A stretch of DNA of 64,000 bases from Roseobacter fucihabitans (GTDB lineage: Bacteria > Pseudomonadota > Alphaproteobacteria > Rhodobacterales > Rhodobacteraceae). The stretch covers positions 3,130,501 to 3,194,500 of the forward strand of contig NZ_CP143423.1 in NCBI RefSeq assembly GCF_014337925.2, written 5' to 3'. A program made the translations under genes and the position numbers. The notes below the pieces were generated by a model. That model worked only from the letters and a program-made list of their open reading frames with translations, ran no database searches and was not told the origin of the DNA. Below, piece after piece: positions 1-64,000 of the stretch; position 1 is the first letter of the stretch, and each line of letters starts with the position of its first letter.

Positions 1-14
1 CCAAGGCGTTTCCC

Positions 15-707
15 ATGTCCTTTGACCGTACCCTTAAAATCGCCCCCTCTATCCTCGCGGCGGATTTCGCCAATTTCGGCTCGGAATGCGAAGCTATCGA
101 AGCACAGGGTGCCGATTGGGTCCACGTCGATGTGATGGATGGGCATTTCGTACCCAACATCACCTTCGGCCCCGCGACCTGTGCCGCGATCCGCCCGCAT
201 ATCAAGGGCGTGATGGACGTGCATCTGATGATCTCCCCCGTCGATCCCTATATCGATGCCTTCGCACAGGCCGGTGCCGATGTGATCACCGCCCATATCG
301 AGGCGGGTCCGCACATCCACCGGACCCTTCAAGCGATCCGTGGTGCGGGTGCCAAGGCAGGTCTGGCGCTTAATCCCGTCACCCCGGCCAATACGGTGGA
401 ACACCTACTCGACATGGTCGATCTAATCTGCGTGATGACCGTAAATCCCGGTTTTGGCGGCCAGAAATTCATCCACTCCCAGATCGACAAGGTGCGCCAA
501 CTGCGCGCGATGATTGGCGATCGCCCCGTACATATCGAGATTGACGGCGGCGTTGATCCTTCCACGGCACCCTTGGTCGCAAATGCCGGCGCGGATGTTC
601 TGGTCGCCGGTTCCGCCGTGTTCAAGGGCGGCTCGGTATCCGACCCCGCACCTTACGGCGCAAACATCCGCGCCATCCGCGACGCTGCAAATGGTACCTA
701 CGTCTGA
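15..707 (+). CDS. rpe: ribulose-phosphate 3-epimerase
   Basis: Interconverts D-ribulose 5-phosphate and D-xylulose 5-phosphate in the pentose phosphate and Calvin pathways; cytosolic metal-dependent TIM barrel. The 230-residue product has the usual family length. It opens with the family signature KIAPSILAADFANFG (residues 8-22), then HVDVMDGHFVPN. The four expected metal ligands are present: H37, D39, H70 and D177 (in EIDGGV), with the phosphate/loop motif NPGFGGQ at 144-150. The gene is complete; only 14 bases precede its ATG, so its upstream operon context is outside the window. It is followed by a palindromic repeat and a convergent thioesterase remnant. Confidence 0.97.
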   Translation: MSFDRTLKIAPSILAADFANFGSECEAIEAQGADWVHVDVMDGHFVPNITFGPATCAAIRPHIKGVMDVHLMISPVDPYIDAFAQAGADVITAHIEAGPHIHRTLQAIRGAGAKAGLALNPVTPANTVEHLLDMVDLICVMTVNPGFGGQKFIHSQIDKVRQLRAMIGDRPVHIEIDGGVDPSTAPLVANAGADVLVAGSAVFKGGSVSDPAPYGANIRAIRDAANGTYV

Positions 708-732
708 GGGCTCACAGACCGATAGGGTGCGC

Positions 733-760
733 GTGTAAGGTGGGCTTCAGGCCACCTTGG
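733..760 (+). repeat. 3'-end hairpin repeat, copy 1
   Basis: A 7-bp stem (AAGGTGG at 737-743, CCACCTT at 752-758) with an eight-base loop lies between the convergent ends of rpe and the thioesterase remnant. The same element, including the flanking GTAAGGTGG, recurs after irr (58564-58590) and after fabI (61799-61827). In all three cases it is in the same orientation relative to a minus-strand or plus-strand gene that ends just before it. It probably acts as a terminator or mRNA 3'-end stabiliser, although there is no long T tract. Confidence 0.7.
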
Positions 761-775
761 CCCCAGCGCAGATTT

Positions 776-1131
776 TCACGAAACCCGTTTGAACACACCA
801 GACGCCTTGGCGATCAAAACACCTGCTTCACCCCGCACCTCCGCCTCCGCATGGACGATCTTGCGCCCCCCACCTGAAACATGGCCGGTGGCCACGACCT
901 TTCCGGCGGTCACGGCGGCGACGAATTGCGTGTTCAACGTCACCGTCACCACGCGCGACAACACCTCCCCACCAAAGCTGAAAGAGGCGGCAAAACCCGC
1001 GGCGGAACCCAGCATCATCGCTAGTATCCCCCCATGCAGCGTGCCGTTACGGTTCAGATGTTGCGACGCGATCTCAAGGCTCACCTCAGCCCGCCCCGAT
1101 ACCGGGTCCAGATCGACCTATAGCCGATCAA
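776..1131 (-). pseudogene. PaaI-type acyl-CoA thioesterase, body (5' end severed by Tn3)
   Basis: Hotdog-fold thioesterase of the PaaI/YdiI type, which hydrolyses acyl-CoA thioesters. The readable body from GTG 1084 has 102 residues and contains the family core LNRNGTLHGGI (HGG motif) and a typical beta-sheet tail. Codons upstream of that GTG still encode a family-like N-terminus, VDLDPVSGRAEV, showing the true start is further out, but a TAG at 1118-1120 interrupts it. The Tn3-family element starts at about 1137. The missing first residues appear on the other side of the transposon (about 4888-4901), directly after the acyl-CoA dehydrogenase stop codon. The gene was therefore the last one of the beta-oxidation operon and is probably dead, unless the shortened 102-residue form is made. 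Confidence 0.72.
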
Positions 1132-1136
1132 CCAAG
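1132..1136. repeat. candidate Tn3 target-site duplication, left copy (CCAAG)
   Basis: CCAAG here and at 4883-4887 bracket the transposon ends. Removing 1137-4882 plus one copy restores a continuous minus-strand reading from a GTG at 4901-4899 (MARKGLVDRL) into the thioesterase body, apart from the TAG at 1118-1120. This supports the assignment, but five bases alone are weak evidence. Confidence 0.5.
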
Positions 1137-1178
1137 GCCTGGTACGCACGAAGTGGGTTAAGACCGGCAAGGTTTCAG
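1137..1178 (+). repeat. Tn3-family left terminal inverted repeat
   Basis: Imperfect inverted match to 4841-4882. The shared blocks read inward are GTACGCA, GAAG, GGG, TAA, CGGCAAG and TTTCAG. The length of about 40 bp fits Tn3-family termini, which are usually 38-48 bp. The exact outer base is uncertain by one or two positions. Confidence 0.75.
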
Positions 1179-1279
1179 AGTTTGGTTTGAGCTGTTGGCA
1201 ACGAGTATTGTTTCGCAAATATATTCCGATATTGATTTGAATTGGAATATGCATGCAACAGATTTGGTCGGATTAGGAG

Positions 1280-4176
1280 TTGCGGGCGCACTGGATCGTA
1301 AGTGATGCGGAGCTTGGTCTATTGAAGGGCATGTCTGAGCCGCGACGTCTGACGCTTTGCTATTACCTCAAGTATTTTCAACTCCACGCGCAGTTTCCCA
1401 GATCGTTGGATTTTGTCTCTCCACAGGTTCTTAAGTTTTTGGCGTCGCAGATTGGTAGCGCCGATGGTGATGGGCTTCCCGTCGTTCCGAAGAGAACAGA
1501 TTGTTTTTATCGACGCCAGATTATCGCGTTTGTTGGTATCAGGCACTTTGACAAGAAGGCCCGCGCGGTTTTCCTGGATTGGTTGGTCGAGCCCGTTTTG
1601 CCGAGCGCCCCAAATGAAGCGACATCGGACGCAGCCATTACAGAATGGTTCTTGTCCATGCGAATGATCCGCCCCAAGGCCAAAGCCCTGCGATCCTGGC
1701 AAAGGCAGAGCGCCGGTTTGAGCGCATTCTGTTTGCCAGGATCGCAGGGCGGCTTCCCGATGACCATCGGGCGCGCCTTGATGCCTGCTCGAGACGGCGG
1801 CTGGCCTTTCTCCCTTTGCCGGAGTGTCGCGCAGTTCCGGTGCAGCCAGCGTCGAAAATCTGCTCAGAACGGTTTCACGCCTGGAAACCGTTTGTGCAGT
1901 CGGCTTGGATCAGACGATCCTGGCGGATGTGCATCCTGATATTATTGAACGGTTTTGGTTGCGGGCGGGCACAGAGGATGCGTGGGACATCCGGATGAGA
2001 CGCGATATGCTTTGCTATGCTGTTTTCTTATTCCCCGCGCAGCAGAGTTGAGCGACGCACGCGGTGATCTTCTGATCAGCATCACCCACAAGATATCTGC
2101 CCGTGCGGAAACCAAGGTCATCAAGGAGCTTGTGACCGAGTTTCGCAAGGTCGAGGGCAAGACGACGCATCTGTTCAAGATGGCGCTCGCGGCAGAAGCT
2201 GAACCGACCGGTCGAGTGTGCGATGTGATTTTCCCTGTGGTCAGTCAGACGACGATAAGTGGTCTGGCCAATGAATATCGTACCGAGAACCCGTCATTTT
2301 CATACCGCGTGCATCGTAAGATACGCCGATCTTACGCGCAGCATTACCGGCGCATTCTTCCGGTGATCCTCAAGACGCTCACCTTTCGGTCAAACAATCA
2401 GAGCTGGCGCCCGCTTCTGGATGCCCTTGAAGTTTTGATCACAGACACAAGCAGGAAACCGCAATACTTTTCTCTCGATGAGGTGCCGCTGGACGGTGTT
2501 GTCAGACCCAAGGGGCGAGATATTGTCATTGAACCCGGACCCGGCGGGCAACCCCGCCTCAACCGCCTCGACTATGAGATTTATGTCCTTCAAAGCCTGG
2601 GGGAGCGTCTGCGCACCAAGGCAGTATGGATTGAAGGCGCGACCAGGTGCTGCAATCCGGATCAGGATTTGCCACAGGATTTTGACGATAGAAAAGAGCA
2701 GTATTTCCAGGATATTGGACAGCCATTGGAAGCGGATCTTTTCGTCGAACGCCTCAAGGGTGATCTCATCACCGCCCTGGACGTTTTCGACCGCGATCTG
2801 CCCTCCAACAAAGACGTGGTGCTGAAATCGCGGAGCGGCAAAACCCGGATATCGCTCAAACCACCGGAGGCTCAGGATGATCTGGCCATGCTGGATGCAC
2901 TGAAGGAGGAATTGACCCGCCGATGGCCCATGACCCGCCTGTTGGATGTGCTCGGGGAAGTCGATCTGCGCATCGGCCTCACCAAATCCTTCCCCACGGC
3001 AGGCGCGCGACAAACCCTGTCCGGTGATGAGGTATCCCGCAGGCTTCTACTGGCGCTCCATGGGATCGGTACCACTATCGGGCTAAAGGCTGTCGCGGCC
3101 GGACCGTATAATGTGACCTACAAAGAGCTGCTCTATATTCGGCAACGGTTCATACACAAAAATGCATTGCGCGCCGCAACCCGTGCCATTGCCGATGCCA
3201 CGAACCGCATTCGCGCCACAGACATCCGGGGCGATGGCAGCAGCAGTTATGCGTCAGATTCTACCCAATTTGCATCCTGGGATCAGAACCTGATGACCGA
3301 GTTGCATCAGCGTTATGGCGGGCGGGGTGTCATGATCTACTGGCACGTCGATGCGAAGGCGACCTGCATCCATTCGCAGCTGAAACAGGTATCTTCCTCA
3401 GAAGTGGCGTCGATGATCGAGGGCGTTTTACATCACGGTACCGATTTGGAGATTGATCGCCAGTTTGTTGACACCCACAGCCAGAGCGTTGTCGGCTTTG
3501 CCTTTTGTTATTTGCCGGGGTTTGAGCTCATGCCCCGGTTTAAAGGAATAGCACGTCAAAAGCTGGTGCGGGCTCTTCCAAAACCCGAACGCACCCATCC
3601 AAATCCTGATCCGCTGTTTGCACCCAAGCCGATCAATTGGGACCTGATCACTCGGCACTATGATGCAATGATCAAACTGGCGGCGGCCCTGAAACAACGC
3701 ACCGCGGAACAAGAGGCCATTCTACGCCGTTTCATCCGCGGCCAACCGGCCAAAGTCACCCGGTGTTTGCGGCTCTTTTGGAACTCGGCAAAGCAGCCAG
3801 GACGATCTTCCTGTGCCAATACCTCAGTGACAAAGGTTTGCGCCGCGAGATCAATTCTGGCCTAAACGTGATTGAACGCTGGAACGGGGTGAACGACTTC
3901 ATCTTCTACGGCAACGGTAATGAGCTGGTGTCCAACCGGCGCGACGACCAGGAGATCCCGGTTCTGTCATGGCATCTATTGCAGGCCAGCATGGTCTATG
4001 TGAACACACTCATGATCCAGGATGTCCTCGCGGATCAGGTGTGGCGCACGAAAATGACCGCCCGCGATATGGCGGCACTGAACCCGCTGCCATACAGCCA
4101 TATCAACCCATACGGTGTCTTTGACCTCGATATGACCACGCGCCTGCCCCTGAACGATATACTGGTGGCGGCATGA
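1280..4176 (+). pseudogene. tnpA: Tn3-family transposase TnpA (frameshifted)
   Basis: Replicative DDE transposase remnant of about 965 codons. It begins at a TTG after GGAG with an N-terminal DUF4158-like region (HWIVSDAELGLL). The coding signal then changes frame four times: near 1690, near 1825, near 1990 and near 3755. Homology-like segments read FERILFARIAGRLP, then ENLLRTVSRLE, then RYALLCCFLIPRAAEL, then a long piece from 1955 to about 3760. Catalytic candidates are the Asp in ASDSTQF (about 3257), the Asp in WHVDAKATCIHSQ (about 3350) and the Glu in NVIERWNG (about 3874). The C-terminus carries the SNRRDDQE and VYVNTLMIQ motifs typical of Tn3 enzymes. Every shift is in the same direction (-1), so either decay or systematic base undercalls could explain it. 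Confidence 0.9.
1685..1750. repeat. perfect 19-bp inverted repeat inside tnpA
   Basis: GCCCTGCGATCCTGGCAAA at 1685-1703 is repeated as its exact reverse complement at 1732-1750, with a 28-base loop. It lies at the place where the tnpA reading frame first shifts. A perfect 19-bp match inside coding sequence is unlikely by chance. It may come from a local inversion/duplication or template switch linked to the frameshift. Confidence 0.8.
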
Positions 4177-4287
4177 CCTGTTCCAAAACTCATAATAAAC
4201 GGAACGATATTTTGTGCGTTCAAAACCAGCGCCTTACAGAATCCGCAATTCCGTTCCGTATCAGCGCATCAAAACAGGCGCAAAACC
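4177..4287 (+). other. tnpA-tnpR spacer, likely res region remnant
   Basis: The 111 bases between the transposase stop and the resolvase start are richer in A and T than their surroundings and contain repeated GTTC/GGAAC words (AACGGAACG near 4200, TTCCGTTCCG near 4250). Tn3 elements carry the resolution site next to tnpR, so this is its expected place. Individual resolvase subsites could not be delimited. Confidence 0.4.
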
Positions 4288-4821
4288 ATGCTGATCGGCT
4301 ATGCGCGCGTTTCCATGACAGGACAGAACCTTGAAGCACAAATAGAGCCCCTTCAGGCCAAGGGCTGTGACAAGATATTCCAGGAGAAACTGACTGGGTT
4401 TGATCGCCGCCGCCCGCAACTGGAAAAAATGCTGAGCGCCCTTCACCCAAATGATATGCTCATCGTCACCAGCCTTGACCGGTTGGCGCGATCTACGCAT
4501 GATCTCTTTGTGATAAACCGAAAAGTGGAAGTCGCAGAGGCAACGTTCCGATCACTCCGAGAGCCCTGGGCGGACACTACAAGTTCGATGGGAAAGTTCT
4601 GACTTACTGTTTTTGAAGGACTTTCCGAGCTGGAACGAAATCACATCAATGAACGGACAAATGACGGAAGCGCCTCCGCACAAAAACGCGGTGTGAAATT
4701 TGGCAGAAAGTTCAAACTCGCAATGCATCAACAAGACCAGGTCAGAACCATGCTTCACAAAGGGCAACCACTCCACGCCATCGCCCGCCACTCGTTTGGG
4801 CGACGACAATCGACAGGATAA
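4288..4821 (+). pseudogene. tnpR: serine resolvase TnpR (premature stop)
   Basis: Site-specific serine recombinase that would resolve Tn3 cointegrates. The product starts LIGYARVSMTGQNLEAQI, with the catalytic Ser in YARVS, and continues with LIVTSLDRLARST and EPWADTTSS, all hallmark resolvase motifs. A TGA at 4600-4602 stops it after 104 residues. The same frame goes on with LTVFEGLSELERNHINERT and a C-terminal region with GVKFGRKFKL to a TAA at 4819-4821. The gap in homology is therefore a single nonsense codon rather than a frameshift. The final DNA-binding helix-turn-helix also ends abruptly. Non-functional as written. Confidence 0.88.
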
Positions 4822-4840
4822 AACGGGTAACGCAGCTCAG

Positions 4841-4882
4841 CTGAAAATCTTGCCGTTTTTACCCCCCTTCTTGCGTACTGGG
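4841..4882 (-). repeat. Tn3-family right terminal inverted repeat
   Basis: Reverse complement of the left end with the same conserved blocks (GTACGCA, GAAG, CGGCAAG, TTTTCAG), followed outside by CCAAG at 4883-4887, the candidate target duplication. It includes a run of six C at 4862-4867 where the left end has a less regular G-rich stretch. Confidence 0.75.
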
Positions 4883-4887
4883 CCAAG

Positions 4888-4901
4888 CCCTTGCGCGCCA
4901 C
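4888..4901 (-). pseudogene. 5' fragment of the split PaaI-type thioesterase
   Basis: On the minus strand a GTG at 4901-4899 follows the acyl-CoA dehydrogenase stop by about 11 bases, with GAGG at the stop codon as a possible ribosome-binding site. It encodes MARKG before the sequence enters CCAAG and the Tn3 end. Joined to 1131 downward, the frame reads LVDRL, then a TAG, then VDLDPVSGRAEV, as expected for the N-terminus of the thioesterase at 776-1084. The fragment is very short, so the assignment rests on the restored frame and the operon position. Confidence 0.5.
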
Positions 4902-4912
4902 TCACGGCAACC

Positions 4913-6043
4913 TCAGGCGGAGAGGGCAATGAACCGCTCCAGATGATGATCACAATCGCCAAACCTGTGATCGGCCATCACAATGCACTTGGCCAGATGC
5001 GCTAATTCGTATTCCTGCGTCATGGCGATGCCTCCGTGCATCTGGATCGTCTCTTCCGCAACCAGCCGCCCCACACGCCCCATCATATTTTTTGCCGCCG
5101 CCACATAACGCTCACGCGTAACCCTGTCGCTCGCAACATGCCCCGCCGCATTGATCACAGCAGAGCGCGCCTGCTCTACCTCGATCAACATATCCGACAT
5201 CCGATGCGCCAAAGCCTAAAAACTGCCAATCGGGCAACCGAACTGTTTGCGCGTCATCAAATACTCCTGCGTCAGCGCCACCGCCGTCTCCATCGTCCCC
5301 AGCGTCTGCGCGCATTGCGCCACGCTTGCTGCCGCGACCCGTGCCTCAATAGCCTCAAACATCTGCCCCGCCCGACCAAGACGCGCGCTTTCCCGTAGGC
5401 GCACATCCTCCAAGAGGACCTCACCCGCACGGCCGCCCGCCACCAGCCCATAGCCCTGAACGATCACGCCCGCTGTCTCGCGCGGCACGACAAACAACGA
5501 AATCCCCACCTGATCATACACCGCACCGCTCTCGCGCGCCGACACGATCAACATATCCGCAGCTTCGGCATTGACCACCACGGCCTTGCGCCCACTCAAC
5601 ACAATCTGGCCGCTCTGCGCTTTGGCCGTCGTTTCCACCCGGTTGAGGTCATAGCGGCTTGCCGGCTCACCATGGGCAAAGGCCAGATGCATCCGCCCCG
5701 CGATCACATCCGCGATCATTGCCTTCTGCGCCGCATCCCCCACATCCGCGATCAACCCACCGGCCAGCACGCCTGTATCCAGAAATGGCTCAACGACGCC
5801 CACGCGGCCCAATTCTTCGAACACCACGGCCAGATCGAACCCACCGCCGCCAAAGCCACCGATGCTGTCGTCAAACAACGCACCGATCACGCCCAAATCC
5901 GCCAGCTCCTGCCAAATCTGCGGCGACATCCCCGCATCGCCGGCCAAAATCTCATTGCGCACGCCTGTGCCGTATCGTTCTCGCAGAAACCGGCGCAAGC
6001 TGTCCTGCAACATCTGCCGCTCCTGGGTCAAATCAAAGTTCAT
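4913..6043 (-). pseudogene. acyl-CoA dehydrogenase, PimD-like (internal amber stop)
   Basis: FAD-dependent acyl-CoA dehydrogenase, second (small) member of a pair like PimC/PimD of dicarboxylate beta-oxidation. The first 275 residues (MNFDLTQERQML...) run to MTRKQFGCPIGSF. A TAG at 5216-5218 then interrupts the frame, which continues directly with ALAHRMSDMLIEVEQARS and the C-terminal MHGGIAMTQEYELAHL. Family members read QFGxPIGSFQALxHR here, so a CAG Gln codon has become TAG by one C-to-T change. The combined length of about 376 residues equals the family norm. The start overlaps the stop of the upstream dehydrogenase by 4 bp. The enzyme is presumably inactive, because the C-terminal helical domain is lost. 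Confidence 0.88.
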
Positions 6044-7239
6044 TTCGCCCCTCTCAACCTCGCCTTGGCGATGATTTCGCGCTGGATTTCATTGGATCCG
6101 CCAAAGATCGACAGCTTGCGGTTGTTGAAATACTGCTTTGCCACCGGCCCCGCCTGCAGCGGATCGGGCGGCGCATCATTGGAGCCTTCAACCGCCTCGG
6201 AGGCAAAGGGCATGGCGTAAATCCCCGCCGCACGGCGCGCCAGATCGTTGATTTCCTGCCGGATCACCGTGCCTTTGGCCTTGAGCATGGAGCTTTCCAC
6301 GCCCGATGCCTGCCCCGCCGCCGCCTTTGAGATCATCCGCAAATTAGTGGTGGACATCGCCATCAAATCAATCTCCACCTGCGCCAGCCGCGCGGCGAAA
6401 TGGGGGTTCTCGATCAACAGCCTACCGCCCGCCATCTCGGCGCGCGCGATGCGTTTGACCGCCGTCAGCCCGGACTGCGAAAACCCGATACCCGCAATAT
6501 TCGTGCGCTCATGTGTCAGTAGATATTTGGCATAAGTCCAGCCCTTGTTCTCCTCCCCCACAAGGTTTTCCACCGGCACGCGCACATCGCTGAACCACAC
6601 CTCATTGACCTCCGCACTACCATCCAGCAGCACGATGGGGCGTACTTCGATGCCGGGCGTTTCCATGTCGATGAGCAGGAACGAAATCCCCTCCTGTGGC
6701 TTGGCTGCTTTGTCCGTGCGCACCAGGCAGAATATCATGTTGGCGTGCTGGCCCAGCGTCGTCCATGTCTTCTGCCCGTTGACCACGTAATGATCCCCGT
6801 CGCGTATGGCTGCACAGCGCAGTGAGGCCAGATCGGACCCCGCCCCCGGCTCGGAATAGCCCTGACACCACCAGTCTTCCCCACTCAGAATGCGCGGCAA
6901 CCAGTGATCCTGCTGCGTCTTGGAACCGAACTTCTGCAACACCGGGCCCAGCATAGACAACCCGAACGGCACGATGCGCGGCGCATGAGCCAGCGCGCAT
7001 TCCTCTTCGAAAATATGGCGCTTCACCGCGTCCCATGCGGCCCCGCCAAAGGCCACCGGCCAGTTCGGCGCGAGCCAACCCCTGGCGTTCAGAATGCCAT
7101 GCCAACGCTCATGATCCGCTTTGCCCAACACCGCCCCCCGGCGCACTTTCTCGGATAAATCAACGGGCAAGGAACGCGCCAAAAACGCGCGCACCTGCGC
7201 GCGAAAGGCCAGTTCCGCTTCGCTATATCTCAGATCCAC
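6040..7239 (-). CDS. acyl-CoA dehydrogenase, PimC-like large subunit
   Basis: Flavin enzyme that introduces the alpha,beta double bond in acyl-CoA. The 399-residue product has the N-terminal helical domain, the middle-domain signature CQGYSEPGAGSDLASL (about 125-140), the substrate/flavin region QKTWTTLGQHANM, and the C-terminal IFGGSNEIQREIIAKARL typical of the family. It lies 23 bp downstream of the hydratase/dehydrogenase gene and overlaps the next dehydrogenase by 4 bp, so the three are probably one transcript. The pairing of two dissimilar dehydrogenases resembles pimC-pimD of pimeloyl-CoA degradation. Substrate length or type cannot be read from the sequence, so the Pim assignment is by analogy. 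Confidence 0.9.
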   Translation of the reverse strand: MDLRYSEAELAFRAQVRAFLARSLPVDLSEKVRRGAVLGKADHERWHGILNARGWLAPNWPVAFGGAAWDAVKRHIFEEECALAHAPRIVPFGLSMLGPVLQKFGSKTQQDHWLPRILSGEDWWCQGYSEPGAGSDLASLRCAAIRDGDHYVVNGQKTWTTLGQHANMIFCLVRTDKAAKPQEGISFLLIDMETPGIEVRPIVLLDGSAEVNEVWFSDVRVPVENLVGEENKGWTYAKYLLTHERTNIAGIGFSQSGLTAVKRIARAEMAGGRLLIENPHFAARLAQVEIDLMAMSTTNLRMISKAAAGQASGVESSMLKAKGTVIRQEINDLARRAAGIYAMPFASEAVEGSNDAPPDPLQAGPVAKQYFNNRKLSIFGGSNEIQREIIAKARLRGAK

Positions 7240-7262
7240 ATCCGCCCCTCTTTCCTATCCGC

Positions 7263-9353
7263 TCATCCGGCCTTGTTCAGGTCATCGAAATTGCGCCCCT
7301 CACTCACCAATTGCTGCAACAGCGGTGCGGGCTCCCAGAAAAACACATCTTCCTGCGCGAACCTTTCGACATCCGCCAGAAGCGCGGGCAACCCCAACAG
7401 ATCGGCCCATTTCAGCGGCCCGCCCCAGAAACGCGGAAACCCGTAGCCAAAGAGCAGCACCATATCCACATCCAGCGGACGGCGTGCAATGCCCTCGCCC
7501 ACGACCCGCGCCGCCTCATTCGCCATCGCCGCCATATAGCGGCGGGTAATTTCCGCATCTGTAAAGTCGCGCGGTGTGATGCCCCGCGCGGCCCGTTCCG
7601 CCTCGATCAAACTCATGACGTCAGGGTTCGGCGTGCCGACCCGCTGGCCTTGTTCATAGGTGTAAAACCCCGCACCCGTCTTCTGCCCGAAATGCCCCGC
7701 TTCACAAAGCCGATCCGCATATTTCCCAACCCGCGCGCGCGAATCAAGGTGGGGCGCGCGCCGCTTGCGCATGGCCCAGGCGATGTCGAGCCCGGCCAGA
7801 TCGGCCATCGCAAATGGCCCCATGGCGAAACCGAAATCCGCCAGCGCCGCGTCGATCTGAAACGGGCTGGCACCGTCAAGCACCATATGATCGGCGGCGC
7901 TGCGGTAGGTATTGAGGATCCGGTTGCCGATGAACCCGTCGCAAACGCCCGCGCGCACCGCGACCTTCCCCAGCCGCTTGCCCAGCGCAAACCCGGTTGC
8001 CACCACATCGGGCGTGGTCTGATCCGTCACCACCACTTCGAGCAGCTTCATCACATGGGCAGGAGAAAAGAAATGCAGCCCGATCACATCACCGGCGCGC
8101 GACGTGCCGGCGGCGATCTCATTCACATCCAGATAGGAGGTATTGGTGGCCAGCACGGCACCGGGCTTGCAGACCTTATCCAATTGCTTAAACACGGTTT
8201 TCTTGGTCGCCATCTCCTCGAAAACCGCCTCGATCACCAGATCGGCGTCTTTCAACGCGGCGTAATCCGTGGCCAGAACCAGCGCATGATCCAGCATCGC
8301 ATCCTGCTGTTCCTGGCTGATCTTTCCGCGCTTCAAGGCCCCCGCAAGGTTCGCGCTGATCCGACCCCTGGCGGCCTCCGCCACCGCTGTGTCGCGCTCA
8401 ATCAGACACACGCGCAGGCCCGACAACAGCGCGGCCGTAGCGATACCGGCGCCCATTGTGCCGCCCCCGATGACCCCGACTCCGGTGAGGGCGCGCGGGG
8501 CGATGCCCTCAAGGCCGGGCAAATTGCTGACCGCGCGCTCGGCGAAAAATGCGTGGATCATGCCCTGGCGTTGGTCGGTTTCCATCAACTCGCGAAACAT
8601 CGCCCGCTCCGCCTTGAGCCCCGCGTCAAAGGGCATCTCGACGCTGGCCTGCACCGCCCGTACCGCCTGTGCGGGGGAGATCTGACCGCGCCCCTTGCGC
8701 AAAACCGCTGCATAACGCGCATCCCAGTCCACCGGCGCGGGCGCGGGCATCTCGCTGACTGGGCGCCGCGCGGCCTCCTCATACAGCAACGCCTTGGCAT
8801 AGGCCAGACCAATGGCTTCCGGATCACCGGCCTCAATCTGGTCGATCACCCCCATCGCCAACGCTTCGGGGGCCATCACGTGTCGCCCCGTGGTGATCAT
8901 ATCGAGGGCCGCCTCCACCCCGGCGACGCGGGGCAAACGCTGCGTGCCCCCCGCACCTGGTATCAGGCCCAGATGTACCTCCGGCAGGCCAAGGCGCGCA
9001 TCCGGCTGCGCAATCCGGTAATGCGCCGATAGTGCAACCTCCAGCCCCCCGCCCAGGCTCACCCCATGCATTGAGGCCACAACCAGAAGCGGCGAGGCCT
9101 CGATCCGGTTGCAGACATCCGGCAAATGCGGCTCCAAGGGCGTCTTGCCGAACTCCTTGATATCCGCACCCGCGATGAACGCCCGCCCCGCGCCCACCAG
9201 CAGAACCGCGCGCACGCCTGTGTCCGCTTCGGCGCGGTCCATCCCCGCCATCAGCCCCCCGCGCACCGCATGGCTCAGCGCGTTTACCGGCGGGTTTTCC
9301 AGACGCAGAACAGCCACATTCCCGTGGCGCGCATAGGCAATCTTATCATTCAT
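7263..9353 (-). CDS. fused enoyl-CoA hydratase / 3-hydroxyacyl-CoA dehydrogenase
   Basis: Bifunctional beta-oxidation enzyme of the FadJ/PimF type, 696 residues. The N-terminal crotonase domain (about 1-190) has the oxyanion-hole segment AGADIKEF at 61-68 and both catalytic glutamates, E105 (GGGLEVALS) and E125 (LPEVHLGL). The Rossmann motif GVGVIGGGTMGAGIA (291-305) begins the NAD-dependent dehydrogenase domain, followed by NTSYLDVNEIA and IGLHFFSPAHVMKLLEVV. It heads the minus-strand operon, with the two acyl-CoA dehydrogenases and the broken thioesterase behind it. This enzyme and the large dehydrogenase are the only intact members. Nothing indicates regulation; the 72 bp upstream separates it from the minus-strand methyltransferase gene. 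Confidence 0.95.
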   Translation of the reverse strand: MNDKIAYARHGNVAVLRLENPPVNALSHAVRGGLMAGMDRAEADTGVRAVLLVGAGRAFIAGADIKEFGKTPLEPHLPDVCNRIEASPLLVVASMHGVSLGGGLEVALSAHYRIAQPDARLGLPEVHLGLIPGAGGTQRLPRVAGVEAALDMITTGRHVMAPEALAMGVIDQIEAGDPEAIGLAYAKALLYEEAARRPVSEMPAPAPVDWDARYAAVLRKGRGQISPAQAVRAVQASVEMPFDAGLKAERAMFRELMETDQRQGMIHAFFAERAVSNLPGLEGIAPRALTGVGVIGGGTMGAGIATAALLSGLRVCLIERDTAVAEAARGRISANLAGALKRGKISQEQQDAMLDHALVLATDYAALKDADLVIEAVFEEMATKKTVFKQLDKVCKPGAVLATNTSYLDVNEIAAGTSRAGDVIGLHFFSPAHVMKLLEVVVTDQTTPDVVATGFALGKRLGKVAVRAGVCDGFIGNRILNTYRSAADHMVLDGASPFQIDAALADFGFAMGPFAMADLAGLDIAWAMRKRRAPHLDSRARVGKYADRLCEAGHFGQKTGAGFYTYEQGQRVGTPNPDVMSLIEAERAARGITPRDFTDAEITRRYMAAMANEAARVVGEGIARRPLDVDMVLLFGYGFPRFWGGPLKWADLLGLPALLADVERFAQEDVFFWEPAPLLQQLVSEGRNFDDLNKAG

Positions 9354-9425
9354 CTTTGTTCTCCCTCACCGATCGTGGCACCATACGGCCATGATACCAC
9401 GCCACGCGCAAGGGTCACCGCCCGC

Positions 9426-9911
9426 TCAGCGTTGATAGATAAAACAGCGCCCCGGCACCGCAGCCTCCGGCAAATCAATCTCCTTCAGGTCATCAAAATA
9501 CATCCGGTCGCTGGAAACCATCAACCCGTCGGGTGCCAGCAAAGGTGCGATCATGGGCGAAACCCGCCGCGCAAACGCATCGTTTTTGGCCGCATCATGC
9601 CCGCCCAGATCCGCATGGATCAACCGCGCAACCGCCCCGAACCGCTCCAACGCTGCGGGCAAAGTTTCGAACACATCGCCCAGCAAGACGCGATCCTCGG
9701 GCGGGGTGCTGTCCGGGTGCGAGGCCACGGCGCGCTCAAACACATAGATATCGCGCGGCGGCAGGATTTGGCACATATGGTGATAGGTGCGCCCGTTCCC
9801 GAGCCCCAATTCGAACACCGGCCCCGAAAGCTTCGCCGTGAGCGTGGCCGCGTGGTCGAGACAGGCGCGTTGGGACACCATACGGTCGATGAAGAGGTCG
9901 AGACGGCTCAT
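9426..9911 (-). CDS. small class I SAM-dependent methyltransferase
   Basis: About 161 residues with a compact Rossmann motif I, VFELGLGNGRTYHHM, and a later HADLGGHD segment. The start chosen is ATG 9911 (MSRLDLFIDRMV), because AAAGGA lies just upstream; an in-frame ATG at 9983 would add a non-conserved tail. The protein is a clear paralogue of the methyltransferase ending the glycan operon (27474-27956): both start MSRLD and share ELGLGNGRTYxH, the SPMIAPL/SPLIAPL block and a C-terminal RCFIYQR/RYLFYRA. This suggests a short alphaproteobacterial family (possibly Pfam Methyltransf_17). Its substrate is unknown. Confidence 0.82.
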   Translation of the reverse strand: MSRLDLFIDRMVSQRACLDHAATLTAKLSGPVFELGLGNGRTYHHMCQILPPRDIYVFERAVASHPDSTPPEDRVLLGDVFETLPAALERFGAVARLIHADLGGHDAAKNDAFARRVSPMIAPLLAPDGLMVSSDRMYFDDLKEIDLPEAAVPGRCFIYQR

Positions 9912-10083
9912 GCTGGTTCCTTTTGCAAAATACTGATCCTCCCCCATGCCTGTTTTGTTCAAAAAAGTGTAGCGGAAAGCCACTCACTCATCTGTGCGCT
10001 GGACGTTGGGCGCGAAATCAAGTTGACTGATCCTGCCGGGGAGCGGCCATTTGGATCGAATGAGCAAGGAAGAGACAGTAAAC

Positions 10084-11856
10084 GTGGGGACCCCGCTGCT
10101 TGAGGTAGAGGATCTGAGCATTGGCTTTGGCGCGGGCGATGCGGTCGTGCAGCGTGTGTGCTTTAAAGTCATGCCCGGAGAGACCCTCGCGCTGGTCGGC
10201 GAAAGCGGCTCGGGGAAGACGATCACCTGCCGCTCCGTGCTGCGCATCCTGCCCGCCGCCGCGCAGATCCGCAGCGGCAGCATTAATTTCAACGGCAAGG
10301 GCGGGGTAATGAACCTGCTCGCGCTCAAGGAACGCGCCATGCGCGACATCCGGGGCGATCAGATCTCCATGATCTTTCAGGAACCGATGCATTCGCTCTC
10401 GCCCCTGCACCGACTCGGCGATCAGGTCAGCGAAGTGCTCTATCTGCACAGCGACATGAGCGCATCCGAGGCCAAAAAGACCGTTCTGGACACGTTTGAT
10501 CGCGTCGGCTTTCCAGATCCCGAACGGGTCTGGCGCTCCTACCCTTTCGAGATGTCGGGCGGCATGCGCCAGCGCGCGATGATCGCCATGGCCATGGTTG
10601 CCAAACCCGACCTTCTGATCGCGGATGAACCCACGACGGCGCTGGATGTGACCACGCAGGCACAGGTGCTCGGCCTGATCAAGGATTTGCAAAAAGACAT
10701 CGGCATGGCGGTGATCCTTGTCACCCATGACCTTGGCGTGGTGGCAAATATGGCCGAAACCGTGGTGGTTATGAACAAGGGTCGTGTGATGGAAAGCGGC
10801 CCGGCCCCGGCGGTTCTGGGCGCGCCTGCGCATGGCTATACGCAAAAACTCTTTGCCGCCGCCCCGATGATCCCGCAGGTCGCAGCCCCCGCGCGTCCCG
10901 CCACGCAGGACGATCCCATCCTCGAGATGCGCGGTGTTTGCAAGACCTATACCATGCGCGCGGGCGGCTGGAGCAAACCCGTCGCCATCACGGCATGTCA
11001 CGAAATCAACCTGTCGCTGGGGCGCGGCAAAACGCTGGCCGTGGTCGGCGAGAGCGGCTCGGGCAAGACGACCTGTGCGCGGCTCGCCTTGGGCGCGGAA
11101 CTGCCCGATGAGGGCGGCGAGGTCCTGTTTCGCGCCACACCCGACGCACCCGCCGTGCAGATCAACGCGATGTCGCGCACCGAGCGCGTCTCCTTTCAGC
11201 GCCAGGCCCAGATGGTGTTCCAGGACCCCTACTCCTCGCTCTCCCCGCGCATGCGCGTGCAGCAAGCCCTGACGGAACCGATGGAAATCCACAACCTCGG
11301 CACCAAATCGGACCGCTATGACAAGGCGGCGGAAATGCTGCGTTGGGTTGGGCTGGAGCCCTCCATGCTCAGCCGCTATCCGCATGCCTTTTCGGGGGGC
11401 CAGCGCCAGCGCCTGTCGATCGCGCGCGCCCTGACCCTGGACCCGGTCTTGCTGGTCTGTGACGAGCCGACTTCGGCGCTGGATGTATCGGTGCAGGAAC
11501 AGATCCTCACCCTGCTCGAAGACATACGTGACCGTATGGGTCTGAGTTACCTGTTCATCAGCCACGACCTCGCCGTTGTCGCACGTATTGCCGATGAGGT
11601 CGCCGTCATGCGCCAGGGCGTGGTGGTTGAACAGGCCGCACCTGACACGCTGTTTTATAACCCCCGCCATCCCTACACTCAGGCGTTGATTGCCGCGCAA
11701 CCCGAACCGGATGTGAACCGACCCATCGATCTGGCCCTTGTCGCCAAGGGGGCCGGTGCCCCGTCAAGCTGGCCCGAGGCGTTCCGTTTTGATGGTCAGC
11801 AAGCCCCCGCCCTGCGCGAGTTGGACCCCGGACATAAGGTACGCTGTCATGCTTAA
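10084..11856 (+). CDS. ABC transporter ATPase, fused two-domain peptide/nickel type
   Basis: Cytoplasmic energiser of a peptide-type importer, with two complete ATPase domains in one chain (DppD-DppF or YejF architecture). Domain 1 has Walker A GESGSGKT (about 39-46), signature [12 protein letters not shown] and Walker [13 protein letters not shown]. Domain 2 repeats [31 protein letters not shown] and [12 protein letters not shown]. The GTG at 10084 is preferred because AAGGAAGAG sits nine bases before it and the protein then opens with [13 protein letters not shown]; upstream in-frame ATG 10060 and TTG 10051 lack such a site. It overlaps the binding-protein gene by 8 bp. Confidence 0.95.
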
Positions 11857-13861
11857 ACCCCTTGCCCTCCTTCTCTTGATGTTGGCCCTTCCCCTCAGCG
11901 CGCAGGCACAAATACAGGTGGCGCGCAGTGAAGCCCCCGTCGCGCAGCCCAAGAGCACCGCGCCTAAAATGCAGACCGCCACATCTGAACTCCTGGCTGC
12001 GCCGCCTCAGGAAAGCAGCTTTTGGCAAAAGGAAGTCGCCAATGGCAACCTGCCCCCCGTCACCGCGCGCATGCCCCGCGAGCCGCTGGTGGTTGACCTG
12101 CCCGCCAAGGGGCGCAGCTTCGGCGAGCAGGGCGGCACGCTGCGCACCCTCGTGTCGCGCTCCAAGGACGTGCGCCAGATGGTGGTTTACGGCTATGCCC
12201 GCCTTGTGGGCTATGATCAGGATTACAACCTTTATGCGGATATCCTGCGCGACATAGAAGTGGTGGAGGGGCGTAAATTCACCCTGCATCTGCGCAAGGG
12301 GCACCGTTGGTCGGATGGGCATCCCTTTACCTCGGCCGATTTCGAATACTGGTGGAAACATGTCGCCCAGAACATCGAAATCAGCCCCGCAGGCCCGCCC
12401 CAGCATATGATCATGGACGGTGTGCTGGCCGAAATGACCTTCCCGGATGCGCATACCGTGGTCATCGAATGGCCGACCCCGCACCCGCAATTCCTGCAAC
12501 TGCTGGCGCAGGCCAGCCCGTTTTTCATCTACCGTCCGGCGCATTACCTCAAGCAGTTCCACGCTGAATTTACCGATGCCAAAACGTTGAAACGCGCGGT
12601 CAAAAAGGCGCGATTGCGCTCCTGGGCTCCGCTGCATAACGACCGCGACAACATGTATAAGTTCGATAATCCCGAACTGCCGACATTGCAGCCGTGGATG
12701 AATGCGACCGGCACGAAATCCAGCCGCCACCTGTTTGTGCGCAACCCCTATTATCACCGCATGGACGCGCGCGGCGTGCAATTGCCCTATATCGACATTG
12801 TGGAAATGACCATCGTGGGCGGCGGTCTGATCGCGGCCAAGGCAAATGCGGGCGAGGTCGATTTGCAAGCGCGGGGCCTCGATTTTCCCGATATTTCGAT
12901 CCTCAAGAAGGGCGAAACCGATGGCGCGGGCTATCGCACGCTGCTCTGGGCCAATGGCGCGGCCAATCAGATCACGATTTATCCCAACCTCAATTTCGCC
13001 GATCCGGTCTGGCGCGATGTGATCCGCGATGTGCGCTTCCGCCGCGCGCTCTCGCTTGGCATCGACCGGCGCATGATCAACCGCGCACTTTACTTTGGGC
13101 TGGCCAAGGAAGGCGGTATGACCGCGCTCGCCCAGAGCCCGTTTTTTGACCCGGCGAACCTCTTTTCATGGTCGATCTATTATCCGGCCAAGGCCAATGC
13201 GCTGTTGAATGAAATGGGGCTGGTGGAACGCACCGCCGATGGCATCCGCAAATTGCCCGACGGGCGGCCCATGGAATTCGTGATCGAAACCGCCGGTGAA
13301 CGCCAGGAGGTCGAAAACGCGCTGGCCATCATCACCGATACCTGGCGCGAGATCGGGATCAAACTGATCATGCGTCCGCTGGACCGCGACATCCTGCGCA
13401 ACCGCGTCTATTCGGGCCTGTCGATGTCCGCGGTCTGGTTTGGCTGGGACAACGGTCTGCCCCAACCCTATACGCCTCCGGAATACCTCGCACCGACGCA
13501 TCAGGAGTTCTTTGCCTGGCCCAAATGGGGGCAATATTACCAGACCGGCGGCGAGGTCGGCGAAGCGCCTGACATGCCCGCCGCCAAGCGTCTGATGCAA
13601 TTGAGCTGGGATTGGGACCACACCACCGACATCGAGAAACGCGCCGCGATCTGGCGCGAGATGCTGGCCATCCACGCGGATGAACAATTCGGCATCGGCA
13701 TCCTGGCGGAGGCCCCGCAACCCGTCGTGGTATCGGACCGCCTGCGCAATGTGCCCGAGGTGGCTAAATGGGCCTGGGATCCGGGCGCGCATTTCGGCAT
13801 CCACCGGATCGACGAATTCTATTACGATGACCCGTTCCAGCAGTTGACCAAATCCCAATGA
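11849..13861 (+). CDS. extracellular solute-binding protein, family 5
   Basis: Periplasmic substrate receptor of the importer, 670 residues. The chosen ATG gives a classical signal peptide, [20 protein letters not shown], cleaved near residue 20-22; the longer open frame upstream lies inside the ATPase gene. Family-5 features follow: FGEQGGTLRTLV, LRKGHRWSDGHPFTSADFEYW, IEWPTPHPQFLQ, VRFRRALSLGIDRRMIN and AVWFGWDNGLP. It is larger than a typical DppA/OppA (about 540 residues), as in YejA-like members, so the ligand may be a larger oligopeptide or peptide-like compound. It overlaps the preceding gene and the following permease by a few bases, indicating translational coupling. Confidence 0.94.
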   Translation: MLKPLALLLLMLALPLSAQAQIQVARSEAPVAQPKSTAPKMQTATSELLAAPPQESSFWQKEVANGNLPPVTARMPREPLVVDLPAKGRSFGEQGGTLRTLVSRSKDVRQMVVYGYARLVGYDQDYNLYADILRDIEVVEGRKFTLHLRKGHRWSDGHPFTSADFEYWWKHVAQNIEISPAGPPQHMIMDGVLAEMTFPDAHTVVIEWPTPHPQFLQLLAQASPFFIYRPAHYLKQFHAEFTDAKTLKRAVKKARLRSWAPLHNDRDNMYKFDNPELPTLQPWMNATGTKSSRHLFVRNPYYHRMDARGVQLPYIDIVEMTIVGGGLIAAKANAGEVDLQARGLDFPDISILKKGETDGAGYRTLLWANGAANQITIYPNLNFADPVWRDVIRDVRFRRALSLGIDRRMINRALYFGLAKEGGMTALAQSPFFDPANLFSWSIYYPAKANALLNEMGLVERTADGIRKLPDGRPMEFVIETAGERQEVENALAIITDTWREIGIKLIMRPLDRDILRNRVYSGLSMSAVWFGWDNGLPQPYTPPEYLAPTHQEFFAWPKWGQYYQTGGEVGEAPDMPAAKRLMQLSWDWDHTTDIEKRAAIWREMLAIHADEQFGIGILAEAPQPVVVSDRLRNVPEVAKWAWDPGAHFGIHRIDEFYYDDPFQQLTKSQ

Positions 13862-14886
13862 TGTTTCTGCGCTACGCTATTTTTCGGTTCATCACCATGC
13901 TGCTCACGCTCTGGGCGGTGTCGCTGTTGATCTTCATCATCATCAACCTGCCTCCCGGTGATTACCTCTCCAACCAGATCGCCGAATTGCGCGCCACCGG
14001 ACAGGCCGAAGGTGTGGCCAAGGCGGAATTCCTGCGTACCGAATATGCGCTCGACCGCCCCATCTGGGAACAATATCTGATCTGGGTCGGCATGGCGCCG
14101 GGTCCGCAAGGCTGGTACGGCCTCATTCAGGGCAATTTCGGCTGGTCCTTCGAATTTGACCGCCCCGTGTCCGAGGTTGTGGGCGATGCGCTCTGGCTCA
14201 CCGTTCTGGTCAATCTGGCGGCTGTGCTCTTTGTCTATCTGGTCGCCCTGCCGCTGGGGGTGATCGCGGCGGCGAAATCCGAAACATGGGTGGATTACAC
14301 GGCGGCATTTGTCGGGTATCTGGGTCTGGCCACACCGAACTTCCTGCTGGCGTTGATGCTTTTCTACTATGGAAACAAATACTTCGACCTGCCCATCGGC
14401 GGATTGATGGACCCTGTCTATGAGGGCGAGCCGATGTCTTTTGACAAGGTCAAATCCATCCTCATCCACTTGATCGTACCCACCTTCGTGATCGGCACCT
14501 CCGGCGCGGCCGCGATGATGCAACGCCTGCGCGCCAATATGCTGGACGAACTCTCCAAACCCTACGTGGAAACCGCCAAGGCCAAAGGGCTGGCACCGGC
14601 GAAACTTCTCGCCAAATACCCGCTGCGCATGGCCTTCAACCCCTTCGTCGCGGACATCGGCAACCTGCTGCCCGCGATGGTCTCGGGCTCGGTGCTGGTC
14701 TCTGTCGTGCTGGGCCTGCAAACCATCGGGCCTTCTCTGCTCACAGCCCTGAAATCACAGGATCAATTCCTTGCGGGCTTCGTTTTGATGTTCGTGGCGC
14801 TGCTGACCCTGATCGGGACGATGATCTCTGATCTGTTGCTGGTTTTGCTGGATCCACGCATCCGTTATGGGGCGCGCGGCTCATGA
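13858..14886 (+). CDS. ABC transporter permease, DppB/OppB type
   Basis: Inner-membrane channel subunit, 342 residues. It starts with the conserved N-terminal transmembrane segment (RFITMLLTLWAVSLLIFIII) followed by NLPPGDYLSNQI. Several further hydrophobic helices occur, and the cytoplasmic EAA loop reads YVETAKAKGLAPAKLLAKYPLR near residues 237-258, the contact site for the ATPase. The start overlaps the binding-protein stop by 4 bp, and the end overlaps the next permease by 4 bp. It forms a heterodimer with the downstream permease, by family analogy. Confidence 0.94.
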   Translation: MMFLRYAIFRFITMLLTLWAVSLLIFIIINLPPGDYLSNQIAELRATGQAEGVAKAEFLRTEYALDRPIWEQYLIWVGMAPGPQGWYGLIQGNFGWSFEFDRPVSEVVGDALWLTVLVNLAAVLFVYLVALPLGVIAAAKSETWVDYTAAFVGYLGLATPNFLLALMLFYYGNKYFDLPIGGLMDPVYEGEPMSFDKVKSILIHLIVPTFVIGTSGAAAMMQRLRANMLDELSKPYVETAKAKGLAPAKLLAKYPLRMAFNPFVADIGNLLPAMVSGSVLVSVVLGLQTIGPSLLTALKSQDQFLAGFVLMFVALLTLIGTMISDLLLVLLDPRIRYGARGS

Positions 14887-16037
14887 GCAAACTCCCCGAT
14901 GGTCGCTATGTGGACGATGCCCCCTATTATGACAATATCGACCTCTCAGCACTGGAACGTTCGGACATGGATGCGCCCAACTGGGTGCTGGTCTGGCGCA
15001 AATTCAAACGCCACAGGCTGGGGCTGATATCGGGGCTTTTCCTGCTCTTCAGCTACCTGATGCTCCCCGTTGCAGGCTTTATCGCGCCCTATACGCCCAA
15101 TGAACGCAGCGCTGATTACCTCTATGCGCCGCCGCAATCCATCAACCTCTGGCATGACGGCACATTCATCGGACCATTTGTGTATCCCACCACGGCCACC
15201 GCCGATCTTGTCAACTATCGCTGGACCTACGAGACCGATACGACGCGCCCGATGCCGCTGCAATTCTTCTGTGACGGCGATCAATATAGGCTCTTCGGCC
15301 TGATCCGCTCCAACACGCATCTGTTCTGCGCACCCGAAGGGGCCACCGTGTTCCTCTGGGGCTCGGACCGCCTGGGGCGCGACGTGTTCAGCCGCATCCT
15401 TTACGGCGCGCAACTGTCGCTCACGGTCGGGCTGATCGGGATCACCGTGTCCTTTGTGCTGGGTATCTTCTTTGGCTCCATCGCGGGCTATTTCGGCGGC
15501 AAGACCGACTGGATCATCAACCGCGTGATCGAGGTGCTGCGCTCGCTGCCCGAACTGCCGCTCTGGCTGGCGCTCTCCGCTGCCGTACCGTCAAACTGGA
15601 GTCCGGTGTCGGTATTCTTCGTGATTTCGATCATTCTGGGCATCCTGGACTGGCCCGGCCTCGCGCGGGCCGTGCGCTCCAAATTCCTGTCCCTGCGCGA
15701 AGAAGAATACGTGCGCGCGGCTGAAATGATGGGGGCCAAACCGGGCCGCGTGATCCGACGGCATTTGTTACCGAATTTCATGTCGCACCTGATTGCCTCT
15801 GCCACCCTGTCGATCCCGGCGATGATCCTGGGCGAAACCGCGCTCAGCTTCCTCGGCCTCGGTCTGCGCGCCCCCGCCGTCAGTTGGGGCGTGATGCTGA
15901 ATGACGCCCAGAACCTGGCGAGTATCGAAATATACCCCTGGACGGCGATCCCGATGTTGCCGATCATCTTTGTGGTGCTGGCCTTCAACTTCCTCGGCGA
16001 CGGGCTGCGTGCCTCGCTTGACCCCTACAAGAGCTAA
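14883..16037 (+). CDS. ABC transporter permease, DppC/OppC type
   Basis: Second channel subunit, 384 residues. It has the long N-terminal cytoplasmic leader usual for OppC-type proteins, a first membrane span at about 45-65 (LISGLFLLFSYLMLPVAGF), then a periplasmic insert of about 90 residues. FLWGSDRLGRDVFSRILYGAQLSL marks the start of the conserved domain, and the EAA loop is EYVRAAEMMGAKPGRVIRRHLLPN. The C-terminus ends LGDGLRASLDPYKS, as in OppC/YejE. It is the last gene of the four-gene operon ATPase - binding protein - permease - permease and is followed by a convergent lipoprotein gene. Confidence 0.94.
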   Translation: MSKLPDGRYVDDAPYYDNIDLSALERSDMDAPNWVLVWRKFKRHRLGLISGLFLLFSYLMLPVAGFIAPYTPNERSADYLYAPPQSINLWHDGTFIGPFVYPTTATADLVNYRWTYETDTTRPMPLQFFCDGDQYRLFGLIRSNTHLFCAPEGATVFLWGSDRLGRDVFSRILYGAQLSLTVGLIGITVSFVLGIFFGSIAGYFGGKTDWIINRVIEVLRSLPELPLWLALSAAVPSNWSPVSVFFVISIILGILDWPGLARAVRSKFLSLREEEYVRAAEMMGAKPGRVIRRHLLPNFMSHLIASATLSIPAMILGETALSFLGLGLRAPAVSWGVMLNDAQNLASIEIYPWTAIPMLPIIFVVLAFNFLGDGLRASLDPYKS

Positions 16038-16049
16038 GCCCCGAATGGC

Positions 16050-16334
16050 TCAGAAGAAGATGGACTCCTCGACTTGATCAATCAGCGACTGCGCCTTGGT
16101 TTCGCAATCCTGCGGGCTGTCGATAATACAGGTTCTGGCATAGCCACGATAGATAACGCTGGTCTGAGTATAGGTCCCGGCTTGCCCTTCAACGGTGCGC
16201 TCGCGGATTTCGTAAACCTGTCCGGCATTGAAACCCTTCTCCAACACTGCAGTCCTGCGCGTCTCATCCGTGACCGTCGCGCAAGCCGCGAGCAGAGCGG
16301 TGATCGCCAGTGCATTCAATGTCCAAAGTCTCAC
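16050..16334 (-). CDS. small predicted lipoprotein
   Basis: 94-residue protein with a lipoprotein signal peptide: a charged start (MRLW), a hydrophobic stretch ALAITALLAAC and a lipobox Cys at about residue 18. The mature part carries two further Cys (CIIDSPQDC) that could form a disulfide, and it ends VEESIFF. No domain is recognised. It converges on the permease operon, 12 bp away. Roseobacters encode many such small envelope lipoproteins, so it is probably real, but its function is unknown. Confidence 0.72.
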   Translation of the reverse strand: MRLWTLNALAITALLAACATVTDETRRTAVLEKGFNAGQVYEIRERTVEGQAGTYTQTSVIYRGYARTCIIDSPQDCETKAQSLIDQVEESIFF

Positions 16335-16467
16335 GATGCCGCTTTCCCTTACTACAGTCTTAAACCTAAACTACCAGGCCGCGCGGGCCAATCCCTTTCG
16401 CGGGCTAGGGACAAGGCGACCCCGCCCCATTTTAGACGAACGGCTGATTTTGACAGTTCCCGTGGTG

Positions 16468-17001
16468 TCACCAATCAGTCTTCGGTGGGGGCGATAAATT
16501 GGGGAGTCTCCCGAACATACGACCAACCTTGTTTTGCCACCACCTTGGCGTGGGTTGGTTGCCCGAAACCAAACGCATTTCTTGCAAGAAGCTCCACCAT
16601 TGCGCTGGTAGCGCGACAAAGTCGCTATGAAGCAATGTTGTCTCATCGCCCTCAGACCTTACGAGCATCAATCCTGGCGGAACGTCCTCATCTCCTTCGT
16701 CCCACCTCAATTCTAGTAAACCGTCCGTCCATCGGTCTACCTTGTGCGCGCCATGTTTGGTTGTGTTTGCAACATCTACACACAGCCCATGCATCGGTAT
16801 TTTTTGCGATAACCTTTTTAAAAATTCTTTTTCATCTGACTTGCGATCTTCGGTCCGTTCATTCTTTTTCCATGCCTGCATGGCCCACTTTTCTAGCGAC
16901 CATGCGGAAATACACGCATTGAGCGCGGAATAAACCAGCGGTTGGCTTTCATCAGGATATGATCGTTGAAAATCCGAGAAAATATCAATGTCCCAATACA
17001 T
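16468..17001 (-). CDS. orphan protein of unknown function (low-GC patch)
   Basis: 177-residue acidic protein rich in Trp (WAMQAWKK, DRWTDGLLELRW, ALPAQWWSFLQ). No signal peptide, membrane segment or known motif is visible. The open frame continues upstream of ATG 17001 without a stop for some 30 codons (reading HTIQIGDVNQAWEK) but has no ATG, GTG or TTG, so the N-terminus may have been truncated by an earlier rearrangement, or an unusual start is used. GGGAG lies just before the ATG. The gene is visibly lower in GC than its neighbours and sits beside a dead IS3 element, suggesting horizontal origin. Confidence 0.6.
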   Translation of the reverse strand: MYWDIDIFSDFQRSYPDESQPLVYSALNACISAWSLEKWAMQAWKKNERTEDRKSDEKEFLKRLSQKIPMHGLCVDVANTTKHGAHKVDRWTDGLLELRWDEGDEDVPPGLMLVRSEGDETTLLHSDFVALPAQWWSFLQEMRLVSGNQPTPRWWQNKVGRMFGRLPNLSPPPKTDW

Positions 17002-17300
17002 CTTCTCCCATGCTTGATTAACGTCACCAATTTGAATCGTGTGACGGGTTGGGGGTTGCTGAGATTGCCTACGACACCCATAGCCACCTTCTTAATCTTA
17101 GACTTCACGCTATTTAGCAGATTATTAGTTACCATACAAAAACCGTCAATGAAGGTTCACAACGAACGACCTCTCACTATTGACCATCATTCACCAACTA
17201 TTAACCTCTTGCTCCCGCTCGCTCTGTTTCTGCCCTGCCCCCCCCCCAAACTTCCCTCAGTTTGATGTAGAGTTTGTTCAGCCTTTGAAGGAGCAGACAA

Positions 17301-17605
17301 ATGCGACAGAGTTGTTTTACCGAGGCCCGGATTATCGGGATGATCAAAGAACAGGAAGCTGGGATGCCGACAGCAGAGGTGTGTCGCAGACATGGTCTGA
17401 GCCCTGCGTCGTTCTGCAAATTCAAAGCAAAATACGGCGGCATGCGTTGCACGGCAGGGTATCGCGCAGCGATGTCCCGAGGGTGAACGTTTCTGACACC
17501 CACCGCCTCAAATCGCTGGAGGACAAGAGCGCCAAGCTGAAGCGTCTTCTGGCGGACACGATGCTCAACAACGTCATGTTGAAAGATTTGCTGGGAAAGA
17601 ACTGA
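17301..17605 (+). pseudogene. IS3 OrfA (interrupted by hairpin insert)
   Basis: Helix-turn-helix DNA-binding subunit of an IS3-type transposase. The first part reads RQSCFTEARIIGMIKEQEAG, VCRRHGLSPASFCKFKAKYGGM in one frame. A 41-base insert at 17445-17485 shifts the frame, after which NVSDTHRLKSLEDKSAKLKRLL and DTMLNNVMLKDLLGKN complete the leucine-rich coiled coil in another frame. Removing exactly 41 bases restores a continuous OrfA of normal length (about 87 residues). A good AAGGAGCAG site precedes the ATG. Confidence 0.85.
17445..17485 (+). repeat. palindromic insert f in orfA (41 bp)
   Basis: Inserted between the GGM and NVSD codons of orfA. The outer arms are TTGCACGGCA (left) and GAGGGTG (right), and the inner palindrome is ATCGC-GCA-GCGAT. 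The left arm differs by one base from the TTGCCCGGCA of insert c, and the GCA loop is the same as in insert d. The length is fixed by the need to rejoin the frame. Confidence 0.75.
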
Positions 17606-17725
17606 CGGTGAGCCATTGATGCGCCATTGGTTCGAGCACGATGGCGAACGCATGTGCGACGGGCTGCGGCACGCAAGGCGATGGGAGATCATGATATCTC
17701 GCAACGTCGGGCGTGCAGGCTTGTC

Positions 17726-17761
17726 CCTCTCACACATGCAAGCATGTGTTGCCCGCCAACG
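17726..17761 (-). repeat. palindromic insert a in orfB (36 bp, inverted orientation)
   Basis: Lies between the codons for RACRLV and GVGPKT. It is exactly 36 bases, so it stays in frame and adds 12 residues (PLTHASMCCPPT). Read on the minus strand it has the family structure GGGCAA, CACATGC-TT-GCATGTG, TGAGAGG. It is the only copy in the opposite orientation. Confidence 0.75.
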
Positions 17762-17800
17762 GGTGTCGGCCCCAAGACCATCCGGCGCGACAAACCGCCC

Positions 17801-17839
17801 ACTGCCCGGCAGTCGATACGCAGTATCGATGAGAGGGGC
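17801..17839 (+). repeat. palindromic insert d in orfB (about 39 bp)
   Basis: Outer arms TGCCCGGCA and GATGAGAGGGGC are nearly identical to those of insert c, but the core is a different palindrome, CGATAC-GCA-GTATCG. About 20 transposase codons are missing at this point, so the insertion was accompanied by a deletion or followed by one. The borders are less certain than for b, c and f, because the insert can be read in frame as RQSIRSIDERG. Confidence 0.65.
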
Positions 17840-17879
17840 CGGATCGGCGTGCTGTTGGAACGCAAAGGCATGATTATGA

Positions 17880-17919
17880 TACTGTCACCCGGCAGTGCAT
17901 GTTTACATGCATGAGAGGG
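17880..17919 (+). repeat. palindromic insert b in orfB (40 bp)
   Basis: Separates GMIM from HKKLYRL. Core TGCATG-TTTA-CATGCA with left arm CACCCGGCAG and right arm TGAGAGGG. It replaces two bases of the expected Asn codon, which explains the frame change and the stop codon just downstream. Confidence 0.78.
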
Positions 17920-18078
17920 CACAAGAAGCTGTATCGTCTCTACACCGAGGAAAAGCTGGGCGTCAGGCGGCGCCGAGGCCGCAAACGAGCGCGAGGATCA
18001 GGAATACCGATGCCTGTTGCGTTACGTCCTGGTGAACGCTGATCGCTGGACTTTGTGTCTGACACGTTTGGTGCGTCC

Positions 18079-18115
18079 ATTGCCCGGCAATGCATGTTTA
18101 CATGCATGAGAGGGG
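18079..18115 (+). repeat. palindromic insert c in orfB (37 bp)
   Basis: Sits between the codons for FGAS and RKFRML; removing exactly 37 bases restores the frame. Structure: TTGCCCGGCA, ATGCATG-TTTA-CATGCAT, GAGAGGGG. It shares core and arms with insert b and arms with insert d. Confidence 0.8.
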
Positions 18116-18172
18116 CGCAAGTTCCGTATGTTAGCCATGAACAACGACTGCTGCCGCGAGAACCTGTGCCTC

Positions 18173-18219
18173 CTCCCGGCAGGTTTGGCTTTGCCAAATC
18201 GCCTGCCGGGCAACGGATG
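18173..18219 (+). repeat. palindromic insert e in orfB (47 bp, related or distinct type)
   Basis: Lies between ENLCL and ADTSITG. It is a long hairpin with a 9-bp outer stem CCCGGCAGG / CCTGCCGGG and an inner stem TTTGGC-TTT-GCCAAA. It shares the CCCGGCAG word with inserts b-d but has a different right half. It may be a longer variant of the same family or an independent element. Confidence 0.65.
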
Positions 18220-18847
18220 GCTGATACCAGTATCACTGGTGCGAGGGTGGCACGCGAGCTTGATGCGCTTGTGCGCGTCTATGGAAAGCCCGCCTGTATC
18301 GTCAGTGATAACGGCACGGAATTTACCAGTCGTGCGATCCTGAAACGGGCCGGTGATAACGACGTGGATTGGCATTACATCGACCCGGGCAAGCCGACGC
18401 AGAATGCCTTCATCGAAAGCTTCAATGGGAGCCTGCGAGACGAACTGCTGAATGAGGAGATCTTCGACACCTTGGATGATGCCCGTCGAAAGCTGGCCCT
18501 CTGGCGATACGATTATAATAACGTCAGACCGCATTCATCGCTGGAGAACCAAACGCCGGCAGAAGCGCGCCGGGCGCTTGAGCAATTTGAGGGCTCCGCG
18601 CACGACGCGCTTGCCCAAACCGACGACGACGAGTACGACCGCAAACTCTCGTTATGAATGAGGGAGCCTCGGGGGAAAGGTCATTAACCCCGCCAGGGAC
18701 CCGCATTTACACACCGCGCGTGGTACAGCTTTTGTACGGGGGTCACAGCACGGTCTGGCCTTATGACACAGGAGTTAAAGGCGCTGTTCTACCAAAGGGC
18801 GGATCACAGCGCTCGACACCTGCACCTGGTATTGCGGCCACGTCTCA

Positions 18848-21199
18848 CTAACGGTCGTCCCCACCCGCCGCTTCGCCATCCGGCAGATCGTCCTCGATGG
18901 AGGCCTGCGCCGCCGCCGTGACCGCCTTCTTGTCGTCCTCAGACAGATCGTCGACCTTGCCGTCCTTCAATCGCACCGTGACCTCCTTATGCGCAAAATG
19001 GATGCCTTCACGCTCGAAAAGGATGCGTATTTCCTCATAGACGCGCTTGCGCACGAGCCATTGATCGCCCGGTTTGGTCATGAACTTCACCCGGATGATC
19101 ATCGCCGAATCCTGCATCTCGATCACGCCCTGCGACTTCAGCGGCTGAATGAAGTTCTCCCCGATCACCGGATCATCCAGCAGCGCCACGCCGAGGTTCT
19201 TGATCAGCTTGCGCACCTTTTCCACATCGGTGTCATAGGTCACCCGGAGGGGCAGTTTCATGATCACCCAGTCGCGCGAATAATTGGTCATGACCTGTAT
19301 TTCACCAAACGGAATAGTGTGCAGCGCGCCCAGGTGGTGGCGCAGCTGAAAGGAGCGCACGGAGATTTTCTCCACGGTGCCCTTTACCCCGCCGATGTCG
19401 AGGTATTCGCCCTTGCGAAACGCATCATCAAAGAGGAAGAACCCGCCTGAAAATATGTCCCGCACCAGCGCCTGAGAGCCAAACCCCACGGCCACACCCA
19501 CCACACCTGCACCGGCAAAAAGAGGGCCGACATTAACCCCGATTTCCAGCAGCACAATCAGCGTGATCGTGACCAAAACCACAATCAGGATGAAGTTGCG
19601 AAACAGCGGCAGAAGGGTCGCCAGACGGCTCGCACCCGTTCCACCGCCGTCGCCACCCACGTCCTCTTCGATCATGTCGCCCTGTTCTTCAGCGATCTTG
19701 TTATCAATCCAGATCCGGAACGTGTGATAGACGATATAGCCAAGGAAACAGATCACCATGATGTCGAGAAGTTGGGTCGTCACGCCCTCGACCATCTGCG
19801 TCGAATTTTCATCCCAAATGTAGAAAAACGCATATGTCCCCGCCACAAAGGCAAGGATCGCAGCCACCCGACGCGCCAGCGCCTCGAAGGTATTGAGCGC
19901 ATGACGCGGGCGCAGGGCCGCTATTTCCTGCGGCGTGATCTCCTCCTGTGTCATCGCCTCATCCGGGACCTGTCCCAGGTTCAGATCACGCAGGGCGCGG
20001 GCGCGCTGAAAGCTGCGTTCAATGGTGAAATTGATGACGCCATAAACCACGATGATCGACATCACGATGCTATAGGCGCCGGCGATGAGCGGGATCGAGG
20101 AAGGGTGCCCCAACACCAAATCATAGGTCAATTCCATCCAGGCAAAGATCACATAACCAATCACCAGAGGGGCCCAGATCATGGTCACAAACTTCAATGC
20201 CCAACTGACCTCGCCCGCTGGCTTTCCATTGCGCATCGCACTGGAAATCGCGGCTCGGTTCACCAGCACCATGACGATATTGAGCAGCACAACGATCGCG
20301 GACATCAGCGAATAAAGAAAAGCATACACATCGTAGTTCAACCCTAATTCGCCGATCCAGACACCAAACAGAATGGCGCAGATATCGACCGTCCCGAGGG
20401 TCCAGAGCCATGTGTGCAACCGCGTGGCGTCGCGCGTGGACATCACCGGAATGCGGTATTGTTCAAGGTAGGGTGAGAGCACCATGCGCCACAGGTTCGC
20501 CACCAATCGACACGCGAAATAGGCGGTATTGATGACGCTGACCGTGAATTGCATGCCCTTGTCTTCCAAGGGACCGAAGATCAGCGCGCCCAGGATGTAA
20601 GCGACGAGCATGGATATGAGAATCCCGATCAGCCCCATAAAGAAGCGGAGCACCAGAAAGGGCATCTTTTCGCCGTATCCCACCGGGTTTTGCCGGATCC
20701 GGGAGACGACGAAATTCTTCGCGATGCGTTTGCCATAGATCTGCGTTTCAAACACCATGCCAACGGCGAAAAGCAAAAGCGATATGATCAGGGCATAGGC
20801 GAAGGCCCAGATCGTGCCATCCGGGCTTGTGGCGCGCAGGATATAGATCACTTCGTTGAAAGCATTGGGTAAATCTAGCATCCTTTCGATCAGGACCGTC
20901 CGAAAGCGCACCACCGAATCCTGCGCCTTCATCAGGCTGGAGCCTTCCATGCTTTCAGCGGGGGGTTGCGGCGGGGCAGGCTCGCTCAGCACCGTCCCCT
21001 GGCTGTCGATGACGATCACCCCGACACCGTTTTCGGCAGCCTGCTGCATGATTTCGGGGATCCGGTCGGTCTCCTGCGCACTCTCGGGCGCGGCGGGTGC
21101 AAAAAGCGACCCAATCGATTGCGCGCCCGCAGGGGATTGAAATCCCATGTAAAACAGCGTCGAAAAGCAGATGATAAAAACTGATAAAAAGGCGCGCAT
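18848..21199 (-). CDS. large MscS-family mechanosensitive channel
   Basis: 783-residue inner-membrane channel that would release solutes under hypo-osmotic stress. The start at 21199 was chosen because it yields a signal peptide (MRAFLSVFIICFSTLFYMGF ... AGAQS). A periplasmic stretch of about 100 residues follows, then many transmembrane helices between about 130 and 520, well above the three of short MscS. The MscS pore helix and beta domain lie near 590-700, with VGVAVGFGSQALVRDIFSGGFF, FRKGEYLDIGG and RSFQLRHHLGALHTIPFGEI. The acidic C-terminal tail (DDLSEDDKKA ... EDDLPDGEA) is typical of cytoplasmic MscS ends. The gene is monocistronic and divergent from the glycan operon. Confidence 0.93.
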   Translation of the reverse strand: MRAFLSVFIICFSTLFYMGFQSPAGAQSIGSLFAPAAPESAQETDRIPEIMQQAAENGVGVIVIDSQGTVLSEPAPPQPPAESMEGSSLMKAQDSVVRFRTVLIERMLDLPNAFNEVIYILRATSPDGTIWAFAYALIISLLLFAVGMVFETQIYGKRIAKNFVVSRIRQNPVGYGEKMPFLVLRFFMGLIGILISMLVAYILGALIFGPLEDKGMQFTVSVINTAYFACRLVANLWRMVLSPYLEQYRIPVMSTRDATRLHTWLWTLGTVDICAILFGVWIGELGLNYDVYAFLYSLMSAIVVLLNIVMVLVNRAAISSAMRNGKPAGEVSWALKFVTMIWAPLVIGYVIFAWMELTYDLVLGHPSSIPLIAGAYSIVMSIIVVYGVINFTIERSFQRARALRDLNLGQVPDEAMTQEEITPQEIAALRPRHALNTFEALARRVAAILAFVAGTYAFFYIWDENSTQMVEGVTTQLLDIMVICFLGYIVYHTFRIWIDNKIAEEQGDMIEEDVGGDGGGTGASRLATLLPLFRNFILIVVLVTITLIVLLEIGVNVGPLFAGAGVVGVAVGFGSQALVRDIFSGGFFLFDDAFRKGEYLDIGGVKGTVEKISVRSFQLRHHLGALHTIPFGEIQVMTNYSRDWVIMKLPLRVTYDTDVEKVRKLIKNLGVALLDDPVIGENFIQPLKSQGVIEMQDSAMIIRVKFMTKPGDQWLVRKRVYEEIRILFEREGIHFAHKEVTVRLKDGKVDDLSEDDKKAVTAAAQASIEDDLPDGEAAGGDDR

Positions 21200-21480
21200 T
21201 GGATAAATTCCGCTCGGCTGGCAATTGGGATTTGACGGTAGGGGAGCGTTTGCGCCATTGCAATGACACATCCTTACAAGGTTTTGGGAGAACAGGTGTT
21301 TTGCACATGGTTCACAATTGTGCCAAACAGGCAGTGAAAACGGGGCAGCGGCTCCTTTCAAAGATCCAAGGACTGGCCGATGTGCCCAATGATTTTACTT
21401 AGCGCAGCGGCCGATATGCATCAGACATCTCTCTTTGTGACGAACAGCCCTTGCCGCAGGAAACCGCGCGGGGTGTTTCA

Positions 21481-22704
21481 ATGAACGTGTTTCGCGACAC
21501 ATATGACACACGCGAACCAAGCGTCACGCGGGACCCCAAGCGCGCTTTGCGGGTGATGCTTTACAGCCATGATACCTTTGGACTTGGGCACTTGCGCCGC
21601 TCGCGCGCGCTTGCATCGGCGCTGACGGCAGCGGATCCCAATGCCTCGGCGATCATCCTGACGGGCTCGCCCGTCGCCGGTCGCTTCACTTTTCCCGAGC
21701 GGGTCGATCACATGCGCCTGCCCGGTGTCACGAAATTGCCGGATGGCTCCTACGTCAGCCAGACGCTGGGTCTGGACATCGACAAGACCACCAACCTGCG
21801 CTCCGGCCTGATCCAGACGGCGGTTGAGCAATACGAGCCCGATCTGTTGATTGTGGATAAAGAGCCCACCGGGTTTCGCGGAGAATTGCTGCCGACGCTG
21901 GAATGGCTCGAAAAGCGTGGCACGACGCGCTGTGTGCTGGGTCTGCGGGATGTGCTCGATGAACCTGCGGTGCTGGCCGCCGAATGGGATCGCAAGGGCG
22001 CGATCCAGGCGACAGAGCGGTTTTATGACCAGATCTGGGTCTATGGTCCGCGCACGGTCTATGACCCGACGCAGGGGTTGCGCCTGTCGGATGCGACGCG
22101 GGCGCGCATCTATTGGACGGGCTATCTGCGCCGCGAAGTGACGGATGCCGCCGAAGTCCCCGATACGCCTTATGTGCTGATCACGCCAGGGGGCGGCGGG
22201 GATGGGCAAGCCATGGTCGATCTGGCCATTGAGGCCTATGAAACCGACCCGACGCTCAAGCCCAATGCGGTTCTGGTCTATGGGCCCTTCCTGTCGGGCG
22301 AAGTGCGCGAGGCCTTTGATGCGCGTGTGGCGCGGCTGGATGGTCGCGTGACAGCCCTGGGGTTTGATTCCAAGATCGAGGCGCTTTTTGCCGGGGCCGA
22401 AGGTGTTGTGTGCATGGGCGGATACAATACCTTTTGCGAGGTGCTGTCCTTTGACAAACGCGCGGTCATCGTGCCGCGCACCGTACCGCGCATGGAACAA
22501 TGGATCCGCGCCGCGCGCGCCGAAGAGCTTGGCCTTGTGCGTATGCTGGATGAGACCCGCGACGGGCTCACGGCACAGACAATGATCGACTTCATTCGCA
22601 ATCTGCCCTCACAGAAGAAGCCCTCCCATGCCGGGGCCAATGGCTTGCTGGATGGATTGGACGTTGTTGTCGCGCGCGCAACAAGCCTTATGGCGGACAG
22701 ATGA
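21481..22704 (+). CDS. predicted glycosyltransferase (COG4671, MurG-like)
   Basis: 407-residue GT-B-type protein. The N-terminal half has MLYSHDTFGLGHLRRSRALASAL (residues about 26-48 of this start), the nucleotide-loop-like pattern of COG4671 predicted glycosyltransferases. The C-terminal half has VLITPGGGGDGQAMVDLA and GVVCMGGYNTFCEVLSFDKRAVIVPR, the donor-binding region shared with MurG. It is the first gene of a seven-gene operon whose members overlap by about 4 bp. ATG 21481 is preferred over the upstream in-frame TTG at 21451. It is paralogous to the fifth gene, 25596-26726. Donor and acceptor are unknown. Confidence 0.88.
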   Translation: MNVFRDTYDTREPSVTRDPKRALRVMLYSHDTFGLGHLRRSRALASALTAADPNASAIILTGSPVAGRFTFPERVDHMRLPGVTKLPDGSYVSQTLGLDIDKTTNLRSGLIQTAVEQYEPDLLIVDKEPTGFRGELLPTLEWLEKRGTTRCVLGLRDVLDEPAVLAAEWDRKGAIQATERFYDQIWVYGPRTVYDPTQGLRLSDATRARIYWTGYLRREVTDAAEVPDTPYVLITPGGGGDGQAMVDLAIEAYETDPTLKPNAVLVYGPFLSGEVREAFDARVARLDGRVTALGFDSKIEALFAGAEGVVCMGGYNTFCEVLSFDKRAVIVPRTVPRMEQWIRAARAEELGLVRMLDETRDGLTAQTMIDFIRNLPSQKKPSHAGANGLLDGLDVVVARATSLMADR

Positions 22705-23948
22705 GCGCAGACACGGCGCGTCTGGCGGTGATCGTCAAGGGCTGGCCGCGTCTTTCGGAGACCTTCATCGCACAGGAGCTGGTCGCGCTCGAAGAGGCCG
22801 GCGTCGAATTCGAAATCTGGTCCCTGCGCCACCCGACGGACACGAAAACCCATCCGCTGCATGCGCGGTTGCGCGCGCCGGTGCATTACCTGCCGGAATA
22901 TCTGAAGGATGAACCCCTGCGTGTTCTGCGCGGGTTTTTGCATGCGCTGATGCGTCCGGGGTTCGCCGATACCTGGCGTATCCTGCGCGCCGATTATGCC
23001 CGCGACCGCACCCCCAACCGGTTGCGCCGGTTCGGACAGGCCTGCGTGCTGGCGCGCGAATTACCGCCCCAAACCAGAGGGCTCTACGCGCATTTTCTGC
23101 ACACGCCCGCCTCCGTGGCGCGATACGGTGCGATCCTGCGCGCCCTGCCCTGGTCCTTCTCCGCCCATGCCAAGGACATCTGGACCTCACCGGAGTGGGA
23201 GTTGCGCGAAAAACTCTCAGCCAATAGTTTCGGCGCGGATTTCGGCGCGACCTGCACCCGGTTTGGCGCGGCGCATCTGCGCACGCTGGCCGATCGGGAG
23301 GACCGCATTGATCTGGTCTATCACGGCCTTGATCTGACGCGGTTTCCGCCACCCCCCGCGCGCGCAAGGCGCCAACCCGATGATCCGATCGCCCTGATGT
23401 CGGTCGGCCGGCTTGTCGAAAAGAAGGGGTTTGATCGGTTGATCGAAGCCTTTGCATTGTTGCCAGATACGCTTGACTGGCATTGGACGCATATCGGTGG
23501 TGGTGCCATGCGCGACGCATTGCAGGCGCTGGCGCAGCACCATGGCGTGGCACACCGCATCACCTGGCGCGGCGCAAGCGACCAGCCCGAAGTCATCGAG
23601 GCCATGCGCAAGGCCGACCTCTTCGTGCTGCCCAGCCGGGTGGCCTCGGATGGGGACCGTGATGGCTTGCCCAATGTCCTGATGGAGGCCGCCAGCCAGA
23701 AGCTCGCCATTCTGTCCACACCCGTTTCCGCCATTCCCGAATTCATCGACACCGGTGTACACGGCGTTCTGAGCGATGATGCCCCCGCCAGTATTGCGCG
23801 CGAAATAGAGACCATTGCGCGCAACCCTGATGTGGCGCGCAAAATGGCGGATGCGGCCTATACCAGGCTGGTGATGCAATTCCAGATGCCGCCGGGTATT
23901 GCCCTGCTCAAAGAGCGCCTGACGCGGATGCTGCGAGGTGCGCCATGA
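22701..23948 (+). CDS. glycosyltransferase family 4 protein
   Basis: 415 residues. The N-terminus, LAVIVKGWPRLSETFIAQELVALEEAG, is the typical SETF motif of exopolysaccharide/colanic-acid type GT4 enzymes. The C-terminal GT-B domain has LMSVGRLVEKKGFDRLIEAFALL, then the retaining-GT motif DRDGLPNVLMEAASQKLAILST with the conserved Glu-x7-Glu-like spacing, and VSAIPEFID. It overlaps both neighbours by 4 bp. It is probably cytosolic or peripheral membrane, acting with the other three transferases of the operon on the same glycan. Confidence 0.92.
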   Translation: MSADTARLAVIVKGWPRLSETFIAQELVALEEAGVEFEIWSLRHPTDTKTHPLHARLRAPVHYLPEYLKDEPLRVLRGFLHALMRPGFADTWRILRADYARDRTPNRLRRFGQACVLARELPPQTRGLYAHFLHTPASVARYGAILRALPWSFSAHAKDIWTSPEWELREKLSANSFGADFGATCTRFGAAHLRTLADREDRIDLVYHGLDLTRFPPPPARARRQPDDPIALMSVGRLVEKKGFDRLIEAFALLPDTLDWHWTHIGGGAMRDALQALAQHHGVAHRITWRGASDQPEVIEAMRKADLFVLPSRVASDGDRDGLPNVLMEAASQKLAILSTPVSAIPEFIDTGVHGVLSDDAPASIAREIETIARNPDVARKMADAAYTRLVMQFQMPPGIALLKERLTRMLRGAP

Positions 23949-25018
23949 CACGCGTCGCCTTTTATGCGCCGATGAAACCGCCAACACATCCGGTGCCATC
24001 CGGGGATCGCGCGATGGGGCGCGCGATCCTGCAAGCCCTTGAACATGGGAATATGGACGCGGAACTGGTCTCGACCCTGCAAACCGTGGACAAGCAAGGC
24101 TGTCGCGATATCCAAACCCGCCTCCTGGCGCAGGCAGAGCGTGAAGCGACACGGCTGATCACCCTCGGGCAGCACTCCAATTGGCAAGTTTGGATCACCT
24201 ATCACAGCTATTATAAGGCACCCGATCTGGTGGGTCCCGTGGTCGCCGCCGCGTTGAAGCTGCCCTATTTCCAGATCGAAGCGACCCGTGCGCGCAAGCG
24301 CCTCACCGGGCCCTGGGCCGCGTTTGCTCAGGCCGCAGAAGCCGCCAGTGACGCGGCGGATGTGATATTCCATCTGACCCAAAGAGACGCGCTGGCCCTG
24401 CGCGCCTATCAGGCACCGCATCAGAAAATCATCCATCTGCCGCCATTTTTACCGCGCGTGAACCTGCCGCCGCAGAGCCTTTGCGAAGGTGCAATGCTAA
24501 GCGTTGGGATGCTGCGCCATGGCGATAAAATCGCCTCCTATGAGCTTATTGCCGATACATTGAAACGGCTCAAAACGCCGGACTGGCGGCTCGTGATTGC
24601 GGGGGACGGGCCCGCCCTCAACGCCGTGGCCTCGATCATGGGGCCCTTTGGAGCACGCGTCGAAATGCGCGGCTCGCTGGATGCAGAGGCACTGGAAAAG
24701 GAATACTCAAACGCCAGCCTGCTGTTCTGGCCCGGTGTCAACGAAGCCTTCGGCGTGACCTATCTGGAGGCGCAGGCCGCCGGGCTGCCAGTCGTTGCGC
24801 AAGATCGCCCCGGCGTCATCGATGTGCTGGCACCGGGACAATATCCGCGCCCGGAACAGGGTCCCGAGGCGCTTGCACAGGAATTGGATGCTCTATTGCG
24901 CCATCCCGACGAACGCGCGGGGCGCGGGCGCGCGGCGCGCGATCATATCGCGGCCCATCACCTGATATCCGGGGCCAGCACGATCCTGTGCACTGCAATT
25001 AGCGAGGTGCTGGCGTGA
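23945..25018 (+). CDS. glycosyltransferase, GT4/GT1-type
   Basis: 357 residues with GT-B features: an N-terminal FYAPMKPPTHPVPSGDRAMGRAIL (glycine/serine loop near the start), a middle AMLSVGMLRHGDKIASYELI, and a C-terminal LLFWPGVNEAFGVTYLEAQAAGLPVVAQDRPG, which contains the family EAFGVTYLEAQA donor-binding motif. The start overlaps the previous stop (ATGA) and its own stop overlaps the next GTG. The sugar specificity cannot be inferred. Confidence 0.9.
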   Translation: MTRVAFYAPMKPPTHPVPSGDRAMGRAILQALEHGNMDAELVSTLQTVDKQGCRDIQTRLLAQAEREATRLITLGQHSNWQVWITYHSYYKAPDLVGPVVAAALKLPYFQIEATRARKRLTGPWAAFAQAAEAASDAADVIFHLTQRDALALRAYQAPHQKIIHLPPFLPRVNLPPQSLCEGAMLSVGMLRHGDKIASYELIADTLKRLKTPDWRLVIAGDGPALNAVASIMGPFGARVEMRGSLDAEALEKEYSNASLLFWPGVNEAFGVTYLEAQAAGLPVVAQDRPGVIDVLAPGQYPRPEQGPEALAQELDALLRHPDERAGRGRAARDHIAAHHLISGASTILCTAISEVLA

Positions 25019-25599
25019 TACGGCTTGCGCTGCTGCGCCATGGTCATACGGCCTGGAACCGGCAAGGCCGCATTCAGGGGCGCAGCGACATCCCCCTTGA
25101 TGAGGACGCCAAAGCGCATCTGGCAAGGCTTGCTCTGCCGCCGGAGTGGCAAGACTGCGACCTCTGGTCGAGCCCCTTGCAGCGCGCCGTTGAAACCGCG
25201 CAGATCATCACAGGCCACCCCCCGAAAACCGACCTCGCCTTGGGCGAGATGAACTGGGGCGATTGGGAAGGTCAGGAAGGCATCAAGCTGCGCGCCGATC
25301 CGCAGTCGGGATATCGCGACATCGAGGATTGGGGCTGGAATTACCGCCCCCCCAAGGGCGAGAGCCCCGCCGATCTCAGCGCAAGGCTGCGCCCTTGGGT
25401 AGAGACCCTGCGCCGGGATGCGTTCGCCGTCTGTCATATCGGCATCATGCGGGTGCTGATGGCGCAGGCCACAGGATGGGATTTCACCGGACCGCCCCCG
25501 TTTCAGATCAAGCGCAACCGCCTCTTTGTGATCACGATCCGGGACGGTAAATGGTCCGCAAATGACGCGCCGATCCGCCTGCCCGAGCGCGCATCATGA
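25015..25599 (+). CDS. histidine phosphatase family protein
   Basis: 194-residue phosphoglycerate-mutase-like phosphatase. The phosphoacceptor motif is LLRHGHTAWN (R8-H9-G10), followed by SSPLQRAVETAQII, and the second catalytic His is in FAVCHIGIMRVLM. Starts with GTG overlapping the previous stop by 4 bp. In a glycan operon it could dephosphorylate a sugar phosphate or nucleotide-linked intermediate, as does the heptose-bisphosphate/ribazole phosphatase group; this is inference from context. Confidence 0.92.
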   Translation: MIRLALLRHGHTAWNRQGRIQGRSDIPLDEDAKAHLARLALPPEWQDCDLWSSPLQRAVETAQIITGHPPKTDLALGEMNWGDWEGQEGIKLRADPQSGYRDIEDWGWNYRPPKGESPADLSARLRPWVETLRRDAFAVCHIGIMRVLMAQATGWDFTGPPPFQIKRNRLFVITIRDGKWSANDAPIRLPERAS

Positions 25600-26726
25600 A
25601 GGTCATGATCGTGGTCACGCATCTGCTAGGCACGGGGCATTTGTCACGCGCTCTGACCCTTGCGCGTGCCTTTGACGCGGGCGGGCATGCCTGCACCGTG
25701 GTCTCCGGGGGCATGCCCGCGGCGCATCTTGACGTTACGGGCGTGACGTTTCGCCAATTGCCGCCCCTGCGCTCGGATGGGGTGAATTTCCGCCGGCTCC
25801 TTGACGAGAGCGGCGTGGATGCCAGGCCCCAGCTGTTGAAATCGCGGGCGCAGAGGCTGGAACAGCTGCTGCGCGAGATATCCCCTGACGTGCTGATCAC
25901 CGAGCTTTTCCCTTTCGGGCGACGGGTTTTGAGCGCGGAATTCACCCATCTGCTCTCCTGCGCGCGCCAACTGCCAGCGCCTCCGCTGATCTGCGCCTCG
26001 GTGCGCGATATTCTCGCCCCGCCCTCCAAACCCGCCAAGGCACAAGCCGCGCAAGCCTTGATCACCACCTACTATGACGCGGTGCTGGTGCATTCGGATC
26101 CGGACATCACGCCGCTCGATATCAGTTGGCCCGTCTCAAATGCGCTGGCCCCCTATCTGCAATACACCGGCTTCGTGGCCCCGCCCGCCCCGCAAGCGAT
26201 CCGTGAAAAACCACGCGGCATCCTGGTCAGTGCTGGCGGGGGTGACGTCGGGGCGGCGGTTTTCAAAGCGGCCCTTGACGCCGCGCACCTTGATCACACG
26301 CGACAGTGGCACATGTTGGTTGGGGGTGGCTCCGCGCAGGAACGAATCGCTGAAATGACGAGACAAGCGTGCGAAAACACGCGTATTGAAGCGGCCCGAC
26401 CCGATTTTCGGGGCCTGCTGCAACGCGCCGAAGCATCCGTTTCCATGGCCGGATACAACACAGCACTCGATATCCTGCAAACCGGTACACCGGCAGTCTT
26501 GATCCCCTTCGATGCCGGGGGCGAGGTTGAACAGACGTTGCGCGCCACCGCCCTGAGCAAGCTGGCGGGCATATCTCTTCTGCCAAATGCGGATTTGACC
26601 GGGGCCGCGTTGCTGTCGCATCTGGACAGGTTGCGCAATGCACCGCCCAGAAAGCCCCAAACACAGGCCATGGACGGTGCGCGCAATTCGGTCAGGATCA
26701 CGCAAGCAATGTATCATGCGCGTTGA
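25596..26726 (+). CDS. predicted glycosyltransferase, paralogue of first operon gene
   Basis: 376 residues. The start, MKVMIVVTHLLGTGHLSRALTLARAF, matches the TFGLGHLRRSRALASAL of the gene at 21481. The C-terminal domain has GILVSAGGGDVGAAVF and EASVSMAGYNTALDILQTGTPAVLIPFDAGGEVEQ, again parallel to the first gene and to MurG-type donor sites. Two COG4671-type enzymes in one operon point to two successive transfers of similar sugars. ATG overlaps the phosphatase stop by 4 bp; its own end overlaps the next gene by 11 bp. Confidence 0.88.
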   Translation: MKVMIVVTHLLGTGHLSRALTLARAFDAGGHACTVVSGGMPAAHLDVTGVTFRQLPPLRSDGVNFRRLLDESGVDARPQLLKSRAQRLEQLLREISPDVLITELFPFGRRVLSAEFTHLLSCARQLPAPPLICASVRDILAPPSKPAKAQAAQALITTYYDAVLVHSDPDITPLDISWPVSNALAPYLQYTGFVAPPAPQAIREKPRGILVSAGGGDVGAAVFKAALDAAHLDHTRQWHMLVGGGSAQERIAEMTRQACENTRIEAARPDFRGLLQRAEASVSMAGYNTALDILQTGTPAVLIPFDAGGEVEQTLRATALSKLAGISLLPNADLTGAALLSHLDRLRNAPPRKPQTQAMDGARNSVRITQAMYHAR

Positions 26727-27477
26727 TTGGTCGCCGCTGCGCCGCGAACTTGCCCTCTGGCGGGGACAAGGTTTGACGCTGCCCCTGTGGTGGCGCGATG
26801 ATGACGCGGTTGCGAGGACACCGTCCTTGGATCAGCTTGCCCGAATGGCGCGGAAATGTGACTTGCCCGTGCACCTCGCCGTGATCCCGGCACGATTAGA
26901 GCCCTCTTTGATCGATTATATCTCTGTAGGATCGCCTTTTCTGCCGGTCGTACACGGCTGGGCGCATCACAACACCGCGCCAGCCGGGCTCAAAAAGGCA
27001 GAATTCGGCCATGAACGTGAAGGTGCGGCGCAGGAGCTGGCGCAGGCATTGATGACCCTGCATACGGCTTTCGCCACCACCCTGGTCCGCGCGTTTGTAG
27101 CCCCCTGGAACCGTTTGCACGCTTCTTACATGCCGACCCTTGCGGCGTTGGGTTATGAGGTCGTTTCGACCTTTTCACCGCGCAATGCGCCCTATGCTGC
27201 CCCTGGGTTGCGCATCGTCAATACGCATATCGACCCGATCGACTGGCGCGGCACACGTGGCTTGCGCGACCCCGAACAGATCATCGCGGCGACCCTGCGC
27301 CATCTTGTGGACCGCCGTGAAGGGCGTATCGACAACGACGAGCCTTTTGGCTATTTGACCCATCACCTTGTGCATACGCCCGACATCTGGACGTTTTCAG
27401 AAGCGTTTGTCGGCGAACTTCTGGCGGGTGGCGCGCAACCCTCCCCCTTGATCACACCTCCAGAGGAGAAAATATGA
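26716..27477 (+). CDS. polysaccharide deacetylase-like protein
   Basis: 253 residues; start ATG 26716 (MRVDWSPLRRELALW), inside the end of the previous gene. The segment WWRDDDAVARTPSL supplies the Asp pair and VVHGWAHHN the His motif seen in carbohydrate esterase 4-type deacetylases of bacterial glycan loci. A later VAPWNRLHASYMPTLAALGY and NTHIDPIDWRG are also typical of that group. Likely removes N-acetyl groups from a glycan or a glycan precursor. No signal peptide, so it acts in the cytoplasm unless anchored otherwise. Overlaps the final methyltransferase by 4 bp. Confidence 0.82.
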   Translation: MRVDWSPLRRELALWRGQGLTLPLWWRDDDAVARTPSLDQLARMARKCDLPVHLAVIPARLEPSLIDYISVGSPFLPVVHGWAHHNTAPAGLKKAEFGHEREGAAQELAQALMTLHTAFATTLVRAFVAPWNRLHASYMPTLAALGYEVVSTFSPRNAPYAAPGLRIVNTHIDPIDWRGTRGLRDPEQIIAATLRHLVDRREGRIDNDEPFGYLTHHLVHTPDIWTFSEAFVGELLAGGAQPSPLITPPEEKI

Positions 27478-27956
27478 GCCGTTTGGACTCCATGCGACGT
27501 CGGCTTTCGGCCCAGATCGACGGGCTGAACTGGGCGGCACGGCTGACGGACGCGATGCCCGGCGATGTGCTTGAACTGGGACTTGGCAATGGGCGCACCT
27601 ATGATCATCTGCGCGAACAATTGCCGGATCGCCGCATTTGGGTGATCGACAGGGTCTTGCAACCTCATCCGTCCTGCGTGCCGCCCGCCGAAAATTTCCT
27701 GCTCGGTGAGGCCGATGCGATGTTGGCGGAACTGGCCTTGCGCCACGTAAAAGTGGCGCTCGCCCACTATGATTTTGGCTTTGGTGTCAAAGAGTTGGAT
27801 GTCGAGGAAGGCGCGCGTCTGTCGCCTTTGATTGCGCCGTTGATGCATCCGGGCGGTCTGGTTGTCAGCCAACAACCCTTGATTGGCTTCACCAGGATCG
27901 ATGGGCCGGATACGATCGACCCCGAGCGCTATTTGTTTTACCGCGCAACCGGATGA
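27474..27956 (+). CDS. small class I SAM-dependent methyltransferase
   Basis: 160-residue last gene of the glycan operon. Motif I reads VLELGLGNGRTYDHL and a DRxxxxHPSCVPPAEN block follows. It is paralogous to 9426-9911. GAGGAG lies before ATG 27474. It may cap or modify the product of the transferases, but methyl acceptor and site are unknown. No terminator was recognised directly after it. Confidence 0.85.
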   Translation: MSRLDSMRRRLSAQIDGLNWAARLTDAMPGDVLELGLGNGRTYDHLREQLPDRRIWVIDRVLQPHPSCVPPAENFLLGEADAMLAELALRHVKVALAHYDFGFGVKELDVEEGARLSPLIAPLMHPGGLVVSQQPLIGFTRIDGPDTIDPERYLFYRATG

Positions 27957-28796
27957 TGCAGGTCGAGAGAAGCGCATGACATCCCTGTCCTACCGGTTTC
28001 AGATCACGAGGCACCGGAGTGAATGGCCGGATTTTCCGCGTCTATGGCCTTGGGACGCAGAGATTTTCAACCTCTCTTTTTATTCGGGCCTGTACGGATG
28101 TTCTGGACTGAACCGAAGATCAACAGAATGGGTATTTTCAAACGCCCGTCGCAAAGATTGGGATCGTTGCAACCCAAAAAGCTGAACATGCCGATATTGC
28201 CGACTCCGATGGTATTTGGCTTGGCGGCGTGCTGTGGATTGGTTTCATCCGCCATCACTGCCAGCATATCACCGATCTGGATTTGGTCGGATTGGACGTG
28301 ATTGGCCAAATCATTCAAGCGATAGAGATGTTTCTTGAGGGTCTGAAAGTCGCGTTCGATGAACCGGCAAAGCCAATTTTCTGTTGTCGTCGTGGGAAGC
28401 CCTCGAAACTACCTTGATGAAACCCACATGAGTGATGCGGAGGAGGCAGAACTCTCCAGCCCCTTTGGCAAGCCATGCTCAGCGTCGTTGCGCTAGAGCC
28501 TGTGGACAATCACCATGACGCAATGCGCGCGGCGGCTGGACTTGACGCCTTCTTTAGGGCGGTGCGCCGATCTCATTTATTATCGCCTTTATGACGCGTC
28601 ACGACCGAAAGGACATCGGATTTATCGAGGGGATTTAAATACTTGCCCTTTCAAACTCCATGATCATTCGCAACCCGGATGATGCGTGCACAAAACACTG
28701 ACCACACACATAAATGAATGCGGGCCGATGAAGTTCTGGATTTAATGCAGCAGCCCTTTCCGGAGCGTGTGGGCGCAACCTCAGCAGCCGCTTTCT
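27957..28796. other. gene-poor stretch, possible coding remnant
   Basis: 840 bases without a confident gene. On the minus strand an open stretch of about 110 codons ending at 28067 reads ENWLCRFIERDFQTLKKH, LNDLANHVQSDQIQIGDMLAVMADETNP and IGVGNIGMFSF. It has a protein-like composition, but its only possible start is an internal TTG and it is preceded by a stop at about 28411. It may be a gene fragment of unknown family. The rest, including 28500-28790, shows nothing recognisable and no tRNA. Confidence 0.4.
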
Positions 28797-29894
28797 TCAG
28801 GTATTGAAAAGGAAATGCAGGACATCGCCATCCTTGACGATGTATGACTTTCCTTCGGCACGCATTTTCCCGGCCTCCTTTGCGCCGGCTTCACCCCCCA
28901 GAGATACAAAATCATGGAATGAAATCGTCTCCGCCCGGATGAAACCTTTCTCAAAATCGCCGTGAATGACGCCCGCCGCCTTGGGCGCGGTGGTGCCCCC
29001 CGGAACCGTCCAGGCGCGCGCTTCCTTAGGGCCGACAGTGAAATAGGTCTCAAGGTGCAAAAGCTCATAGCCCGCACGGATCAGCCGATCAAGTCCCGCC
29101 TCGGCAAGGCCCATCTCTTCCAGAAACATCACCGCCTCATCGCGCTCCAGCTGGCTGATTTCCTCTTCGATCTGGGCAGAGATAATCACATGAGAATTGC
29201 CCTGAGCGGCCGCCATCTCGGCCACCTTAGCGGAATGGGCATTGCCCTCGGCCGCCTCTGCCTCGCCGACGTTGCAGACAAACAGCACGGGTTTGCTGGT
29301 CAGAAGTTGCAGTAGCTTCCACGCCTTGAGGTCATCTTCATCGACATCCACGACACGTGCGGGCTTGCCGTCCTCCAGGACGGCTTTGGCGGCTTCCATC
29401 AGGCGCTGCTGTTGCACTGCTTCCTTGTCGCCCCCACGCACCTTGCGCACGTTATTCTGCAAACGTTTTTCGAGGCTTTCGAGGTCGGCCAACATCAGCT
29501 CGGTTTCAATCGTCTCGGCGTCGGACACCGGATCCACGCGTCCCTCGACATGGGTCACATCGCCGTCTTCAAAACACCTCAGCACATGCGCGATCGCATC
29601 GACTTCGCGAATATTCGCCAGAAACTGATTGCCAAGCCCCTCGCCTTTGGAGGCCCCTTTTACCAGCCCCGCAATATCGACAAAGGTCATACGCGTCGGG
29701 ATGATCTGTTTGGATTGCGCAATACCGGCCAATTGATCCAGCCGCGCATCCGGGACCGCGACCTCTCCTACGTTCGGCTCGATCGTACAAAACGGGAAAT
29801 TTGCGGCCTGTGCAGCCGCCGTCCGCGTCAGCGCGTTGAAGAGGGTGGATTTGCCTACGTTTGGCAGACCCACGATACCCATTTTGAAACCCAT
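28797..29894 (-). CDS. ychF: redox-regulated ATPase / ribosome-binding YchF
   Basis: Universally conserved OBG-family P-loop ATPase that binds ribosomes and is linked to stress and catalase regulation. 365 residues from ATG 29894 (MGFKMGIVGLPNVGKST), chosen because AAAAGGAC lies seven bases upstream; an in-frame GTG at 29900 is alternative. The G1 loop is GLPNVGKST, switch region FVDIAGLVKGASKGEGLGNQF, NVGEAEA for the altered G4 region of YchF, and a C-terminal TGS domain with FFTVGP-like LETYFTVGPKEARAW and IVKDGDVLHFLFNT. Confidence 0.97.
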   Translation of the reverse strand: MGFKMGIVGLPNVGKSTLFNALTRTAAAQAANFPFCTIEPNVGEVAVPDARLDQLAGIAQSKQIIPTRMTFVDIAGLVKGASKGEGLGNQFLANIREVDAIAHVLRCFEDGDVTHVEGRVDPVSDAETIETELMLADLESLEKRLQNNVRKVRGGDKEAVQQQRLMEAAKAVLEDGKPARVVDVDEDDLKAWKLLQLLTSKPVLFVCNVGEAEAAEGNAHSAKVAEMAAAQGNSHVIISAQIEEEISQLERDEAVMFLEEMGLAEAGLDRLIRAGYELLHLETYFTVGPKEARAWTVPGGTTAPKAAGVIHGDFEKGFIRAETISFHDFVSLGGEAGAKEAGKMRAEGKSYIVKDGDVLHFLFNT

Positions 29895-29978
29895 ATCCAC
29901 GTCCTTTTAGCTGGCGCATGTCCTATGGTGTCTGGGCGATCAAGACAAGTCCCCGCGCTCCTGTCCTGCGCAAAGGTC

Positions 29979-30173
29979 CTAAAAGCGTTCCCGCCTGTCC
30001 TCGCGGGCATGGAAAATCAAAAACCACGCCAGCAGGATAAACATCGGGTGCGTCAGCCCGCCCGAAAACACCAAAGCCGGAATCCAGATCAGAAAAACCA
30101 GAACGGCAATGATCGGTCGTCCCGTCAAAAGGATAGAGAGGGGCGGTAAAAGAATGGCGAGCAAATAATTCAT
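29979..30173 (-). CDS. YqaE/Pmp3 family membrane peptide (UPF0057)
   Basis: 64-residue protein with two predicted membrane helices: [38 protein letters not shown], then [23 protein letters not shown]. This is the size and pattern of the proteolipid membrane-potential modulator family, found in bacteria, plants and yeast and tied to salt and cold stress. Lies 84 bp downstream of ychF's start on the same strand as ychF, and is divergent from trpA. Confidence 0.85.
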
Positions 30174-30334
30174 ACCCCGATTTTAGAGGCCCTGTCAGAA
30201 ATCGAAAGGGGAAAAGAAAAAATCTGTCCCCCTTCAAGAAGCTGCTATCAACACCGCGAAATGGTGCCTTTTGGTCCATTGATTTCCGCGCGGGTTTTAG
30301 GCATTGCGGGACCAACATAAGAAAGGCGCGTGCC

Positions 30335-31126
30335 ATGACCCGTATTGATGCTAAATTTGCAGAACTCTCAAAGGCCGGAAAGAAGGCATTTGTATCCTAT
30401 GTGATGGCCGGTGATCCGGATTTCGACACCTCTCTCGAAATCGTGCGGGGCCTTCCCGGTGCGGGTGTCGATATCATCGAACTGGGCCTGCCTTTTACCG
30501 ATCCGATGGCGGATGGCCCGACGATCCAACTGGCCGGTCAACGCGCCCTTGAAACAGGTATGACCTTGCAACGCACCCTCGATCTGGCGCGCGCTTTCCG
30601 CGAGGGTGACCAGACAACACCAATTGTGTTGATGGGGTATTACAATCCGATCTACAGCCGCGGCGTCGATGACTTTCTGCGCGCCGCAAAAGAGGCGGGC
30701 ATTGACGGGTTGATCGTTGTGGATCTGCCCCCGGAAGAGGACAGTGAATTATGCCTGCCCGCACAGGCGGCAGGGTTGAATTTTATTCGCCTCGCCACCC
30801 CGACGACGGATGACAAGCGCCTGCCACGCGTGCTGCAAAACACATCCGGGTTCGTCTATTACGTCTCGATTACCGGCATTACCGGCGCGGCCGAAGCGGA
30901 TGCGGTCGATGTTGCCCCGGAAGTTGCGCGGATCAAGAAACAGGGCGGATTGCCTGTGGTCGTTGGTTTTGGCGTGAACACGCCGGAAAAATCGCGCGCC
31001 ATCGCAAGCGTTGCAGATGGTGTTGTCGTTGGCTCCGCAATTGTCGGAAAAATCGCAGCAGGCGACAGTGTCGCCGATGTTCTGGCCTTCGTGAAAACCC
31101 TTTCCGATGGTGCCCATTCGGTCTGA
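30335..31126 (+). CDS. trpA: tryptophan synthase alpha chain
   Basis: Cleaves indole-3-glycerol phosphate to indole and glyceraldehyde 3-phosphate, channelling indole to TrpB. 263 residues. The catalytic Glu lies in [19 protein letters not shown] (about 49) and the catalytic Asp in [11 protein letters not shown]. The phosphate site is [16 protein letters not shown] and [12 protein letters not shown]. The gene stands alone here, 7.3 kb from trpB and trpF, as often seen in Rhodobacterales where trpFBA is split. Confidence 0.97.
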
Positions 31127-31304
31127 AAACCGTCGCAGGTCGCGGGTTTCTATCGGCGATTCCCTGTGGTTCGTTGTGCGCCTGCGTTATCTACGATCTG
31201 GGAAAGATCGACGTTGCGCCCCTATGCAACCCGTTTTGATGCATCATGACAGCGGTCGTAACCGACACCCGCATCAACTTACCCAATTGATCTTTCCCGG
31301 CCGG

Positions 31305-31327
31305 ATTGGTAATGAAAACTGACCAAT
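31305..31327. promoter_or_regulatory. possible operator before the lldD-type gene
   Basis: ATTGGT and ACCAAT form an inverted repeat with an 11-base spacer, ending 12 bases before the GTG/ATG region of the hydroxy-acid dehydrogenase. GntR-family LldR/PdhR sites use TTGGT...ACCAA half-sites but normally with a shorter spacer, so this is only a candidate. Confidence 0.35.
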
Positions 31328-31339
31328 ACCGGGGGTGCC

Positions 31340-32506
31340 ATGCCAATTATTACCACAATCCAGGATCTCAAGGATCTGCACCGCCGCCGCACACCCCGGA
31401 TGTTTTATGATTACGCCGAATCGGGAAGCTGGACCGAACAGACCTTCCGCGAAAACACGACTGATTTTGAAAAGATCAGACTACGCCAGCGGGTGGCGGT
31501 TGATATGACCGGGCGCTCCACCGCCAGCCAGATGATCGGGCAGGATGTGTCCATGCCGGTCGCGCTGGCCCCTGTCGGCTCCACCGGGATGCAGCATGCG
31601 GATGGTGAAATTCTGGCTGCGAAGGCCGCAGAAAAATTTGGTGTGCCGTTTACGCTCTCGACCATGTCGATCTGTTCGATCGAGGATGTGGCGGAAAACA
31701 CCACCAAACCCTTCTGGTTTCAGCTTTATGCCATGCGCGACAAGACCTTCATCAAGAACATTATCCAACGGGCGAAGGACGCGAAATGTTCGGCGCTTGT
31801 GGTCACGCTGGATCTGCAAATCCTCGGACAACGCCACAAGGACATCAAAAACGGGCTCAGCATTCCGATCCGGCCCACCCTGCCCAACCTGATTGATCTG
31901 GCAACCAAATGGCGCTGGATCGCGGGGATGGCCAAGACCAAACGACACGCATTCGGCAATATCGTCGGCCATATCGATGGGATCAGCGATCTGTCCTCGC
32001 TGTCTGTCTGGGCCGCGGAGAGCTTTGATCCGCAGCTGAATTGGGAAGAGGTCAAGGAGATCAAGAAGATGTGGGGCGGCCCGCTGATCCTGAAGGGGAT
32101 ATTGGATGCAGAAGACGCCAAAATGGCGCTGCAAGTGGGCGCGGATGCAATTATCGTGTCCAACCACGGCGGGCGTCAATTGGACGGCGCGCTCTCTTCC
32201 ATTCGTGCGTTGCCCGCGATCATGGACGCGGTCGGTGACAAAATCGAAGTGCATCTCGACAGCGGTATCCGTTCGGGTCAGGATGTGCTCAAGGCGCTCG
32301 CGATGGGGGCAAAAGGCACCTACATCGGGCGCGCGTTTGTGCATGGGTTGGGTGCGATGGGCGAGGCCGGTGTGACCAAGGCGCTGGAGGTCATCCACAA
32401 GGAGCTGGACGTGACCATGGCGCTATGCGGTGAGACACAGGTGCGCGATCTGGGGCGTCATGATCTGCTGATACCAGAGGATTTCGAAGGCCGCTGGCAG
32501 GCCTGA
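31340..32506 (+). CDS. lldD: FMN-dependent alpha-hydroxy-acid (L-lactate type) dehydrogenase
   Basis: 388-residue flavoprotein that oxidises L-lactate or a related 2-hydroxy acid to the oxo acid and feeds electrons to the respiratory chain. It has the FMN-binding LAPVGSTGMQHADGE, catalytic-domain LVVTLDLQILGQRHKD, the active-site His in VSNHGGRQLDGALSS, and the C-terminal DSGIRSGQDVLKALAMGAKGTYIGRAFVHGLGA. The gene symbol is by family; the true substrate may differ. It ends 11 bp before the convergent MFS gene. Confidence 0.9.
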   Translation: MPIITTIQDLKDLHRRRTPRMFYDYAESGSWTEQTFRENTTDFEKIRLRQRVAVDMTGRSTASQMIGQDVSMPVALAPVGSTGMQHADGEILAAKAAEKFGVPFTLSTMSICSIEDVAENTTKPFWFQLYAMRDKTFIKNIIQRAKDAKCSALVVTLDLQILGQRHKDIKNGLSIPIRPTLPNLIDLATKWRWIAGMAKTKRHAFGNIVGHIDGISDLSSLSVWAAESFDPQLNWEEVKEIKKMWGGPLILKGILDAEDAKMALQVGADAIIVSNHGGRQLDGALSSIRALPAIMDAVGDKIEVHLDSGIRSGQDVLKALAMGAKGTYIGRAFVHGLGAMGEAGVTKALEVIHKELDVTMALCGETQVRDLGRHDLLIPEDFEGRWQA

Positions 32507-32517
32507 TCAAAGACCTT

Positions 32518-33681
32518 TCAGGCCGATTGTGCGCGTTGCCGCACGCCCCGTGCGAGCAGCGGAACAATGGTCACGCAAGCGATGATCATGATGCCTGCAA
32601 CGACGAAAAACGCCGCGCGCAGGCCAAAAACTTCGGAGGTAAATCCCATCAAAGGGGGCCCGAGGAAAAACGCGCCATACCCCAGCACGGAAGCCCGGCT
32701 GATCGCGGCCAGCCGCGCCTTGGGCGGCACAATCCGACCCACCAGGGCAAGGGTCAGCGGGGCGAGGACGGAAATGCCAAGGCCCCCGAAACCGAAACCG
32801 ATATAGGCCACCCAAAGCGTTGGTGCCGCGCCCGCCACCGCCAGTCCAAAGGCCGACAGCAGGCAGGCCGACACCATCATCACCGTATCGGAAAGGCGAT
32901 GCGCAATCCAATGCCCGGCCAGACGCCCGATGCCCATGGTCAGACCCAGAATAGCCGGTCCCAGCGCACCCTCAGCCGCCCCACCCCCGAGGGTGCGTTC
33001 CAGATGCAGCGCCGACCAGCCCTCAGCCGAGGCCTCCGACAGAAAAGCCACCATCACCAGCAAACCGGCCAGCCACACCAGCCCATGCGGCATGTTGACC
33101 CCCGACGGCACATCGGTTTCCAATTCGGGCGGCGTGCGGGCGTCCAGTGACATCCAGGCCAGCACCGCAATGACGCAAGCCAGCACGGTAAAGACCTGCA
33201 GTGGCGTCCAGCCTGCCTCGCGCAGCGCCCCTGTTGCGAGCGCGGCGCCTGCGTAGATAAAGGAGTAGAGCGCGTGGTTCAGGTTCATCAGGGCGCGGCC
33301 CGAGCTCGCCTCGATCTCCGAAACACGCACGTTGATCAACACATCCACGACGCCCGAACCGATCGCTGCCAGCAACATCCCGAACGTAAAGGCGACAACC
33401 GCCGATGCCGCACCCGCCAGCAGCATGCCCACCCCCACCAGACAGGCAAAAACAGGAAGCGCCCACCGCCCGGCCAGCCGGTCCGCCAACGGGGCAAGCC
33501 ACATCGCCGCAATCGCGCCCATAGATGAGAACAGGATCGCCGTCCCGAGCACCGCATCGGATGCGCCGATCCCGGCCTTGATCGCGGGCATCTGCGCAAA
33601 ACAAGTGGCCCAGGCACAGCCGATCACCAGAAAGCCCGCCAGTGGTTTGCGCGAGAGTTTTATGTCGTTTATCAGACCCAT
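32518..33681 (-). CDS. MFS transporter
   Basis: 387 residues with about twelve hydrophobic helices. The cytoplasmic loop between helices 2 and 3 is MWLAPLADRLAGRWA, the typical D(R/K)xGRR-like loop. It resembles YbjJ-type/permease-of-sugar-efflux MFS proteins; C-terminal KARLAAISRASVLGYGAFFLGPPLMGF is characteristic of that group. Substrate unknown. Single gene, converging on the hydroxy-acid dehydrogenase; the start is 149 bp from divergent rplY. Confidence 0.9.
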   Translation of the reverse strand: MGLINDIKLSRKPLAGFLVIGCAWATCFAQMPAIKAGIGASDAVLGTAILFSSMGAIAAMWLAPLADRLAGRWALPVFACLVGVGMLLAGAASAVVAFTFGMLLAAIGSGVVDVLINVRVSEIEASSGRALMNLNHALYSFIYAGAALATGALREAGWTPLQVFTVLACVIAVLAWMSLDARTPPELETDVPSGVNMPHGLVWLAGLLVMVAFLSEASAEGWSALHLERTLGGGAAEGALGPAILGLTMGIGRLAGHWIAHRLSDTVMMVSACLLSAFGLAVAGAAPTLWVAYIGFGFGGLGISVLAPLTLALVGRIVPPKARLAAISRASVLGYGAFFLGPPLMGFTSEVFGLRAAFFVVAGIMIIACVTIVPLLARGVRQRAQSA

Positions 33682-33830
33682 CCCGGATGCGTGCCACGGG
33701 GCCGCGCCCCCCGCAAGACAGGCTGCGCGAAAAACACCTTTCCACGGCGCATAAACCGGTCTATATGCGCGACTTCACGCGGGGCTACAGCCTTGGAGGA
33801 GCCCCGCCCTAAACATATTGGAGATTAAAG

Positions 33831-34481
33831 ATGGCTGGAGAAGTTCCAGATCTTGAAGCCCAGGAACGGACGGGGACAGGCAAGGGCGCCGCTCGTCAGG
33901 CACGCCGCGATGGCATGGTTCCTGGGATTGTATTTGGGGGCGACGTCGATCCGCTGCCGATCAACATTCCGTTCAACGTGCTGATCAAGAAGCTGCGCGA
34001 AGGTCGGTTCAAATCGACCCTGTTCAACATGAAGGTAGAGGGCCACGACGATGTGCGCGTGATCTGCCGCGATGTTCAGCGCCACGTTGTCAAGGATTTG
34101 CCGACGCATATCGATTTCATGCGCCTGAAACGCACCACACAGATCAACCTGTTTATCGCGGTTGAGGTCGAGGGCGAGGAGGTCGCACCCGGATTGAAAA
34201 AGGGTGGTGTTCTGACCCTGATCCGTCCGGAGGTCGAATTGATCGTGACCGCGGGCGATATTCCCGATCACATCACCATCGATATTTCCGAGATGGAAAT
34301 TGGCGACAATATCACCATTTCGTCGGTCAACCTGCCCGAGGGCGCGAAACCGACAATCGACCGTGATTTTGTGATCGCGCAACTCTCAGCACCTGCGGGC
34401 TTGTTGTCGTCAGATGACGAAGACGGCGATGGTGAGAGCGAAGACGCGCCAGAAGCGGATGCGGAAGCGACCGAAGAATAA
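33831..34481 (+). CDS. rplY: 50S ribosomal protein L25/general stress protein Ctc
   Basis: Binds 5S rRNA in the large subunit. 216 residues, the long Ctc form: N-terminal L25 domain ([36 protein letters not shown]) of about 95 residues and the C-terminal TL5-like beta domain ([19 protein letters not shown]). The tail is acidic ([24 protein letters not shown]). GGAG precedes the ATG. It is followed by a rho-independent terminator and then pth, the usual rplY-pth order. Confidence 0.97.
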
Positions 34482-34508
34482 GGCGCTGTTTTAAGACAAG
34501 CGTTGCAA

Positions 34509-34540
34509 TACGGGGCCCCTTGCGGCCCCGTATTTCGTTT
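34509..34540 (+). terminator. rho-independent terminator after rplY
   Basis: TACGGGGCC at 34509-34517 pairs with GGCCCCGTA at 34524-34532 around a CCTTGC loop, followed by TTTCGTTT. It lies 27 bases after the rplY stop and 47 before the pth ATG. Confidence 0.8.
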
Positions 34541-34587
34541 GGGGTGCGGCTTTGCTATGCTGCGCCGCAACATCAAGGAGCATTGCG

Positions 34588-35277
34588 ATGAAATTGATCG
34601 TTGGGTTGGGAAATCCGGGGCCCAAATATGCCGGGCATCGGCATAATATCGGCTTCATGGCGCTGGACCGCATGGCGCAGGATCACGGTTTTGGGCCGTG
34701 GAAAGGCAAGCATCAGGGCAGCATCAGCGAAGGGCGGTTCGGGTCGGATCGCGCCGTGTTGCTGAAGCCCGAAACCTTCATGAATAATTCCGGCCAATCC
34801 GTGCAGGCCGCGATGCGGTTTTACAAGCTGGACCCCTCGGATGTGGTAGTGTTGCACGACGAAATTGATCTCGCACCCGGCAAGGTCAAACATAAGATCG
34901 GCGGGGGGCATGCCGGTCACAACGGGTTGCGCTCCATTCATGCGCATATTGGTCCGGAATACGGGCGCGTGCGGCTTGGTGTTGGCCATCCCGGTCATAA
35001 GGACCGTGTGCCTTCCTATGTGCTGCATGATTTCGCCAAAGCCGATGAGGCATGGCTCGATGACGTGCTGCGCGGGGTGAGTGACGGAGCCCCCTGGCTG
35101 GCGGTCGGGGATGGCGCAAAGTTCATGAATGCCGTCGGGATGCGCGTCTCACCACCGCGCTCCGGCACGGGGCAAAAATCCCGAAACACTGCGGTATCAA
35201 ACACACCCCCTGCGAAAGCCGCGCCTGAGGCACCCGAAAAGTCACCCCTGCAAAAGCTGATGGACCGCTTCCGGTGA
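34588..35277 (+). CDS. pth: peptidyl-tRNA hydrolase
   Basis: Frees tRNA from prematurely released peptidyl-tRNA. 229 residues from ATG 34588 (MKLIVGLGNPGPKYAGHRHNIGF), placed nine bases after AAGGAG. Catalytic residues lie in GHRHNIGF (His) and LKPETFMNNSGQSV (Asn), with the later HDEIDLAPGKVKHKIGGGHAGHNGLRSI as the second signature. A Pro/Ala-rich extension of about 40 residues follows the catalytic core. The stop codon overlaps the GTG of the DUF2332 gene. Confidence 0.97.
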   Translation: MKLIVGLGNPGPKYAGHRHNIGFMALDRMAQDHGFGPWKGKHQGSISEGRFGSDRAVLLKPETFMNNSGQSVQAAMRFYKLDPSDVVVLHDEIDLAPGKVKHKIGGGHAGHNGLRSIHAHIGPEYGRVRLGVGHPGHKDRVPSYVLHDFAKADEAWLDDVLRGVSDGAPWLAVGDGAKFMNAVGMRVSPPRSGTGQKSRNTAVSNTPPAKAAPEAPEKSPLQKLMDRFR

Positions 35278-36323
35278 GCCTTGCAGAAGCCTTTGCCCAA
35301 CAAGCCGCCAGTTGTGAAAAACTGGGCTCGCCCTTCATGGGGCAATTGTTGCGGCTGCTGGCGGTTCACTGGCCGATGGGCACGCGGCTTGATGCAAGGC
35401 TGGCGCAGTTTGACGGTGATATCGGTCCGGCCGGTGCCTCCTTGCCGCTGCGCATCGCAGGCGGGCTGCATGCGCTTGTCCTCTCAAACCGCGCCGCGCG
35501 GTTGCAAGCCGTGTATCCGCCACAAAAGGTTTCCGATGCCACCCTCTTGCAAGCTGTGCTCGAGGCGCTCGCGGCCTCTGAAGACTTCATGCTGGACTGG
35601 GTAGAGAGCCCTCCCCAAACCAATGAGGTCCGCCGCTCCGCAGCACTCCTGAGCGGGGCCTGCGTCGCGGCTGAGCATTTCGATCTGCCTTTTATCCTCT
35701 CCGAATTGGGGGCCAGCGGCGGTCTCAATCTCATGTGGGATGACTATGCCGTGGCGCTACCAGCTCTGACGCTTGGCGCGCAGGACCCTGTTTTGACGCT
35801 TGCCCCGGAGTGGACGGGCGCGCCGCCGCCGCGCAAAATGCCCGTGGTTGCGGGCCGTGCGGGTGTGGATCTCAACCCGCTGGATCCGTCCGACCCTGAT
35901 GATGTGTTGCGGCTAACAGCATACCTTTGGCCCGACCAACCGCATCGTCTGGCGCTGACCCATGCGGCGGCGCGCAATATGACCGCACCAATAGCACGCG
36001 GGGACGCCATCGACTGGTTGGCGACACGGCTTGCCACGGCACCGGAAGGGCATGTGCATTTGATCCAACACACGGTCGCCTGGCAGTATTTCCCGCCCGA
36101 TGCCCAAAACCGGGGCACCGCTCTGATTGAAGCCGCCGGGCGTAAGGCCACCGCCGCCAAACCGCTTGCCTGGCTTGCCATGGAGAGCGATGGTGATCGC
36201 TCCGGTGCCATCGGTGCCGCACTGACGTTGCGCTTATGGCCGGGTGATATCGCTTATGATCTGGCGCGGGTCGATTTTCATGGCCGTTGGGTAAAATGGA
36301 CCGGCGCGCGGGGGCGGAGTTAA
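35274..36323 (+). CDS. DUF2332 family protein
   Basis: 349-residue cytoplasmic protein of a broadly distributed family with no established role. Typical features: N-terminal AEAFAQQAASCEKLGSPFMGQLLRLLA, a middle NEVRRSAALLSG and ILSELGASGGLNLMWDDY (GASAGLNL-like block), and C-terminal HLIQHTVAWQYFP. GTG start overlapping the pth stop by 4 bp shows translational coupling to pth. A short gap of six bases follows before the serine hydrolase gene. Confidence 0.85.
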   Translation: MSLAEAFAQQAASCEKLGSPFMGQLLRLLAVHWPMGTRLDARLAQFDGDIGPAGASLPLRIAGGLHALVLSNRAARLQAVYPPQKVSDATLLQAVLEALAASEDFMLDWVESPPQTNEVRRSAALLSGACVAAEHFDLPFILSELGASGGLNLMWDDYAVALPALTLGAQDPVLTLAPEWTGAPPPRKMPVVAGRAGVDLNPLDPSDPDDVLRLTAYLWPDQPHRLALTHAAARNMTAPIARGDAIDWLATRLATAPEGHVHLIQHTVAWQYFPPDAQNRGTALIEAAGRKATAAKPLAWLAMESDGDRSGAIGAALTLRLWPGDIAYDLARVDFHGRWVKWTGARGRS

Positions 36324-36329
36324 GCAAAG

Positions 36330-37517
36330 ATGCGCATCGCTTTGAAATGGATCCTGCGGGGCTTTGGCGCTTTGGTGCTCGCATTGCTCGTGCTGGGCAT
36401 CTGGAAGCGCGAGGAACTGACGCGGGTGCTGGCCGTCAACAGCCTGTTTTTGCCCGACCGGATTGTCGCCAATTTCAGCCATATGGACCGCGCTTTTCTG
36501 AATACACCTATCCCGACGGGCGAGACCCCCGCATCGCTTCTGCCACCGGGCGCGCGCATGATGCCGCCCGCCGGATTCGATCGCTTCGTTGCCGCGCGCA
36601 ACATCACTTCGATTGTGGTGCTGAAAGACGGTGCGCTGGTCTTTGAGGGCTATTACCAAGGCACCACAGCAGAGGATTTGCGCATCAGCTGGTCCATCGC
36701 CAAAAGCTACCTCTCCGCGCTGATGGGGATTATTCTGGAACGCGGTGACATCGCAAGCCTGGATGATCCGGTCATCGATTATGTCCCGCTTCTGCGGAGT
36801 GGTGCCTATGACGGCGTCACGATCCGCCACGTGTTGAACATGACCACCGGCGTGACATTCGACGAGGACTACCTCGACAAAAGTTCCGACATCAACCGCA
36901 TGGGCCGCGTGCTGGCGCTTGGCGGCAAGATGGATGCTTTTGCAGCCGGGCTGACGGAAACCTTCACCGACCCCGGCACCGATTGGCAATATGTGTCGAT
37001 TGATATGCATGTTCTGGGCATGGTCATTCGCGGGGCCACGGGGCGCTCGATCATCGATCTGATGGGCGAGGAAATTATCGCACCGCTTGGGGTCGAGCGC
37101 GCGCCCTATTACCTGACCGATGGCACGGGCGTTGCCTTTGTGTTGGGTGGGCTGAACGCGACTACGCGCGATTATGCGCGTTTCGGGCAGATGTTCCTGC
37201 AACATGGCGCATGGAATGGGCAACAGATCGTGCCGCGCGACTGGGTGATCGCCTCCACCACGCCATCCGCCCCAACGGGTGCCGATCAATATGGCTATGG
37301 CTATCAATGGTGGATGCCCCGCGATGCGCGCCCGCGCGAATACATGGGACGTGGCATTTACGGACAATACCTCTACATCAATGAGGTGCAGGGGGTCGTG
37401 ATCGCCCTGACGGCAGTGGATGGGGAGTTTCGAGACGCAGAGGTCCAGCGTCAGAACATCGCGCTATTTCGCGAAATGACCGACGGTTTGCAGGGAGATG
37501 CGAATGGAGAAAGATGA
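36330..37517 (+). CDS. serine hydrolase, beta-lactamase/class C family
   Basis: 395 residues. An N-terminal membrane anchor (about 5-24, LKWILRGFGALVLALLVLGI) precedes a periplasmic beta-lactamase-like domain. The nucleophile motif is SIAK (S122-K125, in ISWSIAKSYLSALMG). Further family blocks are LDDPVIDYVPLLRSGAYDGVTIRHVLNMTTG, GTDWQYVSIDMHVLGMV (where many members have YxN) and YGYQWWMP. Likely an esterase or peptidase acting on envelope material; true beta-lactamase activity is unproven. Third gene of the pth operon. Confidence 0.88.
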   Translation: MRIALKWILRGFGALVLALLVLGIWKREELTRVLAVNSLFLPDRIVANFSHMDRAFLNTPIPTGETPASLLPPGARMMPPAGFDRFVAARNITSIVVLKDGALVFEGYYQGTTAEDLRISWSIAKSYLSALMGIILERGDIASLDDPVIDYVPLLRSGAYDGVTIRHVLNMTTGVTFDEDYLDKSSDINRMGRVLALGGKMDAFAAGLTETFTDPGTDWQYVSIDMHVLGMVIRGATGRSIIDLMGEEIIAPLGVERAPYYLTDGTGVAFVLGGLNATTRDYARFGQMFLQHGAWNGQQIVPRDWVIASTTPSAPTGADQYGYGYQWWMPRDARPREYMGRGIYGQYLYINEVQGVVIALTAVDGEFRDAEVQRQNIALFREMTDGLQGDANGER

Positions 37518-37878
37518 CAGCATCAACGTATTGGGCGGCGCACTTGCGATCTGCGGCACCGATCCGGTCACCGGATTTTTCCGCGACGGCCATTGCAACA
37601 CCTGTGCCGCCGATCAGGGTAGCCATACGGTCTGTGCAGTGATGACGGCGGAGTTCCTCGCCTATTCGAAATACGTCGGCAATGATCTGAGCACGCCGCG
37701 ACCGGAATTTGGTTTCGCAGGCCTGAAACCGGGGAATCCGTGGTGCCTTTGTGCGGGGCGGTTCCTGCAAGCCCATGATGAGGGCTGCGCGCCCAAGGTG
37801 AACCTTGCCGCGACGCATAAACGCGCGCTGGAAATCGTGCCGTTGGAAGTATTGAAAGAGCATCGCCACGTTGATTGA
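37504..37878 (+). CDS. DUF2237 family protein
   Basis: 124-residue Cys-rich protein (124 from ATG 37504; an in-frame ATG at 37498 is possible, but GGGAG fits 37504 better). Signature NVLGGALAICGTDPVTGFFRDGHCNTCAADQGSHTVCA and FAGLKPGNPWCLCAGRFLQAHDEGCAPKVNL, with seven cysteines. The family is widespread in alphaproteobacteria, is thought to be a small soluble protein, and has no known function. Starts inside the end of the preceding gene. Confidence 0.88.
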   Translation: MEKDDSINVLGGALAICGTDPVTGFFRDGHCNTCAADQGSHTVCAVMTAEFLAYSKYVGNDLSTPRPEFGFAGLKPGNPWCLCAGRFLQAHDEGCAPKVNLAATHKRALEIVPLEVLKEHRHVD

Positions 37879-37998
37879 GATCCCTGGCGCAATTGCGGAC
37901 AAACCGCAGCGGACATCTTGCACCGGCGCGCGCCATTTCGGGTGACCCACCTTTGATGCGATCACTTTCACCGTGACCCCGAAAGCAATGACCTCAAT

Positions 37999-38427
37999 AT
38001 GATCGCCTACATCGTCCTGTTTGGGTCTGCCTTTGCCGCAGCAACCATTTTGCCGATGCAATCCGAAGCCGTTCTGGTCGCGCTTTTGCTGTCCGGTGCG
38101 CATTCAGCCTCCGGCCTGGTCATTATTGCGACCGTCGGCAATGTGCTGGGCAGCGTTGTAAACTGGTATCTTGGACGATATCTGCTCCATTTCAGGCATA
38201 GGAATTGGTTTCCAGCCTCTGAAGCACGGCTCGAGCAAGCTCAAAACTGGTATCGCCGCTATGGGCGATGGTCCCTGTTGGGCAGTTGGGTGCCTGTGAT
38301 CGGTGACCCGCTCACATTGGTTGCGGGCGTGATGCGCGAACCATTGCCAACGTTCCTGCTCTTCGTCACGATCGCCAAAGGCACGCGTTACCTTGTGCTG
38401 GCCGCGCTGACGCTGGCCTGGCTCTGA
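37999..38427 (+). CDS. YqaA-type membrane protein (SNARE-associated/DedA-like)
   Basis: 142-residue inner-membrane protein related to DedA. It has an N-terminal hydrophobic hairpin (AYIVLFGSAFAAATILPMQSEAVLVALLL), then VIIATVGNVLGSVVNWYLGRY, the family motif R-x-G-x-W-x-LLGSWVPVIGDPLTLVAGVMR and a final hydrophobic helix. DedA proteins are flippase-like transporters of polyprenyl or phospholipid head groups; the short YqaA branch is uncharacterised. Stands alone 120 bp after the DUF2237 gene. Confidence 0.88.
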   Translation: MIAYIVLFGSAFAAATILPMQSEAVLVALLLSGAHSASGLVIIATVGNVLGSVVNWYLGRYLLHFRHRNWFPASEARLEQAQNWYRRYGRWSLLGSWVPVIGDPLTLVAGVMREPLPTFLLFVTIAKGTRYLVLAALTLAWL

Positions 38428-38478
38428 GGCGCGCAACAGCTTAGAGCGCGCCTATCTGCACATCACAACCGGGCCGCC

Positions 38479-39708
38479 TCAGGCAAACGCGCCCATCTCG
38501 AACCCCAGCGCCTTGGCGACGGTAAAAATGTCCTTGTCGCCGCGCCCGCACATGTTCATGCAGATGATGTGATCCTTTGGCAGCTCGGACGCGATCTTCA
38601 TGACATGGGCCAACGCATGGCTGGGCTCCAGCGCCGGGATGATGCCTTCGAGTTCGCAGCAAAGCTGAAACGCCTCAAGCGCCTCAACATCCGTGATCGA
38701 CACGTATTTTGCGCGCCCAATTTCATGCAGCCAAGCGTGTTCGGGACCGATGCCCGGATAATCAAGCCCTGCGGAGATTGAGAACCCTTCGAGGATTTGT
38801 CCATCGTCGTCCTGTAACAGATAGGTCCGGTTGCCGTGCAGCACACCGGGACGCCCGCCGGTCAGCGAGGCGCAATGCTCCATCTTGGCATTCACGCCCT
38901 TGCCGCCAGCCTCGACGCCGATGATCCCGACTTCCTTGTCGTCCAGGAACGGGTAAAACAGGCCCATCGCGTTCGAACCGCCCCCAATCGCCGCAATCAG
39001 CGTATCGGGAAAACGCCCCTCGGCGGCGGTCATCTGCTCGCGCACTTCCTTGCCGATGATGGCCTGAAAATCACGCACCATCGCCGGATAGGGGTGTGGG
39101 CCGGCCACCGTTCCGATGCAATAAAACGTGTCACGCACATTGGTGACCCAGTCGCGCAGCGCATCGTTCATCGCGTCCTTGAGCGTGCCACGTCCGGAGG
39201 TCACAGGCACCACCTCGGCCCCCAGAAGCCGCATGCGGAACACATTCGGGGCCTGACGTTCGACGTCATGCGCGCCCATGTAAACGATACATTTCAAACC
39301 GAATTTCGCACAGACCGTCGCCGTGGCCACGCCGTGCTGGCCCGCGCCGGTTTCCGCGATGATCCGCGTCTTGCCCATGCGGCGCGCCAGAATGATCTGG
39401 CCCAGCACATTGTTGATCTTATGCGCGCCGGTGTGGTTCAACTCGTCGCGCTTCATATAGACCTTGGCGCCACCGAGGTGATCGGTCAGGCGTTCGGCGA
39501 AATAGAGCGGGCTGGGGCGGCCAACGTAATGGGTCCACAGGTCGTTCATTTCCGCCCAGAAACTCTCATCCGTCTTGGCGTTTTCATATTGCTCTTCCAG
39601 CTCAAGAATGAGCGGCATCAGCGTCTCGGAGACAAAGCGTCCGCCGAAATCACCAAAACGGCCATTCTCATCCGGGCCGGTCATGAAGGAATTGAAAAGA
39701 TCGTTCAC
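38479..39708 (-). CDS. trpB: tryptophan synthase beta chain
   Basis: PLP enzyme that condenses indole with serine to form tryptophan. 409 residues from GTG 39708 ([20 protein letters not shown]), eight bases after GGGAG; an in-frame ATG at 39723 gives five extra residues. The PLP Lys is K97 in [10 protein letters not shown], and the phosphate loop is [10 protein letters not shown]. It follows a GNAT gene and trpF on the same strand; trpA lies elsewhere. Confidence 0.97.
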
Positions 39709-39724
39709 GGCAGAGTCTCCCATA

Positions 39725-40174
39725 TCAGACCGTTGAGCGTTTAAAGCCAAAATGGGAGGGCGTAAAGCCAAGGCCTTCGTAGAAGCGCGCGGTATCGGTG
39801 CGACTTTTGTGCATCGTGAGCTGGATCAGGCTGCATCCGCCGGTCCGGGCGCGCGCAACCGCGTCCTCGATCATCAATTGGCCGATCCCCTGCCCGCGCA
39901 GCTCACTTGCAACGCGCACAGATTCGATTTGGGCCCGCCGCGACGCCCGCAAACTGAGACCCGTGATCAATGTCAGCTGGTAGGTCGCAACGACGCGGGT
40001 GTCGGAAACACCAACAATCAGTTGGTTGCCATTTTCCTGCATCATCACATCATAGGCCGCAAAATACGGCACCATATTATCGCCCTCGCGCGCGGCCCCC
40101 AGCGCATCGTCTTGCAGCAAAGCAACGATCGCAGGCACCTCGCACCGCTCCGCGGGGCGAAAGACAACGCTCAC
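39725..40174 (-). CDS. GNAT-family N-acetyltransferase
   Basis: 149 residues with the acetyl-CoA loop [24 protein letters not shown] (R/Q-x-x-G-x-G/A pattern), and [29 protein letters not shown] at the C-terminus. Sits between trpF and trpB with overlap of trpF by 4 bp and almost touches the trpB start. The acceptor is unknown. Insertion of an acetyltransferase in a trp operon is unusual, and probably a lineage-specific gain. Confidence 0.9.
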
Positions 40175-40815
40175 GCTGTGGCCCCGCTCACAAAGGCCTC
40201 GATGAGAGCGGGGTCCTTCACGCCCGGCGCGCTTTCCACGCCCGAGGACACATCGACCTGCTTTGCACCGGTCATTTTGATCGCTTCAGCCACATTATCC
40301 GGCGTCAGCCCCCCGGCCAGCATCCAGGGGATCGGCCAGCGTCGCCCCGCGATCAGCCGCCAGTCAAAGGCCAACCCATTGCCACCGGGCAAATCGGCGT
40401 CTTTGGGCGGTTTGGCATCGACCAGGATCTGATCGGCGGTTTTGAAATAACTCTCCAACACGGGCAGGTCCGAGGCATCCGCAACCCCCACGGCCTTCAT
40501 CACCGGCAAGCCATAGCGCGCCTTGATCAGCGCCACGCGTTCGGGCGTTTCCGACCCGTGCAGTTGCAGCATATCCAGCGGTACCTGTTGTGTGAGCGCA
40601 TCCAGAAACCCGTCATCCGCATTGACCACCAAAGCCACCTTGGCCAGCCCAACAGGCGCTCTCAATGCCAGGTTGCGCGCGAGTTCCAGCGATACATTAC
40701 GCGGGGATTTGGCAAAGAACACAAAACCACAATAGGCCGCGCCCGTGCCCGCAACCACACCAACGTCCCGCGTGCTGCGCAGACCGCATATCTTTACGGA
40801 GATCTCATTTTTCAT
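40171..40815 (-). CDS. trpF: phosphoribosylanthranilate isomerase
   Basis: Amadori rearrangement in tryptophan synthesis. 214 residues, TIM-barrel. Cys-containing start [40 protein letters not shown] is the family signature (catalytic Cys in KICGLR), and the C-terminal ILVDAKPP and [19 protein letters not shown] block is the phosphate site. First gene of the trpF-GNAT-trpB unit, 46 bp after the lapA-like gene. Confidence 0.96.
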
Positions 40816-40860
40816 GCCGGAGTTTGATCACGGTCCTTGCGGCGGCACAAGAAGGCGCGC

Positions 40861-41211
40861 CTAGCTGGCTTCATCCAGAAGGGCCAAGACCTCGTCTTTG
40901 CCCTGGTGTTTCTCGCCTTTGAGCTTTGCAATCTCGCGCTCCATGCGGCGCATTTCACGCGCTTGACGGGCTGCTTCGGCACGCTGGTTGTGCTCGCGCA
41001 CCCATTCCCAGACAAAACCCACAAAGAGGCCGACGATAATGCTGCCAAAGATCACAATGAACAGCGGCAGATCAATACCGGGGTTCATATGAAACCAGCC
41101 TGCCACCTCAGAGGGGATCAATTGCAGCGACGTCATCTGGCGGTTCGCAACCGCCACAGAAATCAGCGCCACCGCAAAAGTAGCAATACAAGCGTATCGG
41201 ATATAGCGCAT
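40861..41211 (-). CDS. LapA-domain membrane protein
   Basis: 116 residues with two membrane spans (about 5-22 and 45-68: IRYACIATFAVALISVAVAN and IDLPLFIVIFGSIIVGLFVGFVWEWV) and a charged C-terminal coiled-coil-like tail (QRAEAARQAREMRRMEREIAKLKGE). This matches the LapA (YciS) family of lipopolysaccharide-assembly proteins. It sits directly behind ihfB, as in other Rhodobacterales, with 1-base overlap. Confidence 0.88.
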   Translation of the reverse strand: MRYIRYACIATFAVALISVAVANRQMTSLQLIPSEVAGWFHMNPGIDLPLFIVIFGSIIVGLFVGFVWEWVREHNQRAEAARQAREMRRMEREIAKLKGEKHQGKDEVLALLDEAS

Positions 41212-41495
41212 CAGGATTTCCCGTTCAAACGATCACGCAACAGCTTGCCGGTCTTGAAAAATGGCACGTGTTTTTCATCAACATGCACCGTTTCGCCTGT
41301 GCGCGGGTTACGACCCACACGCGAGTCTCGCTTTTTCACCGAAAAGGCACCAAAACCGCGCAATTCAACGCGATCCCCGCGCGACATCGCACCGGTCACT
41401 TCCTCGAAGATCGTATTCACGATACGCTCAACGTCCCGCTGATAAAGATGTGGATTTTCGTCTGCAATCTTCTGGATCAGCTCGGAACGGATCAT
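41211..41495 (-). CDS. ihfB: integration host factor subunit beta
   Basis: DNA-bending nucleoid protein that pairs with IhfA. 94 residues, start [29 protein letters not shown]-binding arm [26 protein letters not shown] with the Pro-containing loop. Expected neighbour of rpsA in alphaproteobacteria, but here an inserted monooxygenase gene and an outer-membrane gene separate them by 3.4 kb. Confidence 0.97.
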
Positions 41496-42039
41496 GGCAA
41501 CACCCTCGTTGATTTTGAGACGCTTCGAATACGTCCATTGCGTGAACTATAGAAACAATGATGGCTTTGGGAAAGTAAACCATGGCCCGGCTTTGACAAT
41601 TTTTTCAATAGAAGACCCTGTATTTGTGCAGTTTTTCCAACAGGCCCTACATTTGGAGAGAAATTGAGCGAGACCGGTAGCGTTTCTGCGTCGCAGCAGT
41701 GGCGAATGATTCGCATCAGATTATGACCCCGGCACGGCCCGCAACCGACCCGATGTGCGATCACATTGATCCCCACGCCTTGTTGCGAAAGCCCAAGAGC
41801 GCGCGGCGCCGTGACCGCGCCACAGCCCCGTGCGCGACATAAGAGACTTCATGCCAACCATGGCCCTTTGTGCACAACAATCAGACAGCACGTCCAAAAT
41901 GGAGGCACAAAGCCTCGATACGCAATCACTCGCATTGCGTGCAAAACGGAGTTCTGTTCTATCTGAGATCAGCTCACCCGCCAGACTTAGGTCAAAAAAA
42001 CGGGCAAAGAGAGTTGGACGAAAACAGGGGACGTCAGGG
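41496..42039. other. intergenic region between ihfB and the monooxygenase-like gene
   Basis: 544 bases of mixed composition holding the divergent upstream regions of ihfB and the flavoprotein. The reading frame of the flavoprotein extends upward from ATG 42040 to 41830, but its first 70 codons have no resemblance to the protein family, so the shorter start was used. No RNA or repeat recognised. Confidence 0.5.
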
Positions 42040-43686
42040 ATGAAACGGAACAATGTGATACGCGATGTCTGCGTGGTCGGCTCGGGACCGGCGGGGCTTC
42101 AGGCTGGCTATTATTTCCAGAAGAAGGGTATGGATTTCACCATCCTTGAACGCGGCGCGCAGGTTTGCAGCTTCTTTCGCACCTTTCCGCGACACCGCCA
42201 GTTCATCTCGATCAACAAGGTGCATACCGGGCTGTCCAATCCCGAAACGCGGCTGCGCTATGACTGGAATTCGCTGCTGAATGACGAGGGGCTTTTGTTC
42301 AAGGACTGGAGCCGGAAATATTTCCCCTCCGCCGAGGATTTCGTCGATTACGCCGAGGCCTTCGCCGCGCAGATGAAAGATCACATCCGATGTAACAGCG
42401 ATGTGGTCGAGGTCTCCAAAACCGATGGGGTTTTCAACCTGCGCTGCGCCGATGGCAGGACGCATCATGCGCGCAATGTGATCGTCGCCACAGGCGTATC
42501 CCAGCCCTGGGATCCGGGCATTGAGGGGTTTGATCAGGTTGATAACTACTTCGATTTCGATCCCACGCCGGAACAATTTGAAAACGAACGCGTCCTGATA
42601 TTGGGCAAGGGCAATTCCGCCTTTGAAACCGCCGATTCACTGGTGGAACATGCCGCCGCCATCCATGTCATGAGCCCCAATCCCGTGCGCTTTGCCTGGC
42701 AGACCCATTTTGTCGGTCACCTGCGCGCCGTGAACAATAATTTCCTCGATACCTATCAGTTGAAGTCGCAAAATGCGGTGATCGACGCCAAGGCGGTGAA
42801 GATCGAACGCAAGGACGGTGTCTATACGGTCACGGCCGAAATGCGCGCGGCGGAGGGTCACGAGATCGTCCTGACCTATGACCGGGTGATCGCCTGCACC
42901 GGTTTTCGGTTCGACGCCGACATCTTTGCCGATGATATCCGGCCCGAATTGCGTCATTTCGCCAAATTCCCGGCGATGACCGCCGAGTGGGAAAGCGAAA
43001 ACGTGCCGGGGCTGTTTTTTGCCGGAACGATTATGCAGTCTCGCGATTATCGCAAGACGATGTCCGGATTCGTGCACGGGTTCCGCCATAACGTGAAATG
43101 CCTGGCGGAGTTCATCGCCGGGCGCGTGCAAGGGAGCGATTATCCCAGCACGCAGACGCCGCTTGACCCCGAGAGCCTGACGCGCGCGATTATTGAGCGG
43201 ATCAGCACCTGTTCGGGGGTGTTTCTGCAGCCCGGTTTCCTATGCGATATCATCATGCTGGAACCCGGTGGTTCGGGTCAAAGCTATCACGATGTGCCTG
43301 TAGCCTGGGCGCAGGCGCAAGACCGGATCGCACAGGGCGAATATATAATGGTCACGCTGGAATATGGTGATTTTGGCGAAGATTCGATGCATGTCAAACG
43401 CGCTCATGAGGTTTTCGGCGATACGCCAGACGCCTTCATCCATCCCGTGCTCCGGCATTTTCGCGACGGCGTTCAGATCGGCGAGGTCCATCTGGCCGAT
43501 CATCTGGACGCAGATTGGCGGCCTCGTTCCGAACGGGATGAAAACGCAAGCACTGTGATGTGCATGACCTTTAAAGATGCCGGGGAAACATTGCCGCCTT
43601 CGGTCGTGGCGGACCGCCAGATTCGAGCTTTTCTGGATCGACAGCGCATTGCAGGCACATACGCCGCGCGAACCGCAGCTGAATAA
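42040..43686 (+). CDS. FAD-dependent monooxygenase-like oxidoreductase
   Basis: 548 residues. The N-terminal FAD Rossmann motif is CVVGSGPAGLQAGYYF and a second dinucleotide motif, VLILGKGNSAFETADSLV, lies near residue 190. This is the pattern of flavin-containing monooxygenase/NAD(P)-binding proteins. FAGTIMQSRDYRKTMSGFVHGFRHN is the second FAD contact. The C-terminal 130 residues (ISTCSGVFLQPGFLCDIIMLEP onward) are not typical of classical FMOs and look like those of FOXRED2-type proteins. Substrate unknown. Lies between ihfB and the outer-membrane gene as an insertion into a conserved cluster. Confidence 0.88.
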   Translation: MKRNNVIRDVCVVGSGPAGLQAGYYFQKKGMDFTILERGAQVCSFFRTFPRHRQFISINKVHTGLSNPETRLRYDWNSLLNDEGLLFKDWSRKYFPSAEDFVDYAEAFAAQMKDHIRCNSDVVEVSKTDGVFNLRCADGRTHHARNVIVATGVSQPWDPGIEGFDQVDNYFDFDPTPEQFENERVLILGKGNSAFETADSLVEHAAAIHVMSPNPVRFAWQTHFVGHLRAVNNNFLDTYQLKSQNAVIDAKAVKIERKDGVYTVTAEMRAAEGHEIVLTYDRVIACTGFRFDADIFADDIRPELRHFAKFPAMTAEWESENVPGLFFAGTIMQSRDYRKTMSGFVHGFRHNVKCLAEFIAGRVQGSDYPSTQTPLDPESLTRAIIERISTCSGVFLQPGFLCDIIMLEPGGSGQSYHDVPVAWAQAQDRIAQGEYIMVTLEYGDFGEDSMHVKRAHEVFGDTPDAFIHPVLRHFRDGVQIGEVHLADHLDADWRPRSERDENASTVMCMTFKDAGETLPPSVVADRQIRAFLDRQRIAGTYAARTAAE

Positions 43687-44202
43687 GCCCGCAGACACCG
43701 CCGAAAAACCCCGGCGATCTGCGCGCCGGGGCGTCGATTCGCCGAACCGCGCGATGGGGAACGGATATGCGAGGGTCGGCAAAGGCGCGACATGGCTCCG
43801 CAGATCGGCAAAAATGCATCACAACCCATGTTGTGGTGTCATACCCGCGATCGGATGGGTGATACGCTTCCAAAGGCACCTGCGCTCTTAAGCCTTGATA
43901 GATCTGCATTTAGATTTGGCCCCCGCCCCTTTCGTGCCGATGCGGGGCATGTTCTGCACGCAGGGGTCGAATGGGCGCGCGAGATATCTGTTGTGACACT
44001 GAAGTTTCGTCTCTAGATGAACCTCATCGAGCGTCGTCCTCTCAGGAGACCCCGAGCAGGCAAGCCAATTTCCTTACGAAAACCGGAACGAAACAACGCC
44101 CGCATACGTTTGTCGTATGTGACCCGTTGCAGTTTCGATTTGTCCGTCGGGCAGAGCGGCAACGTGAATGTCTATCAACTCTAGCAAAATTGGAACAAAA
44201 GA
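43687..44202. other. intergenic region before the outer-membrane gene
   Basis: 516 bases. A strong GC-rich hairpin (CCCCGGC at 43709-43715, GCCGGGG at 43725-43731) follows the flavoprotein stop but has no T tract. The rest shows no convincing gene; the last 40 bases hold a likely promoter region for the beta-barrel gene (A/T-rich). Confidence 0.5.
43709..43731 (+). terminator. candidate hairpin terminator after the monooxygenase gene
   Basis: 7-bp GC stem with a nine-base loop about 20 bases downstream of the stop codon. Lack of a U tract makes intrinsic termination doubtful. Confidence 0.35.
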
Positions 44203-44838
44203 ATGCTCAGAATTACAGCAACTGCGATTCTACTCACCTCGGTGGCAAGCTTTGCCTATGCCGGTGACATCACCCCCACGCCCGCAGCGCCCGTTATCGC
44301 AGCGCCGATCTCCTCTGCTCCCTTCTGGGCAGGTGCATATGTCGGTGCGCAACTTGGCTACTCCTATGGCGACTTTGATCTCGACCTCGGCTCCCGCCCC
44401 GGCGATTTCGACAATGACAGCGTGATCGGAGGTATTACCGCTGGTTATCTTTGGGATATCGGCAACGGCTGGTATGTCGGTCCGGAATTTCAATATGATT
44501 TCGCCGATATCACGGTCACCGATGCAACCTCCGGCGACACCGCGTCCTTTGACGAAATCGCCCGCCTGAAATTCATTGCCGGCTACGAGCTTGGAAATGG
44601 TCTGCTCTATGGTAGTGCGGGTGTGGCTTATTCGAGCTTTGACAACGCGGGTGCCGTGTTCGACGGGCTTGACGGCAGCGACACCAGCTATGTTCTGGGG
44701 TTTGGTTATGACCACCGCATCGCCGAAGATTGGACGCTGGGGGGCGAATATATGTACCACAGCTTCAGCAACGCTGGTGCTGCTGGTGGCGATGTGGACG
44801 TGAACACCGTGCACATCAAAGCGACGTACCGCTTCTAA
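44203..44838 (+). CDS. outer-membrane beta-barrel protein (Omp25/31 type)
   Basis: 211 residues. Signal peptide MLRITATAILLTSVASFAYA, mature start GDITPTPAAP. Alternating beta strands follow: FWAGAYVGAQLGYSYGDFDLDL, GGITAGYLWDIGNGWYVGPEFQYDF, ARLKFIAGYELGNGLLYGSAGVAYSS, YVLGFGYDHRIAEDWTLGGEYMYHSF, and a terminal aromatic F (TYRF). An eight-strand OmpA-like barrel is likely, exposed at the surface. It ends just before a strong terminator. Confidence 0.9.
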   Translation: MLRITATAILLTSVASFAYAGDITPTPAAPVIAAPISSAPFWAGAYVGAQLGYSYGDFDLDLGSRPGDFDNDSVIGGITAGYLWDIGNGWYVGPEFQYDFADITVTDATSGDTASFDEIARLKFIAGYELGNGLLYGSAGVAYSSFDNAGAVFDGLDGSDTSYVLGFGYDHRIAEDWTLGGEYMYHSFSNAGAAGGDVDVNTVHIKATYRF

Positions 44839-44862
44839 TTAGGAACAATTTAACAAGTAGAA

Positions 44863-44897
44863 AGGCCCCGCAGATCTCTCTGCGGGGCCTTTTTTTA
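44863..44897 (+). terminator. rho-independent terminator between the beta-barrel gene and rpsA
   Basis: AGGCCCCGCAGA pairs with TCTGCGGGGCCT around TCTC, followed by seven T. It terminates the outer-membrane gene strongly. Read on the other strand only three T follow, so it may serve rpsA as a weaker shared terminator. Confidence 0.92.
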
Positions 44898-44913
44898 GCG
44901 GTATCTGTTAAAC

Positions 44914-46593
44914 TCAGTCTTTGTCTTTGAGCGCTGCGCCCAAGATATCACCAAGCGATGCACCGGAGTCCGAGGAACCATACTGCTGCACGGCTTCTTT
45001 CTCTTCGGCAATTTCGCGCGCCTTGATGGACACACCCAGACGACGGGATTTCGCGTCCACATTGGTGATGCGCACGTCAACCTTGTCCCCAACCGAGAAA
45101 CGCTCTGGGCGCTGCTCAGCACGGTCACGCGACAAATCGGAGCGGCGGATGAAGGATTTCATGCCCTCATATTCCACTTCGATGCCACCGTCCTCGATGG
45201 CCGTCACATTCACCGTTACAATCGAGCCGCGCTTCACGCCGCCAACCGCTTCTGCGAACTTGTCACCGCCAACGCCTTTGATCGAGAGGCTGATGCGCTC
45301 TTTCTCAACGTCGACTTCGGACACAACCGCCTGCACCACATCGTTTTTGTGATAGCTTTGGATCGCGTCTTCGCCGCGCTCGTCCCATGACAGGTCGGAG
45401 AGGTGAACCATGCCGTCGATGTCGCCCTCGAGACCAACAAACAGACCGAATTCGGTGATGTTCTTGACTTCGCCTTCGACTTCCGTGCCCTCAGGGTGTG
45501 TTTCTGCAAACACTTCCCATGGGTTGCGCATAGTCTGCTTGAGACCAAGGGAAACGCGGCGCTTGGCACCATCGATTTCCAGAACCATGACTTCGACTTC
45601 TTGCGACGTAGACACGATTTTGCCCGGATGGACGTTTTTCTTGGTCCAGGACATTTCGGACACGTGCACGAGGCCTTCGACACCGGCTTCGAGCTCAACA
45701 AAGGCACCGTAATCAGTGATGTTGGTCACGCGACCTGTGTGTGATGATTCCAGCGGATATTTCGCGGCAACCAGATCCCATGGATCTTCCTGCAACTGCT
45801 TCATGCCGAGAGAGATACGATGTGTCTCTTTGTTGATCTTGATGACCTGCACCTTAATCGTCTCGCCAATCGCCAGAATTTCGGACGGGTGGTTCACGCG
45901 GCGCCATGCCATATCGGTTACGTGCAACAGACCGTCCACGCCGCCTAGATCGACGAACGCACCGTATTCGGTGATGTTCTTGACCACACCGTCAACGGTT
46001 TGGCCCTCGGTGAGGTTGCCGATGACTTCGGCGCGCTGTTCGGCACGGGATTCTTCGAGGATCGCACGACGCGACACCACGATGTTGCCCCGGCGACGGT
46101 CCATTTTCAGAACCTGGAACGGCTGCTTGAGACCCATCAGAGGGCCTGCATCGCGCACGGGGCGCACATCAACCTGCGAACCAGGCAGGAACGCCACGGC
46201 ACCACCAAGATCGACCGTAAAGCCGCCTTTGACACGGCCAAAGATTGCGCCTTCGACGCGCTCTTCGTCGGCATAGGCTTTTTCCAGACGGTCCCAGGCT
46301 TCTTCGCGACGTGCCATTTCACGGGAAATGACCGCTTCGCCACGGGTGTTTTCAACCTGACGCAGGAATACCTCGACCACGTCACCCACTTCGATTTTGG
46401 GGGATTCACCGGGGTCTGCGAATTCTTTGAGATCAACGCGGCCTTCCATTTTGTAGCCGACGTCGATGATGGCCTGGCCCGCTTCGATTGCGATCACCTT
46501 GCCTTTGACAACAGACCCTTCTTCGGGTGTGTCCATTTCGAAGCTTTCTTCCAAAAGGGCTTCGAAGTCTTCCATAGTTGCGTTTTGCGCCAT
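44914..46593 (-). CDS. rpsA: 30S ribosomal protein S1
   Basis: Binds mRNA leaders and is essential for translation initiation. 559 residues with six S1 repeats (each with G-x-V-x-x-I-x-x-(Y/F)G-x-(F/L)V-like cores, e.g. VDGVVKNITEYGAFVDLGGVDG and GRVTNITDYGAFVELEAGVEG). Start MAQNATMEDFEALLEESFEMD at 46593; the upstream extension in the open frame is not conserved. Usual order is aroA-cmk-rpsA-ihfB; here an exported protein and 680 bp separate it from cmk. Confidence 0.97.
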   Translation of the reverse strand: MAQNATMEDFEALLEESFEMDTPEEGSVVKGKVIAIEAGQAIIDVGYKMEGRVDLKEFADPGESPKIEVGDVVEVFLRQVENTRGEAVISREMARREEAWDRLEKAYADEERVEGAIFGRVKGGFTVDLGGAVAFLPGSQVDVRPVRDAGPLMGLKQPFQVLKMDRRRGNIVVSRRAILEESRAEQRAEVIGNLTEGQTVDGVVKNITEYGAFVDLGGVDGLLHVTDMAWRRVNHPSEILAIGETIKVQVIKINKETHRISLGMKQLQEDPWDLVAAKYPLESSHTGRVTNITDYGAFVELEAGVEGLVHVSEMSWTKKNVHPGKIVSTSQEVEVMVLEIDGAKRRVSLGLKQTMRNPWEVFAETHPEGTEVEGEVKNITEFGLFVGLEGDIDGMVHLSDLSWDERGEDAIQSYHKNDVVQAVVSEVDVEKERISLSIKGVGGDKFAEAVGGVKRGSIVTVNVTAIEDGGIEVEYEGMKSFIRRSDLSRDRAEQRPERFSVGDKVDVRITNVDAKSRRLGVSIKAREIAEEKEAVQQYGSSDSGASLGDILGAALKDKD

Positions 46594-47278
46594 GTAGCGT
46601 GTGTTCCTTTGTACGTTTGTTTCTGGCCGTGCGGTTGTCTCCGCCGGTCTTTGGATTTGATTTGCTCTTGGGCGTATCGCCTTTACGCAAAACAAACGAA
46701 GGGCCGGCACTCACCGACCCTGCTCATTTGCTCTGCCGCAAAGGCTGTTCCCGCCCCGTCAACGTCCGCGCGTATAGAGGGGTTTTCAGCTGGGATCAAC
46801 CCATCAAGGGAATTGTGGAGCCACGCTCTGGAATATCAGGTGTCTTATAAGGGCCGCGTTTCTTGAGTATGCCCTCATTAGCTTGTTCATAAAAGGCAGT
46901 GGTGTCTGCAATCTCCCATGGCGCATCGACCAGACCAGCGACTGCGGCCAGCGGCTTATCAGTATAGATGGCCTATGATAAACGCGCGCATCCAGCACTC
47001 CCTGACAACAATCAAGCGGTAGCGTGCATTTGATCCATTACCCCTAAAACAGGCCCAAATGATCAGGCGCTTAGAGGCCTCTAAGGCCACCTGACCCATC
47101 CCTGATGCGCCAAATGGGCTTGGCACTTTGGGTCGCGCCGCGAGGTCGCCTGGGTATCTTTGTCCTAGCGCTCAGCCAAGCGTCCTGCGCCTCGCAAATC
47201 CTACTGCGCGCGCAGGATAGCTTTCGATCCCCCAGCGAACACATCGGCGGCAATTTCACCCGGTTGCTCAGAACCGCT
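46594..47278. other. intergenic region upstream of rpsA
   Basis: 685 bases. Its right part runs up to the 3' end of the minus-strand exported protein gene (47279-47824), and the left part is the rpsA leader. Only short overlapping frames occur, with no family resemblance. No known leader RNA or repeat was recognised. Confidence 0.5.
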
Positions 47279-47824
47279 TCAAAGCGCCTGACCTTTACGC
47301 AGATCCTCCAAGAGGTCTTGGTAAATACCGTTGCTGTCTCCTCCGCCAAAAACCTGCGCGCCCCCCGAATAGCTCTGCCCATAGGTGCGCGTAACGTTCA
47401 CGATCTGGGCGACAGCCGACAAAAACTGATCCTGTTCAAGCGATGACAGGGGGTGGATGAAAACGCCCCACACCCGGCCCTTGGCCACAGCATAGCGCGC
47501 GTCCAGGGCGGAATCGAAATTGGCCTGCATCATGCGCAGCAGATCCGCCTGTTCCAAATCTTCGGCCGATCTGATCGGCACCATCGCCCGCATCCGATCC
47601 GCACGCGGATCAGCGATCACAACGATGGGGATATCCTGAACGGTAAATTCGATGGCCGCGCCCTGCGCTCTGGCATCCGCATCGATGACCCGGATGATAT
47701 CAGCCAGCCGCTGGAGGGTCATAGGAGGTTCGCCCTGCGGCAAAATGTCGGGTGCATCACCCTCCTGGGCCAGACTGAGCGTTGCAAAACCGACAAGGAC
47801 AAGCGTCAAAATAAAACGGGTCAT
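47279..47824 (-). CDS. exported protein of unknown function
   Basis: 181 residues. Signal peptide MTRFILTLVLVGFATLSLA, then EGDAPDILPQGEPPMTLQRLADIIRVIDADARAQG; mature part has alternating beta/alpha pattern (VVIADPRADRMRAMVPIRSAEDLEQADLLRMMQANFDSALDARYAV, VWGVFIHPLSSLE), reminiscent of T3SS-chaperone/YbjN-like folds, but the match is only by eye. GGG-rich C-terminus. Alone on the minus strand between cmk and rpsA; probably periplasmic. Confidence 0.75.
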   Translation of the reverse strand: MTRFILTLVLVGFATLSLAQEGDAPDILPQGEPPMTLQRLADIIRVIDADARAQGAAIEFTVQDIPIVVIADPRADRMRAMVPIRSAEDLEQADLLRMMQANFDSALDARYAVAKGRVWGVFIHPLSSLEQDQFLSAVAQIVNVTRTYGQSYSGGAQVFGGGDSNGIYQDLLEDLRKGQAL

Positions 47825-47977
47825 GGCAATACCTTTCGCAATTGAATTGCCACAAGGCTAGACAGGGTTCGGCTCAAACGCCACGCACCCTTTGGTGATC
47901 GCTTTGCAACATTACGCGGTGCACATCGGTTGTTTCCGGGCGGCGGCCCCTTGCGCGCAACGCTTGCTTGCCAAAGA

Positions 47978-48595
47978 TCAGCGCCGCGACCTGACGGCGG
48001 CAATTGCGGCATGGATCGCCTCTTTTATGCTCATATCAGAGGTATCTATCACCATGGCATCCGGCGCCGGTTTCAAGGGGGATTCCGCGCGGTTCTGATC
48101 GCGCGCATCACGTTCCCTGACATCGGCAAGCACCTGTTCAGGGCTTGTCATAGAGCCGGAGGCTACCAATTCGCTGAACCGGCGCTGCGCACGAACCTCA
48201 GCACGCGCGGTGATAAACAGCTTGGCCTCCGCTTGCGGGCAAATCACGGTCCCAATGTCGCGCCCGTCCAGAACGGCCCCCCCGGCGCGGCGCGCAAAAC
48301 TGCGCTGGAAATCCAGCAAGGCCGCCCGCACCTCGGAGACCACCGCGACTTTGCTGGCGGCCTGTGCAACCTCAGGACCGCGCAGGTTTGAGCCCTCAAT
48401 ATCGCCAGCCGTCAGCGCCCTTGCCGCCGCTGCCGGGTCCATACCCAACAGGTATTTTGCACCAACAGCGCGGTACAACAAGCCGGTATCAAGGTGCGCA
48501 AAGCCGAAATGTTCCGCAACGGCCTTGGAGATCGTCCCCTTGCCCGCCGCCGCGGGGCCGTCAACCGCGATGGTGAAGGGTTCGGTCATATTCAT
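47978..48595 (-). CDS. cmk: cytidylate kinase
   Basis: Phosphorylates CMP/dCMP. 205 residues; P-loop [18 protein letters not shown] near the start, then [10 protein letters not shown] (nucleotide contact), [22 protein letters not shown], and a lid region with arginines ([20 protein letters not shown]). Starts with ATG immediately after the aroA stop (TGA-ATG contact), so it is translated with aroA. Confidence 0.97.
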
Positions 48596-49939
48596 TCAAC
48601 GCTCCAGCTGCGCGCCCAGAGCCGTCATGAGGGGCTCAAAGATCGGGAACGACGTGGCAATCGGCCCGCCGTCATCCACGCTGACCGGGTTTTGCGCGGC
48701 CATCCCGAGGATCAGAAAGGACATGGCAATGCGGTGATCGAGATGGCTGGCGCAGGTCGCCCCGCCGGGGACATTGCCATGTCCAAGCCCCGTAACCGTC
48801 CACCAATCCGGCCCATCCTCGACAGTGATCCCATTGGCGCGCAGCCCCGTGGCCATTGCATCAATCCGGTCGCTTTCCTTGACGCGCAACTCCTTGACGC
48901 CGCGCATCACGGTTTGCCCCTTGGCAAAAGCGGCGACAACCGAAAGCACCGGGTATTCGTCGATCATGCTGGCGGCGCGGGCGGGCGGCACTTCGATGCC
49001 CTTGAGGTTCGGGGAGAAGCGCGCGCGCAGATCGGCAACCGGCTCGCCCCCCTCGGTCCGCTCGTTTTCATAGGTGAGGTCTGCGCCCATCTCGCGCAGC
49101 GTGGTGTAAAGCCCCGCCCGCGTCGGATTGAGTCCGATGCCCGGCACCAGCACGTCCGAGCCCGGCACGATCAGCGCCGCACAGACCGGAAAAGCCGCAG
49201 AGGAAGGATCCCGCGGCACATCAATCTTCTGCGGTTTAAGCTCGGGTTGTCCGGTCAGGGTGATAACCCGCCCCGCCTCGGTTTGCTCAACGGTGATCTC
49301 CGCGCCAAAGCCTGCGAGCATGCGTTCGGTGTGATCGCGCGTCGCCTCAGCCTCGATCACGACGGTTTTACCTGGTGCGTTCAGACCGGCCAGCAAGACG
49401 GCTGATTTGACCTGCGCAGAGGGCACCGGTACGGTATATTCGACCGGCACCGGCTCCGCCGCGCCGACAATCGTCATAGGCAAACGCCCTCCTGCCCGGC
49501 CATGGGATTGCGTGCCAAAAAGCGCCAATGGGTCCGTGACCCGCGCCATCGGGCGGCCATTGAGCGAGGCATCGCCCGTGAAGGTCGCAGAGATCGGGGA
49601 GGTCGCCATCGCGCCCATGATCAGGCGCACGCCGGTGCCTGAGTTGCCACAATCGATCACGTTCTCAGGCTCGGCAAAGCCGCCGACGCCGACGCCGTGC
49701 ACGGACCAATTGCCGTTCCCGTGATCCGTGACCTCGGCCCCGAAAGCGCGCATGGCTTTGGCGGTATCGAGCACATCCTGCCCTTCGAGCAGGCCGCTGA
49801 TTTCGGTTTTCCCGACGCTTAATGCGCCCAGAATCAAGGAGCGGTGCGAAATGGATTTATCGCCCGGCACCTCGGCAGTGCCGGACAATGCGCCACATGG
49901 GCTTGAGGTCATCGGGATAGGCGCGCCGTGGCTGGACAT
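48596..49939 (-). CDS. aroA: 3-phosphoshikimate 1-carboxyvinyltransferase
   Basis: EPSP synthase of the shikimate pathway. 447 residues from ATG 49939 ([10 protein letters not shown]), ten bases after GAGGA. Signatures: [67 protein letters not shown], and [15 protein letters not shown] near the C-terminus. It shares the operon with cmk. Class II-like features were not assessed. Confidence 0.97.
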
Positions 49940-50017
49940 GTGGTTCCTCGACTGGATCAAATACAGCGCGAGGCTTAGCGGCTAGGCTCCCAAGGGTCCA
50001 GCCCCTAAGCGGCAGGC

Positions 50018-50719
50018 TCAGGTCTTGGCGAAGGTCAGGTAATGGGGCCTGCGCCCTTCGCGCAGCGCCTTTTGCTCATAGCGCGTGGAAATCCAGTCAT
50101 CCCAGGGGTCGCGCCAGTCCTGCGCGCGCTCAGCCAGCCATTCAAAGCCATGCTTTGGCACCTCTACGAGCGTCTGGCGTACATAATCCTCAATATCCGT
50201 GGCCACGCGGAAAATCGCACCGGTTTTCAACTTCTGGGCCAAGGGTTCAAGGTGCTCCGCAGTCACAAACCGACGACGATGGTGCCGCGTTTTGGGCCAG
50301 GGGTCGGGGTAAAGCAAAAACGCGCGGTCGATGGAATTCTCCGGCAGCACGTCAAAAAGATCGCGCGCATCACCGGGGTACACCGCGAGGTTAGTAACAT
50401 CCGCACGCCTGATTTTGCCCAAGAGCATCGCCACACCGTTGATATAGGGTTCCGCGCCGATGATCCCGACTTGCGGATTGGCCGCTGCCTGATGCACCAG
50501 ATGCTCGCCGCCACCAAAACCGATCTCAAGCCAGACCGGCTTGCCATCAAAAAGCCCGCTCAGATCCAGCGGGGCGCGATCGGGGTTGTCACCCCAATCC
50601 ACCGCACCGGGCGAGAGCGCCGCGAGATCTTCTTCGATATAGCCTTTTTGGGACTGCTTGAGGGTTTTTCCCTTCAAGCGGCCATAGAAATTGCGATGTG
50701 GGCGTTGTGGCTGTGACAT
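50018..50719 (-). CDS. trmB: tRNA (guanine-46-N7)-methyltransferase
   Basis: Adds m7G46 to tRNAs. 233 residues; N-terminal RPHRNFYGRLKGKTL, SAM motif VWLEIGFGGGEHLVHQA, IGAEPYINGVAMLLG, and the catalytic-region DPWPKTRHHRRRFVT. Downstream of metK on the same strand by 177 bp. Belongs to the metK-trmB pair often seen in Rhodobacterales. Confidence 0.96.
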   Translation of the reverse strand: MSQPQRPHRNFYGRLKGKTLKQSQKGYIEEDLAALSPGAVDWGDNPDRAPLDLSGLFDGKPVWLEIGFGGGEHLVHQAAANPQVGIIGAEPYINGVAMLLGKIRRADVTNLAVYPGDARDLFDVLPENSIDRAFLLYPDPWPKTRHHRRRFVTAEHLEPLAQKLKTGAIFRVATDIEDYVRQTLVEVPKHGFEWLAERAQDWRDPWDDWISTRYEQKALREGRRPHYLTFAKT

Positions 50720-50896
50720 ATCGGGCGTTTAACCCGGTCTTGCAGGGGCTGCAACGCCGCGCAGTGGCATTTTTGACGCAAATGCCACCGGCCGGAGTGC
50801 ACGGGACCTAATCCCTGTAGGCAGGCACCACAGAAGCACCGGCTGAAAGCCAACACGCCGCATACGAACGCCTTGAGGCCGTCGGCGTCAAAGCCC

Positions 50897-52078
50897 TTAG
50901 ACGGCGCCTTTGAGCGCCTCGACCAAATCGGTTTTTTCCCAGCTGAAACCGCCATCCGCTTCGGGCGCCCGGCCGAAATGGCCATAAGCAGCGGTGCGCG
51001 CATAGATCGGCTTGTTGAGGTGCAGATGTTCGCGAATACCGCGCGGCGTCAGGTCAATAATCTTGCCGATTGCGACCTCAATAGCGCCGTCATCCACTTC
51101 GCCCGTCCCGAAGGTATCGCAATAAATCGACAGGGGCTTGCTGACGCCAATCGCGTAACTCAGCTGGATCGTGCATTTCTCAGCCATGCCCGAGGCCACC
51201 ACATTTTTTGCCAGATACCGCGCGACATAGGCCGCGGAACGGTCCACCTTGGTCGGATCTTTGCCCGAAAACGCGCCCCCGCCGTGGGGTGCGGCACCGC
51301 CATAGGTGTCCACAATGATCTTGCGCCCGGTCAGCCCTGCATCCCCATCCGGCCCGCCAATCACAAAAGTCCCGGTCGGGTTCACCCACCATTCGGTGTC
51401 CGCGCTGATCCAGCCTTCAGGCAGAACTTCGCGGATATAGGGCTCCACGATGTCCCGGATGTCCTGTGAGGTCTGGCTTTCATCCGCATGCTGTGTGGAC
51501 AGCACGATCGAGGACACACCCACCGGCTTGCCGTCCTCATAGCGCACGGAAAGCTGGCTCTTGGCATCCGGGCGCAGGGTCGGTTCGGTGCCATCCTTGC
51601 GCACTTCGGCCAGACGGCGCAGCATCGCATGGGCGTAATGGATCGGTGCGGGCATCAATTCCGGCGTTTCGCGGGTGGCAAAACCGAACATGATCCCCTG
51701 ATCGCCCGCGCCCTCATCCTTGTTACCGCTGGCATCGACGCCCTGGGCGATATGGGCAGATTGCTCGTGCAACAGATTCGTGATCTCGCAGGTCGCGTGG
51801 TGAAATTTATCCTGCTCATAGCCGATATCCTTGATGCAGTCCCGCGCGATTTCTTCGATACGGCCCATGTAATCCTTGAGCGTGTCCTTGTCAGAAAGCC
51901 CGACTTCGCCACCGATCACGACCCGGTTGGTCGTGGCAAAGGTCTCCGCGGCAACCCGCGCTTCGGGTTCTTCGGCGAGAAAGGCATCCAGCACAGCGTC
52001 CGAAATGCGGTCACAGACTTTATCCGGGTGCCCCTCAGAAACGGATTCCGAGGTGAAAGTGTAGTTCTTACGAGACAT
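50897..52078 (-). CDS. metK: S-adenosylmethionine synthetase
   Basis: Makes SAM from ATP and methionine. 393 residues from ATG 52078 ([21 protein letters not shown]), which starts behind GGAG. Signature sequences are [35 protein letters not shown] (ATP motif GAGDQG) and [19 protein letters not shown]. The leader carries a SAM/SAH riboswitch that would reduce translation when SAM is abundant. An in-frame ATG at 52102 lies within the riboswitch and is not used. Confidence 0.97.
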
Positions 52079-52082
52079 GAAA

Positions 52083-52127
52083 CGCTCCAGTGAAAAAGAC
52101 ATGCCACGTCAGGAAGCCGTTGTGGCA
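52083..52127 (-). promoter_or_regulatory. SAM/SAH riboswitch in metK leader
   Basis: The minus strand reads GCCACAACGGCTTCCTGACG, TGGC, then a short linker and TGGAGCG, which includes the GGAG ribosome-binding site, seven bases before the metK ATG. This agrees with the published Rhodobacterales SAM/SAH motif (CACAACGGCUUCCUGrCGUG ... UUGGAGCA) in the stem GCCAC/GTGGC, the conserved CGGCTTCCTG loop and the pseudoknot-forming GGAG. SAM binding would sequester the ribosome-binding site. The linker is a few bases longer than in the crystallised form. Confidence 0.9.
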
Positions 52128-52166
52128 GATTCGAGCTTGCATACGTCCCATGTGGTTAACTTACAA

Positions 52167-53705
52167 TTAATTTTTTTGGCGATGTCGCGTTACTGCGGCA
52201 GCCACGATCCCCAGGAACAGCAAAATAAAGACCGGGATATCCCCGAACCTGCTATAGGGCGTTGGTGGAGCTGCCACAGGTAACGGCGCATCCAGAAACC
52301 CGGCCCTGTCCATGGGCAGGCTGGCAAGGATGCGCCCCTGCGGGTCAATCATTGCAGAAATGCCCGTATTTGCCGCCCGCATGAACGGCAGACCTTGTTC
52401 AATGGCACGCATCCGGGCTTGCGCCAGGTGCTGCTGCGGGCCTGCGTTCTGCCCGAACCAGGCGTCATTGGTAATTTGCAGCAGAAAGTCGGGGCGGGTG
52501 TCGGTGCCCGCCACGCCATGTGCAAAAACCGCCTCATAGCAGATCAGGGGCAGCCCCTTGCCCAAAGGTCCGAAGTCGAGCAGACGTGGGCCCTGCCCGC
52601 TGGCGAACCCGATGGCTGATGTCTGGGCCAGTCCGGTGATCCCGAAACGGCCAAGCAGGCGGCCAAAGGGAATGTATTCGCCAAAAGGCACGAGGTGATG
52701 CTTGTCATAGATCTGCGCGGGGTTGCCCACAGCGTCCAGCACCGCGAGCGCGTTAAACAAGCCCTCATCCGCGCGCCGCAAGAGGCCCAGAACGACGGGC
52801 TGGCCCTGCGCCACGGCGGCGATCTGCGCGAGGGCGGGTTCGGCCTGATCCAATGTCCAGGGAATGGCCGTTTCGGGCCAGATCGTGAGGACCGGCGCAG
52901 GCGTGCCCGCCTTGATCGGGGCTGCGGTGAAGTCCAATTGCCGCTCAAAAAAGGTCAGTGCGAAATCCGGCTGCCATTTCAAATGCTGCGCCGCGTTTGG
53001 CTGAACCAGCCGGACCCAATGCGCCGTGAGCGTTGCCGCAGGTGCCAAAGGCGGCAGATAAAGCAGGATCGCTGCAGTACAGAAAAGCACGACCTTACCG
53101 GTCAAAACCAGACCGTGCCGCCAGCGTCCCGCGACACTGGAGAGCGCCCAGCACAGTGACATCAGCCACAGGGTCATGCCATGCGGCCCCACCAACGCCA
53201 GCCCCTGACCGGCGGTACCGGACACCAGCGCCTGGGCCGGGCTGGCCCATGGAAACCCGGTGAATAGATAAGCGCGCAACACCTCGGCGGCGGTCCATGT
53301 CAGTATGAGAGGCCAGGTGTCGCGCGACAACAGGCGCGCCAACCAGAACGCACCACCCCAGAAAAGCGCCATGCCCGCGCTCATCAGGATCAGCGCAAAA
53401 GGGGCCATCCAGGCATGCCTGTCAGGATCAATCTGAAACGGCTCCATGATCCAGAACAGCGCGACACCGAAATACCCCACGCCAAGCGCGCCCCCCATCA
53501 GCGCCGCATCGCGTCCTCGCGTCTCGCCCCGCAACACAATAAACGCGAGCGAAAAACCCACCACCATGAAGATCGGTTGATCAAACGGGGCCTGGCCCAG
53601 GGATGCAAAGGCCCCGAGCAAAGCCGCCACACCGAGGCGGTTCAGGCGCGACAGGCCCGCATACCCCTGTGCGGGCCCTCTGTGGCCTGACGCGCGTTTG
53701 CGCAT
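52167..53705 (-). CDS. lnt: apolipoprotein N-acyltransferase
   Basis: Last step of lipoprotein maturation, inner membrane. 512 residues: N-terminal hydrophobic helices (LGVAALLGAFASLGQAPFDQPIFMVVGFSLA and further spans to about 215), then the nitrilase domain with the catalytic triad Glu in LTIWPETAIPW, Lys in IYDKHHLVPFGEYIPFG and Cys in LICYEAVFAHG. A final membrane span is VFILLFLGIVAAAV near the C-terminus. ATG overlaps the TAA of the CBS protein gene by one base. Confidence 0.96.
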   Translation of the reverse strand: MRKRASGHRGPAQGYAGLSRLNRLGVAALLGAFASLGQAPFDQPIFMVVGFSLAFIVLRGETRGRDAALMGGALGVGYFGVALFWIMEPFQIDPDRHAWMAPFALILMSAGMALFWGGAFWLARLLSRDTWPLILTWTAAEVLRAYLFTGFPWASPAQALVSGTAGQGLALVGPHGMTLWLMSLCWALSSVAGRWRHGLVLTGKVVLFCTAAILLYLPPLAPAATLTAHWVRLVQPNAAQHLKWQPDFALTFFERQLDFTAAPIKAGTPAPVLTIWPETAIPWTLDQAEPALAQIAAVAQGQPVVLGLLRRADEGLFNALAVLDAVGNPAQIYDKHHLVPFGEYIPFGRLLGRFGITGLAQTSAIGFASGQGPRLLDFGPLGKGLPLICYEAVFAHGVAGTDTRPDFLLQITNDAWFGQNAGPQQHLAQARMRAIEQGLPFMRAANTGISAMIDPQGRILASLPMDRAGFLDAPLPVAAPPTPYSRFGDIPVFILLFLGIVAAAVTRHRQKN

Positions 53706-54601
53706 TAGGGGAGCGGAGCGGCAGTACGCACACGCAGCCTCTTGATGCTACGGGGGTCAGCATCGAGCACTTCGAACTCGGGACCGTCGGGATGCACGAC
53801 CACCTCGCCGCGCGCCGGCACCCGGCCCGACAGCATGAAAACGAGACCACCCAGCGTGTCGATTTCTTCTTCATCGACCTCATCATGATCCGTCAGCGAT
53901 TGCCCGATTTCAGCCTCGAAGGCATCCAGCGGCGTTTTGGCCAATGCGACGTAACAGCCCGGTTTTTCTTCGGTCCAATAGAGCCCCTCATCGACGTCAT
54001 GTTCGTCTTCGATCTCACCGATGACCTGTTCGATCAGGTCCTCAATGGTCACAAGCCCGTCCACGCCGCCATATTCGTCAATGACCAGCGCCATATGGCG
54101 CCGCTCCGCCTGCATTTTGGTGAGCAGGATGCCAATCGTCATGGAGGGCGGCACGAACAGTAGCGGGCGCAGCATGGCGCGCATGTCAAATTCGTGGGTG
54201 TCCCCGTTGAACCCATGGGTCAGCGCAAGGTCTTTCAGGTGCAAGAACCCGATGGGCGTATCCAGCGTGCCGTCATAGGCGGGCAATCTGGTCAGACCGC
54301 TCTCCTTGAAAATTGCGACGACTTCATCCAGAGGCGCCGTCGCCGCAACCGCTGTGATATCCGCCTTGGGAATCGAGACATCCTCGACACGCATACGGCG
54401 CAGGTTGATCATGCCATGCGTGCTGGGTCGCGCCTGAGGCGTCGTGAGGACGAGGTCCGATGTATCCGCATCCGATGGGCTCAGCGCCCCGATGACCCTA
54501 CTGAAAAATCCGCCCGGCCTTGAGGGTTCCGGGTCTGGTGTTGTGTCTGCCTCCACATGCGCGCGCTGCGCTGCGTCAGACTGTCCGTCATTGTCGCCCA
54601 T
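53705..54601 (-). CDS. CBS-domain protein, TlyC/CorC type
   Basis: 298 residues with two CBS repeats (about 70-190: VSIPKADITAVAATAPLDEVVAIFKESGLTRLPAYDGTLDTPIGFLHLKDLA and MLRPLLFVPPSMTIGILLTKMQAERRHMALVIDEYGGVDGLVTIEDLIEQVIGEIEDEHD) and a C-terminal transporter-associated (CorC_HlyC) domain, VDEEEIDTLGGLVFMLSGRVPARGEVV. No transmembrane helices, so a soluble CorC-like protein rather than a channel. Position between lnt and ybeY is classical. Confidence 0.93.
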   Translation of the reverse strand: MGDNDGQSDAAQRAHVEADTTPDPEPSRPGGFFSRVIGALSPSDADTSDLVLTTPQARPSTHGMINLRRMRVEDVSIPKADITAVAATAPLDEVVAIFKESGLTRLPAYDGTLDTPIGFLHLKDLALTHGFNGDTHEFDMRAMLRPLLFVPPSMTIGILLTKMQAERRHMALVIDEYGGVDGLVTIEDLIEQVIGEIEDEHDVDEGLYWTEEKPGCYVALAKTPLDAFEAEIGQSLTDHDEVDEEEIDTLGGLVFMLSGRVPARGEVVVHPDGPEFEVLDADPRSIKRLRVRTAAPLP

Positions 54602-54638
54602 TGAGTCCTGTTCTAGAATGGCTCGGCGAGATCACCGA

Positions 54639-55136
54639 TCAAACCCTATATGGATCATCCAGACCCATTTTGCCAAGTATTTCGATTTCCAATGCCTGCA
54701 TCAGCGTGGCATCGCAGTCACGGACGTGGTCATAGCCCAAAAGATGTAACGTTCCGTGAACAATCAGATGGGTAAAATGCGCCTCCAGCGTTCTTCCCAG
54801 TTCCACCGCTTCGCGCGCACAGGTTTCATAGGCGATGGCAATATCGCCCAACTCATAGAACCCCTCGACATCAGGTTCGGGACGATGGGGCGGCTGACCT
54901 TCGTGCTCACAGGACAGTTCCGTCGCGGGCCAGCTGAGCACGTTCGTGGCACTCTGCTTGCCGCGAAAATCCGCATTCAGCACCGCGATACGCGCATCAT
55001 CACAAGCGAGCAGCGATATTTCCGTGTCCTCAAAGGGTAAATCCAAATACGCGAGGGTATGCATCACCGCTTGCGCGGCGAGCGCCTCAACCGCCACCTC
55101 ACGCCAGCCCGGCGCTTTAATCAGGACATCTAACAT
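54639..55136 (-). CDS. ybeY: endoribonuclease YbeY (rRNA maturation)
   Basis: Zinc endoribonuclease in 16S rRNA 3' processing and ribosome quality control. 165 residues; the metal-binding motif HLIVHGTLHLLGYDH (three His) lies near residues 128-142, preceded by LGDIAIAYETCAREA. Between corC-like and phoH as usual. The start is 15 bp after the phoH stop. Confidence 0.95.
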   Translation of the reverse strand: MLDVLIKAPGWREVAVEALAAQAVMHTLAYLDLPFEDTEISLLACDDARIAVLNADFRGKQSATNVLSWPATELSCEHEGQPPHRPEPDVEGFYELGDIAIAYETCAREAVELGRTLEAHFTHLIVHGTLHLLGYDHVRDCDATLMQALEIEILGKMGLDDPYRV

Positions 55137-55151
55137 GCGCGCATCGCCACA

Positions 55152-56168
55152 TCAGCCCGGGGGCGTTTCCGCCTCATAGGCCTCGATGATCGCCGCCACC
55201 AGCGGATGACGCACCACGTCCTTGGAGGTGAAATAGTTGAAACTGATCTTCGGGATCGTCTTGAGCAGTCGTTCAGCATCGGCAAGCCCCGAGGACACCC
55301 CGCGCGGCAGATCCACCTGTGTGCGGTCCCCGGTAATGACCATGCGCGAACCCTCCCCGAGCCGGGTCAGGAACATCTTCATCTGCATGGAAGTCGCGTT
55401 CTGCGCCTCATCGAGCACGACAAAGGCATTGGACAGGGTGCGCCCCCGCATAAACGCCAGCGGGGCGATTTCGATCTGCTTTTCCTCGAACAATCGCGCC
55501 AATTGCTTGCCCGGCAGGAAATCGCCCAAAGCATCATAAAGCGGCTGCATGTAGGGATCGACCTTGTCTTTCATGTCACCGGGTAAAAAGCCCAGACGCT
55601 CGCCCGCCTCCACCGCCGGGCGCGACAGGATGATCTTATCGACCTGCCCCGTCAGAAACATTGACACGCCGACGGCCACGGCCAGATAGGTTTTGCCCGT
55701 CCCGGCAGGACCGATGCCAAAGGCCAGCTCGTTCTGGAACAACGATTGCACATAGGCTTTTTGCGCATCCGTGCGCGGCTCCACGCTCTTTTTGCGGGTC
55801 TGGATTTCGATCCGGGAACCGATGGGCATTTCAAGCTGGTCGCCGTCCTGCGGTCCGGTGGTCTCTTCAAACGGACCCATGCGCAATTCGCGGTCCACAT
55901 CCGCTGATTCGACCACCCGCCCACCTTCGAGCCGCGCATAAAGCGCATGCAGAACGCGCATGGCATCGGTCTGGGCATGAGGCTCGCCCATCACAACCAA
56001 TTGGTTGCCCCGCCGCACGATCTGCACCTCCAACGCCTTTTCGATCTGCGCGAGGTTGGCGTCATAGGCACCACATAGGTCGATCAACAACCTGTTGTCG
56101 GGAAATTCAACCGTGCCGCCCGGTGCGGCGGTCAATGTGTCTGTCGGGCTTTGATCGCTGGGGGCCAA
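55152..56168 (-). CDS. phoH: PhoH-family ATPase
   Basis: 338 residues. N-terminal KH-like segment (EFPDNRLLIDLCGAYDANLAQIEKALE, VVMGEPHAQTDAMRVLHALY) then the PhoH domain with Walker A FGIGPAGTGKTYLAVAVGV and Walker B FVVLDEAQNATSMQMKMFLTRLGEGSRMVITGDRTQVDLP. Starts with TTG seven bases after AAGGA. Neighbour of ybeY, with which PhoH proteins are linked in rRNA metabolism. The gene name is used in the family sense. Confidence 0.93.
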   Translation of the reverse strand: MAPSDQSPTDTLTAAPGGTVEFPDNRLLIDLCGAYDANLAQIEKALEVQIVRRGNQLVVMGEPHAQTDAMRVLHALYARLEGGRVVESADVDRELRMGPFEETTGPQDGDQLEMPIGSRIEIQTRKKSVEPRTDAQKAYVQSLFQNELAFGIGPAGTGKTYLAVAVGVSMFLTGQVDKIILSRPAVEAGERLGFLPGDMKDKVDPYMQPLYDALGDFLPGKQLARLFEEKQIEIAPLAFMRGRTLSNAFVVLDEAQNATSMQMKMFLTRLGEGSRMVITGDRTQVDLPRGVSSGLADAERLLKTIPKISFNYFTSKDVVRHPLVAAIIEAYEAETPPG

Positions 56169-56350
56169 TCACTGTTCCTTAAGCATCAGGGGTTGAGGGA
56201 CGGTGCCAATTCCGACAGGCCAGCGCAAGCACAACAACGCGAAAATCACATAACTGAAACAATATTAGGCGGGAAAGGGCCAAGCCTGCACAAAACCCTG
56301 ACCCGGTCGCCCGTTTACTCTGGCCGATCCGATCGAGACTGACGCGCCGC

Positions 56351-57676
56351 CTAGCTCCGTTTCACAGCCGAAAGCGAGTTGCGCTTGGCCTCTGTCGCCT
56401 TGACCCGCACGATATCACCGATGGCCGCATCGGAATTTTCGATATGAACCGCGTGGAGGTATTCGGATTTGCCGACCATCTGTCCTGGTTTGCGCCCGAT
56501 TTTTTCGACCAGAACGCGCAGATCCCGACCGACCATGGCGTTTTGGATCGCCTGCTGCTGGCGGGTGATCAGCGCCTGAATGCGCTGCAAGCGCTCATCC
56601 GCTTCATCGCCTGCAACCTGCGCCCGTTCAGCGGCAGGTGTTCCGGGGCGGGTGGAATACTTAAACGAATAGGCATAGCCGTAATTCACCGCTTCGATCA
56701 GATCGAGCGTGGCTTGAAAATCGGCTTCGGTCTCTTCGGGGAAGCCGACGATGAAATCTCCCGACATCACGATATCCGGGCGCGCCGCTCTGATACGTTC
56801 GATGACCCGCAAATAGCTTTCGGCAGTATGGCTGCGGTTCATGCGTTTAAGAATACGGTCCGAGCCCGATTGCACGGGTAAATGCAGATAGGGCATCAGT
56901 TTTTCGCAAGTGCCATGCGCCTCGATCAGATCATCGGACATGTCATTGGGGTGGGAGGTGGTGAAACGGATACGTTCCAGACCGTCGATGTCGTTCAAGG
57001 CCCATATCAACTGCGCCAGGCTCTGATCGGATCCATCCAGACCCGCGCCGTGATAGGCGTTGACGTTCTGCCCCAGCAGCGTGATTTCGCGCACGCCGCG
57101 CTCCACCAGCTGGCGGGCTTCCTCCAGCACGCGTGCCACAGGGCGGCTTGCTTCCGCACCGCGCGTGTATGGCACAACACAAAAGGCGCAGAATTTATCG
57201 CACCCCTCTTGCACCGTCAAAAAAGCCGACGGCGCGCGCGCAGGGCCCTTGCGCCCCTTGAGCGCCTCGAATTTATCCTCTGCCGGGAAATCCGTATCCA
57301 GCGCTGTGTGCCCGGCACGCACACGCGCCTCCATCTGCGGCAGGCGGTGATAGGATTGCGGCCCCACGACCAGATCGACGGCGGGCTGACGGCGCATGAT
57401 CTCTGCGCCTTCCGCCTGCGCCACGCATCCCGTGACCCCGATTTTGAGCTCCGGATTATGCGTTTTGAACCCCTTGAGTCGCCCAAGTTCGGAGTAGACC
57501 TTCTCGGCGGCCTTTTCGCGAATATGGCAGGTGTTGAGCAGGATCATATCCGCCTCTTCGGCGTTGCTGGTCTCGACATACCCCTGCCCGCCCAGCGATT
57601 CCGCCATGCGTTCGCTGTCATAAACGTTCATCTGGCAGCCATAGGTCTTGATGAATAGTTTCTTGGGCGTGGTCAT
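56351..57676 (-). CDS. miaB: tRNA-2-methylthio-N6-dimethylallyladenosine synthase
   Basis: Radical-SAM methylthiotransferase acting on i6A37. 441 residues: N-terminal MTTase domain with [19 protein letters not shown] and [14 protein letters not shown], radical-SAM cluster cysteines in [17 protein letters not shown] (CxxxCxxC), and a C-terminal TRAM domain ([38 protein letters not shown]). Start of the miaB-phoH-ybeY-corC-lnt unit, followed by a 182-bp gap before phoH. Confidence 0.97.
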
Positions 57677-58592
57677 GGGACATCCGCATCAGTGAGGTTG
57701 GCGCGTTGCTTACCAGCCCTGGTGAGCTGTTGCAATCAACGCCGCATTGACCCGGCACGGTTTATCCCTGAGCGCGGCGAACCTGATCCGGCACCAAAAA
57801 CCTGAAAAGATCTGGTGATGAAACACCGCGTGAAAATGCGAAAGGCTCCGTGGCGATTGTGCTTATCGAAGACGGTGCAAATTTGTCTCGACGCTGCGCC
57901 ATCGCCACCCCCTCGGGTATGCCACTGTCTGCGCCTTCATGCGCCAGTTTTCGACCTGCCCGACGATCTCGCATCGCACCCTTATGTGGTATCCCTGAAA
58001 CATGCGCATCTGGATCAGACGGAACATCCTGCGCGCGCGAAGGCGAGGCGCGTGAATTTTGTCTAAAAACCGCCAACTCGACCCCTTTGGGCACCTGCGA
58101 TGGCGGTTTGAGAAGCAGGTTCTTTATGGGGCATGAAAATGAACCGTATCGCCCATTCTCATGGCAAACGCCGCGTAACCCTTCAGGCAGACCATCGTTT
58201 TTCGTAACAGGAATGTAACATTTTCGCCTGCCCATGATCTCACAACATCACCGCGGATCTATGTCTTTTCGCAGCGCCAAAGGCCTTGCGGTCTTCTCCT
58301 TGTAGCGCAGGGACGATAGTGACCGTCCGCTTGCCCAATTGCGTGCCTTTCAAACGGCAGGCGCGCCTGATCGCACCGGCACAGTGGTTTTGACGCTGTG
58401 TTACAAGCGCGCGCCCTGCCTTCAATTGACAGAGCTCAGCCCACCCAAAGCCAGCGGGCTTCGCGCCATACCGACCGGTCAGTGGTAAACTACGCACCGA
58501 GAAAAAGGTCAGGGCGTCAATCGGACCACTCTACTTGATAGAACGCAACGCACGCATGAGGCGCCGTAAGGTGGACTTCAGTCCACCATCCC
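57677..58592. other. 916-base gap between miaB and irr
   Basis: No gene can be supported. A minus-strand frame at 57762-58235 (157 codons) and an overlapping plus-strand frame at 57850-58218 exist, but both have atypical composition for this genome, no ribosome-binding site of note and no recognisable motif. The right end carries the 3'-end hairpin repeat described at 58564-58590. Confidence 0.5.
58564..58590 (+). repeat. 3'-end hairpin repeat, copy 2 (after irr)
   Basis: GGTGGAC (58570-58576) pairs with GTCCACC (58581-58587) around TTCA, preceded by GCCGTAA. The stop codon of irr begins five bases beyond. Two compensating base changes relative to the other copies (GGTGGAC/GTCCACC versus GGTGGGC/GCCCACC type) preserve pairing. 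Confidence 0.75.
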
Positions 58593-59012
58593 TCAGGTCT
58601 TGCGACGCAAACGGATGACAACATCCACAGAGGCGATTTCGGCACCTTCCGGCGCATCCGGGATTCGCGCAATGACCAATTGATCTGAGGGGGCGTCCGT
58701 CAGCTTCGCTTCATCTTCCCAAAAGAAATGCGGGTGATCATGGGTGTTCGTATCAAAGTAGCTCTTTGATCCATCCACCGTCACCTCCTGCATCAAGCCA
58801 GCCTCGCAAAACGCCCTCAAGGTGTTATAGACCGTCGCCAAGGACACAGTCTCGCCCTGCTTTTTAGCCGAAGCGAACAGGCTTTCCGCTGTCACATGGC
58901 GATCCTGCCCATCACCGATCAGCAAAGTCGCAAGGGTCAACCGCTGGCGAGTAGGCCGCAGCCCGGCCGTGGCGAGCCAGGAGGCCCCGATATCTTGTTG
59001 CGCGCGTGTCAT
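58593..59012 (-). CDS. irr: Fur-family iron response regulator Irr
   Basis: Iron/heme-responsive transcription factor, 139 residues. N-terminal winged helix (LATAGLRPTRQRLTLATLLIGDGQ, VSLATVYNTLRAFCEAGLMQEV) and the HxH-like metal/heme region NTHDHPHFFWEDEAKL. It lies divergent from fabA, the arrangement typical of alphaproteobacterial Irr. The heme-regulatory N-terminal motif of rhizobial Irr is not present, as in other Rhodobacterales. It may regulate its own promoter via the operator at 59054. Confidence 0.93.
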   Translation of the reverse strand: MTRAQQDIGASWLATAGLRPTRQRLTLATLLIGDGQDRHVTAESLFASAKKQGETVSLATVYNTLRAFCEAGLMQEVTVDGSKSYFDTNTHDHPHFFWEDEAKLTDAPSDQLVIARIPDAPEGAEIASVDVVIRLRRKT

Positions 59013-59053
59013 GACGTCCTCTTAAACATCTTAGCTCTCTATATAGGGCCTAT

Positions 59054-59068
59054 TGCGAGTCGTTTTCA
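59054..59068. promoter_or_regulatory. candidate Fur/Irr-type operator between irr and fabA
   Basis: TGCGAGT-C-GTTTTCA is a partial 7-1-7 inverted repeat (TG...CA ends), similar to Fur-type boxes. It lies 42 bases upstream of the irr start, on the irr side of the 205-base irr-fabA divergent region. Only an eye match; the classic rhizobial ICE word is not present. Confidence 0.4.
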
Positions 59069-59217
59069 ATTATTTATGGAGAATTAGTTCGATCGCCCGG
59101 TCACGCTCTTATATGGCTGGCGCGCGTTGCCTGAAACCTCACCACTCTTGCAGAGCCTGTAAACCCGATGTTAGAGGGGTTCAGCAACAAAGACAGCCGA
59201 GCAGGAGACGTGCCGCC

Positions 59218-59727
59218 ATGGCCAATTACCCGACCAGTTTCGACAAGGAAGACCTGCTGAAATGTGCCCGCGGGGAGCTTTTCGGCCCTGGCAATGCGCA
59301 GCTGCCCGAGCCTCCAATGCTGATGATGGACCGGATTACGGATATTTCCGAAGACCGCGGCCTGCATGAAAAAGGCCACGTCGTTGCGGAATTCGATATC
59401 CAGCCGGATCTGTGGTTTTTTGACTGCCACTTTCCGGGCAATCCGATTATGCCCGGCTGTCTTGGCCTTGATGGCCTCTGGCAGCTCACCGGCTTCAACC
59501 TGGGGTGGCGCGGCTGGCAGGGGCGCGGATATGCGCTTGGGGTGGGTGAGGTGAAGCTCACCGGCATGGTGCGCCCGGATCGCAAAATGCTCACCTATTA
59601 CGTGGATTTTACCAAGGCCATCCAGACCCGGCGCTTGACAATGGGTGTCGCCAATGGCCGGGTGGAGGCGGATGGCGAAACCATCTATCAGGTCACGGAT
59701 ATGAAGGTCGCCCTGTCGGAAAATTGA
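59218..59727 (+). CDS. fabA: 3-hydroxydecanoyl-ACP dehydratase/isomerase
   Basis: Forms trans-2 and cis-3 decenoyl-ACP in anaerobic unsaturated fatty acid synthesis. 169 residues from ATG 59218 ([19 protein letters not shown]) after GGAG. Catalytic H71 lies in [12 protein letters not shown] and D85 in [11 protein letters not shown]. First of fabA-fabB-fabI with spacing of 36 and 10 bp, so an operon. Confidence 0.97.
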
Positions 59728-59763
59728 TACCGATCGGGATCAGGAAGAATGAAGGAGAGCGCC

Positions 59764-60993
59764 ATGCGCCGTGTTGTCGTGACGGGATTGGGAATCGTCT
59801 CATCCATCGGGAATAACGCTGAGGACGTTCTGGCGTCTCTGAAGGCCGGAACAAGCGGCATCGTTGCCAGCCCGGAAATGGCAGAGCATGGCTTTCGCAG
59901 TCGCGTCGCCGGTACGCTCAAGATTGACGTCTCCGAACATATCGACAAACGCACCCTGCGTTTCATGGGGCCCGGTGCCGCCTATGCGCATATCGCCATG
60001 GGTCAGGCTATTGCCGATGCCGGGCTGGATGAAGCGATGATTTCAAACCCGCGCACCGGGCTGGTGGCAGGCTCCGGTGGCCCCTCCACAAGTGCGATGC
60101 TCACCGCGCATGATGTCGTGAAAAACACTGGCGCAACCAAACGCATCGGCCCCTTTGCCGTGCCCAAATGTATGTCCTCGACGGTCAGCGCAAACCTCAG
60201 TACGGCCTATAAAATCAAGGGCATCAATTATTCGATCACCTCGGCCTGTTCGACCTCGCTGCACTGCATCGGCAATGCCGCAGAACAGATCATGATGGGC
60301 AAACAGGACGTGATGTTCGCAGGCGGTGGCGAGGAATTGGACTGGACGCTGTCCTGTCTGTTTGACGCCATGGGCGCGATGAGCAGCAAATATAACGACG
60401 CTCCGGAAACCGCGAGCCGCGCTTTTGACGCGAACCGGGACGGGTTTGTTATATCGGGCGGCGGCGGGATTGTGGTGCTGGAAGACCTCGACCATGCTTT
60501 GGCGCGCGGAGCCAGGATATACGCCGAAGTCACCGGCTATGCGGCCACATCAGACGGGCATGACATGGTCGCCCCCTCTGGCGAAGGGGGCGAGCGTGCC
60601 ATGCGATTGGCGCTTTCCACGCTGCCCGAGGGGCGCAAAGTCGGCTATATCAACGCCCATGGCACATCGACGCCGGTGGGCGATGTTGGCGAGATCGAAG
60701 CGGTCCGCCGTGTGTTTGGCAAAGGCGCGACACCACCCGTCAGCTCGACCAAATCCATGACCGGTCACGCGCAGGGTGCTGCCGGTGCCTTGGAGGCCAT
60801 TTTCAGCCTGCTGATGCTGGACAATGATTTCATCACCAAATCGATCAATGTGACGGAATTAGACCCCGCGCTGGATGCGAGCGAGATCGCGCTGGAGCGG
60901 GTTGACAATGCCGGGCTCGATTCTGTCATGACGAATTCATTTGGGTTCGGGGGCACAAACGGGTCCATGATCCTGTCGAAATATCTGAAATAA
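59764..60993 (+). CDS. fabB: 3-oxoacyl-ACP synthase I
   Basis: Condensing enzyme of unsaturated fatty acid elongation. 409 residues from ATG 59764 ([20 protein letters not shown]) after GAAGGAGAG. Catalytic Cys162 is in SACSTSLHC, and both His in [11 protein letters not shown] and [14 protein letters not shown]. Follows fabA, ten bases before fabI. Confidence 0.97.
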
Positions 60994-61003
60994 GAGGGCA
61001 GGC

Positions 61004-61795
61004 ATGACGGGATTACTCGACGGGAAACGCGGGCTGATCATGGGCGTGGCCAATGAACGCTCCATCGCCTGGGGGATCGCCAAAGCGATGGCAGAGGCCG
61101 GAGCCGAGCTGGCATTTACCTATCAGGGCGAGGCTTTTGGGTCGCGCCTTGCCCCGCTTGCGGCATCGGTCGGCTCGGACTTCATGGTCGATGTGGATGT
61201 AACCGATGATGCCTCTCTGGACGCGGCTTTCGAGCAATTGAACGCGCGGTGGGAGACGCTTGATTTTGTCGTGCACGCCATTGCATTTTCGGACAAGAAT
61301 GAGTTGACAGGGCGGTTCCTGAACACCAGCCGGGCGAACTTTAAACAAACCATGGACATCAGCGCCTATTCCTTTGTCGAAGTTGCGCGCCGTGCGCATC
61401 CGATGATGGTGGAGAAGGGCGGAACCTTGATGACGCTGACCTATCAGGGCAGCAATACGGTGGTGCCGAATTACAACGTCATGGGCGTGGCCAAGGCCGC
61501 CCTCGAAAGTGCGACGCGGTATCTTGCCAATGATCTTGGACCGGAGGGTATTCGCGTCAACGCGATTTCACCCGGCCCCATGAAGACACTGGCGGGCGCG
61601 GCCATTGGGGGCGCCCGCAAGACCTATAAGCACACGGATCAGAACGCACCGTTACGTTCCAACGCCACGTTGGCGGCGGTGGGGGGGACAGCTGTTTATC
61701 TGGCCTCGGACGCCGGGGCCTGCACGACGGGCGAGATCATCCGTGTGGACGGCGGCTATCATGTTTTGGGCATGCCGCAGGGCGAGAACATATAA
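61004..61795 (+). CDS. fabI: enoyl-ACP reductase
   Basis: NADH-dependent last step of fatty acid elongation. 263 residues. SDR-like nucleotide motif GVANERSIAWGIAKAMAEAGAELAF, and active-site Tyr-x6-Lys region TYQGSNTVVPNYNVMGVAKAALE (triclosan-target fold), with the C-terminal ISPGPMKTLAGAAIGG and GEIIRVDGGYHVLGM. RBS GAGGGCAGG. Ends the fabABI operon; hairpin repeat copy 3 follows the stop by about four bases. Confidence 0.97.
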   Translation: MTGLLDGKRGLIMGVANERSIAWGIAKAMAEAGAELAFTYQGEAFGSRLAPLAASVGSDFMVDVDVTDDASLDAAFEQLNARWETLDFVVHAIAFSDKNELTGRFLNTSRANFKQTMDISAYSFVEVARRAHPMMVEKGGTLMTLTYQGSNTVVPNYNVMGVAKAALESATRYLANDLGPEGIRVNAISPGPMKTLAGAAIGGARKTYKHTDQNAPLRSNATLAAVGGTAVYLASDAGACTTGEIIRVDGGYHVLGMPQGENI

Positions 61796-61798
61796 CCA

Positions 61799-61827
61799 AA
61801 GGTGGCCTGAAAGCCCACCTTACGGCG
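61799..61827 (-). repeat. 3'-end hairpin repeat, copy 3 (after fabI)
   Basis: On the minus strand GCCGTAAGGTGGGCTTTC followed by AGGCCACCTTT matches copy 1 at nearly every position. Relative to fabI (plus) it has the same orientation as copy 1 relative to the thioesterase and copy 2 relative to irr: gene stop, GGTGG, TGAA loop, CCACCTTACGGCG. Confidence 0.75.
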
Positions 61828-61872
61828 TAATTTCGCCATGGTTTCGCCACAATCGCGTTGCAGCATCGGGTC

Positions 61873-62205
61873 ATGGAGTATTTTGCTGATCCCCGGAGCC
61901 TGCGTCAAATGCGGTATCGCCAGCGCGCCAAGCTTGCGCGCTCAGCCGGGCGCGTGCTGATGTTTTTGACCGCAATGCTGATGTCCGCCGCCCTTTGGTC
62001 AGACCCGGCCCTCCAGCCGAGACTTTCCCAAGCCCTGAAGGCTGCGCCAGCGGCAGTTGCAAACGCCGCGCAGCAGCGCGCCACTGGCCAAAGCGCTAGA
62101 GCGCATCCCGGTGCCAATCTAGTAGCAGCGGCCGCCTTTGATATTGAAAACGCGCAATTATTCGCTTCAACACCGTCATTCTCGGCCACCGACATAGACA
62201 GATAA
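61873..62205 (+). CDS. small membrane protein of unknown function
   Basis: 110 residues, one clear transmembrane segment (RVLMFLTAMLMSAALWSD, about 29-46) preceded by a basic N-terminus (SLRQMRYRQRAKLARSAGR). Remainder is Ala-rich. No recognised domain. ATG 61873 chosen over 61858 because of the preceding sequence; start uncertain. The frame is plausible but short, so existence is moderately supported. Confidence 0.5.
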   Translation: MEYFADPRSLRQMRYRQRAKLARSAGRVLMFLTAMLMSAALWSDPALQPRLSQALKAAPAAVANAAQQRATGQSARAHPGANLVAAAAFDIENAQLFASTPSFSATDIDR

Positions 62206-62224
62206 CGAACCGGCCCCGCCTGGC

Positions 62225-62653
62225 TCAGGCAATCGACATCAATTCGATATCAAAGATCAGATCCTGCCCGGCCAGGGCGTGATTGGCATCAATCGTGACC
62301 GTCGCCTCATCCAGCGCAACGACCATCACCTGCATGGCCTGACCATCCGGGGTCTGCACGTTCAATGATGTGCCTATATCCAGCGGCACTTCCGCCGGGA
62401 TGCCTTCGCGCGGGACGGCCTGGCGCATTTCGGGATTGATCGGGCCATAGGCCTGATCGCAAGGCACCTGCACGGTCTTTTTGTCACCAACCTTCATGCC
62501 CGGTAACGCGACCTCCAATCCGGGGATGATATGCCCCGCGCCCACTTCGAATTCCAGCGGATCACGCCCTTCGGAGCTGTCGAATTTGGTGCCATCCAGC
62601 AGGGTTCCGGTATAGTGAATGCCAACGGTATCGCCCGATTTCACTTCGGTCAT
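62225..62653 (-). CDS. FKBP-type peptidyl-prolyl isomerase (SlyD/FkpB-like)
   Basis: 142 residues from ATG 62653 (MTEVKSGDTVGIHYTGTLLDG), after GGAG. FKBP core: VGIHYTGTLLDGTKFDSSEGRDPLEF and GLEVALPGMKVGDKKTVQVP, then an inserted flap domain (YGPINPEMRQAVPREGIPAEV) as in FkpB/SlyD, and NHALAGQDLIFDIELMSI at the C-terminus. Soluble; assists folding. Convergent to the small membrane protein gene and divergent from the dehalogenase. Confidence 0.92.
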   Translation of the reverse strand: MTEVKSGDTVGIHYTGTLLDGTKFDSSEGRDPLEFEVGAGHIIPGLEVALPGMKVGDKKTVQVPCDQAYGPINPEMRQAVPREGIPAEVPLDIGTSLNVQTPDGQAMQVMVVALDEATVTIDANHALAGQDLIFDIELMSIA

Positions 62654-62837
62654 TGAAACTCCGATCATGTCTTGAAAATGGATGTGGGAGGCCACGGTCC
62701 TGCGCGGGTTCTCCTGAGATGGCCCCATCGTGCCTGCGCTGCCTGCGTGAGTAAAGCCAAAAACCACGCATTTGGCCCTTTTCGCGCGCGCTGTGGCGTG
62801 ACAGTCTCGCCCTTGATCTGGATAGCGGAGCACCCCC

Positions 62838-63524
62838 ATGCCCATCACCACCTGTGTCTTTGACGCCTACGGCACCCTGTTCGATGTAGCAGCCGCCGCG
62901 CGTCAGGCCGCCTCGGAGCCGGATTTCCCCGATCTCGCCGGTACATGGCCCCTGCTTGCCGAACATTGGCGTCAAAAACAGTTGCAATACACCTGGCTGC
63001 GCGCCGTTACCCATGCCCATGGCGATTTCTGGGATGTGACGCAAGAAGGTCTCGACTGGGCGCTGGAAAAAACCGGGCTGGATGGGGATGCGGCGCTGCG
63101 CGAACGCCTGCTCGCACTTTATTGGGAATTGCAAAGCTACGCGGAGGTGCCCGATATGCTCAGGCGTCTCAAAGCGGGCGGCATGGCGACGGCGATACTC
63201 TCAAATGGATCGCCCGATATGTTGGGCGGTGCCGTCTCATCGGCAGGCATTCAGGACCTGCTGGAGGACACGCTCTCAGTGGAAAGCGTGGGCGTGTTCA
63301 AACCCGATGCGCGGGTCTATGACCTGGTGAGCAAGCGGTTTGGCTGCGCAAAAAGCGAGGTCCTGTTTGTGTCCTCAAATGGTTGGGATGCGGCCTGTGC
63401 GACAGGCTATGGCTTCACCTCGGCCTGGGTCAACCGCGCAGGCGATCCGGTGGACCGTTTACCCTGGCGGCCTGCGCATATTCTGCCCGACCTGACGGGC
63501 ATACCAGAACTGGCGGGGCTTTGA
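62838..63524 (+). CDS. haloacid dehalogenase type II
   Basis: 228-residue HAD-fold hydrolase. Nucleophile Asp in TTCVFDAYGTLFDV (D9), motif II ILSNGSPDML and the Lys/Asp motifs VESVGVFKPDARVYDLVSKRFG and VSSNGWDAACATGYGFTSAWVNRAG. The SSNGWD block is the specific signature of L-2-haloacid dehalogenases, which turn 2-haloacids into hydroxy acids with inversion. Overlaps the next gene by one base (TGATG). Confidence 0.92.
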   Translation: MPITTCVFDAYGTLFDVAAAARQAASEPDFPDLAGTWPLLAEHWRQKQLQYTWLRAVTHAHGDFWDVTQEGLDWALEKTGLDGDAALRERLLALYWELQSYAEVPDMLRRLKAGGMATAILSNGSPDMLGGAVSSAGIQDLLEDTLSVESVGVFKPDARVYDLVSKRFGCAKSEVLFVSSNGWDAACATGYGFTSAWVNRAGDPVDRLPWRPAHILPDLTGIPELAGL

Positions 63525-64000
63525 TGGCGCATTTCACCACCTCCGACGGGCTGAACCTGCATTATACGCAAAGCGGCGACGGCGTCCCGGTGCTCTGCCT
63601 TGCGGGCCTGACCCGAACCACCGCGGATTTCGATTACATGACACCGTTTTTGCCCGATGTCCGTCTGATCAAGATGGATTATCGCGGGCGTGGGGCCTCG
63701 GATTGGGACCCAACGTGGCAGAATTACGCCCTGCCCGTGGAATGTCGCGATGTGATCGAACTGCTTGACCACCTTGGCCTTGGACAGGTCGCCATCATCG
63801 GCACCTCGCGCGGGGGGCTGAATGCGATGGGTCTGGCGGCGGGCGCAAAGGACCGCCTGCTCGGGGTCGCGCTGAATGACATCGGGCCGCTGATTGATCC
63901 CGAAGGGTTGTCCTTCATTGCGGGCTATCTGGGGCGTAATCCGGCGGCAAAAACCCATGCCGATGCCGCGCTTGCCATGCAACGGGCCTATGGCGGGTTT
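63524..64000 (+). CDS. alpha/beta hydrolase (3' end outside window)
   Basis: At least 159 residues to the window end, no stop seen. Start MAHFTTSDGLNLHYTQSGDG, oxyanion-region LCLAGLTRTTADF, DYRGRGASDW, and the nucleophile elbow IIGTSRGGLNAMG (Ser). Family of carboxylesterase/dehalogenase-like hydrolases. ATG shares one base with the dehalogenase stop, so both are co-translated; a role with the haloacid dehalogenase is possible but unproved. Confidence 0.85.
   Translation, partial: MAHFTTSDGLNLHYTQSGDGVPVLCLAGLTRTTADFDYMTPFLPDVRLIKMDYRGRGASDWDPTWQNYALPVECRDVIELLDHLGLGQVAIIGTSRGGLNAMGLAAGAKDRLLGVALNDIGPLIDPEGLSFIAGYLGRNPAAKTHADAALAMQRAYGGF

Follow-up and report, generated by a model that had tools for sequence, protein, structure and literature searches.

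Short palindromic elements in Roseobacter fucihabitans and its relatives have moved recently and precisely, without target duplication, with a preference for a particular target and with their structure kept. The best explanation, and one that we hold with reasonable though far from full confidence, is that they are non-autonomous mobile hairpins moved by an enzyme acting in trans that recognizes a folded foot and an internal loop. The elements are found largely in transposase genes, which they usually break.

Six elements in an IS3-family insertion sequence

We analyzed a window of 64,000 nucleotides (G000:C1:3130501-3194500) from the R. fucihabitans genome, which comprises 6 contigs and has a completeness of 100. 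At ~17238..18675 on the + strand, the window holds an IS3-family insertion sequence, delimited by the shared extents of its copies and assigned through relatives annotated as IS3 family transposase. A first-pass annotation had described this sequence as peppered with five short inserts and possibly a sixth, and all six were found in the window sequence. Borders were read partly by eye from alignments to related loci, two of them insert-free at these places (L063 and L145) and one with a single insert, at the position of element f (L065); those of elements a, e, and f are uncertain by 1–2 nt. In keeping with the claim that these segments are insertions, they are missing from the IS relatives, with one exception, a relative whose f site holds an element with a different core.

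Element f (17445..17485, + strand; CGTTG CACGGCA, core GGGTATCGCGCAGCGATGTCCC, GAGGGTG) has degenerate arms and was delimited by eye on the alignment; its site is empty in L063 and filled in L065, which comes from the same genus (G010). Element a (17726..17761, − strand) is 36 nt long, has the core ACACATGCTTGCATGTGT and a degenerate left arm, GCGGGCA, and corresponds to a gap in both L063 and L065, again with borders set by eye. Element b (17883..17919, + strand; TGTCA CCCGGCA, core GTGCATGTTTACATGCAT, GAGAGGG) was located by pattern search and alignment to the empty site, and element c (18078..18114, + strand; CATTG CCCGGCA, core ATGCATGTTTACATGCAT, GAGAGGG) is a 37-nt unit that matches a 37-nt gap in L063, L065, and L145. 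The same three loci have a 44-nt gap at element e (18172..18215, − strand; CGTTG CCCGGCA, core GGCGATTTGGCAAAGCCAAACCTGCC, GGGAGG). Whether this larger hairpin was related to the others had been left open by the first-pass annotation; in other genomes, cores of its type (GGCGATTTGGC..GCCAAA.CTGCC) are flanked by regular arms, which places it in the family.

Element d (17800..17837, + strand; core GTCGATACGCAGTATCGAT), identified by pattern search and alignments, proved not to be a clean insertion. It sits at a deletion junction where, by alignment with relatives, ~65 nt of OrfB are missing, and the IS3 element is therefore truly dead. A truncated copy (L005) diverges at the position of element d and has another core there. 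The local pattern search recovered three of the six, namely b, c, and d, against 0 expected from shuffled sequences; the arms of a, e, and f are degenerate. An Rfam search of 17000-19000 returned no family at threshold, so no known RNA family was found there.

The genome has the insert-bearing IS3 in four full copies with common ends; the three besides the one analyzed here are 99.4–99.7% identical, and no insert-free copy of it was reported in that genome. Judging from these sequences, it apparently multiplied after gaining its inserts. Matches to this IS3 also occur on plasmids of Roseobacteraceae and Rhodobacteraceae genera, for example in Octadecabacter sp. SW4.

Constant arms and variable, paired cores

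The unit, ~36–45 nt long, opens with five nucleotides, CAYTG for the most part, followed by CCCGGCA, a palindromic core differing from copy to copy, and YGAGAGGG. The first-pass annotation was right that the arms are shared, but its left arm, TGCMCGGCA, is better written CAYTG-CCCGGCA, and the right arm is YGAGAGGG. Inserts measure 36, 37, 40, 41, 42, and other numbers of nucleotides, and some cores contain stop codons. Bases 1 and 5 of the element are C and G, respectively, in 57 of 66 own-genome sites and T and A in the other 9.

Pairing within the core was assessed on cores that had not been preselected for it. A contiguous stem of at least five pairs is present in 27 of 35 distinct own-genome cores, compared to 2.0 in shuffles, and in 115 of 150 cores of relatives, compared to 8.4. 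With pair columns chosen from the data, 394 of 448 cells pair in 22-nt cores (shuffle maximum 318) and 217 of 248 in 18-nt cores (shuffle maximum 167). Changes on both sides of a pair account for 83 cells in 18-nt cores and 74 cells in 22-nt cores, in a set of 204 cores that was partly preselected for pairing and for which the columns were again chosen from the data. Purine-N-A triloops close 67 of the 136 cores that have such a stem, and two-base TT loops are next commonest. In single-stranded DNA, loops of the form GNA have unusually high stability.

When folded as RNA, each of four members has a CCC/GGG foot of 3–4 pairs with a largely open GGCA/GAGA above it, topped by a variable stem closed by a small loop (z −1.3 to −1.9 relative to shuffles). 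DNA folds of the six members differ among themselves and are only modestly more stable than shuffles (z −1.1 to −1.9).

Base 5 and the first base after the element tend to be non-complementary, as if the foot must end there, although this is not absolute. In the own genome, G at base 5 precedes C in 0 of 57 sites, and A at base 5 precedes C in 7 of 9 (Fisher p 4.6e-8). The trend is weaker in 197 other genomes of the family (A5 before C, 3; A5 before A, G, or T, 2; G5 before C, 5), where the large G5-before-G group comes from a partly different genome set; in another site set, G5 and a G at +1 were mostly fixed by the search pattern.

Distribution of the elements

A search of the own genome with the arms and any core gave 57 matches, compared to 0 for the reversed pattern, and shorter arms with any core gave 113 compared to 1. 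Many copies with varied cores were thus recovered, as the first-pass reading of a hairpin family with shared arms had predicted. Across 291 genomes, 62 contained matches (the own genome included, with 84), and the reversed pattern matched 4 times overall; a few of these matches, with unpaired cores, are probably due to chance. No match to the pattern was found in 114 genomes of other families in the class. A chance origin of the pattern as such was ruled out by the reversed-pattern and shuffle controls.

Among named genomes, at least 120 stretches match. Of the 80 listed, most bear Rhodobacteraceae, Roseobacteraceae, or Paracoccaceae names, and ~9 are less obvious, namely two Cohaesibacter, Labrenzia, one Sphingomonas, and metagenome bins labeled Rhodospirillales, Planctomycetota, Verrucomicrobiota, or unplaced. 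Close elements occur in 90, 108, and 12 plasmid records for three core types, in sets that overlap; the organisms include Dinoroseobacter shibae (pDSHI04), Ruegeria pomeroyi (megaplasmid), Roseobacter litoralis, Octadecabacter arcticus, and Phaeobacter gallaeciensis. Nineteen stretches of viral contigs also match.

A relaxed search of the examined own-genome stretches yielded 158 elements, at least one of them false, at 66 distinct sites (67 minus one false positive, C2 86385); it misses diverged copies, such as a and f in the window and one in IS family E, and these counts are incomplete. The sites in other genomes number 138, after removal of 42 with a stem below five pairs and 11 duplicates from 191 pattern matches.

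Precise insertion at a preferred target

For six own-genome IS families, alignment against relatives free of inserts showed 20 of 23 elements to be clean insertions with no target duplication, a count that takes in b despite the extra base in its flank. Of the remaining three, two (A-d and B-684135) coincide with a deletion or truncation and one could not be judged; an additional diverged element in family E is likewise a clean insertion. The tetranucleotide CRTC precedes the insertion in 20 of 66 own-genome sites, compared to 1.0 expected from neighboring positions. In other genomes the count is 43 of 128 sites, compared to 1.2 expected (viral loci having been removed from the 138 for this count). 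The first base after the insertion is G in 49 of 66 own-genome sites. As the full CRTC is present at just 20 of these 66 sites, the target is a preference.

Two pairs of sequences document younger insertions. An IS shared by Sulfitobacter sp. D7 and strain DSM 110093 is 99.2% identical in the two pieces that flank the insert, and the two copies differ by 42 nt, which we read from the alignment as a 41-nt element plus one extra base at its left; a longer alignment gives only 85.7%, since it extends into flanks that are unrelated. In Marinibacterium anthonyi La 6, an exact 41-nt element and a second one distinguish two plasmids whose matched pieces share 93.9% identity. The notion of a mobile hairpin family that inserts repeatedly is thus supported both by copies with the same arms and other cores and by precise empty sites in relatives.

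At two insertions, L326/L328 and element b (window position 17883), the target has one extra base immediately at the element's left edge, which the joining reaction may have left behind.

At the position of element f in orfA, elements with different cores are present in different IS and genomes. Either this is a preferred spot or cores have been exchanged, and the data are compatible with both. More generally, evolution by core replacement, suggested in the first-pass annotation, is possible, and independent insertions at a preferred target together with compensatory stem change fit the same observations.

Candidate routes of mobilization

The enzyme that we favor would be supplied in trans and would recognize the folded hairpin by its foot and internal loop, not by the sequence of its core. 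It would cut the hairpin at its foot and join the element 3′ of CRTC; its substrate would most likely be single-stranded DNA, as it is for HUH transposases. The core sequence would then be free to drift while its pairing is kept. Weighing against this model, a gene for a mobilizing enzyme was not found, with PF01797 as the domain looked for, and single members fold as DNA only modestly better than shuffles.

We consider it unlikely that the elements are REPs mobilized by a resident Y1 tyrosine transposase of the RAYT or IS200 type. IS200/IS605 elements do insert without duplication after a short 5′ motif, and PF01797, the Y1 transposase domain, has 10 matches in the own genome and occurs in 10 other genomes of the family, 7 of them with pattern matches. 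However, of 13 genomes that bear elements, several of them drafts, 12 are without PF01797, three genomes of the family that have it show no pattern match, and exact arm motifs on both sides of the gene were not found at any of the ten own-genome Y1 places. In three IS200-type tnpA loci (L153, L154, and L155), moreover, the same element lies at the end of the matched Y1 domain, indicating that these transposases are victims. On genome absence and the arm scan, we mostly rejected a Y1 transposase as the standing mobilizer.

Insertion via RNA, by a route resembling intron homing in which a structured transcript would be integrated into DNA or RNA and copied by reverse transcription, strikes us as rather improbable. 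RNA folds, with their internal loop, vary less between members than DNA folds do, in a comparison of four with six inputs, some with composite flanks, and the lack of target duplication would suit this route. Against it, known self-splicing introns are far longer than the element, the Rfam search around the IS3 found no family at threshold, and elements on both strands are found within one IS.

Host insertion sequences and their multiplication

We searched the flanks of the elements for Pfam domains. In 134 flank pieces from 67 own-genome sites, the top families were transposase domains, namely rve (14), HTH_21 (9), IstB (7), and DDE_Tnp_1 (4), and in 143 pieces from 75 of the 138 other-genome sites they were rve (12), HTH_21 (8), rve_3 (7), DDE_Tnp_1 (7), and Transposase_mut (6). 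The control of random window positions (81 of 134 prepared pieces) contained no transposase domain among the 25 listed of 52 Pfam families. A minority of the flank matches are to ordinary genes, such as NTP_transferase and OCD_Mu_crystall, and many flank pieces have no Pfam match; these results are aggregate rather than per site.

Several of the host families have multiplied in the genome with their elements. Family C (IS1182) has five full or nearly full and two partial copies that are 99.8–100% identical, and the sole breaks in its transposase, over aligned residues 4–472, are two frame-shifting inserts. Families A and B carry a deletion or truncation at an element and have both multiplied, as has family E, which has a stop codon outside its elements, also found in two further copies that were checked. 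Because A, B, and E have further lesions and have nonetheless multiplied, dead copies do multiply, and transposase supplied in trans is the simplest reading.

These observations also bear on whether the inserts might be tolerated, through removal from RNA or ribosome bypass, such that the insert-bearing IS copies remain functional. Family C, with near-identical copies broken by its two inserts only, would suit such tolerance, and no insert-free own-genome copy of at least 90% identity was found for it (across the insert sites) or for families A and D. Tolerance is nevertheless highly improbable: the lesions of A, B, and E, beside the inserts or at the elements, did not stop their multiplication; diverged relatives that seem to lack inserts are present in the genome for C (fragments of 71% and 81% identity) and D (68–80%) and could have supplied the transposase; and the phase-0 sites of family B do not have matching take-off and landing codons (ATC or ATT before, GGG at the end).

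It is scarcely credible that the hairpins have no mobility of their own, having arisen once and spread solely through amplification of the IS, gene conversion, and recombination among elements. In favor of this view, 122 of the 158 elements lie inside repeats of at least 300 bp and at least 90% identity, and several junctions pair the left flank of one site with the right flank of another. Against it, distinct flanks number 66 in one genome and 138 in other loci, IS families unrelated to each other have precise empty sites, and one IS is both filled and empty at 99.2% identity; the filled and empty pairs already contradict it in large part. If the elements are mobile hairpins moved in trans, as we favor, IS DNA would collect them because it is dispensable, and IS multiplication would carry element copies along.

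Chimeric junctions, at which one sequence runs into another at an element, were seen at 902251/3841261, 15406/2104114, 2224316/16283/3777931, and 1073230/1643922. As a general rule, a role of elements as recombination hot spots was not supported: 6 of 25 internal breakpoints in seven IS families fall at an element, compared to 3.6 expected (p 0.14). A small palindrome, GTCGCACCAAAGGTGCGCA, at L045:3896-3916 in family D (IS21) is absent from two aligned relatives and does not have the family arms; it is possibly a second kind of insert.

Comparison with known palindromic repeats

We found no description of such elements for this bacterial group in the open-access literature, in agreement with the first-pass annotation, which had, however, not mentioned the near kin discussed below, the CGTC-tagged REPs. 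Its comparison with Rickettsia palindromic elements holds loosely. Those elements are palindromic and insert in frame into coding sequence, keeping the host protein. The elements described here are also palindromic inserts inside coding sequence, and element a and one in family D are among the few copies that keep the frame, but many lengths are not divisible by three and in-frame stops occur, such that most examined copies break the gene.

The Byp elements of Magnusiomyces mitochondria are likewise short mobile hairpins inside genes and have matching take-off and landing codons. Such triplets were not found here, as judged at the phase-0 sites of family B, and most hosts are transposase genes, of which several are dead. 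MITEs resemble our elements in being small, non-autonomous, and present in many copies, but they create target duplications, whereas 20 of 23 aligned elements here are clean insertions, and no terminal inverted repeats of an autonomous element were identified.

GTAG REPs, which are mobilized by RAYTs, are, like the present elements, hairpin repeats thought to be non-autonomous, according to a published survey (PMC3733652). The consensus here does not have the GTAG tag, and neither the distribution of PF01797 (missing in 12 of 13 genomes) nor the sequences around the own-genome Y1 genes, none of which has exact arm motifs on both sides, suggests the same arrangement.

The nearest published kind, going by the same survey, is the CGTC-tagged REPs, short palindromic repeats mainly of alpha-Proteobacteria with variable stems and loops (Di Nocera 2013, PMC3733652). 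There they are described as having a terminal unpaired CGTC (or TGTC or CCTC), a stem of 8–9 bp that begins with AT, and a CCA tail, as including RPE-4 and RPE-6 of Rickettsia conorii and dRS3 of Neisseria, and as having no dedicated transposase that the authors could find (PMC3733652). A CGTC-like tetranucleotide also precedes many copies here. In contrast to the published repeats, as far as these can be compared by description, CATC or CGTC is present in our empty sites and is therefore target rather than part of the element. Judging from these alignments, the key difference is that the CGTC-like tetranucleotide belongs to the target. The present elements also differ in having neither the AT-starting stem of 8–9 bp nor the CCA tail, in having a constant GGCA/GAGA that separates foot and core, and in lying mostly in transposase genes. 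A CGTC-REP-like pattern had no match in 332 loci.

More tentatively, hairpin transposition of a new class might be at work, with an enzyme of its own that would read the foot and internal loop rather than the core and would use CRTC|G as its target. By extension, and as speculatively, the CGTC 'tag' of alpha-Proteobacteria REPs might be the footprint of an insertion target.

Significance

Small palindromic repeats are common in bacteria, and those of the CGTC type are without a known mobilizer in the published account drawn on above (PMC3733652). The present analysis contributes ~20 exact comparisons of filled and empty sites in one genome, a target and a structural consensus, and a strain pair with a recent insertion. 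With these, the old question of how CGTC-type repeats are mobilized comes within reach of ordinary experiments on marine bacteria that can be cultured, Sulfitobacter among them. If the CGTC tag is indeed a target footprint, then the REP superfamily would consist of transposons of the same type and its mobilizer could be hunted. Within their hosts, the elements break the transposases of several IS families and may in this way shape the ageing of IS populations.
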